Assembly: GCF_025420585.1 (NCBI RefSeq)
Contig: NZ_JAOEGB010000009.1
Coordinates: 124,001-188,000, forward strand
Length of the DNA: 64,000 nucleotides
Direction: 5' to 3'
Origin: Planotetraspora sp. A-T 1434
GTDB lineage: Bacteria; Actinomycetota; Actinomycetes; Streptosporangiales; Streptosporangiaceae
A program made the position numbers and the translations under genes. Of the stretch, positions 1 through 64,000 are shown piece by piece (within the stretch, counting starts at the first letter, position 1; every line of letters begins with the position of its first letter). A model generated the notes under the pieces. The model worked only from the letters and a program-made list of their open reading frames with translations, made no database searches and was not told the origin of the DNA.

Positions 1-585
1 GGTCCCAAGCAGACCGCGCTCGGCGAGGGCTACTTCGTCACGTGGAACGTCACCTGGTACTCCCGCGACGAGCCGGTGGCGGAGATGCTGTTCCGGCTCC
101 TCAAGTTCCGTCCTCGGCGTAAGCCGGCGGCGCGCGAGCCGTACCCGCTGAAACCGGCCGTCAACAGGGACACCGAGTTCTTCTGGGAGGGGGTGGCCAG
201 GGGGGAGCTTCGCATTCAGAAATGCCGTGGCTGCGGCGAACTGCGGCATCCCCCTGGGCCGATCTGCCCCTCGTGCCGTTCGACCGACCGGACCTACGCC
301 GTGGCGAGCGGTGTGGGCACGGTCTACAGCTACGTGGTCCACCACCATCCGCCGGTGCCGGGACGGGAGACGCCTTTCGTGGTCGCTGTGGTCGAACTGC
401 CGGAAGGAGTGCGGATTGTAGGCAACGTCGTGGACTGTCCCCCTTCGGAGGTGGGTATCGGTATGCCGGTGTGGGTGACCTACCGCGAGATGGACGACGA
501 GCTGACCTTGCCGATGTGGGGGCCGATTCAGGCGCCGATTCAGGGGCCGGTTCAGGCGACGATACGGGTTCCGAGGGAGTCGTGA
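1..585 (+). CDS. ChsH2-like protein: MaoC-type hydratase half fused to DUF35 (partial, 5' end outside window)
   Basis: The last 194 codons are visible. The first ~40 residues (GEGYFVTWNVTWYSRDEPVA) look like the end of a MaoC/FAS1-type hydratase fold. Then comes a DUF35 module: a zinc ribbon with paired CxxC motifs (CRGCGE, CPSCRS, about residues 73-92) and an OB-fold. This MaoC-DUF35 fusion is known from ChsH2, which pairs with ChsH1 to hydrate steroid side-chain enoyl-CoAs and uses its DUF35 part to hold the Ltp2 aldolase. The next two genes are ChsH1-like and Ltp2-like, the same order as the mycobacterial igr operon, which supports the call. The C-terminus carries a short imperfect repeat (GPIQAPIQGPVQ). 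The stop overlaps the next start (ATGA). Confidence 0.8.
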   Translation, partial: GPKQTALGEGYFVTWNVTWYSRDEPVAEMLFRLLKFRPRRKPAAREPYPLKPAVNRDTEFFWEGVARGELRIQKCRGCGELRHPPGPICPSCRSTDRTYAVASGVGTVYSYVVHHHPPVPGRETPFVVAVVELPEGVRIVGNVVDCPPSEVGIGMPVWVTYREMDDELTLPMWGPIQAPIQGPVQATIRVPRES

Positions 586-995
586 TGCAGAGCCGCACGT
601 CGACGGAGGAGCAGGTCGTAGCCGGAAAGACGCTGCCGCCGCTCACGATCGAGCTCACCCCCACGGTGATCGTCTCGACCGCGATCGCGACCAGGGACTT
701 CACGCCGGTTCACCATGACACCGAGGGCGCCCGGGCACAGGGGTCGAAGGACATCTTCCTCAACATCCTCACGACGATGGGGCTGGTCGAGCGGTACGTC
801 ACCGACTGGGCCGGTCCCGGCGCCCTGCTCCACGGCATCAAGGTCAAGCTCGGCGTGCCGGCGTACGCGGGCGACACCCTCACCTTCTCCGGCACGGTGG
901 CCGGGGTGGCGGACGGCGAGATCACGATCGAGGTGATCGGCATGGTCAGCCTCGGCCCCCACGCCACCGCCACCGTCCGCCTCACCCGCGCGTGA
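585..995 (+). CDS. ChsH1-like MaoC-family enoyl-CoA hydratase subunit
   Basis: A 136-residue single hot-dog domain. It contains the hydratase-2 signature around residues 44-53 (ATRDFTPVHHD), giving the Asp/His pair that adds water to enoyl-CoA. The ATG overlaps the upstream stop by one base, so translation is probably coupled. In ChsH1/ChsH2 heterodimers the catalytic residues sit in the small subunit, which fits the intact motif here. The TGA stop lies inside the first copy of the GTGATCATGCAC intergenic repeat. Other MaoC dehydratases look alike, so the steroid substrate is inferred from neighbours. Confidence 0.8.
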   Translation: MQSRTSTEEQVVAGKTLPPLTIELTPTVIVSTAIATRDFTPVHHDTEGARAQGSKDIFLNILTTMGLVERYVTDWAGPGALLHGIKVKLGVPAYAGDTLTFSGTVAGVADGEITIEVIGMVSLGPHATATVRLTRA

Positions 996-1107
996 TCATG
1001 CACAAGTTCCCGTGAGAGGCCGCGACCTCCGGGTCCCCTTTGGTGATCATGCACAAGTTCCCGCGCAGCGGCTCCGGCCTCCCGGATGCCGTTTCGTGAT
1101 CATGCAG
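992..1107 (+). repeat. Intergenic phased repeat cluster A (3 units)
   Basis: Three copies of the core GTGATCATGCAC/G start at 992, 1043 and 1096 (spacing 51 and 53 bp). The first two continue AAGTTCCCG. The cluster fills the gap inside an operon. The first copy supplies the upstream stop codon, and the third runs into the AGGAGG ribosome binding site (1106-1111) of the next gene. Confidence 0.85.
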
Positions 1108-1119
1108 GAGGTCCTTCCC

Positions 1120-2292
1120 ATGCAATCACTTTCCGGCCGTACGGCTGTCGCCGGCATCGGCACGACCGAGTTCTCCAAGGAGTCCGGGCGCTCGGAGCTC
1201 CAATTGGCCGCCGAGGCGGTGTTCGCCGCGTTGGACGACGCCGGGCTCCAGCCGTCCGACGTGGACGGCATGGTGACCTACACCCAGGACACGAACCAGG
1301 AGATCGCCGTCGCCCGCGAGGCCGGCATCGGCGATCTGTCGTTCTTCTCCCGCGTGGAGTATGGCGGTGGGGCGGCCTGCGGCACGGTTCTTCATGCCGC
1401 CATGGCGGTGGCGACGGGGGCCGCTCACACGGTCGTGTGCTATCGGGCGTTCAACGAGCGGTCCGGTCGCCGTTTCGGCCAGCCGGACGCCCGGTTGGGG
1501 GGCCAGCCCTCGTCGCAGGGACTGGAGATGAGCTGGCATGTGCCGTACGGGCTGATGACCCCGGCGGCGTGGGTGGCCATGTTCGCCCAGCGCTACATGT
1601 ACCAATACGGCGTTACGTCGGAAGACTTCGGGCGGGTCGCGGTGGCCATGCGGCGGCACGCCTCGACGAATCCGGCCGCGTGGTTCTACGGCAGGCCGAT
1701 CACCTTGGCGGAGCACCAGAGCTCCAGGTGGATCGTGGAGCCGCTGCACCTGCTGGACTGCTGTCAGGAGAGCGACGGCGCGGTCGCGCTGGTCGTGACC
1801 TCCGCCGAGCGCGCCAGAGATCTGCGCCGCCCGGCGGCGGTCATCACGGCCGCCGCCCAGGGTGCGGGCGCGGGGCAGATGATGATGACCAGCTACTACC
1901 GCGACGACATGGCCGGTCTGCCCGAGATGGGGGTTGTCGGAAGGCAACTGTGGGAGAAGTCGGGTCTCACTCCGGCCGACATTCAGACGGCCATCTTGTA
2001 CGACCACTTCACGCCGTTTGTTCTCACGCAGCTGGAGGAGTTGGGGTTCTGCGGCCGGGGGGAGGCCAAACACCTCGTCCAGGACGGCGGCATCGAGATC
2101 GACGGCCATCTGCCCGTCAACCCGCACGGCGGACAGCTCGGCGAGGCCTACATTCACGGCATGAACGGCATCGCGGAAGCCGTACGGCAGATCCGTGGAA
2201 GCGCGGTGAACCAGGTGCCGAAGGTGCGGAACGTGCTCGTCACGGCCGGGACCGGCGTCCCGACGAGCGGCCTGATCCTGTCGGGCGGCTGA
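1120..2292 (+). CDS. Thiolase-fold lipid-transfer protein, Ltp2-like acyl-CoA aldolase
   Basis: 390 residues with the thiolase/SCP-x fold (SGRTAVAGIGTTEFSKESGR at the N-terminus; VNPHGGQLGEAYIHG near residue 340). Ltp2 cleaves the C17 side chain of the steroid by a retro-aldol step and needs the DUF35 domain of ChsH2 as partner; both partner types lie just upstream. The start at 1120 is chosen because AGGAGG sits 8 nt before the ATG and the family begins at this point. Substrate is inferred from synteny; nonspecific thiolase-like proteins of other acyl-CoA pathways have similar sequences. Confidence 0.75.
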   Translation: MQSLSGRTAVAGIGTTEFSKESGRSELQLAAEAVFAALDDAGLQPSDVDGMVTYTQDTNQEIAVAREAGIGDLSFFSRVEYGGGAACGTVLHAAMAVATGAAHTVVCYRAFNERSGRRFGQPDARLGGQPSSQGLEMSWHVPYGLMTPAAWVAMFAQRYMYQYGVTSEDFGRVAVAMRRHASTNPAAWFYGRPITLAEHQSSRWIVEPLHLLDCCQESDGAVALVVTSAERARDLRRPAAVITAAAQGAGAGQMMMTSYYRDDMAGLPEMGVVGRQLWEKSGLTPADIQTAILYDHFTPFVLTQLEELGFCGRGEAKHLVQDGGIEIDGHLPVNPHGGQLGEAYIHGMNGIAEAVRQIRGSAVNQVPKVRNVLVTAGTGVPTSGLILSGG

Positions 2293-2381
2293 ACACCGCC
2301 AAGACGGTAGACCGTGATCGCGCGAGAGCCGCGCGGGCCGGAGCGTCCCGCAGGTGCCGCGTCGCGTTCAGATCCCCGTAG

Positions 2382-3923
2382 CTAAGGGGTGACGATGGTG
2401 GGGACGCAGAAGAAGACGATCAACGCGATGGCGAGGCAGATGAGGAAGCCGACGAGCTCCCACACCCAGTCGTAGTGGTGCTCGCCCATCTTGATGGGCT
2501 TCACCTTTTTGCCGCCCTTGCCGCCCTTGCCGCCCTTGCCGCGCCGGGCGGCCGCCGCCTCGGTGCGCGTGAGGGTCGGCTCCTTCACGGTGCGCGCCGC
2601 CGTGCCGCCCGCCTGAGCCGTGACTCCTGAAGTGGCCTCGGCAGCGGCGCCGGTTGTGGCCCAGGCAGTGGCCTCGGAAGTGACCCGCGAAGCGGCGCCT
2701 GGAGCCGAGCCCCGCGTCGGACCCGGCGTCAGGTTCGCCGGCACGCCCAGAGTGCCCAGAATGCTCGGAGAACCTGAAGTCACCGGGGCGCCTGCGGGAG
2801 CCGAAGCGTTCTGGGCGGACACGGCACCCCCAAGGCTGGGGGCGTCAGTCGAGGGCGACACGGGCGTGACCGGCAATACGGGCACGTCCGCCGCCATCGC
2901 CGCACCGGCGACCGGCACCGAAGCCTCAGCCGCCGAAGCGGCCGGAACGGACGAGGCAGCCGAAGCCATCGGCGGTTTCTCGTCGGTATCGGCCGGTCGG
3001 AACGCGTCGAAGCCCTCCGAGGCTTCGGCTTCCATCGGGACGGGAGCGGGCAAGGCCGCCGGTTCGGCCGCACGCCGCTTGCGCGTACGGCTCTCGCCGA
3101 GGGCGGCGAGGAGCGCTCCCCGCAGCTTGGGCATGGGCTCGGTGGTGGCCTCGTGCTTGGGCTTCCGTCTCGTCTCCGCCGGGGTGATCGCGCCGGTCTG
3201 CACGACGCACGTGTTGCTCACCTGGTCGGGGTTGTTCAGCGGCAGCGGCCAGGTCGGCGTGGTGGGCCAGAGCTTCTTGGTCGGCAGCTTGGGCGCGGCG
3301 GTAGCCGTACCGGGGTCCTCGAAGGGCAGCGAGGAGAGCACGCGGGCGCGCACCGCGGCTGACGGGCGGCGCCACGGCAGCCGGGCCAGCACGTCCTCCA
3401 CCGGGGCGACCCCGATCGCGTCGTAGACCTCGGCGACGTCCCTGGCCACGAAGGGCGCCGACCTGGCCGCCGCCGTCGCGGTCTCCAGCGTCTGCGCGAA
3501 GCGCCGCCGGGCGCCGAGCCGCAGCTCCTCGGCGGTGTCGGGCGCCACGTCGAGCACGACCGCCAGTTCCGGCGCCACCAGGCCGCAGACGGCCGACAGG
3601 AGCAGAACCTCGCGCTGGTGCGGCCGGATGTCCCGGAAGACCCGCTCGATCAGCGCGGTGGCGGGGTCGGCGATCGAGTCGACGGCGGGGAGGGCGTAGC
3701 TGACGTCTCTGCGGTAGATCTCCCGGCGGGCCAGCGCGTAGAGGACGGCGCGCGGCGGCTCGACGGTCGGGACGCCGGTGAAGACCGCCACGATGGCGTC
3801 GGCGGCGGAGGCCGACTCACCGAGCTGGTCGTGGCAGTACGCGAACAGGCCGGCGGCGTGACGCTCGTAGAGCTCGGCGATCAGCTCGCTGCGGGAGCGC
3901 TGACCGGTGAGCGATGGGGTCAC
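2382..3923 (-). CDS. ECF sigma-like protein with disordered linker and C-terminal membrane anchor
   Basis: 513 residues from the GTG at 3923, chosen because AGAGGAG lies 6 nt upstream; an ATG at 3980 has no clear ribosome binding site. The first ~170 residues resemble sigma-70 region 2 (LIAELYERHAAGLFAYCHDQL) and region 4 (HQREVLLLSAVCGLVAPELA). A long Ala/Pro/Thr-rich segment follows, then a Gly-Lys run (GKGGKGGKGGKKVKP) and one hydrophobic helix (LVGFLICLAIALIVFF) at the extreme C-terminus. This suggests a sigma-like domain tethered to the membrane. Whether it still binds polymerase is unknown. No anti-sigma gene is adjacent. It converges on the steroid genes and diverges from the transporter operon. 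Confidence 0.65.
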   Translation of the reverse strand: MTPSLTGQRSRSELIAELYERHAAGLFAYCHDQLGESASAADAIVAVFTGVPTVEPPRAVLYALARREIYRRDVSYALPAVDSIADPATALIERVFRDIRPHQREVLLLSAVCGLVAPELAVVLDVAPDTAEELRLGARRRFAQTLETATAAARSAPFVARDVAEVYDAIGVAPVEDVLARLPWRRPSAAVRARVLSSLPFEDPGTATAAPKLPTKKLWPTTPTWPLPLNNPDQVSNTCVVQTGAITPAETRRKPKHEATTEPMPKLRGALLAALGESRTRKRRAAEPAALPAPVPMEAEASEGFDAFRPADTDEKPPMASAASSVPAASAAEASVPVAGAAMAADVPVLPVTPVSPSTDAPSLGGAVSAQNASAPAGAPVTSGSPSILGTLGVPANLTPGPTRGSAPGAASRVTSEATAWATTGAAAEATSGVTAQAGGTAARTVKEPTLTRTEAAAARRGKGGKGGKGGKKVKPIKMGEHHYDWVWELVGFLICLAIALIVFFCVPTIVTP

Positions 3924-4238
3924 GACCGGCTCCTCTGGGTTCGTGGCGGAGGGGCTGGAGAGGTTCCAGAGAGTAATCATGCCAAGACATCGCGGGTCAG
4001 CGCACTATTAGATGCGTTTTTGATAGATATTCAGTCGCGGGTTTCGCGGACCATTGGGATCTCCCGAAACTCGGGCGGACGGGACAGACTAGGCAGGTGC
4101 CCTTAGGCTGACGGGCACATCATGTGGCGGGGGCCACGAAAGAGGCCGTCACGCCGGGTGGCTAAGGCAGCCGCTCCTGGGAACAGTGAGGGCGCTCGCG
4201 CTGTTGGTTTGATCGCAATTTCAAGGGACGAGGTCCGC

Positions 4239-5366
4239 GTGATCACATTTGAAGGCGTCACCAAGCGCTACGAGGACGGAACGGTGGCGGTGGACCACCT
4301 CAGCCTCGAGGTGCCCACTGGCGCGATCACCGTGTTCGTGGGGCCCTCCGGCTGTGGCAAGACGACCTCGCTCCGCATGATCAACCGAATGATCGACGCC
4401 ACTTCCGGGCGGATTCTGCTCGACGACCAGGATGTGAAGAACATCGACCCGCCCACGCTGCGGCGCGGCATCGGGTACGTCATCCAGCAGGCCGGCCTTT
4501 TCCCGCACCGCAAGATAGTGGACAACGTGGCCACCGTGCCCTATCTCCTGGGCTGGGACAAGAAGAAGGCCCGGGCGCGGGCGATGGAGCTGATGGAGCT
4601 GGTCGGCCTCGACCCGAAGCTGGCGGGCCGCTACCCCTTCCAGCTCTCCGGCGGCCAGCAGCAGCGGGTCGGGGTGGCCAGGGCGCTCGCGGCGGACCCG
4701 CCCGTGCTGCTGATGGACGAGCCCTTCAGCGCCGTCGACCCGATCGTGCGCGCCAGCCTCCAGGAGGAGCTGCTGCGCCTGCAGTCCGAGCTGCACAAGA
4801 CGATCGTGTTCGTCACCCACGACATCGACGAGGCCATCAAGCTGGGCGACACGGTCGCCGTCCTGCGCGTCGGAGGGCGGCTGGCGCAGATGGCGGGCCC
4901 CGCCACCCTGCTCACCGAGCCCGCCGACGAGTTCGTCCGCGAGTTCCTCGGCCGCGACCGGGGCATCCGGCGGCTGTCGTTCATCTCCGCCAAGAGCGTC
5001 CGGCCCGGCGCGGCTCCGCCCGACCTCGTGGTGGACGACGACGACCGGCCCCTCGGGTGGCGCTGGAACGGCGGGCTCGCGCCGTACGGAACGTTCAACC
5101 CCGAGCGCGACTCGCTGCGCGCGGTGCTGGACGCGGCCCTGCTCTCGCCGAACGGCACCGCGGTCGCCGTCAACGGTGACGGCCGCGTGGAGGGCGTCGT
5201 GACCCGCGAGGCGCTGGACGAGGTCCTCGGCCAGTACGCCGTGGGCGTCCACGAGGACCCCGGCCGCGGCGGGCCCGGCGGGGAGACGGCCGGGGCCGAT
5301 TCGGGAGCGGCCGATGTGGGAGGGGCCGATCTGGGAGGGGCCGATCTGGGAGGGTCGCCGTCATGA
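4239..5366 (+). CDS. Osmoprotectant (glycine betaine/choline-type) ABC transporter ATPase, OpuCA/ProV-like
   Basis: 375 residues from the GTG at 4239 (VITFEGVTKRYEDG); an in-frame ATG at 4122 would add a non-family leader. Walker A GPSGCGKTT (about residues 35-43), Q-loop VIQQAGLFPH, signature LSGGQQQRVGVA, Walker B VLLMDEPFSAVD and switch His THDIDEA are all present. The C-terminal third is a weak CBS-like regulatory region, as in OpuCA/ProV. It ends in an Asp-Gly tail made by a short tandem DNA repeat (5290-5355). It is the first gene of a four-gene operon and overlaps the permease start (ATGA at 5363). The solute is inferred from family and gene order. Confidence 0.85.
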   Translation: MITFEGVTKRYEDGTVAVDHLSLEVPTGAITVFVGPSGCGKTTSLRMINRMIDATSGRILLDDQDVKNIDPPTLRRGIGYVIQQAGLFPHRKIVDNVATVPYLLGWDKKKARARAMELMELVGLDPKLAGRYPFQLSGGQQQRVGVARALAADPPVLLMDEPFSAVDPIVRASLQEELLRLQSELHKTIVFVTHDIDEAIKLGDTVAVLRVGGRLAQMAGPATLLTEPADEFVREFLGRDRGIRRLSFISAKSVRPGAAPPDLVVDDDDRPLGWRWNGGLAPYGTFNPERDSLRAVLDAALLSPNGTAVAVNGDGRVEGVVTREALDEVLGQYAVGVHEDPGRGGPGGETAGADSGAADVGGADLGGADLGGSPS

Positions 5367-6037
5367 ACGACGAGCCGCTGGTCCGCTGGGACTGGATTCT
5401 GCGGAACTGGGACAACGGCAGCCCGTCCGCCATCAGGACCCTGCTGGAGAACCACGTCGTGATGGCGTTCCTGCCGGTGGTCTTCGGGCTGCTCATCGCG
5501 CTGCCGCTCGGGCTCGCCTGCATGCGCTGGCGCTGGCTCTACCAGCCGACGGCCGGGCTGATGAACGTGACCTACTCGCTGCCGTCGCTCGTGCTTTTCT
5601 CGATCTTCCTGTCCGTCACCGGGCTCAGCCAGTCGACGGTGATCCTCCCGCTCACCTTCTTCACGCTGGCCGTGCTGATCCCGGCCGTGGTCGACGGGCT
5701 CACCTCGGTTCCGGACCACGTGCGGCAGTCGGCGGTCGCGATGGGATTCCGGCCGCTGCGCCGTCTTCTCCAGGTCGAGTTGCCGGTCGCCGTGCCCGTG
5801 GTCCTCGCGGGCCTGCGGGTCGCCACGGTGTCGAGCATCAGCCTGGTCAGCGTCGGCGCGCTGATCGGCCAGGGCGGCCTCGGCAACCTCTTCATCGACG
5901 GCTGGCAGCGGCAGTTCTACACGCCGATCGTCGTCGGAATCGCGCTCATCGTGCTGCTCGCCGTGCTCTCCGACGGCCTGCTCGTGCTCGCGCAGCGGCT
6001 GCTGACCCCGTGGTCCCGGGCGAGGAGGACGGCGTGA
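5363..6037 (+). CDS. Osmoprotectant ABC transporter permease 1 (OpuCB-like)
   Basis: 224 residues with about five to six membrane segments and the BPD permease coupling region (PDHVRQSAVAMGFRPLRRLLQV), where the EAA-type loop contacts the ATPase. OpuC-type permeases of about 210-230 residues usually work as unlike pairs, and a second permease follows with a GTGA overlap at 6034. The start overlaps the ATPase stop. The product sits in the cytoplasmic membrane. Confidence 0.85.
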   Translation: MNDEPLVRWDWILRNWDNGSPSAIRTLLENHVVMAFLPVVFGLLIALPLGLACMRWRWLYQPTAGLMNVTYSLPSLVLFSIFLSVTGLSQSTVILPLTFFTLAVLIPAVVDGLTSVPDHVRQSAVAMGFRPLRRLLQVELPVAVPVVLAGLRVATVSSISLVSVGALIGQGGLGNLFIDGWQRQFYTPIVVGIALIVLLAVLSDGLLVLAQRLLTPWSRARRTA

Positions 6038-6696
6038 ACTGGCTGATCGACTTCTTCGGCGACGCCGCGAACTGGTCCGGCCCCGACGGGATCCCCGCCC
6101 GGCTGCTGGAGCACCTGGAGTTCTCGGCCGCCGCCTTCCTCATCGCGGCGTTGGTCGCGGTCCCGCTCGGCATGCTGATCGGCCACACGGGGCGGGGCGC
6201 GCTGCTCGTCGTGATCTCCGCGAACGCCGCCCGCGCCCTTCCCACGCTCGGGCTGCTGGTGCTGGTCGTGCTGCTGATCGGCGTCGGGACCGTCCTCCCG
6301 GTGCTCGTCCCGCTCGTCGTGCTCGCCATCCCGCCGATCCTGGTCAACACCTACGAGGGCGTGCGCGGAGTGGACCCCGACCTCCGGGACGCGGCGTACG
6401 GCATGGGCCTGCGCGGCTACCAGGTCCTCTTCCGGACGTTGACGCCGGTGGCGCTGCCGCTGATCCTGCTGGGCCTGCGGCTCGCCGCGATCCAGGTGGT
6501 GTCGACCGCCACCGTGGCCGCGTTCGTCGGCCTGGGCGGGCTCGGACGGTTCATCATCGACGGTCTCGCCACCAAGAGCTACTCCAGCGTCATCGGCGGA
6601 GCGGTGCTGATCGCGGCCCTCGCCCTCGCCGTCCAGTTGGGATTCACGCTGCTCAACCGGGCGGTCGTCTCCCCGGGGGTGCGGCAGGTCCGCTAA
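6034..6696 (+). CDS. Osmoprotectant ABC transporter permease 2 (OpuCD-like)
   Basis: 220 residues. The GTG overlaps the preceding stop (GTGA), and GAGGAGG lies upstream. It has several hydrophobic segments and a coupling loop (DLRDAAYGMGLRGYQVLF). A GLGGLG motif near residue 170 (AAFVGLGGLGRFIIDGL) is typical of this permease class. It pairs with the permease just upstream to form the membrane channel; the binding protein follows after 37 bp. Confidence 0.85.
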   Translation: MNWLIDFFGDAANWSGPDGIPARLLEHLEFSAAAFLIAALVAVPLGMLIGHTGRGALLVVISANAARALPTLGLLVLVVLLIGVGTVLPVLVPLVVLAIPPILVNTYEGVRGVDPDLRDAAYGMGLRGYQVLFRTLTPVALPLILLGLRLAAIQVVSTATVAAFVGLGGLGRFIIDGLATKSYSSVIGGAVLIAALALAVQLGFTLLNRAVVSPGVRQVR

Positions 6697-6733
6697 CCTT
6701 CCTATTACCCCCCGAATGTGAAGGGATTGCACG

Positions 6734-7651
6734 ATGAGACGTATCCTCAGCGCTGCCGCGGTCGCCCTGACCGCAGCGCTCGCCCTATCCGCGTGTGGTG
6801 GAGGGTCGGACCCCCTGACCACAGCCACGACGTCCGCCGCTCCCGCGACCTCGGGGGGAACGGCCGCCAAGGTCGTGGTCGGCTCCTTCAACTTCCCCGA
6901 GAGCGTGCTCCTCGGCTCGATCTACGCGCAGGCCCTCCAGGCCAAGGGCGTCACGGTCGAGGAGAAGCCCAACATCGGCAGCCGTGAAGTGGTCTACGAC
7001 CAGGTGAAGAGCGGCGGGTTGACGATCCTGCCGGAGTACATCGGCTCGCTGAACGCGTTCGTGGACAAGAGCACCACGGCGAAGACCAAGGACGAGATCC
7101 TGGCCAACCTCAAGGCCAAGCTTCCGCCGGAGCTGGAGATCCTGGACCCGTCCGCGGCCGAGGACAACAACTCGCTGACGGTCACCAAGGAGACGGCCAC
7201 CAAGAACAACCTCGCGACGATCGAGGATCTGGCCAAGGTGTCGAAGGGCTTCGTCGTCGGCGGCCCGCCGGAGTTCAAGGAGCGGCAGGAGGCCAACTTC
7301 AAGAACGTCTACGGCCTGGAGTTCAAGCAGTGGAAGCCGACCGGCGACACCACCGCTGACGCGATCAAGAGCGGCACGATCCAGGTCGGCAACGTCTTCA
7401 CGACCGACCCCAAGATCGTGCTGAACGACCTGGTGCCGCTGAAGGACAACAAGAACGCCTTCGGCGCCGAGAACGTCGTCCCGCTGGTCTACAAGGCCGG
7501 TGTGAACGACACGGTGACCTCGACCCTCAACGCGATCTCGGCCAAGCTCGACACGGCCACGCTGGTGTCGCTGATGAAGCGGATCGCGGTCGACAAGGAC
7601 GACCCGCCGGTGGTCGCCAAGGACTGGCTGACCCAGAACGGCCTCCTGTAA
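6734..7651 (+). CDS. Osmoprotectant ABC transporter substrate-binding lipoprotein (OpuCC/OsmF-like)
   Basis: 305 residues. The signal peptide MRRILSAAAVALTAALALSAC ends in a lipobox (LSAC), so Cys-21 should be lipidated and the protein held on the outer face of the membrane. The mature part matches the QAT-type binding fold (VVVGSFNFPESVLLGSIYAQAL, then the two-lobe core to WLTQNGLL). It is the last gene of the ATPase-permease-permease-binding protein operon. Downstream lies the largest cluster of intergenic repeats. Confidence 0.87.
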   Translation: MRRILSAAAVALTAALALSACGGGSDPLTTATTSAAPATSGGTAAKVVVGSFNFPESVLLGSIYAQALQAKGVTVEEKPNIGSREVVYDQVKSGGLTILPEYIGSLNAFVDKSTTAKTKDEILANLKAKLPPELEILDPSAAEDNNSLTVTKETATKNNLATIEDLAKVSKGFVVGGPPEFKERQEANFKNVYGLEFKQWKPTGDTTADAIKSGTIQVGNVFTTDPKIVLNDLVPLKDNKNAFGAENVVPLVYKAGVNDTVTSTLNAISAKLDTATLVSLMKRIAVDKDDPPVVAKDWLTQNGLL

Positions 7652-7673
7652 CCGGAGCCGCCCCCCCTCGCGC

Positions 7674-8019
7674 GTGATCATGCACAGGTTCCTGGGAAGG
7701 TGTTCTGGTCAGGGACAACTCTGCGCGTGATCATGCGCGCAGTCCTGGATCGGTCCTCCATCAGGGAGAACGTCGCTCGTGATCATGCACGCTTTCCCGT
7801 GAATGACTGCGGGCCTGCGCCGAGACTCTTGGTGACCATGCGACGCACGGATTGCATGATCGCGAAGGGGAAAGCCGCAGGCCAGGCCCCTGCCCGGGAA
7901 ACTGTGCATGATCACCACAAGGGTTGGCGCAGCTCAACGGGCTCCGGCGGAACCCGTGCATGATCACTACGAGGGTTGGCGCAGCTCAACGGGCTCTGGC
8001 GGAACCCGTGCATGATCAC
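7674..8019 (+). repeat. Intergenic phased repeat cluster B (8 units, 4 forward then 4 reverse)
   Basis: This 405-bp gap between opuC and the flavin reductase holds only repeats. Forward cores start at 7674, 7727, 7779 and 7832 (the last degenerate, GTGACCATGCGA). Reverse cores (GTGCATGATCAC) occupy 7852-7863 (degenerate), 7904-7915, 7956-7967 and 8008-8019. Same-orientation spacing is 52-53 bp throughout, with the two arrays meeting near 7845. The last two reverse units are nearly identical over about 50 bp (GGGTTGGCGCAGCTCAACGG shared), which suggests recent unit duplication. Confidence 0.88.
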
Positions 8020-8056
8020 CAACAGTAGTGGTCACCAACAATGGGGAGGGAGGGGC

Positions 8057-8533
8057 ATGTTCACCGAGGCCATGGGGCAGGTGCCGGCGGGGGTCGGCGT
8101 GGTGACGGTCAAGGACGGCCGGGACGACGTCGGCACCACCGTGGCGACGCTCATGTCGGTGTCCCTCGACCCTCCGCTGGTCCTTATCAGCCTCGGCGCG
8201 GAAAGCTACCTCGCCGAGGTGCTGCTCCGCCGGGACCGCTGGGCGGCCAGCCTGCTCGCCGACGGCCAGCAGGCCATCGCTTCGCGGTTCGCCACCCCGG
8301 GCAGGCCCAGCGCCCGACTCCTCCTCGCCGGCGTCCCGCACCACCGCGGGACGCACAGCGAGGCGCTCGTCGTCGACGGCGGCGTGACGGCGCTGGAGGT
8401 CGAGACGGCACAGGTCGTCCCGGCCGGGGATCACACCCTGTTCATCGGGGAGGTCCTCGGAGTCGACTACGTCGACCCCGTCAAGGCCCCGCTCGTACGG
8501 CTCCGCGCCCGCTACCGCCCCGTGCCGCAGTAG
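8057..8533 (+). CDS. Flavin reductase-like (DIM6/NTAB family) FMN-binding protein
   Basis: 158 residues with the split-barrel flavin reductase pattern: an N-terminal MFTEAMGQVPAGVGVVTV strand, the VATLMSVSLDPPLVLISL FMN-contact region, and a closing strand HTLFIGEVLGVDY. Members reduce FMN or FAD with NAD(P)H, often for a partner monooxygenase, but none is adjacent. A GGGAGGGAGGGG stretch just before the ATG is the ribosome binding site. It converges on the SppA gene with a shared hairpin between them. Confidence 0.75.
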   Translation: MFTEAMGQVPAGVGVVTVKDGRDDVGTTVATLMSVSLDPPLVLISLGAESYLAEVLLRRDRWAASLLADGQQAIASRFATPGRPSARLLLAGVPHHRGTHSEALVVDGGVTALEVETAQVVPAGDHTLFIGEVLGVDYVDPVKAPLVRLRARYRPVPQ

Positions 8534-8542
8534 AGGCCGGCG

Positions 8543-8565
8543 ACCCCCGTAGCCGAACCGGGGGT
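8543..8565. terminator. Short hairpin between convergent genes
   Basis: ACCCCCG (8543-8549) pairs with CGGGGGT (8559-8565) around a 9-nt loop in the 31-bp gap between two convergent genes. It could terminate both strands. No T-tract follows. Confidence 0.5.
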
Positions 8566-10256
8566 TAGCGGATCGTCCACCAGCCGGGAAGGACGAGCGG
8601 GCCGTACGCCGGGAGACCGAGTTCCCCGGCCAGCCGGGCCATCGGGCCCCAGGCCTCCAGCCGGACGCGGGTCAGCGCGGCCGACCTGTCCTCGCTGGAC
8701 TCCGGCGGCCGTAGCCGCTCCAACGGGTGCATGCGCGGATATGTCCGGACGGTGGCATCGGAGGCGAGCCCGGCCTTCTTACGGGCGAGGGCGAGCGCGT
8801 CCTCCAGGCCGCCGAGCTCGTCGACGAGACCGGACTCCCGGGCGTCGGCGCCCGTCCAGACCCGGCCCCTGGCCAGCTCGTGCGCCCTGTCCTTGTCCAT
8901 GCGGCGCCCATCCGCCACCTTGCCGACGAAGTCGTCGTAGATCCGGTCGAGCCAGGCGTTCACCCGCTCCCACTGGGCGTCGGAGAACTCGCGCGCCGGG
9001 GAGAACATCCCGGCGTTGGCGCCTTCCGTGATCGCCTCGGTCACCACGCCGAGCTTGCCCAGCAGCTCCCCGACGACCGGCTTGCCGCCGAACACGCCGA
9101 TCGATCCGGTGAGCGTGCCGGGCTGGGCCACGATCACGTCGGCGGCCATCGAGACGAAATACCCGCCCGACGCGGCCACGTCGCCCATGGAGATGATCAC
9201 CGGCTTGCCGGCCTTCCGGGCCAGCACGACCTCACGCCAGATGGCATCGGAGGCGACGTACGACCCGCCGGGGCTGTCCACCCGGAACACGATGGCCTTG
9301 ACCTTCTCGTCCCTGCGGGCCGAGCGCAGGGCGGCGCAGATCGTGTCGGAGCCCATGGCGCCCCCGCCGCCCAGCGGTGAGCGCCCGCTGCGGCCGAGCC
9401 GGATCGAGCCGATGCCGTGGACGAGCGCGACCACGTCCTCGCCGGGGTGCGGCAGCCGCTTCGACAGCACGGACTTGGCGTACCGCGACACATAGAGCAG
9501 GTGGGCGTCGTCCTTCACCGTCTCGGCGTAGACCTCGTCCCGGTACTTCAGCGCGTCCACCAGCCCGGCCTCGACGGCTTCGGCGCCGATGAACGGGCCG
9601 CGGTCGATCAGCTCACGCACGCGCTGCGGGTCGAGCGAGCGCGCCTCGGCGATGCCGGCCGTAATCTGTTCGGTCACCGACTCGGCGATCCGGGTGGCCG
9701 ACTCGCGGTGCGGCTCGGTCATGTGGTTCTGGGTGAACATGTTCGCGGCGGTCTTGTACTCGTGCCGCTGGCCGAGCTGATACTCCACGCCGGCCTTGGC
9801 GAGCGCGTCCCGGAGGAAGCGCTGTTCGAGCGCGACGCCGGTCAGGCCGACGTCACCGGAGGGCTGGAGGTAGACCTTCTCGAACGCGCTGGCCAGGTAG
9901 TAGGGAACGGTCCCGGCCCCGAACTCGCCGAACGTCTCCCCGAACGCGACGGTCCGCTTGCCCGCCGCCCTGAACTGGAGCACGGCGGCGCGCAACTCCT
10001 GGACCATGCCGAGCCCGAGCGGGTTGCCGCCTATCTTGACGATCAGCGCCTTGACGCGGGGGTCCTTGCGGGCCCGCTTGAGGCCGGACAGCACGTCGGT
10101 GAGGCGCGCCTTGCGCATGGACAGCAGCGCGCCGAGCGGGTCGGCGGGCGGGCCCTCGGACAGCCCCTCGGTCAGATCGAGCTCCAGCACCAGCGGTGCG
10201 GTACGGCGCTGCCGCACCCGGTCGACAGTCTCCAAGATCGCCTTAGTCGCGTCCAT
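8565..10256 (-). CDS. sppA: Signal peptide peptidase SppA, long (67K) type
   Basis: 563 residues with two tandem ClpP/crotonase-like S49 domains. The catalytic lysine is expected in the first domain (HEYKTAANMF) and the serine in the second (DVAASGGYFVSMAA), the usual Ser-Lys split for long SppA. A strongly hydrophobic N-terminal anchor is not evident, so it may be cytoplasmic or peripheral. The ATG at 10256 is preferred over the GTG three codons upstream because AAGG lies 8 nt before it. SppA degrades leftover signal peptides in or near the membrane. Confidence 0.85.
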   Translation of the reverse strand: MDATKAILETVDRVRQRRTAPLVLELDLTEGLSEGPPADPLGALLSMRKARLTDVLSGLKRARKDPRVKALIVKIGGNPLGLGMVQELRAAVLQFRAAGKRTVAFGETFGEFGAGTVPYYLASAFEKVYLQPSGDVGLTGVALEQRFLRDALAKAGVEYQLGQRHEYKTAANMFTQNHMTEPHRESATRIAESVTEQITAGIAEARSLDPQRVRELIDRGPFIGAEAVEAGLVDALKYRDEVYAETVKDDAHLLYVSRYAKSVLSKRLPHPGEDVVALVHGIGSIRLGRSGRSPLGGGGAMGSDTICAALRSARRDEKVKAIVFRVDSPGGSYVASDAIWREVVLARKAGKPVIISMGDVAASGGYFVSMAADVIVAQPGTLTGSIGVFGGKPVVGELLGKLGVVTEAITEGANAGMFSPAREFSDAQWERVNAWLDRIYDDFVGKVADGRRMDKDRAHELARGRVWTGADARESGLVDELGGLEDALALARKKAGLASDATVRTYPRMHPLERLRPPESSEDRSAALTRVRLEAWGPMARLAGELGLPAYGPLVLPGWWTIR

Positions 10257-10411
10257 AAATGCCACCTTAAGCGACGGTGTCCCTATCGACGCGCCTCCCG
10301 ATTGGTACGGCTTTCGCCTGCTTTCGAGCTGTGCCGTCCGAGGTTGTGGGCGTAGAGGGTGTGCCGTACGAGATGGGGTGCTGTGTCGCGGGAGGCTGCG
10401 GGAGACATGTG

Positions 10412-10443
10412 AAGGCCCCCGCGTCCGGAGACGCGGGGGCCTT
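10412..10443 (-). terminator. Strong hairpin downstream of the chitinase gene
   Basis: A perfect 14-bp stem: AAGGCCCCCGCGTC (10412-10425), loop CGGA, then its exact complement (10430-10443). It lies 100 bp past the leftward chitinase stop, in the 286-bp gap before sppA. It is probably an actinobacterial terminator lacking a U-tract. Nothing else is recognisable in the gap. Confidence 0.75.
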
Positions 10444-10542
10444 GGCCAGCCGCGGTCAGTGGCGGCCGAAGTGGCCCGGGGGGTGGGCTGATACCGCGGC
10501 TGGAGTCGATGGATCCACGTGAGCCGAAGGCTGCTCGGCCGG

Positions 10543-12093
<1,551 letters not shown>

Positions 12094-12132
12094 GAAAGGC
12101 TCCAGGTGGGGGGAGGGAGGACCTGGTAACTC

Positions 12133-12149
12133 ATAGGAAAGTTTCCTAT
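12133..12149. promoter_or_regulatory. Palindromic operator candidate upstream of the chitinase
   Basis: ATAGGAAA-G-TTTCCTAT is a perfect 8+1+8 inverted repeat 40 bp upstream of the chitinase start. Sites of this size usually bind a dimeric repressor or activator. It does not match the DasR dre pattern, so a different regulator is inferred. Confidence 0.6.
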
Positions 12150-12275
12150 CAGTTGGCCTAACCGTAGAGAACCTGCCATGGCCCGTCAACGCGTTCGCGC
12201 GTGGTTAACCCTCACTTAAGCCTCCCCTAAGGTGCGGCGGCCCAACAGAGACCCAGGCCGCGCGTCCGAGGCTAG

Positions 12276-13067
12276 CTACAGGAACTCTCCCGGAATTGCC
12301 GCGTACTCGTCCTGCAGGCGGCTGATGATAGGACGATTTGCTACGAACTTGATCTCGTCGATGGATCGGATAGGCCGGACGCCGATAGCGGCATTCGTGA
12401 CGAAAGCGGCCTCCATGGCTCCTATTTCATCAAGAGTGATTTCGACGTTCTCAAAGTCGATACCGGCGCGCTCCATGAGATCGGTGACGAGACGCATCGT
12501 TACGCCTGGCAGCCAGTTGGACCGCGGCCACAGGACCTTGCCATCTCGAAGGAAAGCGACGTTCCACGTCGCACCTTCGGATACCCGCGACTTGTCATCT
12601 ATGAACAGGACGTCGTCGTAGCCATCGAGCTGCGCCGCCCGCCGGTGGCGTACAGTCCCGAAGAGACCGACATGCTTGACCTCCGGCAACTCGCGCTCAT
12701 ATTGAGCTGAGCGCAGCTTCAATGCCGGTAACGTCCCAGTCGATGCGGGCCGGGCGGAGACCATGATGCCCGGATTCGCATCGGTCCCCGGATGCCCGAG
12801 GTCGAGCGCTGGATCGAACACGGTGACCCGCACGATCGTCGGCAGCGTCACTGCCGTCACCGCACGTCGGACGAGGTGCCGTACGAGATCCATGTCAAGG
12901 ACGACACCATGGAGGGCTCGACAGTCATGAAGGAGCCGGTCCAAGTGCAGTGAAAGGCCGCGAACCCGTCCGCCCTGCTCCACTCGCATGGAGGTGAAGT
13001 GGCCGTAGTTGTAGAGCCCGAGTGCGCTGAGGTCATCAGGTGTGACCGGTCGTCCGTTCAACTCCAT
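12276..13067 (-). CDS. Class IV aminotransferase / aminodeoxychorismate lyase-like protein
   Basis: 263 residues with the class IV PLP fold. A candidate PLP lysine occurs at LPEVKHVGLFGT, followed by the family run AAQLDGYDDVLFIDDKSRVSEGATWNVAF that normally binds the cofactor phosphate. The family includes branched-chain and D-amino acid aminotransferases and 4-amino-4-deoxychorismate lyase; the substrate cannot be assigned. The ATG at 13067 has GAGG 8 nt upstream and fits the family N-terminus (MELNGRPVTPDDL). It stands alone, not in an evident operon, at the edge of an IS-containing stretch. Confidence 0.75.
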   Translation of the reverse strand: MELNGRPVTPDDLSALGLYNYGHFTSMRVEQGGRVRGLSLHLDRLLHDCRALHGVVLDMDLVRHLVRRAVTAVTLPTIVRVTVFDPALDLGHPGTDANPGIMVSARPASTGTLPALKLRSAQYERELPEVKHVGLFGTVRHRRAAQLDGYDDVLFIDDKSRVSEGATWNVAFLRDGKVLWPRSNWLPGVTMRLVTDLMERAGIDFENVEITLDEIGAMEAAFVTNAAIGVRPIRSIDEIKFVANRPIISRLQDEYAAIPGEFL

Positions 13068-13303
13068 GCGATCATCCTCGCATTTCGGGCCCGTGGCGTA
13101 CGGGAGGTGGCTGCGGGCTGAGGAAGAAGACAGGGGCGGTCCAGGAGCCGGGGCGAAAGGGTGCTCCGCCTTGACGGACGCCTGGACGCGGGAGGCGCAT
13201 GACTGTCGTAGCTCTCGGGAGGGGCGGTATGGCCCGCCTGCCGGGACGGGGGGATGTACGGCAGGCGGGAGGTCGGGGCTCGGAGGATACGGGGCGCTGA
13301 CCG

Positions 13304-13678
13304 TCACGGTTCGGTGGAGGGTGGGGTCTCCATCGCACTCAGGGTCGAGAGCGCGATGAGGTGGATGCCGAAGCGCTGGGCCTCGTCGGCGGCCAACGCG
13401 GCGATGGGGAGATCGTCGAGTTGCAGGTGCACGCGGGGTGGCTCGTCGCCGGGGGCGAGAATCAGGTCGAGCCACAGCCGTTGTGAGTTCTGGCCGGCGA
13501 GTGTCGCATAGGTGCTCAGCTCGACCGCTCGGAGCCAGGCGTAGTGCACGCGTTCGCCGGGCCGTTCTCCGGTGTGGGTCTCCACGCACCAGGGCGGGCA
13601 CGATCGGCCGGGGGCGCGGTCGCGCATGCCCGCGACCGAACCGCCGCCGCGCCCCTGTCCGCTCCCGCCACTGATCAC
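13304..13678 (-). CDS. Small DUF6907-like actinobacterial protein
   Basis: About 124 residues if it starts at the GTG at 13678; an internal ATG at 13627 gives 107. It carries CPPWCVETHTGE near the N-terminus, a CxxxC...H pattern seen in DUF6907-type proteins of actinomycetes, then an HYAWLRAVELSTYATL segment and an acidic C-terminus. Function unknown. The gene lies between the aminotransferase and the insertion sequence. The 236 bp downstream of it (13068-13303) show no gene. Confidence 0.5.
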   Translation of the reverse strand: MISGGSGQGRGGGSVAGMRDRAPGRSCPPWCVETHTGERPGERVHYAWLRAVELSTYATLAGQNSQRLWLDLILAPGDEPPRVHLQLDDLPIAALAADEAQRFGIHLIALSTLSAMETPPSTEP

Positions 13679-13830
13679 GCGGCTCCGGGCCATGCGCCTG
13701 ACCCTGCTCCTTGTTCCCGGACGCCGACGTGGACGCCATCGATGAGGTCCTGAAGGCGGTCCGAGCAACAGCCGTACCGGAGGAAACAGCGGCCTGAAGG
13801 CGTTCCTGGTGGAGAAGCACGCGTGAGTGA

Positions 13831-14756
13831 GTGTTTGAGAAGGTCGGTAACGGTCTCAGCGTCTCGTCGCCGTGACGGTCGAGGAGTCGCGATCATGGCT
13901 GGGTGCCACGCGAGCGCCGCTACCCCTCCGACCTGACCGACGCGCAGTGGGCGCTGATCGAGCCGCTGCTTCCCGCGCCCAACAGGGGCGGTCGGCCGGA
14001 AAAGCACTCCCGCCGCGACATCGTCGACGCGATCTTGTACGTGGTCCGCACCGGGTGCGCCTGGCGTCAGCTGCCGTTCGACTTCCCGCCCTGGCAAACG
14101 GTGTACTGGTATTTCGTCCGCTGGGAGGAAGCCAAGGTCACCGAGCAGATGCTGGCCGTACTGCGGCGGCGGGTCCGGGCGGCGCAGGGGCGGGCCGAGG
14201 AGCCGACCGCGGGGATCATCGACTCCCAGAGCGTGAAGGGTGCCGACACCGTGGGCCGAGAGTCCCGCGGCTACGACGCCGGCAAGAAGGTGAACGGGCG
14301 TAAACGGTTCATCGTCACCGACACCCTCGTGTTGCTGCTGGTCGTGTGCGTGATGGCCGCCTCCGTCCAAGACCGCGACGGCGCGAAGACGACCCTCCTG
14401 GCCATGTACCTGGTCACGCCGGTCCGGTACGTGTTCGCGGACGCGGGGTTCGCCGGAGCTCTGGTGGAGTGGACCCAGCGGGTCCTGCGTACCGTGCTGC
14501 ACATCGTCCGCAAGGCGCCGGGCCAGATCGGTTTCACGGTGATTGAGCGGCGTTGGGTCGTCGAACGGTCGCTGGCGTGGCTGACCAGTCACCGCCGCCT
14601 GGCCCGGGACTATGAACGTCACCCCGCCACCGCCGAGGCCATGATCCGCTGGGCGGCCATCAACGGCATGGCCCGCCGCCTCACCCGTGGCCGCGCCGCT
14701 ACACGCCAACAGCGATACGCCATCGACCAGGCGGCGAATTAGCCCTTCTCGAACAC
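13831..14756 (+). mobile_element. IS5-family insertion sequence, apparently intact
   Basis: The ends GTGTTTGAGAAGG (13831-13843) and CCTTCTCGAACAC (14744-14756) are inverted repeats matching at 12 of 13 positions; similarity extends weakly a few bases outward. They enclose one transposase gene that starts 59 bp inside the left end and stops at the right repeat. Length is about 926 bp, normal for IS5. No convincing target duplication was seen, so the exact outer ends are uncertain. Confidence 0.82.
13903..14742 (+). CDS. IS5-family DDE transposase
   Basis: 279 residues from a GTG. The N-terminal DNA-binding part (YPSDLTDAQWALIEPLLP) is the usual DUF4096-type start. The DDE triad can be placed at GIIDSQSVKG, FADAGFAG and the glutamate in VIERRWVVERSLAWL. 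No frameshift or internal stop is present, so the enzyme may be active. Its base composition resembles the host genes. Confidence 0.9.
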   Translation: MPRERRYPSDLTDAQWALIEPLLPAPNRGGRPEKHSRRDIVDAILYVVRTGCAWRQLPFDFPPWQTVYWYFVRWEEAKVTEQMLAVLRRRVRAAQGRAEEPTAGIIDSQSVKGADTVGRESRGYDAGKKVNGRKRFIVTDTLVLLLVVCVMAASVQDRDGAKTTLLAMYLVTPVRYVFADAGFAGALVEWTQRVLRTVLHIVRKAPGQIGFTVIERRWVVERSLAWLTSHRRLARDYERHPATAEAMIRWAAINGMARRLTRGRAATRQQRYAIDQAAN

Positions 14757-14949
14757 GTACTTAAGAGACTTGGAGAAGATCATCGGTCTCTGCCAGGCGG
14801 TGACAGATCGACAGAGCCGGATGGCTGCTACTGCTTGCTTGGTCTCATTAGTTGAGTCGTCACTGGAGTGGCCGGGCATGACGGCCTCCACGTACCCGGC
14901 GTCGCGCCCATAGTCGCACTCGCACCGAGCGACCCGAGGACCACCAGCC

Positions 14950-15363
14950 TCAGATCGCGCCTGTGACGACGAGAGCGCCTACGAGGGTCGCGCCGACGTC
15001 ACCGAGCCATTCGGTCGAGCCCGCGGCTCCGTAGATGTTGCCGTCCACGTCGATCACGGCGACGTGCTCGCCGGGCTGCGTGCCGTCGGCCAGGTCGCCG
15101 GTCTCGACGTGAGCGAGCCGGAGCCGCCGGTCATCCGAGACGAACGGGCCGCTCCAGTTACACGACGTTTTGATGCAATCTCGGATCTGCACCGTCAGAG
15201 TGCCCCGAATCCCTTCGCCCTTCACCGCCCGCAGTGAGGGCCCGAGCATCAAGAAACCGCTGACGGCGATAGCGAGGCCGACCAGCGCCGTCATGGTCGC
15301 GCAGCCGAGGCCGAACGGTTCCTTCGCCTCACCGGCAGGCAGCGCTGAAACCTCGTCAGACAT
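14950..15363 (-). CDS. Small membrane protein, unknown function
   Basis: 137 residues. It has an N-terminal cytoplasmic tail, one clear helix at about residues 22-42 (MTALVGLAIAVSGFLML), an outer region with two cysteines (RDCIKTSCNWSG) and a second hydrophobic stretch at the C-terminus (ATLVGALVVTGAI). Not recognised. It lies beside the insertion sequence; the gap 14761-14949 holds no gene. Confidence 0.5.
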   Translation of the reverse strand: MSDEVSALPAGEAKEPFGLGCATMTALVGLAIAVSGFLMLGPSLRAVKGEGIRGTLTVQIRDCIKTSCNWSGPFVSDDRRLRLAHVETGDLADGTQPGEHVAVIDVDGNIYGAAGSTEWLGDVGATLVGALVVTGAI

Positions 15364-15683
15364 GGTCAGAAGGTACTTGATCGGTCAGTACCTTTGAGTG
15401 GCGGGCCAGTCGAGCGAGGCGCATGTTGTCTCGCTGAGCGCACTTTGAGGGGTAACGACGAGGGGGCACCCGACCACCCTGGCGACAAATCGGACGGCCG
15501 TCACGCCATCACCCGGCACACTGACGACCTTCTCAAACACGCTCTGAGGAACGATCGTTCTCGCACGGCTTCCTGGAGGGTCTTCGCGCGCCCACATACG
15601 GACCGGCCGCGTTGTCCCCGGCTTCGCTGACTGAGACAACGCGGCTCCGTAATTTCTACAGAAAATTCTACGGATAACTTGCG
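15364..15683. other. Gene-free 320-bp gap containing a solitary IS5-type end
   Basis: The stretch 15528-15543 reads CCTTCTCAAACAC and is the reverse complement of the left end of the nearby IS5 element, extending to 16 identical bases (GTGTTTGAGAAGGTCG read on the minus strand). No matching transposase is attached. It is probably a remnant of a related element. Otherwise only an AT-richer tract just before 15684 is noticeable. Confidence 0.5.
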
Positions 15684-16610
15684 ATGAAGATGTCGAATTC
15701 CATGTGGGTGGCCTGCCTGCTTGCCGCCGGTGTCCTGGCGACTTCCGGATGCAGCAGGGCGGAGCCTTCTCCAGAAGCGAAGATCACCCCTGCCGTCACC
15801 AGCGAAGCCGATCTCAGCCTTCCGTTGGATGCCTACGACCTGGATGTCACTGCTCGGTCAGTCGTGCAGACTGCCCGCTACAAACTGATCAAGGACTGCC
15901 TGATTTCGTTTGGGTTGCCCTTCAAGCCACATGACACCCGGCCGGTGACCTACCCCAGGAATGCAACGTACCTGGGCTGGCTGGGTGCTAAGCAGGTGCA
16001 GCAGTACGGCTACAGCGGGCCGCCAGGACAGAAACGAGAGGAAGCGGCCGCGGTCACCGGAATTCGCGGCTATGTGATTCCCAAACGCCAGGACGCGGTT
16101 CATGTGGGGACGATCCGACGGTATCACGGTAAAGCTGTGCCGGAGGGAGGCTGTGACGGTCTGGCTCAGCGGACACTCAATGGAAATGCACCCGGGCCGG
16201 ACGGGAAGGTCCCTGCCAAACCCGGCATCTATAAGAACCTTTATGTGTTCATGGACAACGCGTCCGATCTCGCTTATCGAGACTCGCGCATGAAATCCAT
16301 CGACGAGAGGTGGAGTCGATGCATGCATGCGGCGGGATTCAGCTACCCTGCTCCAGGATACGCAGAATCAGATAGCCGCTGGTCAAGTCGCGGCGGAGAA
16401 GAGGCAACGTGGACCCCGCCCACCGCGGCGGAATTACGGGTCGCACGTGCCGACGAAAGATGCCGGTTGCAGGTTGACTACAGCGGAGCCAGGCGGGCCA
16501 TCTACAGGGACGCGCAGCAGAAGATCATCGATGCGAACAGGCCGGCACTGGACAGATTGAGGACCCTGCTTGAAACGCGGTACGCGAATGCGGTCAACGT
16601 GATGAAGTGA
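15684..16610 (+). CDS. Predicted lipoprotein, unknown function, lower GC
   Basis: 308 residues. The signal peptide ends in a lipobox (LATSGC), so Cys-23 should be lipidated. The mature part is rich in charged residues and holds CL, GGCDG and RCMHAAGFSYPAPGY segments spaced through the chain; the pattern W-x-x-CM-x-x-x-G recurs in uncharacterised actinobacterial secreted proteins. No enzyme motif was found. GC content and codon use (more A/T third positions) differ from the glucan genes next door, which with the neighbouring IS suggests transfer. Confidence 0.65.
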   Translation: MKMSNSMWVACLLAAGVLATSGCSRAEPSPEAKITPAVTSEADLSLPLDAYDLDVTARSVVQTARYKLIKDCLISFGLPFKPHDTRPVTYPRNATYLGWLGAKQVQQYGYSGPPGQKREEAAAVTGIRGYVIPKRQDAVHVGTIRRYHGKAVPEGGCDGLAQRTLNGNAPGPDGKVPAKPGIYKNLYVFMDNASDLAYRDSRMKSIDERWSRCMHAAGFSYPAPGYAESDSRWSSRGGEEATWTPPTAAELRVARADERCRLQVDYSGARRAIYRDAQQKIIDANRPALDRLRTLLETRYANAVNVMK

Positions 16611-16732
16611 TCTCGGCCTCGATGGCTCAGGTTCGGGCCGTGCTGGTTGATGGGGTTCGGCTTGGAGGACGGTTCCTCCTGATCGCCCTGTTCGTTCGTC
16701 TCGGCATCGAGATTCTCCGCGGCCGATCCTGA

Positions 16733-18940
16733 TCACTCTGTCGCTGCGGCCTCACCGGGACGCTCGGTCGCTTCGGTTGGCTGCGCGGTCTTCTCCTGCT
16801 GAGCCCCGGGGTTGCGCAGCCAGATGGCGCCGAGGGGCGGGACGCGGAGCCGTGCGGAGAAGGGCAGGCCGTGGCGCGGGATGTCGGTGGCTTCGACCGA
16901 GCCGAGGTTGCCCACCCCGCTTCCGGCGTACTCGTACCCGTCGGTGTTGAGGACCTCCTCCCAGGTGCCGCCGAAGGGCAGGCCGAGGTGGTAGTCCTCA
17001 TGGGGACCACCGGAGAAGTTGGCGACGCAGGCCAGGACCGAGCCGTCCGAGCCGGAGCGCAGGAAGGAGAACACGTTCCCCGGCGCGTCGTCGGCGTCGA
17101 TCCAGCGGAAGCCGTCCGGCGTGAAGTCCTGCGAATAAAGGGCGGGCGTGTCGCGATATATCCAGTTGAGGTCGCGAACCAGCCGCTGCACGCCCTGGTG
17201 GAAGTCGAAGTCCAGCACCCACCAGTCGAGGCCCTTCGCCTCCGACCACTCGGAGCCCTGGCCGAACTCGCCGCCCATGAAGAGAAGCTGCTTGCCCGGG
17301 TGCGCCCACATGAATGCGTACAGCGCCCGCAAACCCGCGAAGCGCTGCCACTCGTCGCCGGGCATCTTCGCCAGGAGCGACCCCTTCAGATGCACGACCT
17401 CGTCATGCGAGAGCGGCAGCACGAAGTTCTCCGAGTAGGCGTACATCAGGGAGAACGTCATCTGATGGTGGTGGTACTGCCGGAAGATCGGCTCGTGGGC
17501 CAGGTAGTTGAGCGTGTCGTGCATCCAGCCCATGTTCCACTTGAAGCCGAAGCCGAGCCCGCCGAGGTGCACGGGCCGGGACACGCCGGGCCACGCGGTC
17601 GACTCCTCCGCGATCGTCACGATTCCGGGGGCCTCGCGGTAGCTGACCGAGTTCATCTCCTTGAGGAACTCGATCGCGTCCAGATTCTCCCTGCCGCCGT
17701 AGACGTTGGGCGTCCACTCGCCCTCGCGCCGGGAGTAGTCGAGGTAGAGCATCGAGGCCACGGCGTCCACCCGCAGCCCGTCGATGTGGAACTCCCTGAG
17801 CCAGTAGACGGCGTTGGCGACCAGGAAGTTGCGGACCTCCCGGCGGCCGAAGTCGAAGACGTAGGTGCCCCAGTCCGGGTGCTCCCCGCGGGCCGGGTCC
17901 GCGTGCTCGTAGAGCGGCGTGCCGTCGAAGCGGGCGAGAGCCCACTCGTCCATGGGGAAGTGCGCCGGGACCCAGTCGACGATCACGCCGATGCCCGCCT
18001 GGTGCAGCTCGTCGACCAGGTGACGGAAGTCGTCCGGCGACCCGAACCGCGAGGTCGGGGCGTAGTAGGACGTCACCTGGTAGCCCCACGACCCGCCGAA
18101 CGGGTGCTCCGCCACCGGGAGGAACTCCACGTGCGTGAAGCCCATGTCCTTGACGTAGGCCACCAGTTCGGAGGCGAGCTCCCGGTAGGACAGGCCACGC
18201 CGCCAGGAGCCGAGATGCACCTCGTAGGTGCTCATCGGCTCGGCGAGGGCGTCGCGGGCGGGCCGGGCCGCCATCCACTCGTCGTCCCGCCAGTCATAGT
18301 CCGACCGCTCCACGATGGAGGCGGTCGCCGGAGGCACCTCGGTGCGACGCGCCATCGGGTCGGCCTTCTCCCGCCACACGCCGTCCATGCCGAGGATCTG
18401 GAACTTGTACCGGGCGCCCGGCCCGATGTCCGGGATGAACAGCTCCCACACGCCGGACCGGCCGAGCGAGCGCATCGGGTGCGCCCCGCCGTTCCAGTGG
18501 TTGAAGTCGCCGATCACCCGCACTCCCTGGGCGTTCGGCGCCCACACGGCGAACGCGGTGCCGTCGGTGTCCTCGTGGCGGAGCGCCCGCGCGCCGAGCA
18601 CCTCCCACAGCCGCTCGTGCCGCCCCTCGCCGATCAGGTGCAGGTCGATCTCACCAAGCGTCGGCCAGTGCCGGTACGGGTCTCCCGTCTCGTACGGCTC
18701 GGCCCCCGGGTAGGTGATCCGCAGCCGGTAGTCGGGGATCTTGTCGATTCCGGGGAGGGTCACCTCGAACACTCCGAAGGCGACATGGGCCAACTCGTGC
18801 GCCTCGCCGTCGACCAGAGCCTCGATCTTCTCGGCGAAGGGCCGCAGCGTCCTGATCGTCACGCCGTCGGGGCCCGGATGGGCGCCGAGTATCGAGTGCG
18901 GGTCGTGGTGCGCGCCGCCTGCCAGCCGGTCCAAATCCAT
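16733..18940 (-). CDS. glgB: 1,4-alpha-glucan branching enzyme
   Basis: 735 residues. It has N-terminal CBM48-type domains ([33 protein letters not shown]), then a GH13 barrel with nucleophile Asp in [10 protein letters not shown] (about residue 390), acid Glu in AEESTAWP and the HD pair in LSHDEVVH. It transfers alpha-1,4 chains to alpha-1,6 branches. The start at 18940 (MDLDRLAGG) follows GGTAAGG. The C-terminus has a short Glu/Thr/Ala tail. It is the last gene of glgE-treS-mak-glgB, 69 bp after mak. The 122-bp convergent gap downstream has only a weak 6-bp hairpin (16664-16679). Confidence 0.95.
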
Positions 18941-19009
18941 GTGCCTTACCCTGCCTTCAAAATGCTTCAGAACCGTCCGACATGCTGACAAATCCGCATA
19001 GCTGACGCC

Positions 19010-20412
19010 TCAGCTGAACGCCGAGAGCGGGATGGGGAGCCACGAGGGGCGGTTGCGCGCCTCATAGACGACCTCGTAGACCGCCTTGCTCAGCTCCAGT
19101 GCCCGGAGGAGGACCGCGTCGCGGCCGCGGACCCGGCCGCCGCCCTCCGAGTATCCCGCGAGGAAGGCGGCCCGGTTGTGCGCGGCCCATTCCTGTGCCC
19201 GTTTCTCCAGCGACGGCTCATGCGACTCGGCGCGCGGATGGCCGGCCAGGAGGTGCCGCGCAGCGTAGTCGAACGACCGCAGCATCCCCGCGACGTCCCG
19301 CAACGGCGAGTCCAGCGCCCGCCGCTCGGTGAGCGGCTGGCCGGGCTCGCCCTCGAAGTCGAGCACGACCCAGTCGGCGTGGGTCCGCATCACCTGCCCG
19401 AGGTGGTAATCCCCGTGGACCCGCTGGACGGGCACCTCGTGGTCGAGGTCCGCCATGCGGTCGAACGCCTCGGCCGCCACGTGCGCGTGACCGGCCAGCG
19501 CCGGCACCTCGGCCACCGCCCTGTCCAGCCGGCGGCGGAACCGCTCGGTCATCCGCTTGATCTCCGGCGGCTCGATTACCCCGGTCGGGAAGGCTTCGGC
19601 CAGCTCGCCGTGGACCTGGGCGGTGGCCGTGCCGAGCCGGAACGCCTCCGCCGAGAAGTCGCCGCCCGCGTCCTCCGCGGCGAGGCCGGGCGGGGATGCG
19701 TACAGGTCCCGCACGCTGGTGAGGGCCATCGTCCAGCCCTCGCCCGCGTTCTTCAGGTACTCCTGCATGATGGCCAGCGTGGTCGGCTCGCCGTCCAGCT
19801 CGGTCTCGATCCAGCCGTACGGCTTGGCGATGTGAGTGGAGCCGGCCGCCGCCAGCGCGGTGACCACCTCCAGCTCCGGATTGGTTCCGGGGCTGAGCTG
19901 GCGGAACAGCTTCATGATGTATCGGTCGCCGAAGACGAGCGACGTGTTCGACTGCTCGGCGGTCAGCACGAGGCTGCGCTGAGAGGTGTCGATGGCGGCG
20001 CCGGGCGCGTGGTGGAACCCGAGATCGTGTGCGCGCAGCCCGGAATCCATGCCGGTGAGGAACCGGGACGTCAGCGACGCGTCGTGGGCGGCGTCGTACG
20101 CCTGCCGCTCGCGGCCGTCCCAGTCACAGGAGCCGATGAGGACGTGCTTCAGCCGGTCCGGCAGGTCCGTCCGCAGGCCGACCGGGATCTGGTAGCGCGT
20201 CCTGCGCTCGCCCTGCCGTACGGACACGATGAGGTGGACCAGCCGCGGGTCGCCCGTGTCTGGGCCGCCCGTGTTCGGGCCGCCTGTGTTCACGCCGCCC
20301 ATATCGAGTTCGGTCAGGGATTCGACGGACAGGTCATCGATCGCACGCCCCTTGCCGGCGAACCACCGCTGTCCGGTGATCCAGCCGGCGAGAAGCTCCT
20401 GAAGTGAAGTCG

Positions 20413-20416
<4 letters not shown>
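19010..20416 (-). CDS. mak: Maltokinase (Pep2/Mak)
   Basis: 468 residues, normal for Mak. The N-terminus has [16 protein letters not shown], the ATP-binding strand [18 protein letters not shown] includes the lysine, and the catalytic loop is [30 protein letters not shown] with the HGDxHxxQ and DFEG motifs. It makes maltose-1-phosphate from maltose and ATP, the donor for GlgE. The GTG overlaps the treS stop (GTGA), so the two are translationally coupled. A short tandem expansion ([18 protein letters not shown], about residues 38-56) lies in a surface loop. Confidence 0.93.
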
Positions 20417-22158
<1,742 letters not shown>

Positions 22159-22189
22159 CTTTTGACTCCCCGGTTGTGCAGGGCTGCGC

Positions 22190-24355
22190 TCACGGGCGGT
22201 GCGCTGACCCGTGGCGGAGCGTGAAGATATGTGCGGGATTGACATGCGGGTCGAGACGCACGTAGTTGGCCTGCCGCCAACGGTACGACTCGCCCGACAG
22301 TTCGTCGTCCACGACGAACTCGGCTTGCCAGTCGAGACCGAGAGCGGGCATGTCCAGCCGGACAGTCGCCTCGCGGGTGTTATGCGGATCCAGATTGACG
22401 ACGGCCAGAACAACATCGCCTAGGCCGTGCCGTCGTGTGGCCGTGTCGTAGGCGCCGGGCAGTCGCTTTGAGAAGCAGATCAGGTCCGGCTGGTCGACGC
22501 TATGGAACCGTAGGTTACGCAATTCCTGGAGCGCCGGGTGGGCTCTTCTCAACAAATTGAGGCGCGTGATGAAGGGCGCGAGGCTCCGGCCCTCACGCTC
22601 GGCCGCCGCCCAGTCACGCGGCCTGTACTGATATTTCTCGCTATCGAGGTACTCCTCGCTGCCGGGCCGGACGGCCACGTTCTCCGCCAGCTCGTATCCC
22701 GCGTAGACGCCCCAGCTCGGCGCCATCAGCGCGGCGAGGACCGCTCTGATCTTGAACGCCGGAACGCCTCCATGTTGAAGGTACTCGTGGAGGATGTCGG
22801 GGGTGTTAACGAACAGGTTCGGGCGCAGGAAGTGCGACGTCTCGTGGGACAGCTCCGCCAGGTAGTCCTCCACCTCGGGCTTGGAGTTCTTCCAGGTGAA
22901 GTAGGTGTACGACTGATGGAACCCGACCTTCGCGAGGGTTCGCATCATCGCCGGGCGGGTGAACGCCTCGGACAGGAACAGCACGTCGGGGTCGGTGGCG
23001 TTGATGTCCGCGAGCAGCCGCTCCCAGAAGCTCACCGGCTTGGTGTGCGGGTTGTCCACCCGGAAGATCCGCACGCCGTGGTCCATCCACAGCCGGACCA
23101 CCCGCTTCACCTCGGCGTAGATCCCCTCCGGGTCCTTGTCGAAGTTCAGTGGGTAGATGTCCTGATACTTCTTCGGAGGGTTCTCGGCGTACGCGATGGT
23201 CCCGTCGGCCCTGATGTTGAACCACTCCGGGTGCTCCTTGACCCACGGGTGGTCGGGGGAGCACTGGAGGGCGAGGTCGAGGGCGATCTCCATGCCGAGC
23301 TCCCTCGCCCGGGTCACGAAGTCGTCGAAGTCCTCGAACGTGCCGAGGTCGGGATGGATCGCGTCATGCCCGCCGTCCTCCGAGCCGATCGCCCACGGCG
23401 ATCCCGGGTCGTACGGCTCGGGGGTGAGGGTGTTGTTGCGCCCCTTGCGGAACTGCGTGCCGATCGGGTGGATCGGAGGCAGGTAGACGACGTCGAACCC
23501 CATCTGCGCGACGGCCGGCAGCCGCTTCGCCGCAGTCCGGAAATTTCCGGACTTGGGGGCTACGCCGGTATCCGATGCGACGCTGCGCGTCGCGGCTCGG
23601 TCGCTGATAACCGGCGGCTTCCCTCGTCGCTCGTCCGCTCGTTCCTCGCTCCCTTGCTCCTCAGTCCAGCCACCGGCGCTCCCTCGCGGCTCGACCTCGG
23701 CGCCCTCGGAGCGCGGGAAGAACTCGTACCACGACCCGAACAGCGCCCGCCGCCGGTCCACCCGGATCCGGTTCCTGCCGGACCGCGTGACCAGGTCGCG
23801 CAGCGGATGCGCGGCGATCAGGGCGGCCGTCTCCGGGAGCTGCGTCACCGCGAAGCGGGCGCGCGGGTCCACGTCGTCGTCGCGCAGCTTCGCCGCGACC
23901 GCCTGCAGCGCGCTCCGATGCCCGCACGCCGGACCGCCGTTCGCGCTCCGGCAGTCCGCGGCCCGTACGGCTCTCGCCGCCCGATCGAACAGCCGGGCGC
24001 CCTCCTCGCACATGAGGTCGGCGTCCATGCCGCGCGGGATCTTGATTCCCGCGTCGTGCAGCCACGTGGCGATGGGGTCGCTCCACGCCTCCACGCGGAA
24101 GTGCCACAGCCCCTCGTCGGGCAGGTGCACCTCCACGCTCCACCGGTCGGTGCCCGGCGCGACCTCGCGCATGGGCATCAGCCGCCCCGGCGTCCCGCTC
24201 GGGTCGATCAGCACGACCCCGGCGGCCACCGCGTCGTGTCCCTCCCGGAACACGATGGCGCTGATCTCGAAGGTCTCACCGGCCGCGGCCTTCGCGGGCA
24301 GCCGCCCGCACTCGACGACGGGGTGGATGTCCTGGATTGGGATTCTTCCGATCAT
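22190..24355 (-). CDS. glgE: Alpha-1,4-glucan:maltose-1-phosphate maltosyltransferase
   Basis: 721 residues, slightly long for GlgE. It has N-terminal domains, a GH13 barrel ([11 protein letters not shown]), nucleophile Asp in [10 protein letters not shown] and acid Glu in [10 protein letters not shown]. It extends alpha-1,4-glucan with maltose-1-phosphate. About 50 residues at ~221-271 ([17 protein letters not shown] and onward) interrupt the usual passage from FFPRSEG to the [11 protein letters not shown] segment; they look like a translated repeat insertion. The ATG at 24355 has TAACTT 8 nt upstream, fitting a leaderless start; a GTG at 24361 is the alternative. First gene of its operon. 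Confidence 0.92.
23549..23701. repeat. REP-like in-frame insertion inside glgE
   Basis: The plus strand here contains GCTCGTCCGCTCGTTCCTCG and CGCTCCCTCGCGGCTCG, direct and inverted variants of GAGCGAGGAACGAGCG. The stretch has no counterpart in typical GlgE, keeps the frame and encodes Arg/Glu/Ser-rich sequence, as expected of a palindromic mobile repeat landing in a surface loop. Confidence 0.5.
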
Positions 24356-24917
24356 CGTCACTCAAGTTAGCGACGGCACGCCCGGTGCCGCCGGATTTCG
24401 GCGCAGGATTGATCTTCTTTGTCGGGCGATCTCACGGGAGACCACCGTCTTGGTGGATCTAATGCCCACTTCCCCGATGGGTGCTTCCTTCACGTGGCTT
24501 CGCGGGCAGTTTCGGACAACTTCAGGGTGATACGGGTGATCTGTGCTGATTATGCTGATCTTGCTGGTACCCCCGTTGCGCCGGTTTCGGGCAGCACAAG
24601 GAGAGACCCATTGGGGGGCCGGCTCGTCGCTCTTACAGGGGTTGCCCTAATAGTCCCCTCTTACCCGTGCGGATGAAAGACCGCGCGCCGTGTTTGGTTC
24701 GTCGCTCCCAGGAGAACGATCATTGGCGAAGGCAAGCCGTACGATCTCGCTTGGCATCACCAGCACGAGTGTAGTTTGGTGAGGTTTGAGCCGGTTTGTA
24801 AGTGGTGAGAGCGCTATGCAGAAAAGCCCAGGGCACTGTCGCGCCGGCGGACATCCTTGGGCGGACAAGAGTGTTCCGGTCGCGCGTCGTGGCGCTGAGT
24901 AACTAGGGTCTGGCCCC
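24356..24917. promoter_or_regulatory. Divergent glgE / glgP control region (562 bp)
   Basis: No gene is seen. On the minus strand TAACTT (24369-24364) lies 8 nt before the glgE ATG. On the plus strand TAGGGT (24904-24909) lies 8 nt before the glgP GTG. Both fit the TAnnnT -10 hexamer of leaderless actinobacterial transcripts. The middle (24500-24800) is AT-richer than the genes and may hold regulator sites, but no clear palindrome was found. Confidence 0.5.
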
Positions 24918-27515
24918 GTGAGAGCAATCCGCAGGTTCACCGTACGCACCGTTCTTCCCGCCCCACTCGCGGCACTTGGCGAGCTGGTCCAGAACCTCCG
25001 CTGGTCGTGGCACCCGGAGACCATGGACCTGTTCGCCGAGGTGGATCCCGAGGTATGGGAGCGGGTGGATCACGACCCCGTCGCGCTGCTCGGCGCCGTC
25101 GAGGCCGACCGGCTGCGCGAGCTGGCCCAGGACCGGCGTTTCCTCCGCAGGCTGGCGGACGCGGCCGACGACCTCCGCGAGTACATGACCGCCCCTCGGT
25201 GGTACCAGTCCCTCGACGGCGCGCCGGCGGCCATCGGTTACTTCTCGCCCGAGTACGGCATCGCCGCCGCCCTGCCGCAGTATTCGGGCGGCCTCGGCAT
25301 CCTGGCCGGCGACCACCTGAAGGCGGCCAGCGACCTCGGCGTGCCCATCCTCGGCGTCGGCCTGCTGTACCGGCACGGCTATTTCTCGCAGTCGCTGTCG
25401 GCCGAGGGGTGGCAGCTGGAGCACTACCCGTCACTCGACCCCGGCGGCCTGCCGCTCACGCTGCTCCGGGAGGAGGACGGCTCTCCGGCCCGCATCAGGA
25501 TCGGCCTGCCGGGCGCCCGCACGCTGCACGCCCAGATCTGGGTGGCCCAGGTCGGCCGGGTGCCGCTGCTGCTGCTCGACTCCGACGTGGCGGAGAACGA
25601 CGCGGCGGCCAGGGACGTGACCGACCGGCTCTACGGCGGCGGGGGCGACCACCGGCTCATGCAGGAGCTGCTGCTCGGCGTGGGCGGCGTCCGCGCCCTC
25701 CGGGCGTACTGCCGCGTCACCGGCCACCCCGAGCCGGAGGTGTTCCACACCAACGAGGGCCACGCCGGCTTCCTCGGCCTGGAGCGCATCCGTGAGCTGA
25801 CCGAGGCGCGCCTGTCCTTCGAGGAGGCCCTCGAAGCCGTCCGCGCCGGCACCGTCTTCACCACGCACACGCCCGTCCCGGCCGGGATCGACCGGTTCCC
25901 GGCGGAGATGATCGCGCGGCAGTTCGGCGGGGACAACGCCTGGCCGACCGTGGGGGTCGAGCGGATCCTGGAGCTGGGCGCCGAGCCCGACGCAGTGGAC
26001 GCCGACAAGGCGGTCTTCAACATGGCCGTCATGGGCATGCGGCTCGCCCAGCGGGTGAACGGCGTGTCCGAGCTGCACGGCCACGTCAGCCGGGAGATGT
26101 TCCAGGGGCTGTGGCCGGGGTTCGACGTGGACGAGGTGCCGATCGGGTCGATCACCAACGGCGTCCACGCGCCCAGTTGGGTGGGCCGCGAGGTCATGGA
26201 GCTCGCCGGCAAGGAGCTGCCCGCGCTGATCGACAAGACCCAGGGCTGGGAGGGCGTGCAGAAGCTTTCCGAGGCCGACATCTGGGCCATCCGCGGCAGG
26301 CTGCGGGCCCGCCTGGTGACGGAGGCGCGCAAGCGGATCAAGCGGTCCTGGCGGGAGCGCGGCGCCACGGAGGCGGAGCTGGGCTGGGCCGACGAGGCGC
26401 TCGACCCGGACGCGCTGACCATCGGGTTCGCCCGCCGGGTGCCCTCCTACAAGCGGCTCACGCTGATGCTCGCCGACCCGGGGCGGCTCAAGAAGCTGCT
26501 CCTCGACCCGGACAAGCCGGTCCAGATCGTCATCGCCGGAAAGGCCCACCCGGCCGACGAGGGCGGCAAGAAGCTCATCCAGCAGATCGTGCGGTTCGCC
26601 GACCAGGAGGACGTGCGGCACCGCATCGTCTTCCTCCCCGACTACGACATGGCCCTCGGCCAGCTCCTGGTGACCGGCTCCGACGTGTGGATGAACAACC
26701 CGCTGCGCCCGCTGGAGGCCTGCGGCACCTCGGGCATGAAGGCGGCGCTCAACGGCGGCCTCAACCTCTCCATCCGCGACGGGTGGTGGGACGAGTGGTA
26801 CGACGGCAACAACGGGTGGGCGATCCCCAGCGCCGACGGTGTGGCCGATCCGGAGCGCCGGGACGAGCTGGAGGCGGCGGCCCTCTACGACCTGATCGAG
26901 CGCGAGGTCGCCGACCGCTTCTACGACCGGGCCGCCGACGGGCTGCCCCGGCGGTGGCTGGAGATGGTCAAGCACACGCTGAGCTCGCTCGGCCCCAAGG
27001 TGCTCGCCGGCCGCATGCTCCGCGACTACGTCGTGGACCTCTACACCCCCGCCGCCCGGTCCGCCGGCGCGCTCGCGGCCGACAACTTCGAGAACGCCCG
27101 GCAGTTCGCCGCCTGGAAGCTGCGGGCGAGCAAGGCGTGGCCCGGCGTCCGGGTCGAGCACGTCGAGGCCACCGGGATCGGGGACACCCCCGAGCTGGGG
27201 GCGCGCCTGGAGATCCGGGCGACGATCGCCCTGGGCGAGCTGTCTCCGGACGACCTCCAGGTCCAGGCGGCCTACGGCCGCGTGGGGGCGCACGACGAGT
27301 TGATCGCTCCCACCTACGCGACGCTGAAGGCCGACTCGGTCGACGACGACGGCCGGGGCTACTACACGGGCGTCCTGCCGCTGGACCGCACGGGAGCCTT
27401 CGGCTACACGGTCCGCGTGGTGCCGTTCCACCCGTTGATGGCCTCTCCGGCGGAGCTCGGGCTCATCGCCGTCCCGGAGGAGCCCGTCGGCATGACCAAC
27501 GGCACGCTGCGATAG
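24918..27515 (+). CDS. glgP: Alpha-glucan (glycogen) phosphorylase
   Basis: 865 residues, GT35. The N-terminal DUF3417-type segment (LGELVQNLRWSWHPETMDLF) marks the actinobacterial/archaeal branch of the family. The PLP lysine is in EACGTSGMKAALNGGLN (about residue 612). It releases glucose-1-phosphate from non-reducing ends of glucan. It diverges from the GlgE operon, placing synthesis and breakdown back to back. The GTG has no good ribosome binding site but has TAGGGT 8 nt upstream. Confidence 0.93.
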   Translation: MRAIRRFTVRTVLPAPLAALGELVQNLRWSWHPETMDLFAEVDPEVWERVDHDPVALLGAVEADRLRELAQDRRFLRRLADAADDLREYMTAPRWYQSLDGAPAAIGYFSPEYGIAAALPQYSGGLGILAGDHLKAASDLGVPILGVGLLYRHGYFSQSLSAEGWQLEHYPSLDPGGLPLTLLREEDGSPARIRIGLPGARTLHAQIWVAQVGRVPLLLLDSDVAENDAAARDVTDRLYGGGGDHRLMQELLLGVGGVRALRAYCRVTGHPEPEVFHTNEGHAGFLGLERIRELTEARLSFEEALEAVRAGTVFTTHTPVPAGIDRFPAEMIARQFGGDNAWPTVGVERILELGAEPDAVDADKAVFNMAVMGMRLAQRVNGVSELHGHVSREMFQGLWPGFDVDEVPIGSITNGVHAPSWVGREVMELAGKELPALIDKTQGWEGVQKLSEADIWAIRGRLRARLVTEARKRIKRSWRERGATEAELGWADEALDPDALTIGFARRVPSYKRLTLMLADPGRLKKLLLDPDKPVQIVIAGKAHPADEGGKKLIQQIVRFADQEDVRHRIVFLPDYDMALGQLLVTGSDVWMNNPLRPLEACGTSGMKAALNGGLNLSIRDGWWDEWYDGNNGWAIPSADGVADPERRDELEAAALYDLIEREVADRFYDRAADGLPRRWLEMVKHTLSSLGPKVLAGRMLRDYVVDLYTPAARSAGALAADNFENARQFAAWKLRASKAWPGVRVEHVEATGIGDTPELGARLEIRATIALGELSPDDLQVQAAYGRVGAHDELIAPTYATLKADSVDDDGRGYYTGVLPLDRTGAFGYTVRVVPFHPLMASPAELGLIAVPEEPVGMTNGTLR

Positions 27516-27658
27516 GACAGAACGGGTAAGACTCGCGTCGCGGCCCGGGGATCCGGGCCGCGTCCCGCCTGGGAATCCGGCACGCGTGTCCGGCATGCGC
27601 GTTCTGGACATGGGGAGAGAGGACACCCGGACCGCCGACACTTTGGGGGAGTGATCAA

Positions 27659-29809
27659 ATGGGGAGCGCGTGGACCTTCCAGGGCCAGCCGGCCGCTTTG
27701 GGGGCCACCACGGTGACGCTGATCGAGGGCAACTCGTTCTGTGTCTCCGCGTGGAACGGCGACATCACTCCCGGCGGCCCGCAGGGCGTCTACCACGCCG
27801 ACACCCGGCTGCTGTCGCGATGGGAGCTCAAGGTCGACGACGTGCCCGTCGAGCCGCTCCAGGTGCTGGGGGCCGAGCCGTACCACGCCGTGTTCCTCGG
27901 CCGGACGCGGCCGAGGCCGGGGCGCGCGGAGAGCACCCTGATGGTGGTGCGCGACCGCTATGTGGGCGGTGGTGTCCGCGAGGACGTGACGCTGCGCAAC
28001 CTCTCGAACGAGCCCGCCGGCTGCGTGGTGGACGTCCATCTCGCGTCCGACGTGGCCGACCTCTTCGAGGTGAAGACGGACCGGGTCACCCACGTCCCTG
28101 ATGTGGACATGGTCCCGACGGGGAGCAGCCTGCGGATCTTCTCCCCGAGCCGGTCGCGCGGTGTGACGATCACGGCGAGGGAATCCTTCGCCGTGCCCGG
28201 CCTGCTGTCCTTCCGGGTGGTTGTGCCCGCGCGGGGCGAATGGAAGACCACCGTCCAGGTGAACCCGATCATCGACGGGGAGGAGTCGCAGGCCTGGTTC
28301 TCGGAGCTCCATCCTGTCGACCACGCCGAGCCGGCGGTGCGCCTGGCCGACTGGCACCGGCAGATCCCCGGCGTGATCACCACGCACGCCGGGCTCGCCA
28401 AGGCGCTCAGGCGGTCGAGGGAGGACCTGGGGTCGCTGAGGCTGTTCGAGCCGGGCCGTCCCGACGAGCCGCCGACGATCGCCGCCGGCGCGCCGTGGTT
28501 CATGACGCTGTTCGGCCGCGACTCGCTGCTGACCTCGTGGATGGCCCTGCCGCTCGACCAGTCGCTGGCTCTGGGCACGCTGCGCCGCCTGGCGAGGCTC
28601 CAGGGGACCACGGAGGATCCGCTCACCGAGGAGGAGCCCGGGAAGATCCTCCACGAGCTGCGGTTCGGCGTGCCGACCCGCGCCTCGCTCCACGGCGGCG
28701 CCTGCTACTACGGCTCGGTCGACGCCACCCCGCTCTACGTCATGCTGCTCGGCGAGCTGCGCCGCTGGGGCATCCACCGCGAGGCCGTGGAGGGGCTGCT
28801 CCCGGCGGCCGACGCGGCGCTGTCCTGGATCGAGAACTACGGCATGCGCCGGGGGCCCTGCGAGGGCCTGCTGTGGTACCGCCGCATGACCGACCAGGGC
28901 CTGGTCAACCAGGGCTGGAAGGACTCCTTCGACGGGATCACCTTCGCGGACGGGACCCTGGCCCGCGCGCCGATCGCCGTGGCCGAGGCGCAGGGCTACG
29001 TCTACGCCGCCTACATCGCCCGCGGGCACTTCGCCCACGAGATGGGCGACCACGAGGCCGAGCGCAAGTGCGCCGAGCGGGCCCGCCTCATCCGCGAGAC
29101 GTTCAACGAGCGCTTCTGGCTGCCCGACCGGGGCTACTACGCCATCGGTCTCGACGGCGACGGCAGGCCGATCGACAGCCTGGCGTCCAACATGGGCCAC
29201 TGCCTGTGGACCGGCATCGTGGACGAGGACAAGGCGGAGTCCGTCGCCCACCATCTGCTGTCCGACGAGATGTTCACCGGTTTCGGCGTCCGCACCCTCG
29301 GGTCGGACATGGGTGCCTACAACCCGATGAGCTACCACAACGGGTCGGTCTGGCCGCACGACAACGCTCTGATCGTGGCCGGGCTGATCCGTTACGGCTT
29401 CGTCGCGGAGGCCCAGCGGGTCTCCATGGGCCTGCTGGACGCCGCCGAGGCGTTCGGCGGGCGCTTACCGGAGCTGTTCTGCGGCTTCGGCAGGAAGGAG
29501 TTTCCCGTGCCGGTGCCGTACCCCACGTCCTGCTCGCCGCAGGCGTGGGCGGCGGCCGCCCCGATCCAGGTGATGCGCTCACTGCTGCGGTTCGATCCAT
29601 GGATCCCGTACGGCCAGGCATGGGTGGCGCCGGCACTACCCAAAGAAATCGGCGACCTGCGGATCACCGGACTGCCGCTGGCCGGCGCCCGGGTCGATCT
29701 TCTGGTCCGGGAGAACGGCGAGACGACGATCAGCGGGGCGCCCGAGGGCATCGAGGTGCACTACGAGCCCCGCCCGCCGGTCAGCATGCTCATAGGACAT
29801 CGCGGGTAG
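27659..29809 (+). CDS. Glycogen-debranching-type glucosidase (amylo-alpha-1,6-glucosidase family)
   Basis: 716 residues. The N-terminal domain (TLIEGNSFCVSAWNGDI to GVYHADTRLLSRWEL) matches the bacterial GDE N-terminal module, and the (alpha/alpha)6 barrel contains WFMTLFGRDSLLTSWM, NQGWKDSFDGI and SYHNGSVWPHDNAL. In this family acidic residues in the GRDS and KDS regions are candidates for catalysis. It probably removes alpha-1,6 branches left by the phosphorylase 143 bp upstream. GGGGGA precedes the ATG by 8-9 nt. A related role on other oligosaccharides cannot be excluded. Confidence 0.82.
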   Translation: MGSAWTFQGQPAALGATTVTLIEGNSFCVSAWNGDITPGGPQGVYHADTRLLSRWELKVDDVPVEPLQVLGAEPYHAVFLGRTRPRPGRAESTLMVVRDRYVGGGVREDVTLRNLSNEPAGCVVDVHLASDVADLFEVKTDRVTHVPDVDMVPTGSSLRIFSPSRSRGVTITARESFAVPGLLSFRVVVPARGEWKTTVQVNPIIDGEESQAWFSELHPVDHAEPAVRLADWHRQIPGVITTHAGLAKALRRSREDLGSLRLFEPGRPDEPPTIAAGAPWFMTLFGRDSLLTSWMALPLDQSLALGTLRRLARLQGTTEDPLTEEEPGKILHELRFGVPTRASLHGGACYYGSVDATPLYVMLLGELRRWGIHREAVEGLLPAADAALSWIENYGMRRGPCEGLLWYRRMTDQGLVNQGWKDSFDGITFADGTLARAPIAVAEAQGYVYAAYIARGHFAHEMGDHEAERKCAERARLIRETFNERFWLPDRGYYAIGLDGDGRPIDSLASNMGHCLWTGIVDEDKAESVAHHLLSDEMFTGFGVRTLGSDMGAYNPMSYHNGSVWPHDNALIVAGLIRYGFVAEAQRVSMGLLDAAEAFGGRLPELFCGFGRKEFPVPVPYPTSCSPQAWAAAAPIQVMRSLLRFDPWIPYGQAWVAPALPKEIGDLRITGLPLAGARVDLLVRENGETTISGAPEGIEVHYEPRPPVSMLIGHRG

Positions 29810-29837
29810 CCGGGGGACACACGATCTGGAGGTCCCG

Positions 29838-30935
29838 ATGGATGCGACAGACGATAAAAGCGGCTCATGCGACGCGCTGCACATCGCGATGGTGGCACCC
29901 CCCTGGTACGACATCCCGCCGCGAGGGTACGGCGGCATCGAGTCGATGACGGCCGACCTGGTCCGCGGCCTGACCCGGCGAGGTCATCGAGTGACATTGA
30001 TCGGCGCGGGCGACGGCGTCGATCTGCGCACGTACGAGCAGCCGCCCTCCGAGCGCATCGGGGACCCGATCCCCGAGGTGGCGCACGCGGCCAAGGCCGA
30101 CAGGTTCCTGGAGGGCCTCCGGGCCGACGTCATCCATGATCACTCCCTGGCCGGGCCTCTCGGGGCCCGTGGCAGGTCCGCGCCGACGGTGGTCACCTGT
30201 CACGGCCCGGTCACCGGTGAGATGGGGGAGTTCTACCAGGCGCTGAGCGCGACCGTCGCGCTGGTCGCCGTCTCCTGGGCGCAGCGGGCCCACGCCCCCG
30301 GCCTGAACTGGGCCGGTCGCGTGCACAACGCGGTGGCCGTGGACACCTTCCCGTTCGTGGACCGCAAGGAGGACTGGGTTCTCTGGCTGGGCCGGTTCAA
30401 CCCGGACAAGGGCGCCCATCTGGCGATCGAGGCCGCACGGGCGGCGGGCCGCCGCATCCTCCTGGCCGGCAAGCAGAGCGAGGACGTGGAGCGGGCCTAC
30501 TTCGAGAACGAGGTCGAGCCGCTGCTCGGCCCAGGAGCGGAATACGTCGGTGAGGCCGACGCCGATCTCAAGCGCGAGCTGCTCTCCAGGGCCCGCTGCC
30601 TGGTGTTCCCCCTCCAGTGGGAGGAACCCTTCGGCATGATCATGATCGAGGCCATGGCCTGCGGCACGCCGGTCGTCGCGTTGAAGAGGGGATCCGTGCC
30701 CGAGCTGGTCGCGGACGGCGTGACCGGCTTCGTCCGCGACGAGCCGCCGGAGCTGCCGTCCGCCATCGAGGCCGCCGGTGAGCTCGACCCCGCCGCCGCG
30801 CGTGCCCACGTGGCCCGCCATTTCGACGTCTCGGTGATGGTCGAGGGATACGAGCGCGTCTACCGCAAGGTGATCTCGTCGGAGGAGGTCCGAAAACCCC
30901 GGCACCTGTTGCCGGTGGCCGCTGATCTATCGTGA
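29838..30935 (+). CDS. GT4-family glycosyltransferase
   Basis: 365 residues. A GT-B fold is shown by IAMVAPPWYDIPPRGYGGIE at the N-terminus, WLGRFNPDKGAHLAIEAA in the middle, and the C-terminal EPFGMIMIEAMACGTPVVALKRGSVPE, whose Glu pair binds the nucleotide sugar. Donor and acceptor are unknown. It is only 28 bp after the debranching gene, so it may belong to the same transcript and to glucan or glycolipid synthesis. GGAGG sits 7 nt before the ATG. Confidence 0.85.
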   Translation: MDATDDKSGSCDALHIAMVAPPWYDIPPRGYGGIESMTADLVRGLTRRGHRVTLIGAGDGVDLRTYEQPPSERIGDPIPEVAHAAKADRFLEGLRADVIHDHSLAGPLGARGRSAPTVVTCHGPVTGEMGEFYQALSATVALVAVSWAQRAHAPGLNWAGRVHNAVAVDTFPFVDRKEDWVLWLGRFNPDKGAHLAIEAARAAGRRILLAGKQSEDVERAYFENEVEPLLGPGAEYVGEADADLKRELLSRARCLVFPLQWEEPFGMIMIEAMACGTPVVALKRGSVPELVADGVTGFVRDEPPELPSAIEAAGELDPAAARAHVARHFDVSVMVEGYERVYRKVISSEEVRKPRHLLPVAADLS

Positions 30936-30981
30936 GCCGGGCCAGTGTTACAGGACGGGCCGGTGGAAGGACGATGGTGTC

Positions 30982-31755
30982 ATGAGTGAGTTCGTCAGCG
31001 TGGAGATCGCCGACCAGATCGCGACCATCCGGCTGGACCGGCCGAAGATGAACGCGCTCAACCGGCAGTTACAGGAGGAGATCGCCGAGGCCGCCCAGCT
31101 GGTCGACGGCGACCCCGGCGTCAACGCGGTGATCCTCTACGGTGGCGAGCGGGTGTTCGCGGCGGGGGCGGACATCAAGGAGATGGCCGTCATGTCCTAC
31201 GCGGACATGTCCGTCCATTCGCGCGTTCTGCAGGACTGCTTCACCGCCGTGGCCCGGATCGGCAAGCCGGTCGTCGCCGCGATCACCGGGTACGCCCTCG
31301 GAGGCGGCTGTGAGCTCGCGCTGTGCGCCGACTTCCGGGTCGCGGGGGAGAGCGCCAAGCTCGGTCAGCCGGAGATCACCCTCGGCATCATTCCGGGCGC
31401 CGGGGGGACCCAGCGCCTGCCCAGGCTCGTCGGACCGGCCAGGGCCAAGGACCTGATCTTCACCGGCCGGCACGTCGACGCGGCCGAGGCCCTCGCCATG
31501 GGGCTGGTGGACCGGGTGGTTCCCGACAACGAGGTCTACACGGCCGCGTTGGAACTGGCCGCGACCTTCGCGGGCGGGCCGGCCGCCGCCGTCCGGGCCG
31601 CCAAGCTCGCGGTCGACCAGGGGCTGGAGGTCGATCTCGACACCGGGCTGGAGATCGAGCGGCTCCACTTCTCCGGCCTGTTCGCCACCGAGGACGCCAG
31701 GGAGGGCATGACCGCTTTCGCCGAGAAGCGCCGCGCGAGGTTTTCCGGCAAGTGA
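30982..31755 (+). CDS. Enoyl-CoA hydratase/isomerase family protein
   Basis: 257 residues, crotonase fold. The oxyanion-hole segments are FAAGADIKEMAVM and GYALGGGCELALCADFRVAGE. The catalytic Glu pair of true hydratases is expected near QPEITLGIIPGAGGTQRLPRL, where both glutamate-type positions are conserved (QPEI, then GxGGTQ). It probably hydrates short or medium 2-enoyl-CoA in beta-oxidation. GGAAGGACG precedes the ATG. Repeat cluster C lies directly downstream. Confidence 0.87.
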   Translation: MSEFVSVEIADQIATIRLDRPKMNALNRQLQEEIAEAAQLVDGDPGVNAVILYGGERVFAAGADIKEMAVMSYADMSVHSRVLQDCFTAVARIGKPVVAAITGYALGGGCELALCADFRVAGESAKLGQPEITLGIIPGAGGTQRLPRLVGPARAKDLIFTGRHVDAAEALAMGLVDRVVPDNEVYTAALELAATFAGGPAAAVRAAKLAVDQGLEVDLDTGLEIERLHFSGLFATEDAREGMTAFAEKRRARFSGK

Positions 31756-31778
31756 GTTCACCGGCCGCCAAAACCGCC

Positions 31779-31895
31779 GTGATCATGCAGGGTTTCCCGG
31801 GAAACCCGGCAACGTGGGATTCCACGGATCGTGATCATGCACCGATTCCGCCGCACGCGGCTTGACCAGGGTCGACACTATTCGTGATCATGCAG
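31779..31895 (+). repeat. Intergenic phased repeat cluster C (3 units)
   Basis: Forward cores start at 31779, 31831 and 31884 (spacing 52 and 53). The first continues GGTTTCCCGGGAAAC. The rest of the 412-bp gap to 32167 shows no gene or clear hairpin. Confidence 0.85.
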
Positions 31896-32167
31896 CCCGG
31901 CGTGCGCTACCCCGGTATGTCTCCGGCGGTGCCTGCTGGCCTGGGTCAAACCCGCACGCCGGCCGGAGAGCCCGAGCCCTGAAGCGGCCAAGGTCAGCCC
32001 GGCGATCACCGGCGAGCCGATCGCTCGGGTGAAGCGTCTCGGCTGCTGACACGCGCTCCGGGGTCTCCGATGGTCCGAAACCTGGAGACACGCCGCGGAC
32101 GTTCCCGCCGGACGCCGTCGCCCGATCCGTGCGAGGGCGGCTGGAATTGCGGCTATCGTGGCGATCC

Positions 32168-32599
32168 ATGATGCGGTTGGTCATGCGGGCACTGGCTCCC
32201 TCACGCCTTCGCCGGGCCGTACGGTCCCGGACGGACGCGCGGTATGTCACCAAGACCGACCACCGGCAGGACATCAAGGACACCCTGTGGGAGATCCAGA
32301 TGCTCCGCCGGGAGGTCGTGGCGCTGCGCGGCGAGGTGGACCGGCTGTGGCAGGCGGTGCAGACCGGGTCGGGCCGGCCGTCTTCCGCCGTCAAGGGCGG
32401 CTCCGACCCCCGGGCCGCGGAGGCTCACCGGCTGGCGACCGAGACCGCCGAGGCGCTCGACACGGTGCTCCGGAACGAGGTGCGGATCTGGCAGGCCATC
32501 GACGGCCTGTCGGCCCGGCTGCCCGGCGACGGGCACATTGAGCGGGCCCCCGGCGAGGCGCGCATAGGGCAGGTCCCCGCTGCCGGGCCCGTGGGGTAG
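32168..32599 (+). CDS. Small coiled-coil protein, unknown function
   Basis: 143 residues from the first of two adjacent ATGs. A basic N-terminus (MMRLVMRALAPSRLRRAVRSR) is followed by an acidic/leucine heptad stretch (IKDTLWEIQMLRREVVALRGEVDRLWQAV) that should form a coiled coil, and a second helix (AEAHRLATETAEALDTVLRNEVRIWQAI). It ends 6 bp before the PP-loop gene, so they are likely co-transcribed and perhaps partners. Not a recognised family. Confidence 0.6.
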   Translation: MMRLVMRALAPSRLRRAVRSRTDARYVTKTDHRQDIKDTLWEIQMLRREVVALRGEVDRLWQAVQTGSGRPSSAVKGGSDPRAAEAHRLATETAEALDTVLRNEVRIWQAIDGLSARLPGDGHIERAPGEARIGQVPAAGPVG

Positions 32600-32605
32600 G
32601 CCGCC

Positions 32606-33835
32606 ATGCGCGTGGACTGGACCTCTGACGCCGGCGTCTGGCGGCTGACCTTCCTTCTCGACCCCGAGGACGAGACCACCGGAACCTGCGCCGACGGGCA
32701 GCGTCTAGAACTGCGCACCAACACCTGTCACGTACGGCTCCCGCGCACGCGAGAGCCGTACGCGCATCCGGACCTGCTGGCCGTGGCGGCGTGGACGGTG
32801 GCCGCCCCGTGGACCAGGCGGAGGGTGACCTTCGATAGGCCGATCTCCGCCGGTCTCGCCGAGGCGTTGCGCACCGGCTGGGGAGTGGACGCCGGGCCGG
32901 TCGGCGAGGGGCCGCGGGAGGGGACCCGCCTGGCGATCTCCTACAGTGGCGGCGCGGACTCGATGGCGGTGGCGGACGTCTTCCCGGACGCCCCGTTCGT
33001 GCACTTCGAGAGGGTGAGCCACCCCCGGGTGCCGAACCGCTGGACGCACTACCGCTCCGACGTGCTGGCGCGTCTCGCGCGGGAGACGGGCCGTGACGTG
33101 ACGATCGTCCGCTCCGATCTGGAGTTCGTGCTCGACTTCCCCCGGCCGGGCTACCCCGAGCATCACGCCGTGGCCGCCGGGGCGCTTCTGCTCGCGGACG
33201 ACATGGACCTGGGCGGCCTGGCGTTCGGCTACGAGCTCGGCTCGCGGTGGCTGGGTGGCGACCGATACCTCCTGCGGTTCACGCCCGACAACCCGATGTG
33301 GTCGGCCGAGGGACCGTGGGGCCGCCTGTTCGCCGCGGCCGGGCTGCCGGTCGTACTGCCCGTCGGCGGCGTCAGCGAGGCCGTCACGATGCGCATCGCG
33401 CTCGGTTCCGATCTGCGCGAGCAGGTGCGGTGGTGCCTGCGCGGGTCGGGGGACGGCCCGTGCGGGAAGTGCGGCAAGTGCCTGTACAAGGAGCTGATCC
33501 AGGCGGCCGTCGAGCGGCGCCCGCTCCGGACCTCCCTCACCGCCGGGAGCGGAGTCGCCCGCCGGTGGCAGGAGCCGCCGCCGTACGGTGGTCAGGAGAT
33601 GATCGAATACGGCTGCGCGCACGTGCCGGGCATCGAGACCACGCCGTTCGCCAGGGCGGCGGAGCATCTGGGGGCCACCGAGGAGTCAACCCGCTGGCTG
33701 GAGCGCTGCTACCCTCCGGCGATCGGCGAGATCCCCGAGCGATGGCGGGGGCAGGTCGAGGCCTACATTTTGGACAACGTGGGCCTGATGACCTCGGACG
33801 ACGCGCGCCGGGTGGAGACATGGGGGACAAGATGA
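32606..33835 (+). CDS. Orphan PP-loop ATPase with QueC-like cysteine cluster (DUF6395-like)
   Basis: 409 residues. After ~110 unassigned residues comes the PP-loop ISYSGGADSMAVADVFPD, then a cysteine cluster CLRGSGDGPCGKCGKCLYK (C-x8-C-x2-C-x2-C) like the zinc site of QueC. PP-loop enzymes adenylate a carboxyl, uracil or similar group and exchange it for N or S. No deazapurine or tRNA-modification gene is nearby, so a QueC role is not claimed. The C-terminal ~80 residues are unassigned. Its stop overlaps the M55 peptidase start (ATGA). Resembles DUF6395 proteins from memory; not verified. Confidence 0.65.
   Translation: MRVDWTSDAGVWRLTFLLDPEDETTGTCADGQRLELRTNTCHVRLPRTREPYAHPDLLAVAAWTVAAPWTRRRVTFDRPISAGLAEALRTGWGVDAGPVGEGPREGTRLAISYSGGADSMAVADVFPDAPFVHFERVSHPRVPNRWTHYRSDVLARLARETGRDVTIVRSDLEFVLDFPRPGYPEHHAVAAGALLLADDMDLGGLAFGYELGSRWLGGDRYLLRFTPDNPMWSAEGPWGRLFAAAGLPVVLPVGGVSEAVTMRIALGSDLREQVRWCLRGSGDGPCGKCGKCLYKELIQAAVERRPLRTSLTAGSGVARRWQEPPPYGGQEMIEYGCAHVPGIETTPFARAAEHLGATEESTRWLERCYPPAIGEIPERWRGQVEAYILDNVGLMTSDDARRVETWGTR
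32731..32762. repeat. Palindrome inside the PP-loop gene
   Basis: CGTACGGCTC (32731-32740) pairs exactly with GAGCCGTACG (32753-32762); after a mismatch CGC/GCG extends the stem. The same GTACGGCTC word occurs at several other sites in the window (for example 23966, 45431 and 58922), in and between genes. Confidence 0.55.
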
Positions 33836-34674
33836 AGATTTACCTCTCGGTGGACATGGAGGGCGTGACCGGCCTGACCGACCCCGAGGAGATGCACGCG
33901 GGCGGCCGGGGCTACGAGCGCGGCTGTGAGCTCATGACGGGGGACGCCAACGCGGTCGTCGAGGGCGCCTTCGACGGCGGGGCGGACGCCGTGCTGGTCA
34001 ACGACGCGCACGGATCCACCAAGAACCTCAGGGTGGACCTGATCGACCCGAGGGCGACCCTGATCAGGGGTCCGGGCAAGCCGCACCGGATGGGCCAGGG
34101 GCTGTCGCGTGACTTCGCGGCGGCCTGCTTCGCCGGCTATCACGCCCGGGCGGGCGTACAGCACGGCGTGCTCAACCACACCTGGATGGGCAAGGAGATC
34201 CAGAACGTCTACCTGAACGGCGAGATCTGCGGCGAGACGCGGCTGGTGGCCGGGTTCGCCGGTTCGCTCGGCGTGCCGGTAGCGCTTGTCACTGGCGACG
34301 AGGCGGTCTGCGAGGAGGCGCGCGAGCTGCTCGGCGACGTCGAGACGGTCGCGGTCAAGAAGGGCATCGACCGGTTCGCCGCCGAGTTGCTGCCCCCGGT
34401 CGTCGCCCAGCGGAAGATCCGCGAGGCGGCCGCCCGGGCCATGGGCAGGCTCGCCGACTTCCGGCCCTACGAGGTCGCTCCGCCGTACACGCTGGGGGTG
34501 GAGTGGAACTCCACGGCCATCACGGCGGCGTGCGCGATAGTGCCGGGGGTCAAGCAGGTCGGGCCGAGGGACACGGAGTTCACCACGGACGACTACCACG
34601 AGATCATGGCGATCTTCGGGCTCTTCTCCATGATCGGTGGCCGGATCGCGTGCGACAGCGGGGTGTACGGCTGA
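33832..34674 (+). CDS. M55-family D-aminopeptidase (DppA-like)
   Basis: 280 residues. The zinc-site motif SVDMEGVTGL (Asp-x-Glu) opens the protein; VNDAHGSTKNL and GYHARAGVQHGVLNHTW supply the histidines of the DppA binuclear zinc centre. DppA removes D-Ala from short D-peptides, so it may act on peptidoglycan turnover products. The ATG overlaps the PP-loop gene stop and has GGGGGACAAG upstream. Coupling to a PP-loop enzyme is unusual. Confidence 0.85.
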   Translation: MKIYLSVDMEGVTGLTDPEEMHAGGRGYERGCELMTGDANAVVEGAFDGGADAVLVNDAHGSTKNLRVDLIDPRATLIRGPGKPHRMGQGLSRDFAAACFAGYHARAGVQHGVLNHTWMGKEIQNVYLNGEICGETRLVAGFAGSLGVPVALVTGDEAVCEEARELLGDVETVAVKKGIDRFAAELLPPVVAQRKIREAAARAMGRLADFRPYEVAPPYTLGVEWNSTAITAACAIVPGVKQVGPRDTEFTTDDYHEIMAIFGLFSMIGGRIACDSGVYG

Positions 34675-34723
34675 CGCGGTCCTTTTCCTGGCGGTTCACG
34701 TTTCGGGGGGAGAGCGGGAGGTG

Positions 34724-34841
34724 GTGCATGATCACAACGTTTGTCCGGGCTGGCCGGGGTGGCCGCGCGGGAAGGTGTGCATGATCACGGCGTGGGTTTG
34801 GGCTGGTCGGGGTGGCCGCGCGGGAAGGTGTGCATGATCAC
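34724..34841 (-). repeat. Intergenic phased repeat cluster D (3 units, reverse)
   Basis: Reverse cores GTGCATGATCAC occupy 34724-34735, 34777-34788 and 34830-34841 (spacing 53 and 53). The units from 34741 are strongly alike (GGCCGCGCGGGAAGGTGTGC shared by two). The third unit contains an ATG (34834) in frame with the amine oxidase. Confidence 0.87.
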
Positions 34842-36474
34842 GCCGAGTGGCCCCACCCCCAATACCCCGGACAATACCCCGGACAACGCCCCCAGCACTC
34901 CCCGTAGCCATAACGGCGGCCACTCCCACAACATGACGCGGCGAGCGTTACTCGTGGGAGTGGGCGTGGCGGGGGGCGCCGGCGCGATGTACGCCGCCAT
35001 GGGCGCCCTCGGGCTCGCCCCCGACCGGCAGCAGAAGGACTACGCGCCCCCACAGCGCTCCGACTTCGCCCTCCGGGGCAGGGGAGCGGCCAAGGTCGTG
35101 ATCCTTGGTGCCGGGGTCGCCGGGCTGGCGGCGGCCTACGAGCTGGGCAAGGCGGGCTACGACTGCACGGTGCTGGAGGCGCGCGACCGGGTCGGCGGGC
35201 GGAGCCTCACCCTCCGGGGCGGCGACCGGCTCACCGAGCTCTCCGGGGAGACCCAGGAGGCGCGGTTCGGCGACGGCGTCTACTTCAACGCCGGCCCCGC
35301 CCGCATCGCCCAGTGGATGGTCACCCTCGACTACTGCCGCGAGCTGGGCGTCCCCATCGAGCTGTTCGTCAACGACAACCCCAGCGCGTACGTCTACAAC
35401 GCCGGGATGAAGGCCCCCGTCCGCGCCCGCACGGCACGCGCCGACACCTACGGGTACATCAGCGAGCTCCTCGCGAAGGCCACCAACGACGGCGCGCTCG
35501 ACAAGCGGCTCACCTCCGGCGACAAGGAGCTCCTGCTCGACCTGCTGTCGGATTTCGGGGACATCGGGCAGCGCTTCACCTACAGCGGATCCGAGCGCAG
35601 GGGCTTCCAGGCGAACCCCGGCGCGGACGCCCCCGTGCCGCTCGGCCCCCCGCCCGCCGTCTCCGAGGTGCTGCGGTACGGCCTGGGCCGCTCGGTGGCC
35701 TTCCCCCTCAGCTTCGAGCAGGCCATGCCGATGTTCCAGCCGGTGGGCGGGATGGACGCGATCGCGCGCAAGCTCGCCGACGCCGTGGGCCGCGACCGGA
35801 TCAAGACCTCCGTCGAGGTCAAGAAGATCACCAATGTGCCCGGCGGCGTCGAGATCACGCACAGCGGCGGTTCGACGACGGCCGACTACTGCGTGGCCGC
35901 CCTGCCGCCCCACGTTCTGGCCCGGATCCCCGGCAACCTCGGCGCCCAGGTGACCGGCGCGCTGCGGACCCCCCAGCCGGTGTCAGCGGGCAAGATCGGG
36001 CTGGAGTACCGCCGGCGCTGGTGGGAGACCGACGACCGAATCTACGGCGGCATCACCGAGACCGACATGGACATCTCCCACATCTGGTACCCGTCGTACG
36101 GCTTCCACGGCCTGCGGGGGCTCGTCGTCGGCTACTACAACCTGGGGGCCGACGCCGACGCCTACGCCCGGCTGAGGCACGCCGAGCGGCAGAGCCGGGC
36201 GATCGACCGGGGCATGCGGATCCACGGCGGCAAGTACCGCACCGAGATGCTGTCCAGCGTGTCGATCGCGTGGCGGAACCAGCCCCACATCGAGGGGGCG
36301 TGGGTGGCCTGGCCCTCCTACGAGAGCGCGTTCCGCCTTCTCCAGGGGCCCGCCGGGCGTGTCTATTTCGCGGGCGACTGGCTCACCCATCTGATCGCCT
36401 GGCAGGCCGGGGCCCTGGAGTCCGCCCGTAAGGTGGTCACGCAACTGCACCAGCGCGTGTTGAAGGAGAGCTGA
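34834..36474 (+). CDS. FAD-dependent amine oxidase with Tat-like signal
   Basis: 546 residues from the ATG at 34834, inside a repeat unit with GGGAAGG just upstream; the ATG at 34933 gives 513 residues and starts right at the signal. NMTRRALLVGVGVAGG is a twin-arginine-like export signal. The FAD site is VVILGAGVAGLAAAYELGKA with EARDRVGGRS, and the C-terminal FAD contact is YFAGDWLTHLIAWQAGALES. It resembles monoamine/L-amino acid oxidases; substrate unknown. Export would place it outside the membrane. It is followed immediately by the YbaK-like gene. Confidence 0.8.
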   Translation: MITPSGPTPNTPDNTPDNAPSTPRSHNGGHSHNMTRRALLVGVGVAGGAGAMYAAMGALGLAPDRQQKDYAPPQRSDFALRGRGAAKVVILGAGVAGLAAAYELGKAGYDCTVLEARDRVGGRSLTLRGGDRLTELSGETQEARFGDGVYFNAGPARIAQWMVTLDYCRELGVPIELFVNDNPSAYVYNAGMKAPVRARTARADTYGYISELLAKATNDGALDKRLTSGDKELLLDLLSDFGDIGQRFTYSGSERRGFQANPGADAPVPLGPPPAVSEVLRYGLGRSVAFPLSFEQAMPMFQPVGGMDAIARKLADAVGRDRIKTSVEVKKITNVPGGVEITHSGGSTTADYCVAALPPHVLARIPGNLGAQVTGALRTPQPVSAGKIGLEYRRRWWETDDRIYGGITETDMDISHIWYPSYGFHGLRGLVVGYYNLGADADAYARLRHAERQSRAIDRGMRIHGGKYRTEMLSSVSIAWRNQPHIEGAWVAWPSYESAFRLLQGPAGRVYFAGDWLTHLIAWQAGALESARKVVTQLHQRVLKES

Positions 36475-36510
36475 ATGCCACTCGACATGCCACTCGACAT
36501 GCCACTCGAC
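36475..36510 (+). repeat. 12-bp tandem repeat carrying three in-frame start codons
   Basis: ATGCCACTCGAC is repeated three times exactly at the start of the next gene (MPLD x3). Each unit offers an ATG, so slippage would shift the start by four residues without breaking the frame. Confidence 0.9.
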
Positions 36511-37023
36511 TGGGTTCCGGCCGCCGACAGGCTCGACCTGCTCGCGGAGCCGGTGGCGAAGGCGGTGGCGTCCGCACAGGGCGCGAGAGCGGACGTCAGG
36601 GTCGCGGAGATCGACCCGGACCTGGCCGACACGGCCGCGTTCTGCGAGCGGTACGGCGTCGCCATGGAGGACTCGGCCAACTGCGTGATCGTCGCGGGGA
36701 AGCGGGGCGGCGAGACGCGGTACGCCGCCGTCATGGTGCTCGCCACCGACCGCGCCGACGTGAACGGGGTCATCCGGCGGCACCTCGACGCCCGGAAGGC
36801 GTCGTTCGCCCCGCAGGCCGACGCGGTCGAGATGACCGGAATGGAGTATGGCGGGATCACACCGATAGGGCTTCCCACGGAGTGGCCGGTCCTCGTTGAT
36901 GAAAATGTGACCCGGCGGCCCTTCGTGGTCATCGGCAGCGGCGTTCGCCGCTCCAAGCTGGCACTTTCCGGTGAGGCGCTGGTGGCGGCGACGGGCGCGG
37001 AGGTCCTCGCCCTGACGATCTGA
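36475..37023 (+). CDS. YbaK/ProX-like aminoacyl-tRNA deacylase domain protein
   Basis: 182 residues. After the MPLD repeat the single domain shows CVIVAGKRGGETRYAAVMVLA, the lysine-bearing region, EMTGMEYGGITPIGLP and the closing RPFVVIGSGVRRSKLALSGEAL, all typical of YbaK/EbsC. Members hydrolyse mischarged Cys- or Ala-tRNA. The first ATG directly abuts the amine oxidase stop and has AAGGAG 6 nt upstream. Why it shares a transcript with an exported oxidase is unclear. Confidence 0.8.
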   Translation: MPLDMPLDMPLDWVPAADRLDLLAEPVAKAVASAQGARADVRVAEIDPDLADTAAFCERYGVAMEDSANCVIVAGKRGGETRYAAVMVLATDRADVNGVIRRHLDARKASFAPQADAVEMTGMEYGGITPIGLPTEWPVLVDENVTRRPFVVIGSGVRRSKLALSGEALVAATGAEVLALTI

Positions 37024-37114
37024 CCGTCATTTGGGAAACCGTGTCCCGTTCCCTGACGTTGTGCTGAGCAGGAATGTGGCGCGATGGTTCACTCATGGGC
37101 GGTGTTTTAGTCGG

Positions 37115-37120
37115 TATGGT
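37115..37120 (+). promoter_or_regulatory. -10 candidate for the kinase cluster
   Basis: TATGGT lies 9 nt before the ATG at 37130, which has no ribosome binding site. This fits a leaderless or very short leader transcript. No clear -35 box. Confidence 0.4.
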
Positions 37121-37129
37121 GCTTACGCC

Positions 37130-39334
37130 ATGAATCAGGACGACCGACTGGGCCCGTACCGGCTGCTACGGCGGCTCGGTGAGGGCGGCATGGGCGTGGT
37201 TCACCTCGCCCTCGACCCGCACGGCAGGCAGGTGGCCGTCAAGGTCCTGCGCTCCGAAGTCACGGGGGACGACGTCGCGCGCAGGAGGCTCTCGCGCGAG
37301 GTCGAGACCATGCGCAGGGTCCGCAGCCCGCACATCGCCGAGGTCGTCGACGCCGACGTCACGGGCCAGCGGCCCTACATCGTGACGCGCTACGTCCCCG
37401 GCCGGCCGCTCGACGAGATCATCAAGCAGGACGGGCCGTTCTCCGTGGACGCCCTGCTCAAGGTGGCGAACGGCGTGGCGCAGGCGCTGGCCGCGGTGCA
37501 CGCCGCCGGCGTCATCCACCGCGACCTGAAGCCCGGCAACGTGCTCATGCTCGACGGCCAGCCCGTGCTGATCGACTTCGGCATCGCCCAGGCCGTGGAC
37601 GCCACCCGCCTCACCCAGACCGGCATGTTCATCGGCACGCCCGGTTATCTGGCGCCCGAGATCATCGAAGGTCACGAGGCCGGGCCCGAGGTCGACGTGC
37701 ACGCCTGGGCCGGGACGCTGCTGTTCGCCGCGACCGGGCAGCCGCCGTTCGGCAAGGGCACGCTGGAGATGATCTTCTTCGCCATCACCTCCGGCAAGGC
37801 CAACGTGGACGCCGCGCCCGCGCTGCTGCAGCCGGTGCTGCGGGCCGCCTTCCACCGGGACCCCGCGAGGCGCCCGACGGCGGGCGAGCTGGTCCAGCGG
37901 ATCGGCGAGCTGATGCCGCAGGGCCGCAGGCCCCGCGTCCCCGACGAGATCACCACCGTGCCCAACGTCGACGAGACGACGGGCCAGCCGGTGGTCCCCG
38001 ATGTCGGACCCTTCGGTCCCCGGTCCTCAGGGTCTTCTCCGCTCCCCGCGTACGGCGGCGCGCCGCAAGGGGCCGCCACCACACCGCCTGTCCTGCCGAT
38101 GACCACCCCGCCCGTCGCTCCCGTGGCTCCGCCGCCGCTCGTGCAGTCACCTCCCGGCGAGGAGTTCGTCTCCCTGCTCAAGGACGCCCCGGCGGGGGGA
38201 AGGCCGGCCGACCCGTACCCGACCGTGCGGGTGACCGGGGAGGATCTGCGCAAAGCGGGTCTCACCGGGGGCGCGGCCGAGGGCGACATCCCCACCTGGT
38301 TCCCCGGTCAGGGGGCACAACAGGCCCCACAACAGCAACCACAGCAGGGACCACAGCAAGGTCTCGCCGAGGGCGACATCCCGACCCGGATGGCGCCGCC
38401 GAAGCCGGTGGTCCAGCCGCCGTCCGCGTGGGAGACCCCGCAGCGGCGGCTGCCGGAGGGCGACGTCCCGACGAGGCGGGTGACCTCCGAGGAGCTGCGC
38501 CAGTCGGTCGCGCAGAACCAGGCGTTCTTCGAGCAGGCGCCGGAGATCTACGAGAGGACGCCGCAGGTCCACCAGCCGCATCCGCCGACGCCGTTCCTGC
38601 CGACGGTCCGCGTGCCGCCCCCCACCGTGTCTTCTTCGGCGCCGCCCACGCTGCCGCCCGGTATGCCGGCAGGTGCCTCGCCGTCCACGGTCCCGCCGTC
38701 GCAGCTTCCGGCGGGCGCGCTGCTGCAACGCTCGAAGGCGTACGGCGTGGCGAGCGCGCTGCTGCTCGTCGCCATGACGGGCCTCGCGGTCATCGCCCCG
38801 CTGCCGGTGTGCGTGCTCGCGCTGCCCCTGGCGGTGCTGCTGAGGGCCGCCGACATCGCGCAGCCGCAGCTCAACGCCCGGCGGCCCGCGGGCGCGGCCG
38901 CCACGGACGTGATCCGCGTGCTGAGCCAGCCCGCCGCCCTGGTCAAGTCGATCGGCGTCACGCTCGCGCTCGTGCCGTACGCGCTGGTCCTGGGCCTGCC
39001 GGTGGCGCTGCTGCTGACTGTGCTGGTGGCCTCCATGCCCGTCCTCGCCGCGCTGAGCTGGGGGATCGCGGTGGCGTTGTGGACCGTCTGCGCGGGGCCG
39101 GGAGTGGAGGGTCCGAGCCGGCAGATGCGGCGGACTCTCGCCTCCCTGGTGCCGAGCGGCGGAGCGGCGGCGGGGCTGGCCTGGGGGATCGGGGCGGTCG
39201 CGACGGTGGTGGCGGCGATAGCCGTGGCCAGCGTCATGGGTAAACAAACTGCAGGGCACTTCTGGGGTTCCATCGACGTTCTCGACATAGTGCAACGTCT
39301 GACCGACCTGCGGAACCGGGCGGGGAACCAGTGA
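37130..39334 (+). CDS. Serine/threonine protein kinase 1, membrane-anchored
   Basis: 734 residues. The kinase domain (about 1-270) has the glycine loop GEGGMGVVH, lysine in VAVKVLRS, catalytic HRDLKPGNVLM, DFGIAQ and APEI. A long Pro/Gln-rich region (about 290-520) contains repeated EGDIPT motifs with Thr as possible phosphosites (three copies near 420-490). The C-terminus has several hydrophobic segments, unlike the single-pass PknB pattern, and no PASTA domain. It phosphorylates Ser/Thr targets; the signal is unknown. The stop overlaps or lies 11 bp before kinase 2. Confidence 0.9.
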   Translation: MNQDDRLGPYRLLRRLGEGGMGVVHLALDPHGRQVAVKVLRSEVTGDDVARRRLSREVETMRRVRSPHIAEVVDADVTGQRPYIVTRYVPGRPLDEIIKQDGPFSVDALLKVANGVAQALAAVHAAGVIHRDLKPGNVLMLDGQPVLIDFGIAQAVDATRLTQTGMFIGTPGYLAPEIIEGHEAGPEVDVHAWAGTLLFAATGQPPFGKGTLEMIFFAITSGKANVDAAPALLQPVLRAAFHRDPARRPTAGELVQRIGELMPQGRRPRVPDEITTVPNVDETTGQPVVPDVGPFGPRSSGSSPLPAYGGAPQGAATTPPVLPMTTPPVAPVAPPPLVQSPPGEEFVSLLKDAPAGGRPADPYPTVRVTGEDLRKAGLTGGAAEGDIPTWFPGQGAQQAPQQQPQQGPQQGLAEGDIPTRMAPPKPVVQPPSAWETPQRRLPEGDVPTRRVTSEELRQSVAQNQAFFEQAPEIYERTPQVHQPHPPTPFLPTVRVPPPTVSSSAPPTLPPGMPAGASPSTVPPSQLPAGALLQRSKAYGVASALLLVAMTGLAVIAPLPVCVLALPLAVLLRAADIAQPQLNARRPAGAAATDVIRVLSQPAALVKSIGVTLALVPYALVLGLPVALLLTVLVASMPVLAALSWGIAVALWTVCAGPGVEGPSRQMRRTLASLVPSGGAAAGLAWGIGAVATVVAAIAVASVMGKQTAGHFWGSIDVLDIVQRLTDLRNRAGNQ

Positions 39335-39345
39335 CGGGGGACAAC

Positions 39346-41376
39346 ATGTCGGCTACCGAGGCTCCGGAAAGGATCGGCCCCTACCGGCTGCTGCGGCAGC
39401 TGGGGGAGGGCGGGATGGGCGTGGTCCATCTCGGCCTGGACGCGGAGGGCCGCGAGGTCGCCGTCAAGGTCCTCCACCCCCACGTGGCGTCGGACCTCAA
39501 GGCCAGGGACCGGCTGACCCGCGAGGTCGAGACCATGCGCCGCGTGCGCAGCAAGCGCGTCGCCGAGGTCCTCGACGCCGACCTCACCGGCGCCATGCCG
39601 TACATCGTGACGAGGTACGCCCCCGGGCGGACGCTGGAGCAGACCGTCCTGGAGGACGGGCCGCTGGCGCACCGTGACGTCATCCGGCTCGCCCGCGGCC
39701 TGTGCGAGGCGCTGGTCGCCATCCACGCGGCCGCCGTCGTCCACCGGGACCTCAAGCCGGCCAACGTGATGCTCGTGGACGGCGAGCCGCTCGTCATCGA
39801 CTTCGGCATCGCGCATCTGGTCAACGCCACGAGGCTGACCCAGACCGGGATGTTCGTCGGCACGCCGGGCTACCTGGCGCCGGAGATCATCCGGGACTCG
39901 GAGATCACGCAGGCGGCCGACGTCCACGCGCTCGCTGCGACGGTGTTCTTCGCGGCCACCGGCAAGCCGCCGTTCGGGTCCGGCACGTTCGAGTCGGTCT
40001 GTTACAACATCCTGGAGGGCAAGGCCCAGGTCGACCTCGCCCCCGCGTGGATGCGCGGCTGGCTCCGGCTGGCGCTCGCCACGGACGCCGGGTCGCGCCC
40101 CACCGCCGCGTCGCTGCTGCGCCTGTCGCGGGCGCTCGACCCGTCTGTGACGGTCTTCCAGGAGACCCCGGTCTCCCCGGCGGGCGGCGGCGGAACGAAG
40201 GTCCTCGACGGAACGGCCGTCAACGGGCACGTCCCGGATGGGACGAGAGTCCTGGACGACGCCGCGTTATCCGGGCTTTCCGGCGCTTCGGGTGTTTCGG
40301 GGGTTCCCGGCGTTTCCGGTGTTCCGGGGGCTTCCGGGGTCTCGGGGCCGCCGAACGGCACCAGCGTCCTCCCGGTCGACGACAGCTACTCGGATCTGCT
40401 CCCGCCGGTCAACTACGTCACACCCGAGCGCCCACGCCGCGAGCCGCGGCCGCCGAAGGCGCGCCAGGCGGACTTCGCGCCTCCCCCTTCCGGCTATCCG
40501 CCCGCGCACACGCCGGGGCAGGTCTCACCTCCGGCCGGTTACGCGCCGCCCTACCAGCCGCCGGGGGCGTATCCGCCGCCGCACCCCGACGCGCGGGTGG
40601 CGGGATATCCGGCGCCTCAGGGCACGGTCTCGCCGCCGGGCAGGGCGGTGCCCACGGCCCCGCCGAGCCAGGCCAGGCCGTACGCGCCGGAACAGGAAAG
40701 GCCGCGCTACCGCGCGGGACATCCGGTCCTGGCGGGCCTCCTGCTCGTCGCGCTGGTGGCCCTCACCTGCCTGCTGCCGGTGACGGTGAGCCTGTTCGCC
40801 ATCGTGGCGTCGCTCTGCCTCAGGGTGGGCCACTACCTGCTCGGCGACCTGGCGGAGCGCCGCTCGGTCCGGGGCAGCAGCGGCAGTGACCCGCTCCTGG
40901 CCGTGCTGGGCACGCCGTGGGCGCTGATCAAGGCCGCGCTCGCCACGCTCGTCCAGGTGCCGCTCGCGGCGATGTTCGGCCTGTGCGTGTGGGGCGGGCT
41001 GGTCTATCTGGGGCGGATGGGCACCGATCCGGCCGCCGCCTACGCCGCGGGCGCATTCGTGGGCGGGCTGTTCATCCTGCCCGGCGGCGGAGCCCCCCGG
41101 AAGGCTGTCGCGAGGACGCTGACCTCGGTGATCCGCAGCCCCGGCGCGGGGATGGTCGTTACGATCGCGGTGGGCACGCTGGCGCTCTTCGCCGTGATGA
41201 CGGCCCTGTCGGCCGAGGCGTCCTGGGCGCCCTGGCGCCCGCCGTCGGTGGTCATCGACCACATCGTCACCGACCTGACGCAGAAGGGTAAGAACACGGT
41301 CGTCAACCTGATAGGCGGCGTCATCGGTGACCTCCTGAACAGAATCGGCCTGAGCTTCCTGAATTTCTGGAGCTGA
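39346..41376 (+). CDS. Serine/threonine protein kinase 2, membrane-anchored
   Basis: 676 residues from ATG 39346 (GGGGG 5 nt upstream); a GTG at 39331 overlapping the previous stop would add five residues. Kinase motifs: GEGGMGVVHLG, VAVKVLHPH, HRDLKPANVML, DFGIAH, APEI. The kinase part is close in sequence to kinase 1, suggesting tandem duplication. A Gly-Ser-Val repeat (GVSGVPGVSGVPGASGVSG, about residues 312-330) and Pro-rich linker precede C-terminal hydrophobic segments. No extracellular sensor domain is recognisable. Confidence 0.9.
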   Translation: MSATEAPERIGPYRLLRQLGEGGMGVVHLGLDAEGREVAVKVLHPHVASDLKARDRLTREVETMRRVRSKRVAEVLDADLTGAMPYIVTRYAPGRTLEQTVLEDGPLAHRDVIRLARGLCEALVAIHAAAVVHRDLKPANVMLVDGEPLVIDFGIAHLVNATRLTQTGMFVGTPGYLAPEIIRDSEITQAADVHALAATVFFAATGKPPFGSGTFESVCYNILEGKAQVDLAPAWMRGWLRLALATDAGSRPTAASLLRLSRALDPSVTVFQETPVSPAGGGGTKVLDGTAVNGHVPDGTRVLDDAALSGLSGASGVSGVPGVSGVPGASGVSGPPNGTSVLPVDDSYSDLLPPVNYVTPERPRREPRPPKARQADFAPPPSGYPPAHTPGQVSPPAGYAPPYQPPGAYPPPHPDARVAGYPAPQGTVSPPGRAVPTAPPSQARPYAPEQERPRYRAGHPVLAGLLLVALVALTCLLPVTVSLFAIVASLCLRVGHYLLGDLAERRSVRGSSGSDPLLAVLGTPWALIKAALATLVQVPLAAMFGLCVWGGLVYLGRMGTDPAAAYAAGAFVGGLFILPGGGAPRKAVARTLTSVIRSPGAGMVVTIAVGTLALFAVMTALSAEASWAPWRPPSVVIDHIVTDLTQKGKNTVVNLIGGVIGDLLNRIGLSFLNFWS

Positions 41377-41413
41377 CCGGGCTGCCGGAGCCGCGAGGCG
41401 AAAGGGGAGCGGG

Positions 41414-42808
41414 ATGGGTCCGTCGGAACACGTGCCACCCCGTGCGACCCTGGGCCCCTACCGCCTGCTGTCGCCGCTCGGATCGGGCGGATTCGGGGAG
41501 GTCCATCTCGCTCTCGATCCCGAAGGACACACCGTCGCGGTCAAGGTGCTCCTCCCGCACGTCGCCTCCGACGCCTTCGCGCTCACCCGGCTGGCTCGCG
41601 AGGTCGAGACCATGCGGCGGGTGCGCGGCCCGCACATCGCAGAGGTCCTCGACGCCTCGCTGACCGGGCCCCGGCCGTACATCGTCACCCGTTACGTCCA
41701 GGGTCGCGCGCTCAGCACGGTGATCGCCTCGGAAGGCCCGGTCCGCGACGACGACCTCGTACGGCTCGTGCGCGGCCTGGCCGAGGCTCTGGAGTGCATC
41801 CACGGGGCCGGGGTCGTCCACCGGGACCTCAAGCCCGCCAACGTGATCATCGCCGACCGCGAGCCGTACGTGATCGACTTCGGCATCGCCTGCGCGCTGG
41901 AGTCCGCCTCCGTCACGGCGTCGGGGGCGGTCGTCGGCACCCCCGGCTACCTGGCCCCGGAGGTGCTGGAAGGCCACGACGCCGGGCCGGAGTCGGACGT
42001 GTTCGCCCTGGCGGCGACCCTGGCCTTCGCGGCGTCGGGGCGGCAGCCGTACGGGACCGGACCGGCGGCGGCGATCGCCTACCGGGTCGTCCACCGCGAG
42101 CCGGACCTGTCCGGCGTCCCCTCCTGGCTCGGCCCGCTGCTGGCGGAGTGCCTGCGGACCGATCCCGCCGCCCGGCCGACGGCCCCGCAGTTCGCCGCGC
42201 GTCTCGGCGTCGTCGCCCCGCCGCCTTCCGAGCGACGCGCTGAGGAGCGCCCCCGGGAGCGGGCGAAGCCGATCGATCTGCCGCTCTACGCGGACCACTT
42301 CGAGCCCGCGGGCTGGGGGAACCCCGCGCACTACGCCGGGTCCGTTCCGCCGGCCGGACCGCACCCCCTCGATCGTCCCCCGCTCGATCGCCCCAGGGAT
42401 GCCGAGCCGACCGTCACGGGAACGGTCGGCGAGCCGCGCACCCGCGAGTGGCGGCCCGGCGACAGGAAGCGGTCCATCGAGGCCATCCGGGCCCGGCATC
42501 GCGCGAAGCTGCACCGCCGCTGGGTGCTCGGCTCCAGCGTGGTCGTCGGCCTGTTCGCCGCCGCCGCCCGCCGCTACCTGCCGGAGGTCTCGCTCCTGCT
42601 GCTCGCGCTGTACGGCACGGTCGTCGTGATCGACGTGGGGCTCGGCCTGCTGGCCAAGTCGCGGTCGCGGGTGATCGTGGACGCCATGGGCGGAGTCGGC
42701 GTCGTCGCCGTCTGGGCCCTGCTGAGCACGCTGTTCAGCACCACGACCCTCCTCTTCGCCGTCGGCACCGTCCTGTTCCTCCTCATCGCCCTCGTCTTCG
42801 CCAGCTAG
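41414..42808 (+). CDS. Serine/threonine protein kinase 3, membrane-anchored
   Basis: 464 residues. Kinase motifs: GSGGFGEVHLA, VAVKVLLPH, HRDLKPANVII, DFGIAC, APEV. It is the shortest of the trio, with a brief linker and two or three hydrophobic segments at the end (LLLLALYGTVVVIDVGLGLL; STTTLLFAVGTVLFLLIALVF). It is 37 bp after kinase 2, so the three are probably one operon. Confidence 0.9.
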   Translation: MGPSEHVPPRATLGPYRLLSPLGSGGFGEVHLALDPEGHTVAVKVLLPHVASDAFALTRLAREVETMRRVRGPHIAEVLDASLTGPRPYIVTRYVQGRALSTVIASEGPVRDDDLVRLVRGLAEALECIHGAGVVHRDLKPANVIIADREPYVIDFGIACALESASVTASGAVVGTPGYLAPEVLEGHDAGPESDVFALAATLAFAASGRQPYGTGPAAAIAYRVVHREPDLSGVPSWLGPLLAECLRTDPAARPTAPQFAARLGVVAPPPSERRAEERPRERAKPIDLPLYADHFEPAGWGNPAHYAGSVPPAGPHPLDRPPLDRPRDAEPTVTGTVGEPRTREWRPGDRKRSIEAIRARHRAKLHRRWVLGSSVVVGLFAAAARRYLPEVSLLLLALYGTVVVIDVGLGLLAKSRSRVIVDAMGGVGVVAVWALLSTLFSTTTLLFAVGTVLFLLIALVFAS

Positions 42809-42834
42809 ACCCCCAGCCAGATCTTCAGTTAGAC

Positions 42835-43311
42835 CTAGGGAAAGACCGCCGCGGCGGTGACACAGAGGGTCTCCGCGTCCGCGTTGACGATGGTCTGCCT
42901 GGCGGCGACGGCGTAGCGGAGGTCCCCAGGGGTCCTGGTCAGGTGGGCCGCCTTGGAGGCGAGGTCCGCCTTGAGCCGGCCGGCGTTCACCTTCTCCGCC
43001 CATTTCGCCTCGCCGACGAGGACGGGAGTCCTCGACCTGCCGCTGAGCGCCACCGCGTCGATCTGGTGCTGTCCGTCCCCCAGCCACCATGGGCCGATGG
43101 CGACCACCTCGGGGCCGATCTCCCGTGCGCGGTGCCTGAGGTGGTCGCGGAAGGCGTTCTCCCAGGGGTCGCCCATGTGGTCGTCCAGGGACGCCATGAG
43201 CACGGGAAGCACCGTCTCCCCGAGCCCTCTGTCGATCTCCGGCAGGTCGCGGGACAGCGCGCCGACATCTGGGTCGGTAAACAGCCGGCGGGTGGGGGGA
43301 GGGGTTGGATC
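42835..43311 (-). pseudogene. Remnant of an AAA ATPase: isolated DUF234-like domain
   Basis: Reading leftwards, the frame encodes GDPWENAFRDHLRHRARE, GPWWLGDGQHQIDAVALSG and PVLVGEAKWAEKVNAGRLKADL, which match the DUF234 C-terminal nuclease-like region (D-x-V-A...GE-x-KW) of archaeal/bacterial ATPases. The ATPase part is missing and no convincing start codon precedes it; the upstream frame is a Pro/Arg-rich shadow. Most likely a truncated gene. The catalytic-looking D and E-x-K residues remain. Confidence 0.55.
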
Positions 43312-43626
43312 TGGAACATAGTTCGGTATCGTGGAGCGCGGCGGGACTTTCGGTGGGCCGGCCCCGGGCTTCGGATACGGGCTTCGGGCATGGTTTCGGG
43401 TATGGGCTACGTCACTGGCCCGGGCCGTACGTGACCGGGGGTTTGCGCCTAAGCTACTCATGGGTAACATGGCGTGGGGGACCAGGGAGCGCTGCATCAC
43501 CCGGGCCACCCGCTGTCATTACGCTTACGAGCACCTGGCAGTCTTGCAGCACGTGTCCGTACCCCACGGGCACGTATCAAGAACCGCGGCGTCAGCCGTA
43601 CTGAAAGGGGAGGTCGGCCACCGGCC
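43312..43626. other. 315-bp gap before etfB
   Basis: The stretch 43370-43415 is a degenerate tandem of GGGCTTCGGATAC, GGGCTTCGGGCAT, TTTCGGGTATGGG. The rest shows no gene. GGGGAGG near 43605 is the closest ribosome-binding-like site to etfB but lies about 15 nt from its ATG. Confidence 0.4.
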
Positions 43627-44406
43627 ATGAACATCGTCGTCTGCGTGAAGCAGGTCCCCGACACGGCGACCGAGCGCAAGCTGAGGTCCGATGACAAGAC
43701 GCTCGACCGCGACGCCGCGGACGGCGTCATCAACGAGCTGTGCGAATACGCGGTCGAAGAGGCGCTGAAGATCAAGGAGGCCCACGGGGGTGAGGTGACC
43801 GTCCTCACCATGGGTCCGAGCAAGGCCACGGACACGATCCGCAAGGCACTGGCGATGGGCGCCGACAAGGCCGTCCACCTGGTCGACGACGCCCTGCACG
43901 GCTCGGACGCGCTGTCCACCTCCTACGCCCTGGCCCAGACGCTGAAGAAGATCGGGTTCGACCTGGTCATCCTCGGCTCGGAGTCCACCGACGCGCGCAC
44001 CGGAGTGCTCGCCGCCATGTTGGCCGAGCGCCTCGGCACCCCGCAGCTCACGCTGGCCCGCAAGGTCGACATCGACGGGTCCGCCGTCACGATCGAGCGC
44101 GTCACCGACTACGGCTACGACAAGGTGGAGGCCTCGCTTCCCGCCGTCGTGTCCGTGGTCGAGAAGATCAACGAGCCGCGGTACCCGTCCTTCAAGGGCA
44201 TCATGGCCGCCAAGAAGAAGCCGGTCGAGACGCTCGGCATCGCCGACGCGGAGATCGCCGCCGACCAGGTCGGCCTGGCGAGCGCCTGGAGCGAGGTCGT
44301 GGAGTTCGCCGCCGCTCCGCCCCGCGCGGCGGGCACGGTCGTCAAGGACGAGGGCGACGGCGGCGCCAAGGCCGCCGAGTTCCTCGCGTCGAAGAAGTTC
44401 ATCTGA
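43627..44406 (+). CDS. etfB: Electron transfer flavoprotein beta subunit
   Basis: 259 residues. MNIVVCVKQVPDTATERKL is the standard EtfB start, with GADKAVHLVDDALHGSDALSTSYAL and the ESTDARTGVLAAMLAERLGTPQLTLA signature that binds AMP and contacts EtfA. EtfAB collects electrons from acyl-CoA dehydrogenases and passes them to the quinone pool. Ten bases separate it from etfA. Confidence 0.95.
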   Translation: MNIVVCVKQVPDTATERKLRSDDKTLDRDAADGVINELCEYAVEEALKIKEAHGGEVTVLTMGPSKATDTIRKALAMGADKAVHLVDDALHGSDALSTSYALAQTLKKIGFDLVILGSESTDARTGVLAAMLAERLGTPQLTLARKVDIDGSAVTIERVTDYGYDKVEASLPAVVSVVEKINEPRYPSFKGIMAAKKKPVETLGIADAEIAADQVGLASAWSEVVEFAAAPPRAAGTVVKDEGDGGAKAAEFLASKKFI

Positions 44407-44416
44407 GGGGCTAGGG

Positions 44417-45370
44417 ATGAGTGAGATTCTGGTTCTCGTCGAGCACGTCGACGGTGACGTCAAGAAGGTCACCCTCGAACTGCTGACGCTGGCCCGTTCG
44501 CTGGGCGCGCCCTCGGCGGTCTGGGCCGGTCCCGGCTACTCGGATGCCGCCAAGGCCAAGCTCGCCGAATACGGCGCCGACAAGATCTACGTCGCCGACA
44601 GCGAGGAGATCGCCGGCTACGTGGTGGCCCCGAAGGCCGAGCTGCTGGCCCAGCTCGTGTCGGAGAGGTCCGCGGCGGCCGTGCTGGTCGCCGCCACGGC
44701 CGAGGGCAAGGAGGTCGCGGGCCGCCTGGCCATCAAGACCGACTCCGGCGTGATCACCGACGCGGTGGGCCTGGGCGAGGGCTTCGTCGCCGACCAGTCC
44801 ATCTTCGGCGGCGGCGTCAACGTGCGGAGCCGTGTCACCAAGGGCACGCCGATCGTGACGGTGCGCCCCAACTCCACCGCTCCCGCGGCCTCCGCCGGCG
44901 CGGGCGCCGAGGAGAAGGTGGACGTCGCCCTCTCGGACTCCGCGCGCGCCGCGAAGGTCGTCGAGCGGGTCAAGCAGGAGAAGGGCGCCCGCCCCGAGCT
45001 CACCGAGGCCGCGATCGTGGTCTCCGGTGGCCGCGGAGTGGGCTCCGGCGAGAACTTCTCGATCATTGAGAAGCTCGCCGACTCCCTCGGCGCGGCGGTC
45101 GGCGCCTCGCGTGCCGCCACCGACGCGGGCTGGTACCCCCACCAGTTCCAGGTCGGCCAGACCGGCAAGACGGTGTCGCCGCAGCTCTACATCGCGGCCG
45201 GCATCTCCGGCGCCATCCAGCACCGGGCCGGCATGCAGACCTCGAAGACCATCGTGGTGATCAACAAGGACGCCGAGGCGCCGATCTTCGAGATCGCCGA
45301 CTTCGGTGTCGTGGGCGACCTGTTCCAGATCGTCCCGCAGCTCACCGAAGAGGTCGAGAAGCGCAAGTAG
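44417..45370 (+). CDS. etfA: Electron transfer flavoprotein alpha subunit
   Basis: 317 residues. The C-terminal FAD-binding region is complete: [54 protein letters not shown], then [23 protein letters not shown]. It forms the EtfAB heterodimer with the preceding gene, serving beta-oxidation such as the enoyl-CoA and steroid genes in this window. A strong hairpin follows the stop. Confidence 0.95.
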
Positions 45371-45378
45371 GCAGCACC

Positions 45379-45417
45379 CCGGAGCGGCGCCGCACCTTCC
45401 GTGCGGCGCCGCTCCGG
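45379..45417 (+). terminator. Terminator of the etfBA operon
   Basis: A perfect 17-bp stem runs from CCGGAGCGGCGCCGCAC (45379-45395) around the loop CTTCC to its exact complement (45401-45417), 8 bp after the etfA stop. No U-tract, as usual in actinomycetes. Confidence 0.88.
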
Positions 45418-45466
45418 CATTGCCCCGGTCCCGTACGGCTCTCGCGCCGTTCTCCCACGTCCCGCC

Positions 45467-46156
45467 TCAGCCGGCCGTACGGACCTCGGGGCGAGGGGAG
45501 CCCGCCCGGGCGAGGACGGCCCCGATGACGAGGCCGGCGAGCAGCGGCGGGCCGTGCAGGTCGCCGAGGGCGGAGAGAACGACCCCGGCGGCGAGCCCCG
45601 GCAGCGGGAACACCCAGCGCGGGAGCCGCTCCCGATGGGCGATGAGCTGCGTTCCCGCCGTCGAGACCGCCACTGTCGCGATGAGCCCGGCGGCCGAGTG
45701 GCCGAACGCCGTCGTGAGGACCACCACGGAATAGAAGGCGGCCGCCGAGCCGGCGATACGGTCGGCCCGGGAGAGCGCGAAGGCGGCCAGCAGGCCCCCG
45801 GCGAGGCCGCACACCGCGATCGAGTTGCCCGCTCCCGTGGCGCCGGACAGCATGCCCGCCACCTGCCCGGCGACGGCCCCGCCCAGGTAGAGCGCCAGCC
45901 ACCTCGCCGGACCGAGGGCGCGCTCGGCCAGCAGGCCCAGAACGGCCAGGCTCACGAGGTTGAAGGCGGTGCCGATCAGGCCGCCGTCCTGGACCACGAG
46001 AGAGGTCGCCGGCCGCCACCACTGGCCCGAGCCGACGAGAGACGGGTCTCTCTCGAAGGCGGTCAGCAACGAGGGGAAGAAGAGCTGCAGCAGACTGGGC
46101 ACGGCCGTGATCAGGAACACGATCACGGTGACGCGGGGGAGCGGCTGAATCTTCAC
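45467..46156 (-). CDS. Rhomboid-like membrane protein lacking the catalytic serine
   Basis: 229 residues with six or more hydrophobic helices. [22 protein letters not shown] matches rhomboid loop 1. In the active-site helix, where proteases have GxSG, the sequence is [14 protein letters not shown] with Cys in the serine position. The partner histidine region ([14 protein letters not shown]) is kept. It may be an inactive rhomboid (iRhom/derlin-like role), or the alignment may be shifted by a few residues. The GTG at 46156 (VKIQPLPRV) is preferred; a longer start at 46222 is possible. Confidence 0.6.
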
Positions 46157-46381
46157 GTGTTCGAGCTTGCCGCACCGCCTCCCGCGGCGGGAGAACGCGA
46201 TGTCCGTGCTTCGGCAGGACAAATGTCACACCCGCCGCTTGAACGGCGTGCCTCGAGTCGTACCTGAAGTCGCACCTGGAGCCGCCCTGGAGCCGCGGAC
46301 CGGATCCGCGACGCTACCGGACCCGCGCGACGACCCGCTTCCCATCCGTGAGGTTCCGCGGCCGGGACACGTGCGCCGGGG

Positions 46382-47623
46382 TCAGGCCGCCAGAGGGAGC
46401 CGGTCCGTCTCCAGGCCGTCCTTCTCGGTGAGGGAGGTCTCCCTGCGGATCTCCAGCGCGAGCGGGGCCGTACGGGACCTCGGGAGGAGCCGGGCGACCA
46501 CGGCGACGAGGACGCCGAGGACGACGGCGGTCACCAGGGCGGCCCGCAGCGACGTCGCCGACGACAGGAACCCGATCACGACCGGGCCCAGCAGCAGGCC
46601 CGCGTATCCCATGGCGCCCGCCTGGGCGATCGCCGGGCCGGGGTCGGCCGTGGCGGTGCCCGCCAGGGAGAGCGCCATCGGCGAGATCGTCGCCACCGCG
46701 AGCCCCACGAAGAACATGCCCGCGACGGCGGCCAGGGCCGACGGCGCCACGATGATCACCAGGAACGTGGCGGCCGTGGCCGCGCCGGAGGCCACGATCA
46801 GGCCGCGCGCGCCGTACCGGTCGCGAAGCCGGTCTCCGGAGAGCCGCGCGATCAGCATGCCGGCCTCGAACACCGGGTACCCGAGCGCGGCGAGCGCCTC
46901 GGAGGCGCCGAGCGTGCCGCGCAGGTAGAGGCCGTTCCAGTCGGCGACGGCGCCCTCGACCATGAACGCGCCGAACGTGATCGCGCCGAGCAGGTACACC
47001 CCGCGCGGCAGTCTCGCCCGCGGGGCCTTCGCCCGGGAGGCGGCGGAATCCGGCTGGGAGGCGCGGCCGTCCGGCAGGTACGTGCGGCTGAGGGCGAGCG
47101 CCAGCGGCAGCGAGACCAGGGCGATGACCGTGAGGTGGGTGGTGAGGGACAGCCCGGCGGCGATGGCCGCGGTGCCCAGGAGACCCGCCGAGATCGCGCC
47201 CACGCACCAGCCGGCGTGCATGCCGCTCATCAGCGACCGGCCGTAGGCGCGCTCGACCACCGAGCCCTGGGCGTTCATGGCGACGTCCACCGCGCCGAAG
47301 GCCATGCCGAAGAGGGTCGCGGCCACCATCACGGCCGGAAAGGACGGCGCGAAGGCGACGAGCGCCAGCGCCGCGGCGCAGAGGGGGGCTCCGGCCCGGA
47401 GGGCGCCGCGACTGCCGACCCGCGCCATGACGACGCGCATCACCTGCATGGTGAGCAGCGCGCCGAGCCCCCAGGCGAGCAGGGCGACGCCGACCGACGA
47501 CTCCGACAACCGGAGCTTGTCGGCCAGCGCCGGAAGGCGCACAGTGAACGTCCCACACATTAGGCCGGCCAGAACGAAGGTGAGGATGGCGCCGAAACGT
47601 GCCGTCCTCAGGGCGCGGGTCAT
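46382..47623 (-). CDS. MFS transporter (YbjJ/FucP-like exporter)
   Basis: 413 residues, 12 predicted membrane segments. MFS motif A-like loop RVVMARVGSRGALR follows helix 2, and MAFGAVDVAMNAQGSVVERAYGRSLMSGMHAGW in helices 4-5 is typical of the YbjJ-like group. Substrate unknown. AAGGA sits 7 nt before the ATG. A TetR-family gene lies upstream in the same direction, which suggests it controls export of its ligand. A G-rich repeat separates the two. Confidence 0.85.
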   Translation of the reverse strand: MTRALRTARFGAILTFVLAGLMCGTFTVRLPALADKLRLSESSVGVALLAWGLGALLTMQVMRVVMARVGSRGALRAGAPLCAAALALVAFAPSFPAVMVAATLFGMAFGAVDVAMNAQGSVVERAYGRSLMSGMHAGWCVGAISAGLLGTAAIAAGLSLTTHLTVIALVSLPLALALSRTYLPDGRASQPDSAASRAKAPRARLPRGVYLLGAITFGAFMVEGAVADWNGLYLRGTLGASEALAALGYPVFEAGMLIARLSGDRLRDRYGARGLIVASGAATAATFLVIIVAPSALAAVAGMFFVGLAVATISPMALSLAGTATADPGPAIAQAGAMGYAGLLLGPVVIGFLSSATSLRAALVTAVVLGVLVAVVARLLPRSRTAPLALEIRRETSLTEKDGLETDRLPLAA

Positions 47624-47658
47624 CACGGGTTCCTTTCCAAGGGCGTCCGAGGGTTCTC

Positions 47659-47799
47659 GGGGTTTGGGGGTTTCGGGGGTTTCGGGGTTTCGGGGGTTTC
47701 GGGGTTTCGGGGGTTTGGGGGCTTCGGGGGTTTCGGGGTTTCGGGGTTTCGGGGGTTTGGGGGTTTCGGGGTTTCGGGGTTTCGGGGTTTCAGGGTTTT
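47659..47799 (+). repeat. G-rich minisatellite (GGGGTTTC/GGGGGTTT)n
   Basis: About 140 bp of runs of four or five G separated by TTT or TTTC fill the gap between the TetR and MFS genes. The plus strand (non-coding for the flanking genes) has more than a dozen G-runs and could form G-quadruplexes. Confidence 0.92.
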
Positions 47800-47877
47800 C
47801 GAGTCGGGTGAAGCGGGCAGACAACAGCAGGTCGCCCTTCCGGCCTTGAGCCGGATAGGGCGACCACCAGGACAGAG

Positions 47878-48369
47878 TCAGAGCAGGTCGAGCAGCCGGC
47901 GCCGGACCTCGGCGTAGTCGACGATCGACGAACAGTGAGTGGCGACTTCCCAGACGCCCTCGCACGCCAGGCGGACGATTTGGGACATCGTCGGGTCGGG
48001 CTCGTCATCCAGGCCGTGGCGGTGCCATCTGGCCATCGCGTCCCGCAGCGGCACGAGCAGCTCCGGGTCTCCGGCCGCGCCGGTGACCACCGCCCACCGT
48101 CGCAGCCGGCCGCTCCCGACGGCCTCGAAGGTCGCCTTGAGGTAGGCCCTCGTATAGGTGCTCTCCCGCTGGGCCTCGATGAGCGCGTCGAACTCTGCGA
48201 TCAGACGCTCGATCATGGCCCTGATCAGGGCTTCCTTGCTGCTGAAGTGATAGAGGAGGCCACCTTTGCTGACGCCGGCGCGCTGGGCGACCGCGGCCAG
48301 GGTCAGACCCTGGGCCCCCTGGTCCTCCAGCAGGCATTCCGCTGCGTCAAGTAGCTCATCCCTCCTCAT
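47878..48369 (-). CDS. TetR-family transcriptional regulator
   Basis: 163 residues, a little short for TetR. The helix-turn-helix is clear (LTLAAVAQRAGVSKGGLLYHFSSKEALIRAM). The C-terminal ligand domain is compact (VVTGAAGDPELLVPL to YAEVRRRLLDLL). It likely represses itself and the downstream MFS gene. Overlapping its own promoter is the palindrome at 48382-48395. It diverges from the cysteine desulfurase gene. Confidence 0.87.
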   Translation of the reverse strand: MRRDELLDAAECLLEDQGAQGLTLAAVAQRAGVSKGGLLYHFSSKEALIRAMIERLIAEFDALIEAQRESTYTRAYLKATFEAVGSGRLRRWAVVTGAAGDPELLVPLRDAMARWHRHGLDDEPDPTMSQIVRLACEGVWEVATHCSSIVDYAEVRRRLLDLL

Positions 48370-48381
48370 GGACTTTACTGT

Positions 48382-48395
48382 ACCGTCTGGACGGT
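48382..48395. promoter_or_regulatory. Candidate TetR operator
   Basis: ACCGTC-TG-GACGGT is a perfect 6+2+6 inverted repeat 13 bp upstream of the TetR gene, in the 104-bp divergent gap with the cysteine desulfurase. It is the size and type of site bound by short TetR proteins. Confidence 0.65.
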
Positions 48396-48473
48396 TGAGT
48401 CGTCCAATCCGGGGATGGCATGGTTCCGCGGCACGGATACGCTTGGTTCGCCGGGCAAAGTCTGGGAGGGGCC

Positions 48474-49628
48474 GTGGGAACTGCGTATCTGGACCATGCC
48501 TCGACCACGCCGATGCTGCCTGAGGCGATCGAGGCCATGACCGCACATCTGGGTCAGGTCGGCAACGCCTCGTCCCTGCACGCGACCGGCCGTCGCACCC
48601 GCAGGGTGGTGGAGGAGTCCCGCGAGACCATCGCGTGCGCCCTCGGCGCCCGGCCGAGCGAGGTCGTGTTCACGGCCGGCGGCACCGAAGCCGACAACCT
48701 GGCCATCAAGGGCCTGTTCTGGGCGAGGAAGCGGCCGAGGATCCTGATCAGCGCGGTGGAGCACCACGCCGCTCTCGACCCGGCGTACTGGCTGGGGGAC
48801 CACCACGGCGCGAAGGTCGAGCTCCTGGAGGTGGACGAGCACGGGCGCGTCCACCCCGACACGCTGCGTGCGGCCATCGCCTGCGACCCGGACGACGTCG
48901 CGCTCGTCAGCGTGATGTGGGCCAACAACGAGGTCGGGACCGTCCAGCCGGTCCGCGTGCTGGCCGCAATCGCGCACGACCACGGCATCCCGTTCCACAC
49001 CGACGCCGTGCAGGCCGTCGGCCAGCTCCCGGTGTCGTTCGCGGAGTCGGGCGTCGACGCCATGACCGTCTCCGCGCACAAGGTGGGCGGCCCCATCGGG
49101 ACCGGGGCGTTGCTGCTGGCCCGCGGAGTGGACCCGGTGCCCGTGCTCCACGGCGGAGGCCAGGAGCGTGACATCAGGTCGGGCACCCTCGACGCGCCGG
49201 CCATCGCCGGGTTCGCGGCGGCCGTCCACGCCGCGGTGGAGCGCCGCCCGGCCACCGCCGCGCGGCTGTCCGTGCTGCGCGACGACCTCATCGGCCGCGT
49301 ACGGCAGGCCGTTCCGGACGTGATCCTCAACGGCCACCCCGTCGAGCGGCTGCCGGGGAACGCGCACTTCTCGTTCCCGGGCTGCGAGGGCGACGCGCTG
49401 CTCATGCTGCTGGACGCCAAGGGCGTGGAGTGCTCGACCGGATCCGCCTGCTCGGCCGGCGTGGCGCGGCCGTCCCACGTGTTGCTGGCCATGGGGCAGG
49501 ACGGGGCGCGGGCCCGCGGTTCGCTGCGTTTCTCCCTGGGCCACACCTCGGCGGAGGCGGACGTCGACCGCGTGGCCGAGGTCATCGGCCACGTCGTCGA
49601 GCGCGCCCGCCGCGCGGGCCTCTCTTGA
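48474..49628 (+). CDS. Cysteine desulfurase (NifS/IscS-like)
   Basis: 384 residues from the GTG at 48474 ([17 protein letters not shown]), with GGGAGGGG just upstream. The PLP lysine is in [16 protein letters not shown], and the mobile-loop catalytic cysteine in [13 protein letters not shown]. It releases sulfur from cysteine as a persulfide. The 2-thiouridylase MnmA, which needs that sulfur, is encoded 1.3 kb downstream with one unrelated gene on the other strand between them. In many actinomycetes these genes are linked, so it likely feeds tRNA thiolation. Confidence 0.92.
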
Positions 49629-49632
49629 GCCG

Positions 49633-50673
49633 TTAGGTAAGGAAGGGCGCGACCGCGCTCCAGGACGGGTCGCTCTCCACGTCCACGCGCGGGCGGCCCT
49701 CCTGCCAGGTCCCGGCGAGCTCCTTCAGCACGAGCGCGGCGTCGCCCGACGGGTCGGCGTAGACGTGCAGCACCCGGTTGCCCTCTGCGCTGAGATGGGC
49801 GGCCAGCACGGCCGAGCCCAGCTTGCCCAGGCGGCCCGCGAGCCGCTCCTCGAAGTCGCGGAGGGTCTGGAGTGAGGCCCCCGAGGGCAGCCCGTCCTCG
49901 TCGGAGTGCTCGTACGGCACCGTGATCGTGATGTGCTGGTCGAACAGCGGGTAGTCGACCGGGCGGAGGGGATAGCGCGCGGCGGCGATCAGGCGCCCGC
50001 CCGTCGCCGTCTGGCCTTCGAGCAGCGCCCACTGCTCGTCCTTGAAACCGGCGGCCACGTCGGCGACCACGGCCGGCAGGTGGACCGCGGGGATGGCGTC
50101 GATGGGCTCGAACTCGGCCGCGACGATGTCGCCCACCCACCGGGCCACCTCGTCCTCCCCGAGCAGCCAGTCGAGGGCCATGAGGGTGGCTTCCATCCGC
50201 GTCTCGTCATCGATATCCGGAAATATCGGATGAAAGGCGGAAACGTCCACGCGGGGCGTGCCGGGCGGGACGCGGAGGCCCAGCACCAGCCCCTCCAGCC
50301 CGAACTCCCGCCCGCCGACGTCGACCGCGAGCTCGACCGCCTGCGGGTTGGCCTGGCGGGAAGGGTGGAACTCCCAGAGGTCGTCGGCCGTCGGCGCGGC
50401 GAGCGCCCACCTGTGGGCGAAGGACCGCAGCTCGGGATCGCCCGAGGCGCTCACCACCAGGGCATGCTGAGCCGTACGGCCCGGCGCGATCTCCCAGACG
50501 AGGTTCGGGTGGAGGGCGGTGACGGCGCCGCCGATCAGCTCCGCGAGCGCCTCCGCCTCCTCCGCCTCGACATGCGCGTCGATCCGGGGACGGGTCTCCC
50601 GCCACCAGGTCCAGAAGTCGTCGATGGCCTCCGCCGGCTCCACCGGCTCGCTCTTGCGCCCGAACAGTCGCAT
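49633..50673 (-). CDS. Conserved actinobacterial protein, unknown function
   Basis: 346 residues. MRLFGRKSEPVEPAEAIDDFW opens the protein; no signal peptide or membrane helix. Two alpha/beta halves appear related: the first with NLVWEIAPGRTAQHALVVSASGDPELR, the second with YPLFDQHITITVPYEHSDEDGLPSGASL and HVYADPSGDAALVLKEL. No catalytic motif seen. The ATG at 50673 has GGAGG 9 nt upstream. It converges with the cysteine desulfurase (4 bp apart) and diverges from mnmA. Confidence 0.6.
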   Translation of the reverse strand: MRLFGRKSEPVEPAEAIDDFWTWWRETRPRIDAHVEAEEAEALAELIGGAVTALHPNLVWEIAPGRTAQHALVVSASGDPELRSFAHRWALAAPTADDLWEFHPSRQANPQAVELAVDVGGREFGLEGLVLGLRVPPGTPRVDVSAFHPIFPDIDDETRMEATLMALDWLLGEDEVARWVGDIVAAEFEPIDAIPAVHLPAVVADVAAGFKDEQWALLEGQTATGGRLIAAARYPLRPVDYPLFDQHITITVPYEHSDEDGLPSGASLQTLRDFEERLAGRLGKLGSAVLAAHLSAEGNRVLHVYADPSGDAALVLKELAGTWQEGRPRVDVESDPSWSAVAPFLT

Positions 50674-50728
50674 GACCACGCATCCTCCCAGGCCGCGCCA
50701 CCCAGTGCCAACGCGACCCGCCCCCGGC

Positions 50729-50845
50729 GTGATCATGCACACATTCCTGAGAAGCGCTCTGATCGGCCGCTCCTCCTGACGTGATCATGCACATGTTCCC
50801 GGCTCGGGTGCGTGAGGAGCGACTACACGCGGCGTGATCATGCGG
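50729..50845 (+). repeat. Intergenic phased repeat cluster E (3 units)
   Basis: Forward cores start at 50729, 50781 and 50834 (spacing 52 and 53), within the 236-bp divergent gap upstream of mnmA. This shows the repeat is not confined to gene 3' ends. Confidence 0.87.
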
Positions 50846-50894
50846 ATGTCCCTGAATGCCTGACGAGGCTGAGCCGCCTTGCCCGCCGTACGGG

Positions 50895-50900
50895 TAATCT
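50895..50900 (+). promoter_or_regulatory. -10 candidate for mnmA
   Basis: TAATCT lies 9 nt before the mnmA ATG, compatible with a nearly leaderless transcript, though AAAGGG between them could serve as a weak ribosome binding site. Confidence 0.4.
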
Positions 50901-50909
50901 CAAAGGGTT

Positions 50910-51995
50910 ATGAGTCCCACACAGAGGCTTCGCGTGCTCGCCGCCATGTCGGGTGGCGTGGACTCCGCCGTGGCCGCCGCCCGGATCGCCGAGGCGGGTC
51001 ACGACGTGACCGGCGTTCACCTCGCGCTGTCGTCGAATCCCCAGTCCTACCGCACCGGCGCCCGCGGCTGCTGCACGCTGGAGGACGCCCGCGACGCCCG
51101 CAGGGCCGCCGACGTGATCGGCATCCCGTTCTACGTTTGGGACATGGCCGAACGGTTCCACCGCGACGTGGTCGAGGACTTCGTCAGCGAATACGCCGCC
51201 GGTCGCACACCCAACCCGTGCCTGCGCTGCAACGAGAAGATCAAGTTCGAGGCGGTGCTCGACCGGGCGCTGGCGCTCGGCTTCGACGCCGTCGCCACCG
51301 GACACCACGCCCGGCTCTCCGACGGTGTCCTGCGGCGCAGCGTGGACGAGGGCAAGGACCAGTCGTACGTGCTCGGGGTGCTCACCCGCAAGCAGCTCTC
51401 GCACGCGATCTTCCCGCTGGGCGACTCCACGAAGGCGGAGGTGCGCGCCGAGGCCGCCCGCCGTGGGCTGACCGTGGCGGACAAGCCCGACAGTCACGAC
51501 GTGTGCTTCATCGCGGACGGCGACACGCGGGCGTTCCTCGCGGAGCGGCTCGGGGCCGCCGAGGGGCCGATCGTCGACGCGCTCACCGGGCAGGTCGTCG
51601 GCAGCCACGAGGGCGCCTACGGCTTCACGGTCGGGCAGAGGAAGGGCCTGCACATCGACCGTCCGGCCGCCGACGGACGGCCTCGCTACGTGCTGTCGAT
51701 CGAGCCGGTCTCCAACACGGTCACCGTCGGGCCCCGGACGTCCCTGGAAGTCCTGAGCATCGTGGGTGAGCGGCCCATCTGGAACGGCCCGGTGCGGGAG
51801 CCGTACGAGCCGATCACCTGCACGGTGCAGCTGCGCGCGCACGGCGAGGTGTACGGCTGCCGCGCCCAGCTCTCGGGCGACTCGCTGCACATTGAGCTGG
51901 ACGCCCCCGCCACGGGAGTCGCGGCGGGCCAGGGCGCCGTCCTGTACGACGGCGACACCGTCATCGGCTCCGCCACGATCGCCTCGGCGGCCTGA
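50910..51995 (+). CDS. mnmA: tRNA-specific 2-thiouridylase MnmA
   Basis: 361 residues. The PP-loop [16 protein letters not shown] is at the start, the first catalytic cysteine is in [14 protein letters not shown], and the second in [35 protein letters not shown] is the tRNA-binding signature. It adenylates and thiolates U34 of Glu, Gln and Lys tRNAs using sulfur passed on from a cysteine desulfurase. No frameshift. Confidence 0.95.
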
Positions 51996-52044
51996 GCGGT
52001 CCTGATCGGTCCTGATCGGTCCTGATCGGGTCCTGATCGGGTCC
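51996..52044. repeat. 10/11-bp tandem repeat after mnmA
   Basis: GGTCCTGATC is repeated about five times (two units with an extra G) between the mnmA stop and the convergent MBL gene stop. Confidence 0.85.
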
Positions 52045-52676
52045 TACGGGAGCTCGACGGAGTCGCCGACCGGGATGCGGCGCATGTCGGTCTTCTGCTT
52101 CTCGGCCTCCATGCCGAGCCAGCTGTCGATTAGCATCAGGCCGATGTCGTTGGCCAGGCCGTCGTGCGTGGAGTACGCGCGGGCCGGGCGGACCTGGCGC
52201 AGGTACTCGATCGACTCGGGAAGCTTGAGCCAGGGGGCGGTCGTCGGGACCAGCAGGGTGGGCACCTCCACACCGGGCGGCGTGAACGCGTCGCCGGGGT
52301 AGAAGACCTCCTCATCCACCAGGAAGCCCACATTCTGGATGATCGGCGCGTCGGGATAAGTCGGGGCGTGCCACTCGCCGATCACCCTCACGCCGAATCC
52401 CGCGGTGGTGAAGGCGTCGCCGTCCCGCACGACCTGGACCTTCGCCGGAATGTCGCCGAGCTGGTCGGCCACGGCCTGGCAGGTCCACACCTCCAGGCCG
52501 GAGCTTGCCTTACTCAGCTGCTCGACGTCGACGTGATCGAAGTGCTCGTGCGTGATCAGCACCGCTCGGGCCCCCTCAAGGAGGGACTCCCCGCTGAACT
52601 TCCCCGGATCGATGACGAGCGTCGACCCGTCCTTCTCCAGCCGCCAGCACGCGTGCCCGAGTTTGGTGAGTTTCAT
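52044..52676 (-). CDS. MBL-fold metal-dependent hydrolase
   Basis: 210 residues. The metal motif is THEHFDHVD (HxHxDH type), with further ligands in EWHAP, YPGDAFT and the C-terminal STHDG. It resembles UlaG/YycJ-like small beta-lactamase-fold hydrolases; substrate unknown. The ATG at 52676 has TAGCTT exactly 7 nt upstream and also AGGG, so it may be leaderless. It diverges from the MetE-like gene with only 19 bp between starts. Confidence 0.82.
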   Translation of the reverse strand: MKLTKLGHACWRLEKDGSTLVIDPGKFSGESLLEGARAVLITHEHFDHVDVEQLSKASSGLEVWTCQAVADQLGDIPAKVQVVRDGDAFTTAGFGVRVIGEWHAPTYPDAPIIQNVGFLVDEEVFYPGDAFTPPGVEVPTLLVPTTAPWLKLPESIEYLRQVRPARAYSTHDGLANDIGLMLIDSWLGMEAEKQKTDMRRIPVGDSVELP

Positions 52677-52695
52677 GTTCCCTAAGCTAGACCTT
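52677..52695. promoter_or_regulatory. Symmetric bidirectional leaderless promoter candidate
   Basis: The 19-bp gap contains TAAGCTA (52683-52689). On the plus strand TAAGCT ends 7 nt before the GTG at 52696. On the minus strand TAGCTT ends 7 nt before the ATG at 52676. Both match TAnnnT -10 boxes of leaderless genes and share five base pairs. Confidence 0.65.
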
Positions 52696-53721
52696 GTGAA
52701 TGACTTTCCCTGGGACGGGGCCACGGCCACGGGTGTGGGGTCGTACCCCGGCGAGGACCATCTGGAGGCGCTCCAGGTGGCCTTCGGCGAGCTGCCCATG
52801 CCGTACCTTCCGGAGCTTCCGGCCAGGGGAGTCGGCGCGGACATGATCGGCCGGGGCGCGTCGCTGCTGGTGGAGCTGCCCGTCGAGGTCCAGCCCTCCG
52901 GATGGCGGCTCACCGACCGGCCGGGCCGCGACGCCAAGCGGGCCTATGACCACCTGCGCCGCGATCTCGACGGCCTGGAGGAGGCCGCCCAGGGGTACGA
53001 GGGGCCGCTGAAGATCCAGGCGTGTGGCCCGTGGACGCTCGCCGGGGCGATCGAGCTGCGGTACGGCGACAAGGTGCTCGCGGACGCGGGAGCCGTACGT
53101 GACCTGGTGGAGTCCCTGGCTGAAGGGCTGGCCCAGCACGTCGCGGACGTCCGGGGCAGGGTTCCGGGGGCCCGTCTGGTCGTCCAGCTCGACGAGCCGG
53201 GGCTGCCGGGAGTGCTCGCGGGGACCGTGCCGACCGCGTCCGGCTTCGGGCGGCTCGCCGCCGTCGAGCCCGCCATCGCGGCGGAACGGCTCCGCACCGT
53301 CCTGTCGGCCCTCGCGCCTGCCGCCGCCGCTGAGGCAGGGGTGTTCCCGATCGTGCACTGCTGCGCGCCGGGCGTGCCCTTCCGGGTGCTCCATAGGGCG
53401 GGCGCGCGCGGGATCTCCCTCGACGCGTCGCTGCTGCGGCGCGCGGACGAGGACCGGATCGGCGAGGCGATCGAGGCCGGCACGGCGCTGTTCCTCGGAG
53501 TGGTGCCGGGCACGGACAGCCGCCTGCCCGACGTCGGAGTGGTCGCCAAGCCCGCGGTCGAGCTGTGGCGGCGGCTCGGGTTCGCTCCCGCGCGGCTCGC
53601 CGAGCAGGTCGTGCTCACCCCGGCATGCGGACTCGCCGGGGCCTCTCCGAAGTACGCCCGGGCGGCGCTCGCCGCGTGCCGGGAGGCGGCGCGCGTGCTC
53701 CGGGACGACCCACGCGAGTAG
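52696..53721 (+). CDS. Cobalamin-independent methionine synthase family protein (MetE C-terminal domain-like)
   Basis: 341 residues, about half a full MetE, containing only the catalytic barrel. WDGATATGVGSYPGEDH opens it. Zinc ligands are expected at the HC of IVHCCAPGVPF and the Cys of TPACGLAGASPKYA. Without the N-terminal MetE domain it may use a different methyl donor or a simpler folate, as in archaeal MetE-like enzymes. It is regularly found near mnmA and ligA in actinomycetes. Start GTG 52696 is leaderless by its TAAGCT box. Confidence 0.8.
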   Translation: MNDFPWDGATATGVGSYPGEDHLEALQVAFGELPMPYLPELPARGVGADMIGRGASLLVELPVEVQPSGWRLTDRPGRDAKRAYDHLRRDLDGLEEAAQGYEGPLKIQACGPWTLAGAIELRYGDKVLADAGAVRDLVESLAEGLAQHVADVRGRVPGARLVVQLDEPGLPGVLAGTVPTASGFGRLAAVEPAIAAERLRTVLSALAPAAAAEAGVFPIVHCCAPGVPFRVLHRAGARGISLDASLLRRADEDRIGEAIEAGTALFLGVVPGTDSRLPDVGVVAKPAVELWRRLGFAPARLAEQVVLTPACGLAGASPKYARAALAACREAARVLRDDPRE

Positions 53722-53746
53722 GCCGTCCCAGCTCATCCCAAGCGCC

Positions 53747-53959
53747 CGCACCTGCTCGTGGGCGAAGATCAAGTGGCTGGCGGACCACGGGAAGTACCGG
53801 ACGGCGACCTTCAGGAACTGCTCGCAGTCGACGCCGCGCGCGTTCCGGGTGAACGCTGGCTACATGCTCTTCGCCAAGGTCAAGGTCTGCCGGGGAACCG
53901 CCGCCAAGGTCACCGGCAGGTGCTCGGGATGGGAGGGCGTCTGGTCCCAGGGCGGCTGA
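53747..53959 (+). pseudogene. Fragment of a small cysteine-containing (perhaps secreted) protein
   Basis: The frame reads CSWAKIKWLADHGKYRTATF, then NAGYMLFAKVKVCRGTAAKV and CSGWEGVWSQGG before the stop. Lys/Cys spacing and aromatic residues look like a real protein, but there is no start codon or signal peptide upstream; the 5' part runs into the MetE-like gene in another frame. Probably a truncated gene. It could also start at an internal ATG. Confidence 0.35.
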
Positions 53960-54084
53960 GCCCCGCGATCGTTCCCGTTCAGCGGGGATGAAAGCCGGCC
54001 GCAAGCGGCCTGCCGTACTCCTGGATCGGATCGCCTCTGATCGCGGGAGCCGCGCATCGTCCTCGGTGCGGCTCCCGCCGGGAG

Positions 54085-54220
54085 GTGCGGCTCCGCGAGA
54101 GGTACGGCTTGCGCCGGGAGGTGCGGCTCCGCGAGAGGTACGGCTTGCGCCGGGAGGCGCGGCTCCGGTCGTTCCTTGGCCCCGCGACGGCCCCGCGACG
54201 GCCCCGCGACGGCCCCGCGA
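54085..54220 (+). repeat. 36-bp and 11-bp tandem arrays upstream of ligA
   Basis: Two exact 36-bp units (54085-54120 and 54121-54156, beginning GTGCGGCTCCGCGAGAGG) have partial copies on each side. From 54180 the unit CCCCGCGACGG is repeated three times plus nine bases. Inverted GCGGCTC/GAGCCGC words near 54050-54075 suggest hairpins. Confidence 0.88.
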
Positions 54221-54311
54221 CTCGGACGGGAAGCCGGGCCGTACAGACCCTTGGCACGATGCGGGAGGGAAGATGTCGGTGGTCGGCGATACGGTTTCTC
54301 TGGGTCGTTGA

Positions 54312-56519
<2,208 letters not shown>

Positions 56520-56768
56520 CCCGCTCCCAGCTCCCGCTGCCGGGTGGCGGTCCTTCGCCGACCGGGGCTTCCGAGACGCCCGTGGCTCGACGGCGAAGGC
56601 GTGAGGACCAGGCGTGATGGCTTCTCATGCCGTCATTTCGTCTTGATATCAGCCGCCATGTCGACTGATCTTTTGAAATCTACCGTAACGGACCGTGCCC
56701 AATCGGTTTCGCGAAGTGGCCCAGAGGCCGTACCCTCCCATAGTGACCTCTTGGGGGGTTTCTTACCT

Positions 56769-58943
56769 ATGACGGCTTCTTTTCGCAGTCTCATGCCGGC
56801 TTCGGGGATCGGTCTGTCCCGGGGTCTCGTGCCGGCTCCCGAGATTGCTGTGTCCCTCATGTCCCCTTCCGCGACCGCGGGCTCGACCGACACCCGCGAC
56901 ACGGGACCACGCCCGGGGTCGCCCCTGTGGGCCTATCTCGCGGCGGTCATCGCCGTGGGCTTCACCGCGCTCGTCGTCGCGCAGGTACGGCTGGGCCTGG
57001 CCGAGCTGGCGGAGATGGGGCGGACGCCGCTGTTCTGGATGCTGGCCGTCCTCGTCGTGCTGGGGGAGCTCCGGCCTGTCATGGTCAGCTCCTCGACGCT
57101 GGTCGGCGGCACCCCGATGTCGGCGATGTTCACCTTCGCCGTGCTCATGCACTACGGCCTGCCGACGGCCGCGCTGCTGCAGGCGGTCGCGGTGATCGTG
57201 AGCGGCCTGGTCCATCGCAGGTCCTGGCATCGGGTGATGTTCAACATGGGGCAGGTGACGCTGGCCTGCACGGCCGCCGCCGTGGCCCTCGGCGCGTTCG
57301 GGATCCATCCGCGGCCCGTCTCGCCCTGGACGCCGGACGGAGTCGACATCCCGGCCATCGTCCTCGCCGGCTCGGCCTACTTCGCGGTCAGGGCGTCGCT
57401 GGTCTGCTCCGCGGTGGCGCTGCACGAGCGCAGGCCGGTGCTCCGGGTCGTCAAGGCGTCGATCGGGCCGCAGGCCCTCGTCTATGGCGCGCTCCTCGGC
57501 CTCGCGCCCCTGGTCGCCGTCGTGATGGCGCACTCGTCGGCCCTGGTGCCGTTGTTCGTCGCGCCCCTCACGGCGGTCCACTTCACGGCCACGTTGTCGC
57601 TGCGCCGTGATCATCAGGCCACCCACGACGGGCTCACCGGCCTGCCCAACCGGAAGATGCTGATCCTCCGGACCGAGGAGGCGCTGGCCGAGGCGAGGCC
57701 GAACGAGCGGGTCGGCCTGCTGCTCCTGGACCTCGACCGGTTCAAGGAGGTGAACGACACGCTGGGCCACCCGGTGGGGGACCGGCTGCTCCAGATCGTC
57801 GCCCACCGCCTCACCCACAGCGTGCGCCCGGGGGACGTCGTGGCCCGCCTCGGCGGCGACGAGTTCGCCGTGCTCCTGCCGTCCATCAGGGACGCGCACG
57901 CGGCCAAGGAGGTCGCCTCCCGGCTGCGGGTGGCGCTCACCGAGCCGGTCCGCCTGGAGGGCATGACGTTCGACCTGGACGCCTCGATCGGCATCGCGCT
58001 CTACCCGGACCACGCGCCCGACTTCGAGCTGCTGCTGCAACGTTCCGACGTGGCCATGTATCTCGCCAAGGAGGGTCGTACGGGCGTCGAGTTCTACCTC
58101 CCGGGCAAGGACCGCAACTCGCCCGAGCGGCTGAGCCTGCTCGGCGACCTGAGGAGGGCCATCGACGCCGGCGAGCTCGACCTTCACTACCAACCCAAGG
58201 TCAGCCTCGGCAACGGCCAGGTCGAGGGGGTGGAGGCGCTCCTGCGATGGTGGCATCCGGTCCGCGGGCCCGTCTCGCCGGTCGAGTTCATCCCGCTCGC
58301 CGAGCAGTCCTACCTGATGCGCGAGATCACCCAGCACGTGATCCAGAAGGCGCTCGAGCAGGCGGCCGACTGGTGGCACGCCGGGCTCGCCGTGCCGGTC
58401 TCGGTCAACGTGTCGGCCCGCGACCTGCTCGACTCCGGCCTTCCCGACCAGCTCGAAGCCGGGCTGGCGAAGCTCGGAGTGCCCGCGGAGGCCGTCGTCC
58501 TGGAGGTCACCGAGCGCATCCTGATGACCGACCAGGCCTACAGCGCGGAGACCATCCGGACGCTTTCCGGGCTGGGCGTCCAGCTCTCGCTCGACGACTT
58601 CGGTACCGGATACTCGTCGCTGGTGCGCCTCCAGCGGCTGCCGGTGTCGGAGGTGAAGATCGACGCCTCGTTCATCCGGCGGCTCGGGGAGTCGGCCGAC
58701 GACGAGCGGATCGTCCGCTCGATCATCGATCTGGTCCGCTCGCTCGGCCTGAGGTCGGTCGCCGAGGGCGTCGAGAACGCGGAGATCGCGACCCGCCTGC
58801 GCGACATGGGCTGCCACGCCGGCCAGGGCTGGTGGCTCGCCAAGCCCATGCCCGCCGCCGAGACCACCGTCTGGCTGCGCTCCCGCCTGAGCCCCGCGTT
58901 CACCGCCCGCGCGGACGACGACGTACGGCTCGCGCCGCACTGA
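56769..58943 (+). CDS. GGDEF-EAL cyclic-di-GMP enzyme with N-terminal membrane domain
   Basis: 724 residues from ATG 56769 (GGGGGG 10 nt upstream). The N-terminal ~270 residues have about seven to eight hydrophobic helices (MHYGLPTAALLQAVAVIVSG, then further pairs), a MASE-like sensor. The diguanylate cyclase signature is intact (VARLGGDEFAVLLPS), and the phosphodiesterase domain keeps EAL (VEGVEALLRWW) and LDDFGTGYSSL. Both activities are therefore possible. Cyclic-di-GMP controls development in actinomycetes. No PAS domain was seen. Confidence 0.92.
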   Translation: MTASFRSLMPASGIGLSRGLVPAPEIAVSLMSPSATAGSTDTRDTGPRPGSPLWAYLAAVIAVGFTALVVAQVRLGLAELAEMGRTPLFWMLAVLVVLGELRPVMVSSSTLVGGTPMSAMFTFAVLMHYGLPTAALLQAVAVIVSGLVHRRSWHRVMFNMGQVTLACTAAAVALGAFGIHPRPVSPWTPDGVDIPAIVLAGSAYFAVRASLVCSAVALHERRPVLRVVKASIGPQALVYGALLGLAPLVAVVMAHSSALVPLFVAPLTAVHFTATLSLRRDHQATHDGLTGLPNRKMLILRTEEALAEARPNERVGLLLLDLDRFKEVNDTLGHPVGDRLLQIVAHRLTHSVRPGDVVARLGGDEFAVLLPSIRDAHAAKEVASRLRVALTEPVRLEGMTFDLDASIGIALYPDHAPDFELLLQRSDVAMYLAKEGRTGVEFYLPGKDRNSPERLSLLGDLRRAIDAGELDLHYQPKVSLGNGQVEGVEALLRWWHPVRGPVSPVEFIPLAEQSYLMREITQHVIQKALEQAADWWHAGLAVPVSVNVSARDLLDSGLPDQLEAGLAKLGVPAEAVVLEVTERILMTDQAYSAETIRTLSGLGVQLSLDDFGTGYSSLVRLQRLPVSEVKIDASFIRRLGESADDERIVRSIIDLVRSLGLRSVAEGVENAEIATRLRDMGCHAGQGWWLAKPMPAAETTVWLRSRLSPAFTARADDDVRLAPH

Positions 58944-58991
58944 ACGACCCGGCTGGGCGACAGGGCTGAATGACCCGGCTTGGTGACGGGG
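58940..58991 (+). repeat. 26-bp direct repeat after the GGDEF-EAL gene
   Basis: Two imperfect copies (CTGAACGACCCGGCTGGGCG and CTGAATGACCCGGCTTGGTG onward), with a third decayed copy following; the first contains the stop codon. Confidence 0.7.
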
Positions 58992-59024
58992 CCTAATGAG
59001 TCGGTCGCGCTCGGAGACGAGCCC

Positions 59025-59030
59025 TAGGAT
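59025..59030 (+). promoter_or_regulatory. -10 candidate for the gat operon
   Basis: TAGGAT lies 42 nt before the gatC ATG in the 129-bp gap. It would give a leader of about 35 nt. No consensus -35 is visible. Confidence 0.35.
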
Positions 59031-59072
59031 GGGAAAGTCCAATCTCCATCCACGAAACGGGTTCGACGACTC

Positions 59073-59372
59073 ATGTCCGCCATAACCCGCGACGAGGTCG
59101 CTCACCTCGCCCGGCTGTCCCGGCTGGCGCTGGCCGACGAGGAGCTCGACCACTTCGCCGCCCAGCTCGACCAGATCGTCGGCGCGGTCGCCCGCGTCGC
59201 GGAGGTCGCGGCCGACGACATCCCGCCGTCCTCGCACGCGCTGCCGCTGACCAACGTGTTCCGTCCCGACGAGGTACGGCCCAGCCTGACGCCGGAGGAG
59301 GCCCTTTCGGGCGCCCCGGCCGTCGAGGACGACCGTTTCCGCGTGCCGCGGATCCTCGGGGAGGAAGCATGA
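59073..59372 (+). CDS. gatC: Aspartyl/glutamyl-tRNA amidotransferase subunit C
   Basis: 99 residues with the GatC pattern [22 protein letters not shown] and [20 protein letters not shown] to [12 protein letters not shown]. It clamps GatA to GatB in the GatCAB complex, which converts Glu-tRNA(Gln) and Asp-tRNA(Asn) to the amide form. It is first in the operon, 37 bp before gatA. Confidence 0.95.
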
Positions 59373-59409
59373 GCCACCGAGCCTTCACTCTGATGGGTGA
59401 GGAGTCCGC

Positions 59410-60900
59410 ATGAGCCTGATCCACAAGACCGCCGCCGAGCTCGGGAAGCTCATCGCCTCCGGCGAGGCGTCCGCCGTCGAGGTCGCCCAGGCCCACCTGG
59501 ACCGCATCACCGAGGTCGACTCCAAGGTCAGCGCGTTCCTGCACGTGGACGCCGAGTCGGCGCTCGCGCAGGCCCGCTCGGTCGACGAGCGCATCGCCCG
59601 GGGCGAGAAGCTCGGCCCGCTGGCGGGCGTGCCGATCGCGCACAAGGACGTCTTCACGACGTCCGACATGCCGACCACCGCCGGATCGAAGATCCTCGAA
59701 GGTTGGCGCCCGCCGTACGACGCGACCGTGACCCGCCGTCTCCGCGAGGCCGGGCTGGTCATCCTGGGCAAGACCAACCTGGACGAGTTCGCGATGGGCT
59801 CCTCCACGGAGAACTCGGCCTACGGGCCGACCCACAACCCGTGGGACCTGTCCCGGATCCCCGGTGGCTCGTCGGGCGGCTCGTCGGCCGCCGTCGCCTC
59901 TTATGAGGCGCCGCTGTCCACCGGCACCGACACCGGCGGCTCGATCCGCCAGCCGGCCGCGGTCACGGGCATCGTGGGGATGAAGCCGACCTATGGCGGA
60001 TCGTCCCGCTACGGGCTGATCGCCTTCGCGTCGTCGCTGGACACCCCGGGGCCGTTCGCGCGCAACGTGCTGGACGCGGCGCTGCTCCAGGAGGCGTTCT
60101 CCGGGCACGACGCCCTCGACTCGACCTCGATCGACGCGCCGGTGCCGCCGGTGGTCGAGGCCGCCCGCCAGGCCGACGTGGCCGGGCTCCGGGTAGGCGT
60201 CGTCAAGGAGTTCGGCGGGGACGGCTACCAGCCGGGCGTGCTCGCCCGGTTCCACGAGGCCGTCGACCTGCTGGAGTCGCTCGGCGCCAAGGTGGTCGAG
60301 GTCTCCTGCCCGACGTTCGGCTACGCGCTCCCGGCGTACTACCTGATCGCGCCCTCGGAGTGCTCGTCCAACCTCGCCCGCTTCGACGCCATGCGGTACG
60401 GCCTGCGCGTCGGGGACGACGGCACCCGCAGCGCCGAGGAGGTCATGGCGCTCACCCGGGCCGCCGGGTTCGGTCCCGAGGTCAAGCGGCGCATCATGCT
60501 CGGCACCTACGCGCTGTCGTCGGGCTACTACGACGCCTACTACGGCCAGGCGCAGAAGGTCCGCACGCTGATCTCCCGTGACTTCGAGGCGGCGTTCCAC
60601 CAGGTCGACGTGCTGATCTCGCCCACGACGCCGACGACGGCGTTCCCGATCGGTGAGCGTGCCGACGACCCGATGGCGATGTACCTCGCGGACCTGTGCA
60701 CGATCCCGAGCAACCTCGCGGGCAACGCGGCGATCTCGGTGCCGTGCGGCCTGGCCGACGAGGACGGCCTGCCGGTCGGTCTGCAGATCATGGCCCCGGT
60801 CCTCGGCGACGACCGGTGTTACCGCGTGGGCGCGGCCGTCGAGCGGGCCTTCGAGGGCCGCTGGGGTGGCCCGCTGCTCGCCAAGGCCCCGGCCCTGTAG
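59410..60900 (+). CDS. gatA: Aspartyl/glutamyl-tRNA amidotransferase subunit A
   Basis: 496 residues, amidase signature family. The catalytic Ser-cisSer-Lys triad lies in [14 protein letters not shown] (Lys), [14 protein letters not shown] and [15 protein letters not shown] (Ser pair). It releases ammonia from glutamine for the GatB step. Complete. Downstream one would expect gatB; instead a two-gene module starts after 25 bp. Confidence 0.95.
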
Positions 60901-60925
60901 AGCTGTAGAGGGGAGGAACGGCGGC

Positions 60926-62224
60926 ATGATCACCCGCATCGAAATCGACGGTTTCAAGTCCTTCCTGGACTTCGCCCTCGACGTGCCGCCGTTCCTCGCC
61001 GTCATCGGGAGGAACGCGAGCGGGAAGTCCAACCTGCTCGACGCGTTGGTGTTCGCGGCGGCGGTGGCCCGAGGGGATCGCCTCCTGGACGCCGTGGTAT
61101 CGGCACGGGGCGACGCCACATCACTTTTTCACCGCAGGGCCGACGGCACTGTGGTCGATCGGATGCGCTTCGCGCTGGAGTTCTCGCTTTCCCGGGAGGA
61201 TCTCGACGCCCGGTCGCCAGAGGAGGACGCGGGATACTTCCCGACCTCCTGGCGCTACGAAGTCGAGTTGCGTCTCGTGCCCCAGCCGCGGCGAGAGGTG
61301 CTTCGAGTCGTGTCGGAGGTCTTCTCCCCGTTCGGCTCTCCGCGCTTTCCCGAAAACGGGCGTCGATTTCCACCTCCGGCGGTGCAAGTCGCCACCAGAT
61401 CACGGGACCACCTCCTCATTCCCGACCGTGAGCGTCAGGTAGGCGAGTACGAAGACAACTATCTGGACTGGGTTCCAGGGTCGATCTGTGCTGAAGAGCT
61501 CAACTCGGTGATGGTGCTACGGCTGGAGCCGACCGAATTGGCGCGTCCCAGCCCTCTCGGTCACGAGGTCACCCTGTCTCCGGTCGGGGCGGGACTGGCC
61601 GGCTACCTCCAGGGCATTGTGGAGGCGACGGTGAGCGAAGATCACCCAGAGGGGGTGCTCCCGCTCATCAAGGCCCGCCTGACCCGTTTGGTGCGGGAGG
61701 TCACGGATTTCGATCTGGTCACCGACCCGCACCGGGGTGACGTCCGCCTGCGTTTCGCGTCGCGTCACCACACCGGGTTCGAGGCCGATCAGGCGTCCGA
61801 CGGAACGCTCCGCATCCTGGCGGTGCTGGCCGCGCTCTACGATCCGCGACGTCGAGGTCTTCTCGCCGTTGAGGAGCCCGAGAACGGTGTGTTCCCGGAG
61901 CGGCTTCGCGATCTCATCGAGATCACGCGTCAGGAGGTGCACGACCGCGACTGGCTGCGGTCGTGGCGGGCGCCGAACGACGAGGCTGGGGCTCAGGTCC
62001 TCGTGACGAGCCATTCGCCCGTGCTGCTGGACGTCGTTCCTCGTGACGAGATCGTCTTGCTGGACAACGCGACCCGTGTCGGAGGCGGTGTCGCGCCCAG
62101 CGCGGTCACCAGACCCCGGCGGTTGGCCGCCGTGGGTGAGGTGCCGCAGCGGGACGCCTCCGGTGTCCCCGTGGTCGCCGAGGCGGAACTCGAACGGTTC
62201 CGCGTTGCCGCGCGAGGCGCCTGA
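60926..62224 (+). CDS. AAA (AAA_21/OLD-like) ATPase of the inserted two-gene module
   Basis: 432 residues. ITRIEIDGFKSFLDFALDV and Walker A GRNASGKSNLLDAL (28-41) are typical of SMC/RecF/OLD-type ATPases. A central 200-residue insertion follows, then the signature-like QASDGTLRILAVLAAL, Walker B LLAVEEPENGVFP and the His switch VLVTSHSPVLLDVV. No nuclease domain is fused; that function may lie in the overlapping next gene. GGGGAGG precedes the ATG. Such ATPases partner TOPRIM proteins in OLD, Gabija and PARIS immunity. Its base composition is a little more AT-rich than gatA. Confidence 0.8.
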   Translation: MITRIEIDGFKSFLDFALDVPPFLAVIGRNASGKSNLLDALVFAAAVARGDRLLDAVVSARGDATSLFHRRADGTVVDRMRFALEFSLSREDLDARSPEEDAGYFPTSWRYEVELRLVPQPRREVLRVVSEVFSPFGSPRFPENGRRFPPPAVQVATRSRDHLLIPDRERQVGEYEDNYLDWVPGSICAEELNSVMVLRLEPTELARPSPLGHEVTLSPVGAGLAGYLQGIVEATVSEDHPEGVLPLIKARLTRLVREVTDFDLVTDPHRGDVRLRFASRHHTGFEADQASDGTLRILAVLAALYDPRRRGLLAVEEPENGVFPERLRDLIEITRQEVHDRDWLRSWRAPNDEAGAQVLVTSHSPVLLDVVPRDEIVLLDNATRVGGGVAPSAVTRPRRLAAVGEVPQRDASGVPVVAEAELERFRVAARGA

Positions 62225-62874
62225 TGCGTGCGCTGAGCTGCATTCTGGTCAGGGAAGGCATCTCTGACGAGTGGTTCCTGGCGCCGCTGCTCCGCCGGGC
62301 GATAGAGCAGTTGTGCGCCGAGGAGTTCGACGGAATCGTCGAGGTACTGCCGGTGTTGTGCCTGAACGCGGACACCCAGCGGCCCTCTACGGCCGTTGAG
62401 GCCGCGGCTGGGGTGCGCGGAACGTTCGACGTCCTGTTGCTCCATCGTGACGGCGCTCCGCGGCCGAAGTCGGAGGACGTGATCCAGCGGATGCTGGAGA
62501 CGTGGCGGCGATCCTCGGCGCCCGAGCCGCTCGTCGCCGTCGTCCCGGTGCGCGAGGCGGAAGCGTGGGCGCTCGCGGATCCCGACGCGCTGAGTCGTGT
62601 GCTCGCGCCGCCCTCACGCGTGATGACTGAGATCATGGCCAGCGGACGAGGGTCCGTCGAGGAGCTTCAGGATCCAAAGGATGTCCTCGCCAGGCTGATC
62701 GCCGCAGCCTTGGGCACGTACAAGCCGAACCAGCACACAGATTTCCATCAGGATTTCTTCGACCGGCTGGCAGAGCAGATAGAGATCGCCAGGTTGCGGA
62801 AGCTGCCCGCTTTCGCCCGCTGGTGGACCGATATGACCAACGCACTGGAGAAGCTAGGTTTCCGATATGGCTGA
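62224..62874 (+). CDS. TOPRIM-like DUF4276-type partner of the ATPase
   Basis: 216 residues. [20 protein letters not shown] matches the TOPRIM first strand with its catalytic Glu (Glu-11). [14 protein letters not shown] offers a D-x6-D pair (69, 76), and [18 protein letters not shown] is the EaEAWxLAD motif shared by DUF4276/DUF4435 proteins. These could form a metal site for nucleic acid cleavage. Start and ATPase stop overlap by one base (TGATG); its 3' end overlaps gatB by 8 bp. Family call is from motif memory, not a search. Confidence 0.75.
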
Positions 62875-64000
62875 TACCGCGACGCTCATGCCGTACGACG
62901 AGGCGCTGGAGCGCTTCGAGCCGGTGCTGGGGCTGGAGACGCACGTCGAGCTCGGCACGACGTCGAAGATGTTCTGCGGCTGCCCGACCACGTTCGGCGG
63001 ACCGCCGAACACGCACGTGTGCCCCGTCTGCCTGGCGCTGCCCGGCTCGCTGCCGGTGGCCAACGCCCAGGCGATCGAGTCCACGATCAGGATCGGTCTC
63101 GCGCTGAACTGCTCGATCGCCGAGTGGTGCCGCTTCGCCCGGAAGAACTACTTCTATCCGGACATGCCGAAGAACTACCAGATCAGCCAGTACGACGAGC
63201 CGCTGTGCACCAACGGCTACCTGGACGTCGAGGTGGACGGGAAGACGGTCCGGGTGGAGATCGAGCGGGTCCACCTGGAGGAGGACACCGGCAAGTCCAC
63301 CCATGTGGGCGGCGCGACCGGCCGCATCCACGGCGCGGACTACTCGATCGTCGACTACAACAGGGCCGGCATCCCGCTCGTCGAGATCGTCACCAAGCCC
63401 ATCGAGGGCACCGACCGGCTGGCCCCCGAGGTCGCCCGCGCGTACGTCACGGAGCTGCGCGAGCTGATGCGCGCCCTCGGCGTCTCCGACGTCCGAATGG
63501 AGGAGGGCTCCCTGCGTTGCGATGTCAACGTCTCCCTGATGGCGCGCGGATCCTCGAAGTGGGGCACCCGCACCGAGACCAAGAACGTCAACTCTCTCCG
63601 CAGCGTCGAGCGGGCGGTCCGGGGCGAGATCGAGCGCCAGGCGGCCATCCTCGCCGACGGCGGCCGGATCATCCAGGAGACCCGCCACTTCCACGAGGAC
63701 ACCGGGACGACCACGTCCGGCCGGTCGAAGGAGGAGGCGCAGGACTACCGGTACTTCCCGGAGCCCGACCTGCTGCCGATCGCCCCTGACCGCGAGTGGG
63801 TGGCCTCGCTGAAGGCCGCGCTGCCCGAGCTGCCGTCCCTGCGGCGCAGGCGTCTGCAGGCGGAGTGGGGCGTGTCCGACCTCGACATGGCCGCGATGCA
63901 CAACGCCGACGCGATCTCCCTGGTGGAGGCCACTGTGGCCGCCGGGGCTCCGGCGGCCGACGCCCGCAAGTGGTGGATGGGTGAGCTGGCCCGCCGGGCC
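62867..64000 (+). CDS. gatB: Aspartyl/glutamyl-tRNA amidotransferase subunit B (partial, 3' end outside window)
   Basis: 378 codons are visible of about 500. [21 protein letters not shown] opens the kinase-like core; CGCP and CPVCLALPG carry the zinc cysteines, with [20 protein letters not shown] and the ATP/Mg motifs following. It phosphorylates the tRNA-bound Glu/Asp and amidates it with ammonia from GatA. The ATG at 62867 lies inside the end of the TOPRIM-like gene (8-bp overlap), so its translation is coupled to that gene rather than to gatA. Confidence 0.95.

Follow-up and report, generated by a model that had tools for sequence, protein, structure and literature searches.

Between two divergent genes of the window (the whole 64,000-nucleotide stretch of Planotetraspora sp. 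A-T 1434 DNA that was analysed) lies a gap of only 19 bp, positions 52677-52695, which putatively contains an entire core promoter, as its sequence and the comparison of loci suggest. On the minus strand, the gene at 52044-52676 starts with the ATG at 52676 and encodes an MBL-fold hydrolase (Lactamase_B_3; Pfam PF13483, E 5.4e-21 from residue 2); on the plus strand, the gene at 52696-53721 starts with a GTG and encodes a MetE-like protein with a cobalamin-independent synthase catalytic domain (PF01717, Meth_synt_2, E 1.3e-11). The NCBIfam cut-off is reached by neither protein. Read along the plus strand, the sequence runs from the CAT that complements the minus-strand ATG (first base 52676) through gttccc-TAAGCTA-gacctt to the GTG at 52696. 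Two candidate -10 hexamers are interlocked in the central seven bases: TAAGCT on the plus strand (52683-52688), 7 nt before the GTG of the MetE-like gene, and TAGCTT on the minus strand (52684-52689), 7 nt before the ATG of the MBL gene. The first T of TAGCTT pairs with A52689, the base used by the MBL direction only. The preliminary description of this DNA had reported the gap, the TAnnnT on both strands of TAAGCTA and the 7-nt spacing on both sides, all of which are exact to the base. Neither start in the window is preceded by a Shine-Dalgarno-like motif (AGGA, GGAG or GAGG, 4-16 nt upstream). No RNA family at or above its gathering threshold was found in 50700-54500, and no E. coli-type sigma-70 promoter in 51900-53900 by a scan that demands a -35 match. 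The window also holds tandem arrays on both sides of the pair: one of a 10-bp unit (5.3 copies, 51991-52045) between the convergent ends of the MBL gene and of a gene at 50910-51995, and two adjoining ones (36-bp unit, 2.9 copies; 11-bp unit, 4 copies) at 54065-54221, upstream of a large ORF at 54330.

How widely is this arrangement kept? The MetE-like protein was matched in 57 of 60 relatives and in 334 of 341 genomes of the family, which we take to be Streptosporangiaceae; named relatives with the protein include Microbispora, Sphaerimonospora, Planotetraspora, Herbidospora, Acrocarpospora, Streptosporangium and Nonomuraea. Its upstream region was examined in 117 genomes (30, then 27 new ones and 60 chosen among the matches listed), five of the first 30 loci coming from outside the family; the remaining family genomes, most of them less similar or further members of Nonomuraea (genus g4), were left out. 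A set of 45 named loci added seven, the other 38 being dropped as identical to an included locus over the 70 nt around the start, for a total of 124 loci. In 67 of these the two starts lie close together, with gaps of 19 bp (n = 34), 18 bp (n = 10), 24 bp (n = 12), 23 bp (n = 9) and 28 bp (n = 1), together with locus L160, where the script misplaced the MetE-like start and inspection by eye gives a 23-bp gap. All 67 have a TAnnnT 6-8 nt before both starts (66 by script, L160 by eye), and the hexamer of the MetE-like gene is accordingly kept in 66 of 66 script-scored loci. Spacings on the MetE-like and MBL sides are 7 and 7 nt in 46 loci, 6 and 7 in 14, 7 and 6 in five, and 6 and 8 in one. The starts used for interlocked loci are those homologous to the query's, and the count is partly circular for Nonomuraea, where the MetE-like start was picked among in-frame candidates for having a hexamer. 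The interlocked register, TAnnnTA, occurs in all 44 loci with an 18- or 19-bp gap and spans 14 genera, which answers the objection foreseen in the preliminary description, that the gap might not be conserved in relatives. Loci with 23- or 24-bp gaps, including L160, have another register, AnnnTAnnnT, in which the two hexamers share a TA; it is found in Nonomuraea and two other genera (L135, L156).

Where would the two messages begin? An extra in-frame plus-strand ATG at 52675 arises from a CATG in the window's genome. However, 17 of the 25 distinct 19-bp gaps have an A at 52677, hence lack this ATG, and the MetE-like start codon is GTG in 44 of 44 interlocked loci; because of this, GTG 52696 is the likelier start. 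The 5' end of the MetE-like mRNA is thus predicted at or within 1-2 nt of 52696, a start deduced from conservation. For the MBL gene the start codon is ATG in 42 of the 44 interlocked loci and GTG in two, and start-codon conservation together with position relative to the hexamer would place the 5' end of a leaderless mRNA at 52676. If both 5' ends sit on the start codons, they are 20 bp apart.

The wider genome offers a context for leaderless starts. In 1.32 Mb of it, in which a simple codon-based gene caller written for the analysis called 998 genes, TAnnnT precedes candidate starts 48, 56 and 32 times at 6, 7 and 8 nt, versus 2-12 occurrences at any other spacing between 0 and 24 nt. A mechanical count on 460 kb gave a like peak (39, 48 and 31), although one control (ATC/GTC) likewise had a higher count at 7 nt, 44 compared with 11-39 for the other spacings. 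In the genome sample, 2 of the 136 genes with a hexamer have a Shine-Dalgarno-like motif, versus 345 of the 862 others. At the locus itself the split recurs: 2 of 106 MetE-like starts with the hexamer have such a motif versus 14 of 17 without it (123 of 124 loci counted), which suggests that the MetE-like gene has changed between two modes of translation initiation. Starts without a hexamer belong in 15 of 17 cases to genus g6, Streptosporangium, and most loci of that genus (L007, L051, L052, L057, L059, L061 and others) have a MetE-like gene with a Shine-Dalgarno-like motif and without TAnnnT. Before the MBL start, such a motif is found in 7 of 44 interlocked loci.

Could the conservation reflect recent common descent or coding constraint, without promoter function? 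Nearly all the tabulated close-gap loci come from one family, and among the 41 wobble columns that served as a comparison for the 19-bp gaps (average 1.15 bits) ten are as conserved as the core, at 1.6 bits or more. But the core lies outside both conserved reading frames. Over the 25 distinct 19-bp gaps its seven columns carry 1.60-1.76 bits (mean 1.71), part of the deviation stemming from a single sequence, that of L055/L124, which is shifted by a base, whereas the ten flank columns vary, averaging 0.74 bits. Moreover, both hexamers survive shifts of spacing and register. Descent or coding constraint is therefore scarcely credible as the explanation.

A further comparison concerns the seventh base of the core, which serves the MBL direction only. 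After the MetE-like hexamer, all 44 interlocked loci have A and none of the 62 other loci with such a hexamer does, the base there being T in 40, G in 16 and C in 6; as the loci share ancestry, these counts do not represent independent events. In the genome sample, A follows the hexamer in eight of 136 candidate leaderless genes, two of which are the MBL/MetE-like pair itself. This bears on the idea that the promoter works one way and its symmetry is accidental, so that the hexamer would serve the MetE-like gene only, the MBL gene being either barely transcribed or dependent on a promoter within the MetE-like gene. The MetE-like hexamer does stand by itself in 40 of the 57 loci without a close MBL gene (which lies farther away in 19 of them and is absent nearby in 38), and incidental TAnnnTA strings exist, such as one in the window's own genome at C115:253801. 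Yet the extra A is present in every interlocked locus and in no other locus with a MetE-like hexamer, and loci of the shared-TA register have retained, in its place, a complete and separate MBL hexamer. A one-way promoter is thus improbable. Of the 19 MBL genes that lie farther away, 11 have a TAnnnT of their own, 6-7 nt upstream of the start and each time followed by G; in the other eight none was found at 5-9 nt.

The symmetry can also be read as that of an operator, in which case a dimeric protein regulating both genes would bind CTAnnnTAG, and the likeness to -10 elements would be secondary. It is indeed lengthened by C at 52682 in 18 and by G at 52690 in 23 of the 25 distinct gaps. Full symmetry would then be expected wherever the promoter stands, but it is not kept where the MetE-like promoter stands alone, because 34 of the 40 such promoters away from the MBL gene retain a C ahead of the hexamer and none has an A behind it (0 of 62 outside the interlocked arrangement). 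The shared-TA register also has a different symmetric core. An operator is accordingly very improbable, more so than a one-way promoter.

Is the string alone remarkable? The pattern CAY-N6-TANNNTA-N6-RTG has two sites in the 7.78-Mb genome (136 contigs) and 33 in the 60 relatives, against 80 for a reversed-pattern control; seven of the 33 are the MBL/MetE-like locus. Only one side of the second site in the window's own genome, C115:253801, carries an ORF start, that of a protein resembling a Ser/Thr kinase by eye. Being no commoner than its control, the bare string was rejected as evidence. What goes beyond chance is the placement of the hexamers between two conserved starts, because both are kept in 67 of 67 close-gap loci. 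An identical 25-base near-palindrome, which looks like a conserved operator, turned up on opposite strands in two genera (G027:C40:117727-117751 and G022:C24:178396-178420). Among 172 script-called divergent pairs in the 1.32 Mb, hexamers occur on both sides in 12 start combinations (11 pairs), and they overlap in only two, the MBL/MetE-like pair and, in the form with a shared TA, a MarR/unknown-protein pair, so the overlapping two-way arrangement is uncommon in this sample. The latter (L175:11898-11927; G000 contig C115, 31898-31927) is a second candidate two-way leaderless promoter, with a 24-bp gap and a shared TA between a MarR-family gene and one whose protein has no Pfam match; in 60 genomes a single other close match (64%) turned up, interrupted by an internal stop and situated at the edge of a contig.

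Taken together, TAAGCTA is very probably a leaderless bidirectional core promoter that produces both mRNAs. This reading is favoured because the 6-8 nt spacing is kept on both sides and the core is kept while its flanks vary, and because there are two alternative overlapping registers and the MBL-only base is lost where the MBL gene is elsewhere. RNA polymerase with the housekeeping sigma factor would bind TAAGCTA in either orientation. With TAAGCT as the -10 element, the MetE-like mRNA would start on or next to GTG 52696; with TAGCTT, in the opposite orientation, the MBL mRNA would start on or next to ATG 52676. Each orientation's A(-11) would pair with the T(-7) of the opposite one, so that four bases (TANNNTA) would suffice for the two promoters. 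Neither mRNA would carry a leader, and translation of both would proceed without Shine-Dalgarno pairing. We infer transcription both ways, the start positions, the sigma factor and the mutual exclusion of polymerases, two of which would presumably be unable to bind TAAGCTA at once. Counted against the two-way promoter are the lack of enrichment of the bare string, the Shine-Dalgarno-like motifs at some MBL starts (7/44), the separated MBL genes without a hexamer (8/19), the negative E. coli-type sigma-70 scan and the kinship of the loci.

How often have the arrangements changed? On the MBL tree (86 rows, several with long branches and unsure placement) the four arrangements need at least seven changes; the interlocked label needs three, of which well-supported branches force one, and the shared-TA label five, two of them forced. 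In Nonomuraea typhae (L065:9973-10006) the hexamers lie 2 bp apart without overlap and both 7-nt spacings are kept; by its sequence, this locus reads as a form between shared and separate promoters. A bolder proposal is that the two genes are held in a linked, mutually exclusive expression ratio by a leaderless two-way promoter so small that regulators would find next to no space beyond the coding sequences, and that sharing has been re-established after gap changes (interlocked, shared-TA and one nearly touching form), so that the sharing itself, and not only each promoter, would be under selection. This is conceivable but doubtful. The preliminary description had gone from one symmetric leaderless core serving both genes, which the comparison strongly supports, to the conclusion that they compete, and this does not follow: according to the available text of PMC12825309, five tested E. 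coli bidirectional promoters had basal activity too low for competition, although activating one direction could repress the other.

Why does this locus matter? The MBL/MetE-like loci amount to a natural mutagenesis series, in which a base serving a single direction comes and goes with the gene read in that direction. The comparative evidence is unusually good for a promoter of a known kind; it indicates, at the level of sequence, that both directions of two-way promoters yield useful mRNAs in a high-GC group, and the locus offers a compact system for asking whether polymerases compete at such a promoter. No title on the MBL/MetE-like pair appeared among the matches listed for leaderless two-way promoters, a search whose coverage mostly leaves aside subscription papers, and none on the family among those listed for transcription starts.

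How does the locus compare with what is known? Warman, Grainger and colleagues have described bidirectional prokaryotic promoters with symmetric -10 elements (PMC12825309, PMC10268837), which are defined, in the available text, by divergent starts 7-25 bp apart. The commonest geometry given there has starts 18 bp apart with -7T and -11A reciprocally paired (PMC10268837), and a 23-bp geometry is named in PMC12825309. TAAGCTA likewise carries -10 elements that overlap on opposite strands, with reciprocal key bases; the interlocked register corresponds to the commonest published geometry and the shared-TA register works out to the 23-bp one, so that a single orthologous gene pair displays two of the three geometries found in the available text. 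Predicted starts, taken at the start codons, are 19-20 bp (interlocked) or 24-25 bp (shared-TA) apart, within the 7-25 bp range, and 29 bp apart in L065, outside it. The MBL/MetE-like promoter differs in that its mRNAs are predicted to be leaderless, so that it fills the whole gap, whereas the published cases, as far as the available text goes, were mapped in E. coli and Salmonella. In actinobacteria, leaderless promoters are described with TANNNT a few nt before the start codon and few Shine-Dalgarno motifs (PMC3160421, PMC3898074, PMC4895711, each as available in part). The position of TANNNT, 7 nt before the start on both sides here and thus within about 6-8 nt, and the scarcity of Shine-Dalgarno motifs are alike, but in those texts the promoters serve single genes, while the MBL/MetE-like pair shares bases. 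Closely juxtaposed divergent promoters are called common in the available part of PMC3898074, and its divergent M. tuberculosis pair prpD (Rv1130)/Rv1129c has two leaderless mRNAs, as predicted for MBL/MetE-like; the figure legend that describes this pair carries no statement, in the text available, that the -10 elements share bases. Leaderless TANNNT promoters and bidirectional promoters are thus already known, and the value of the MBL/MetE-like locus is the comparative series that it adds to them.
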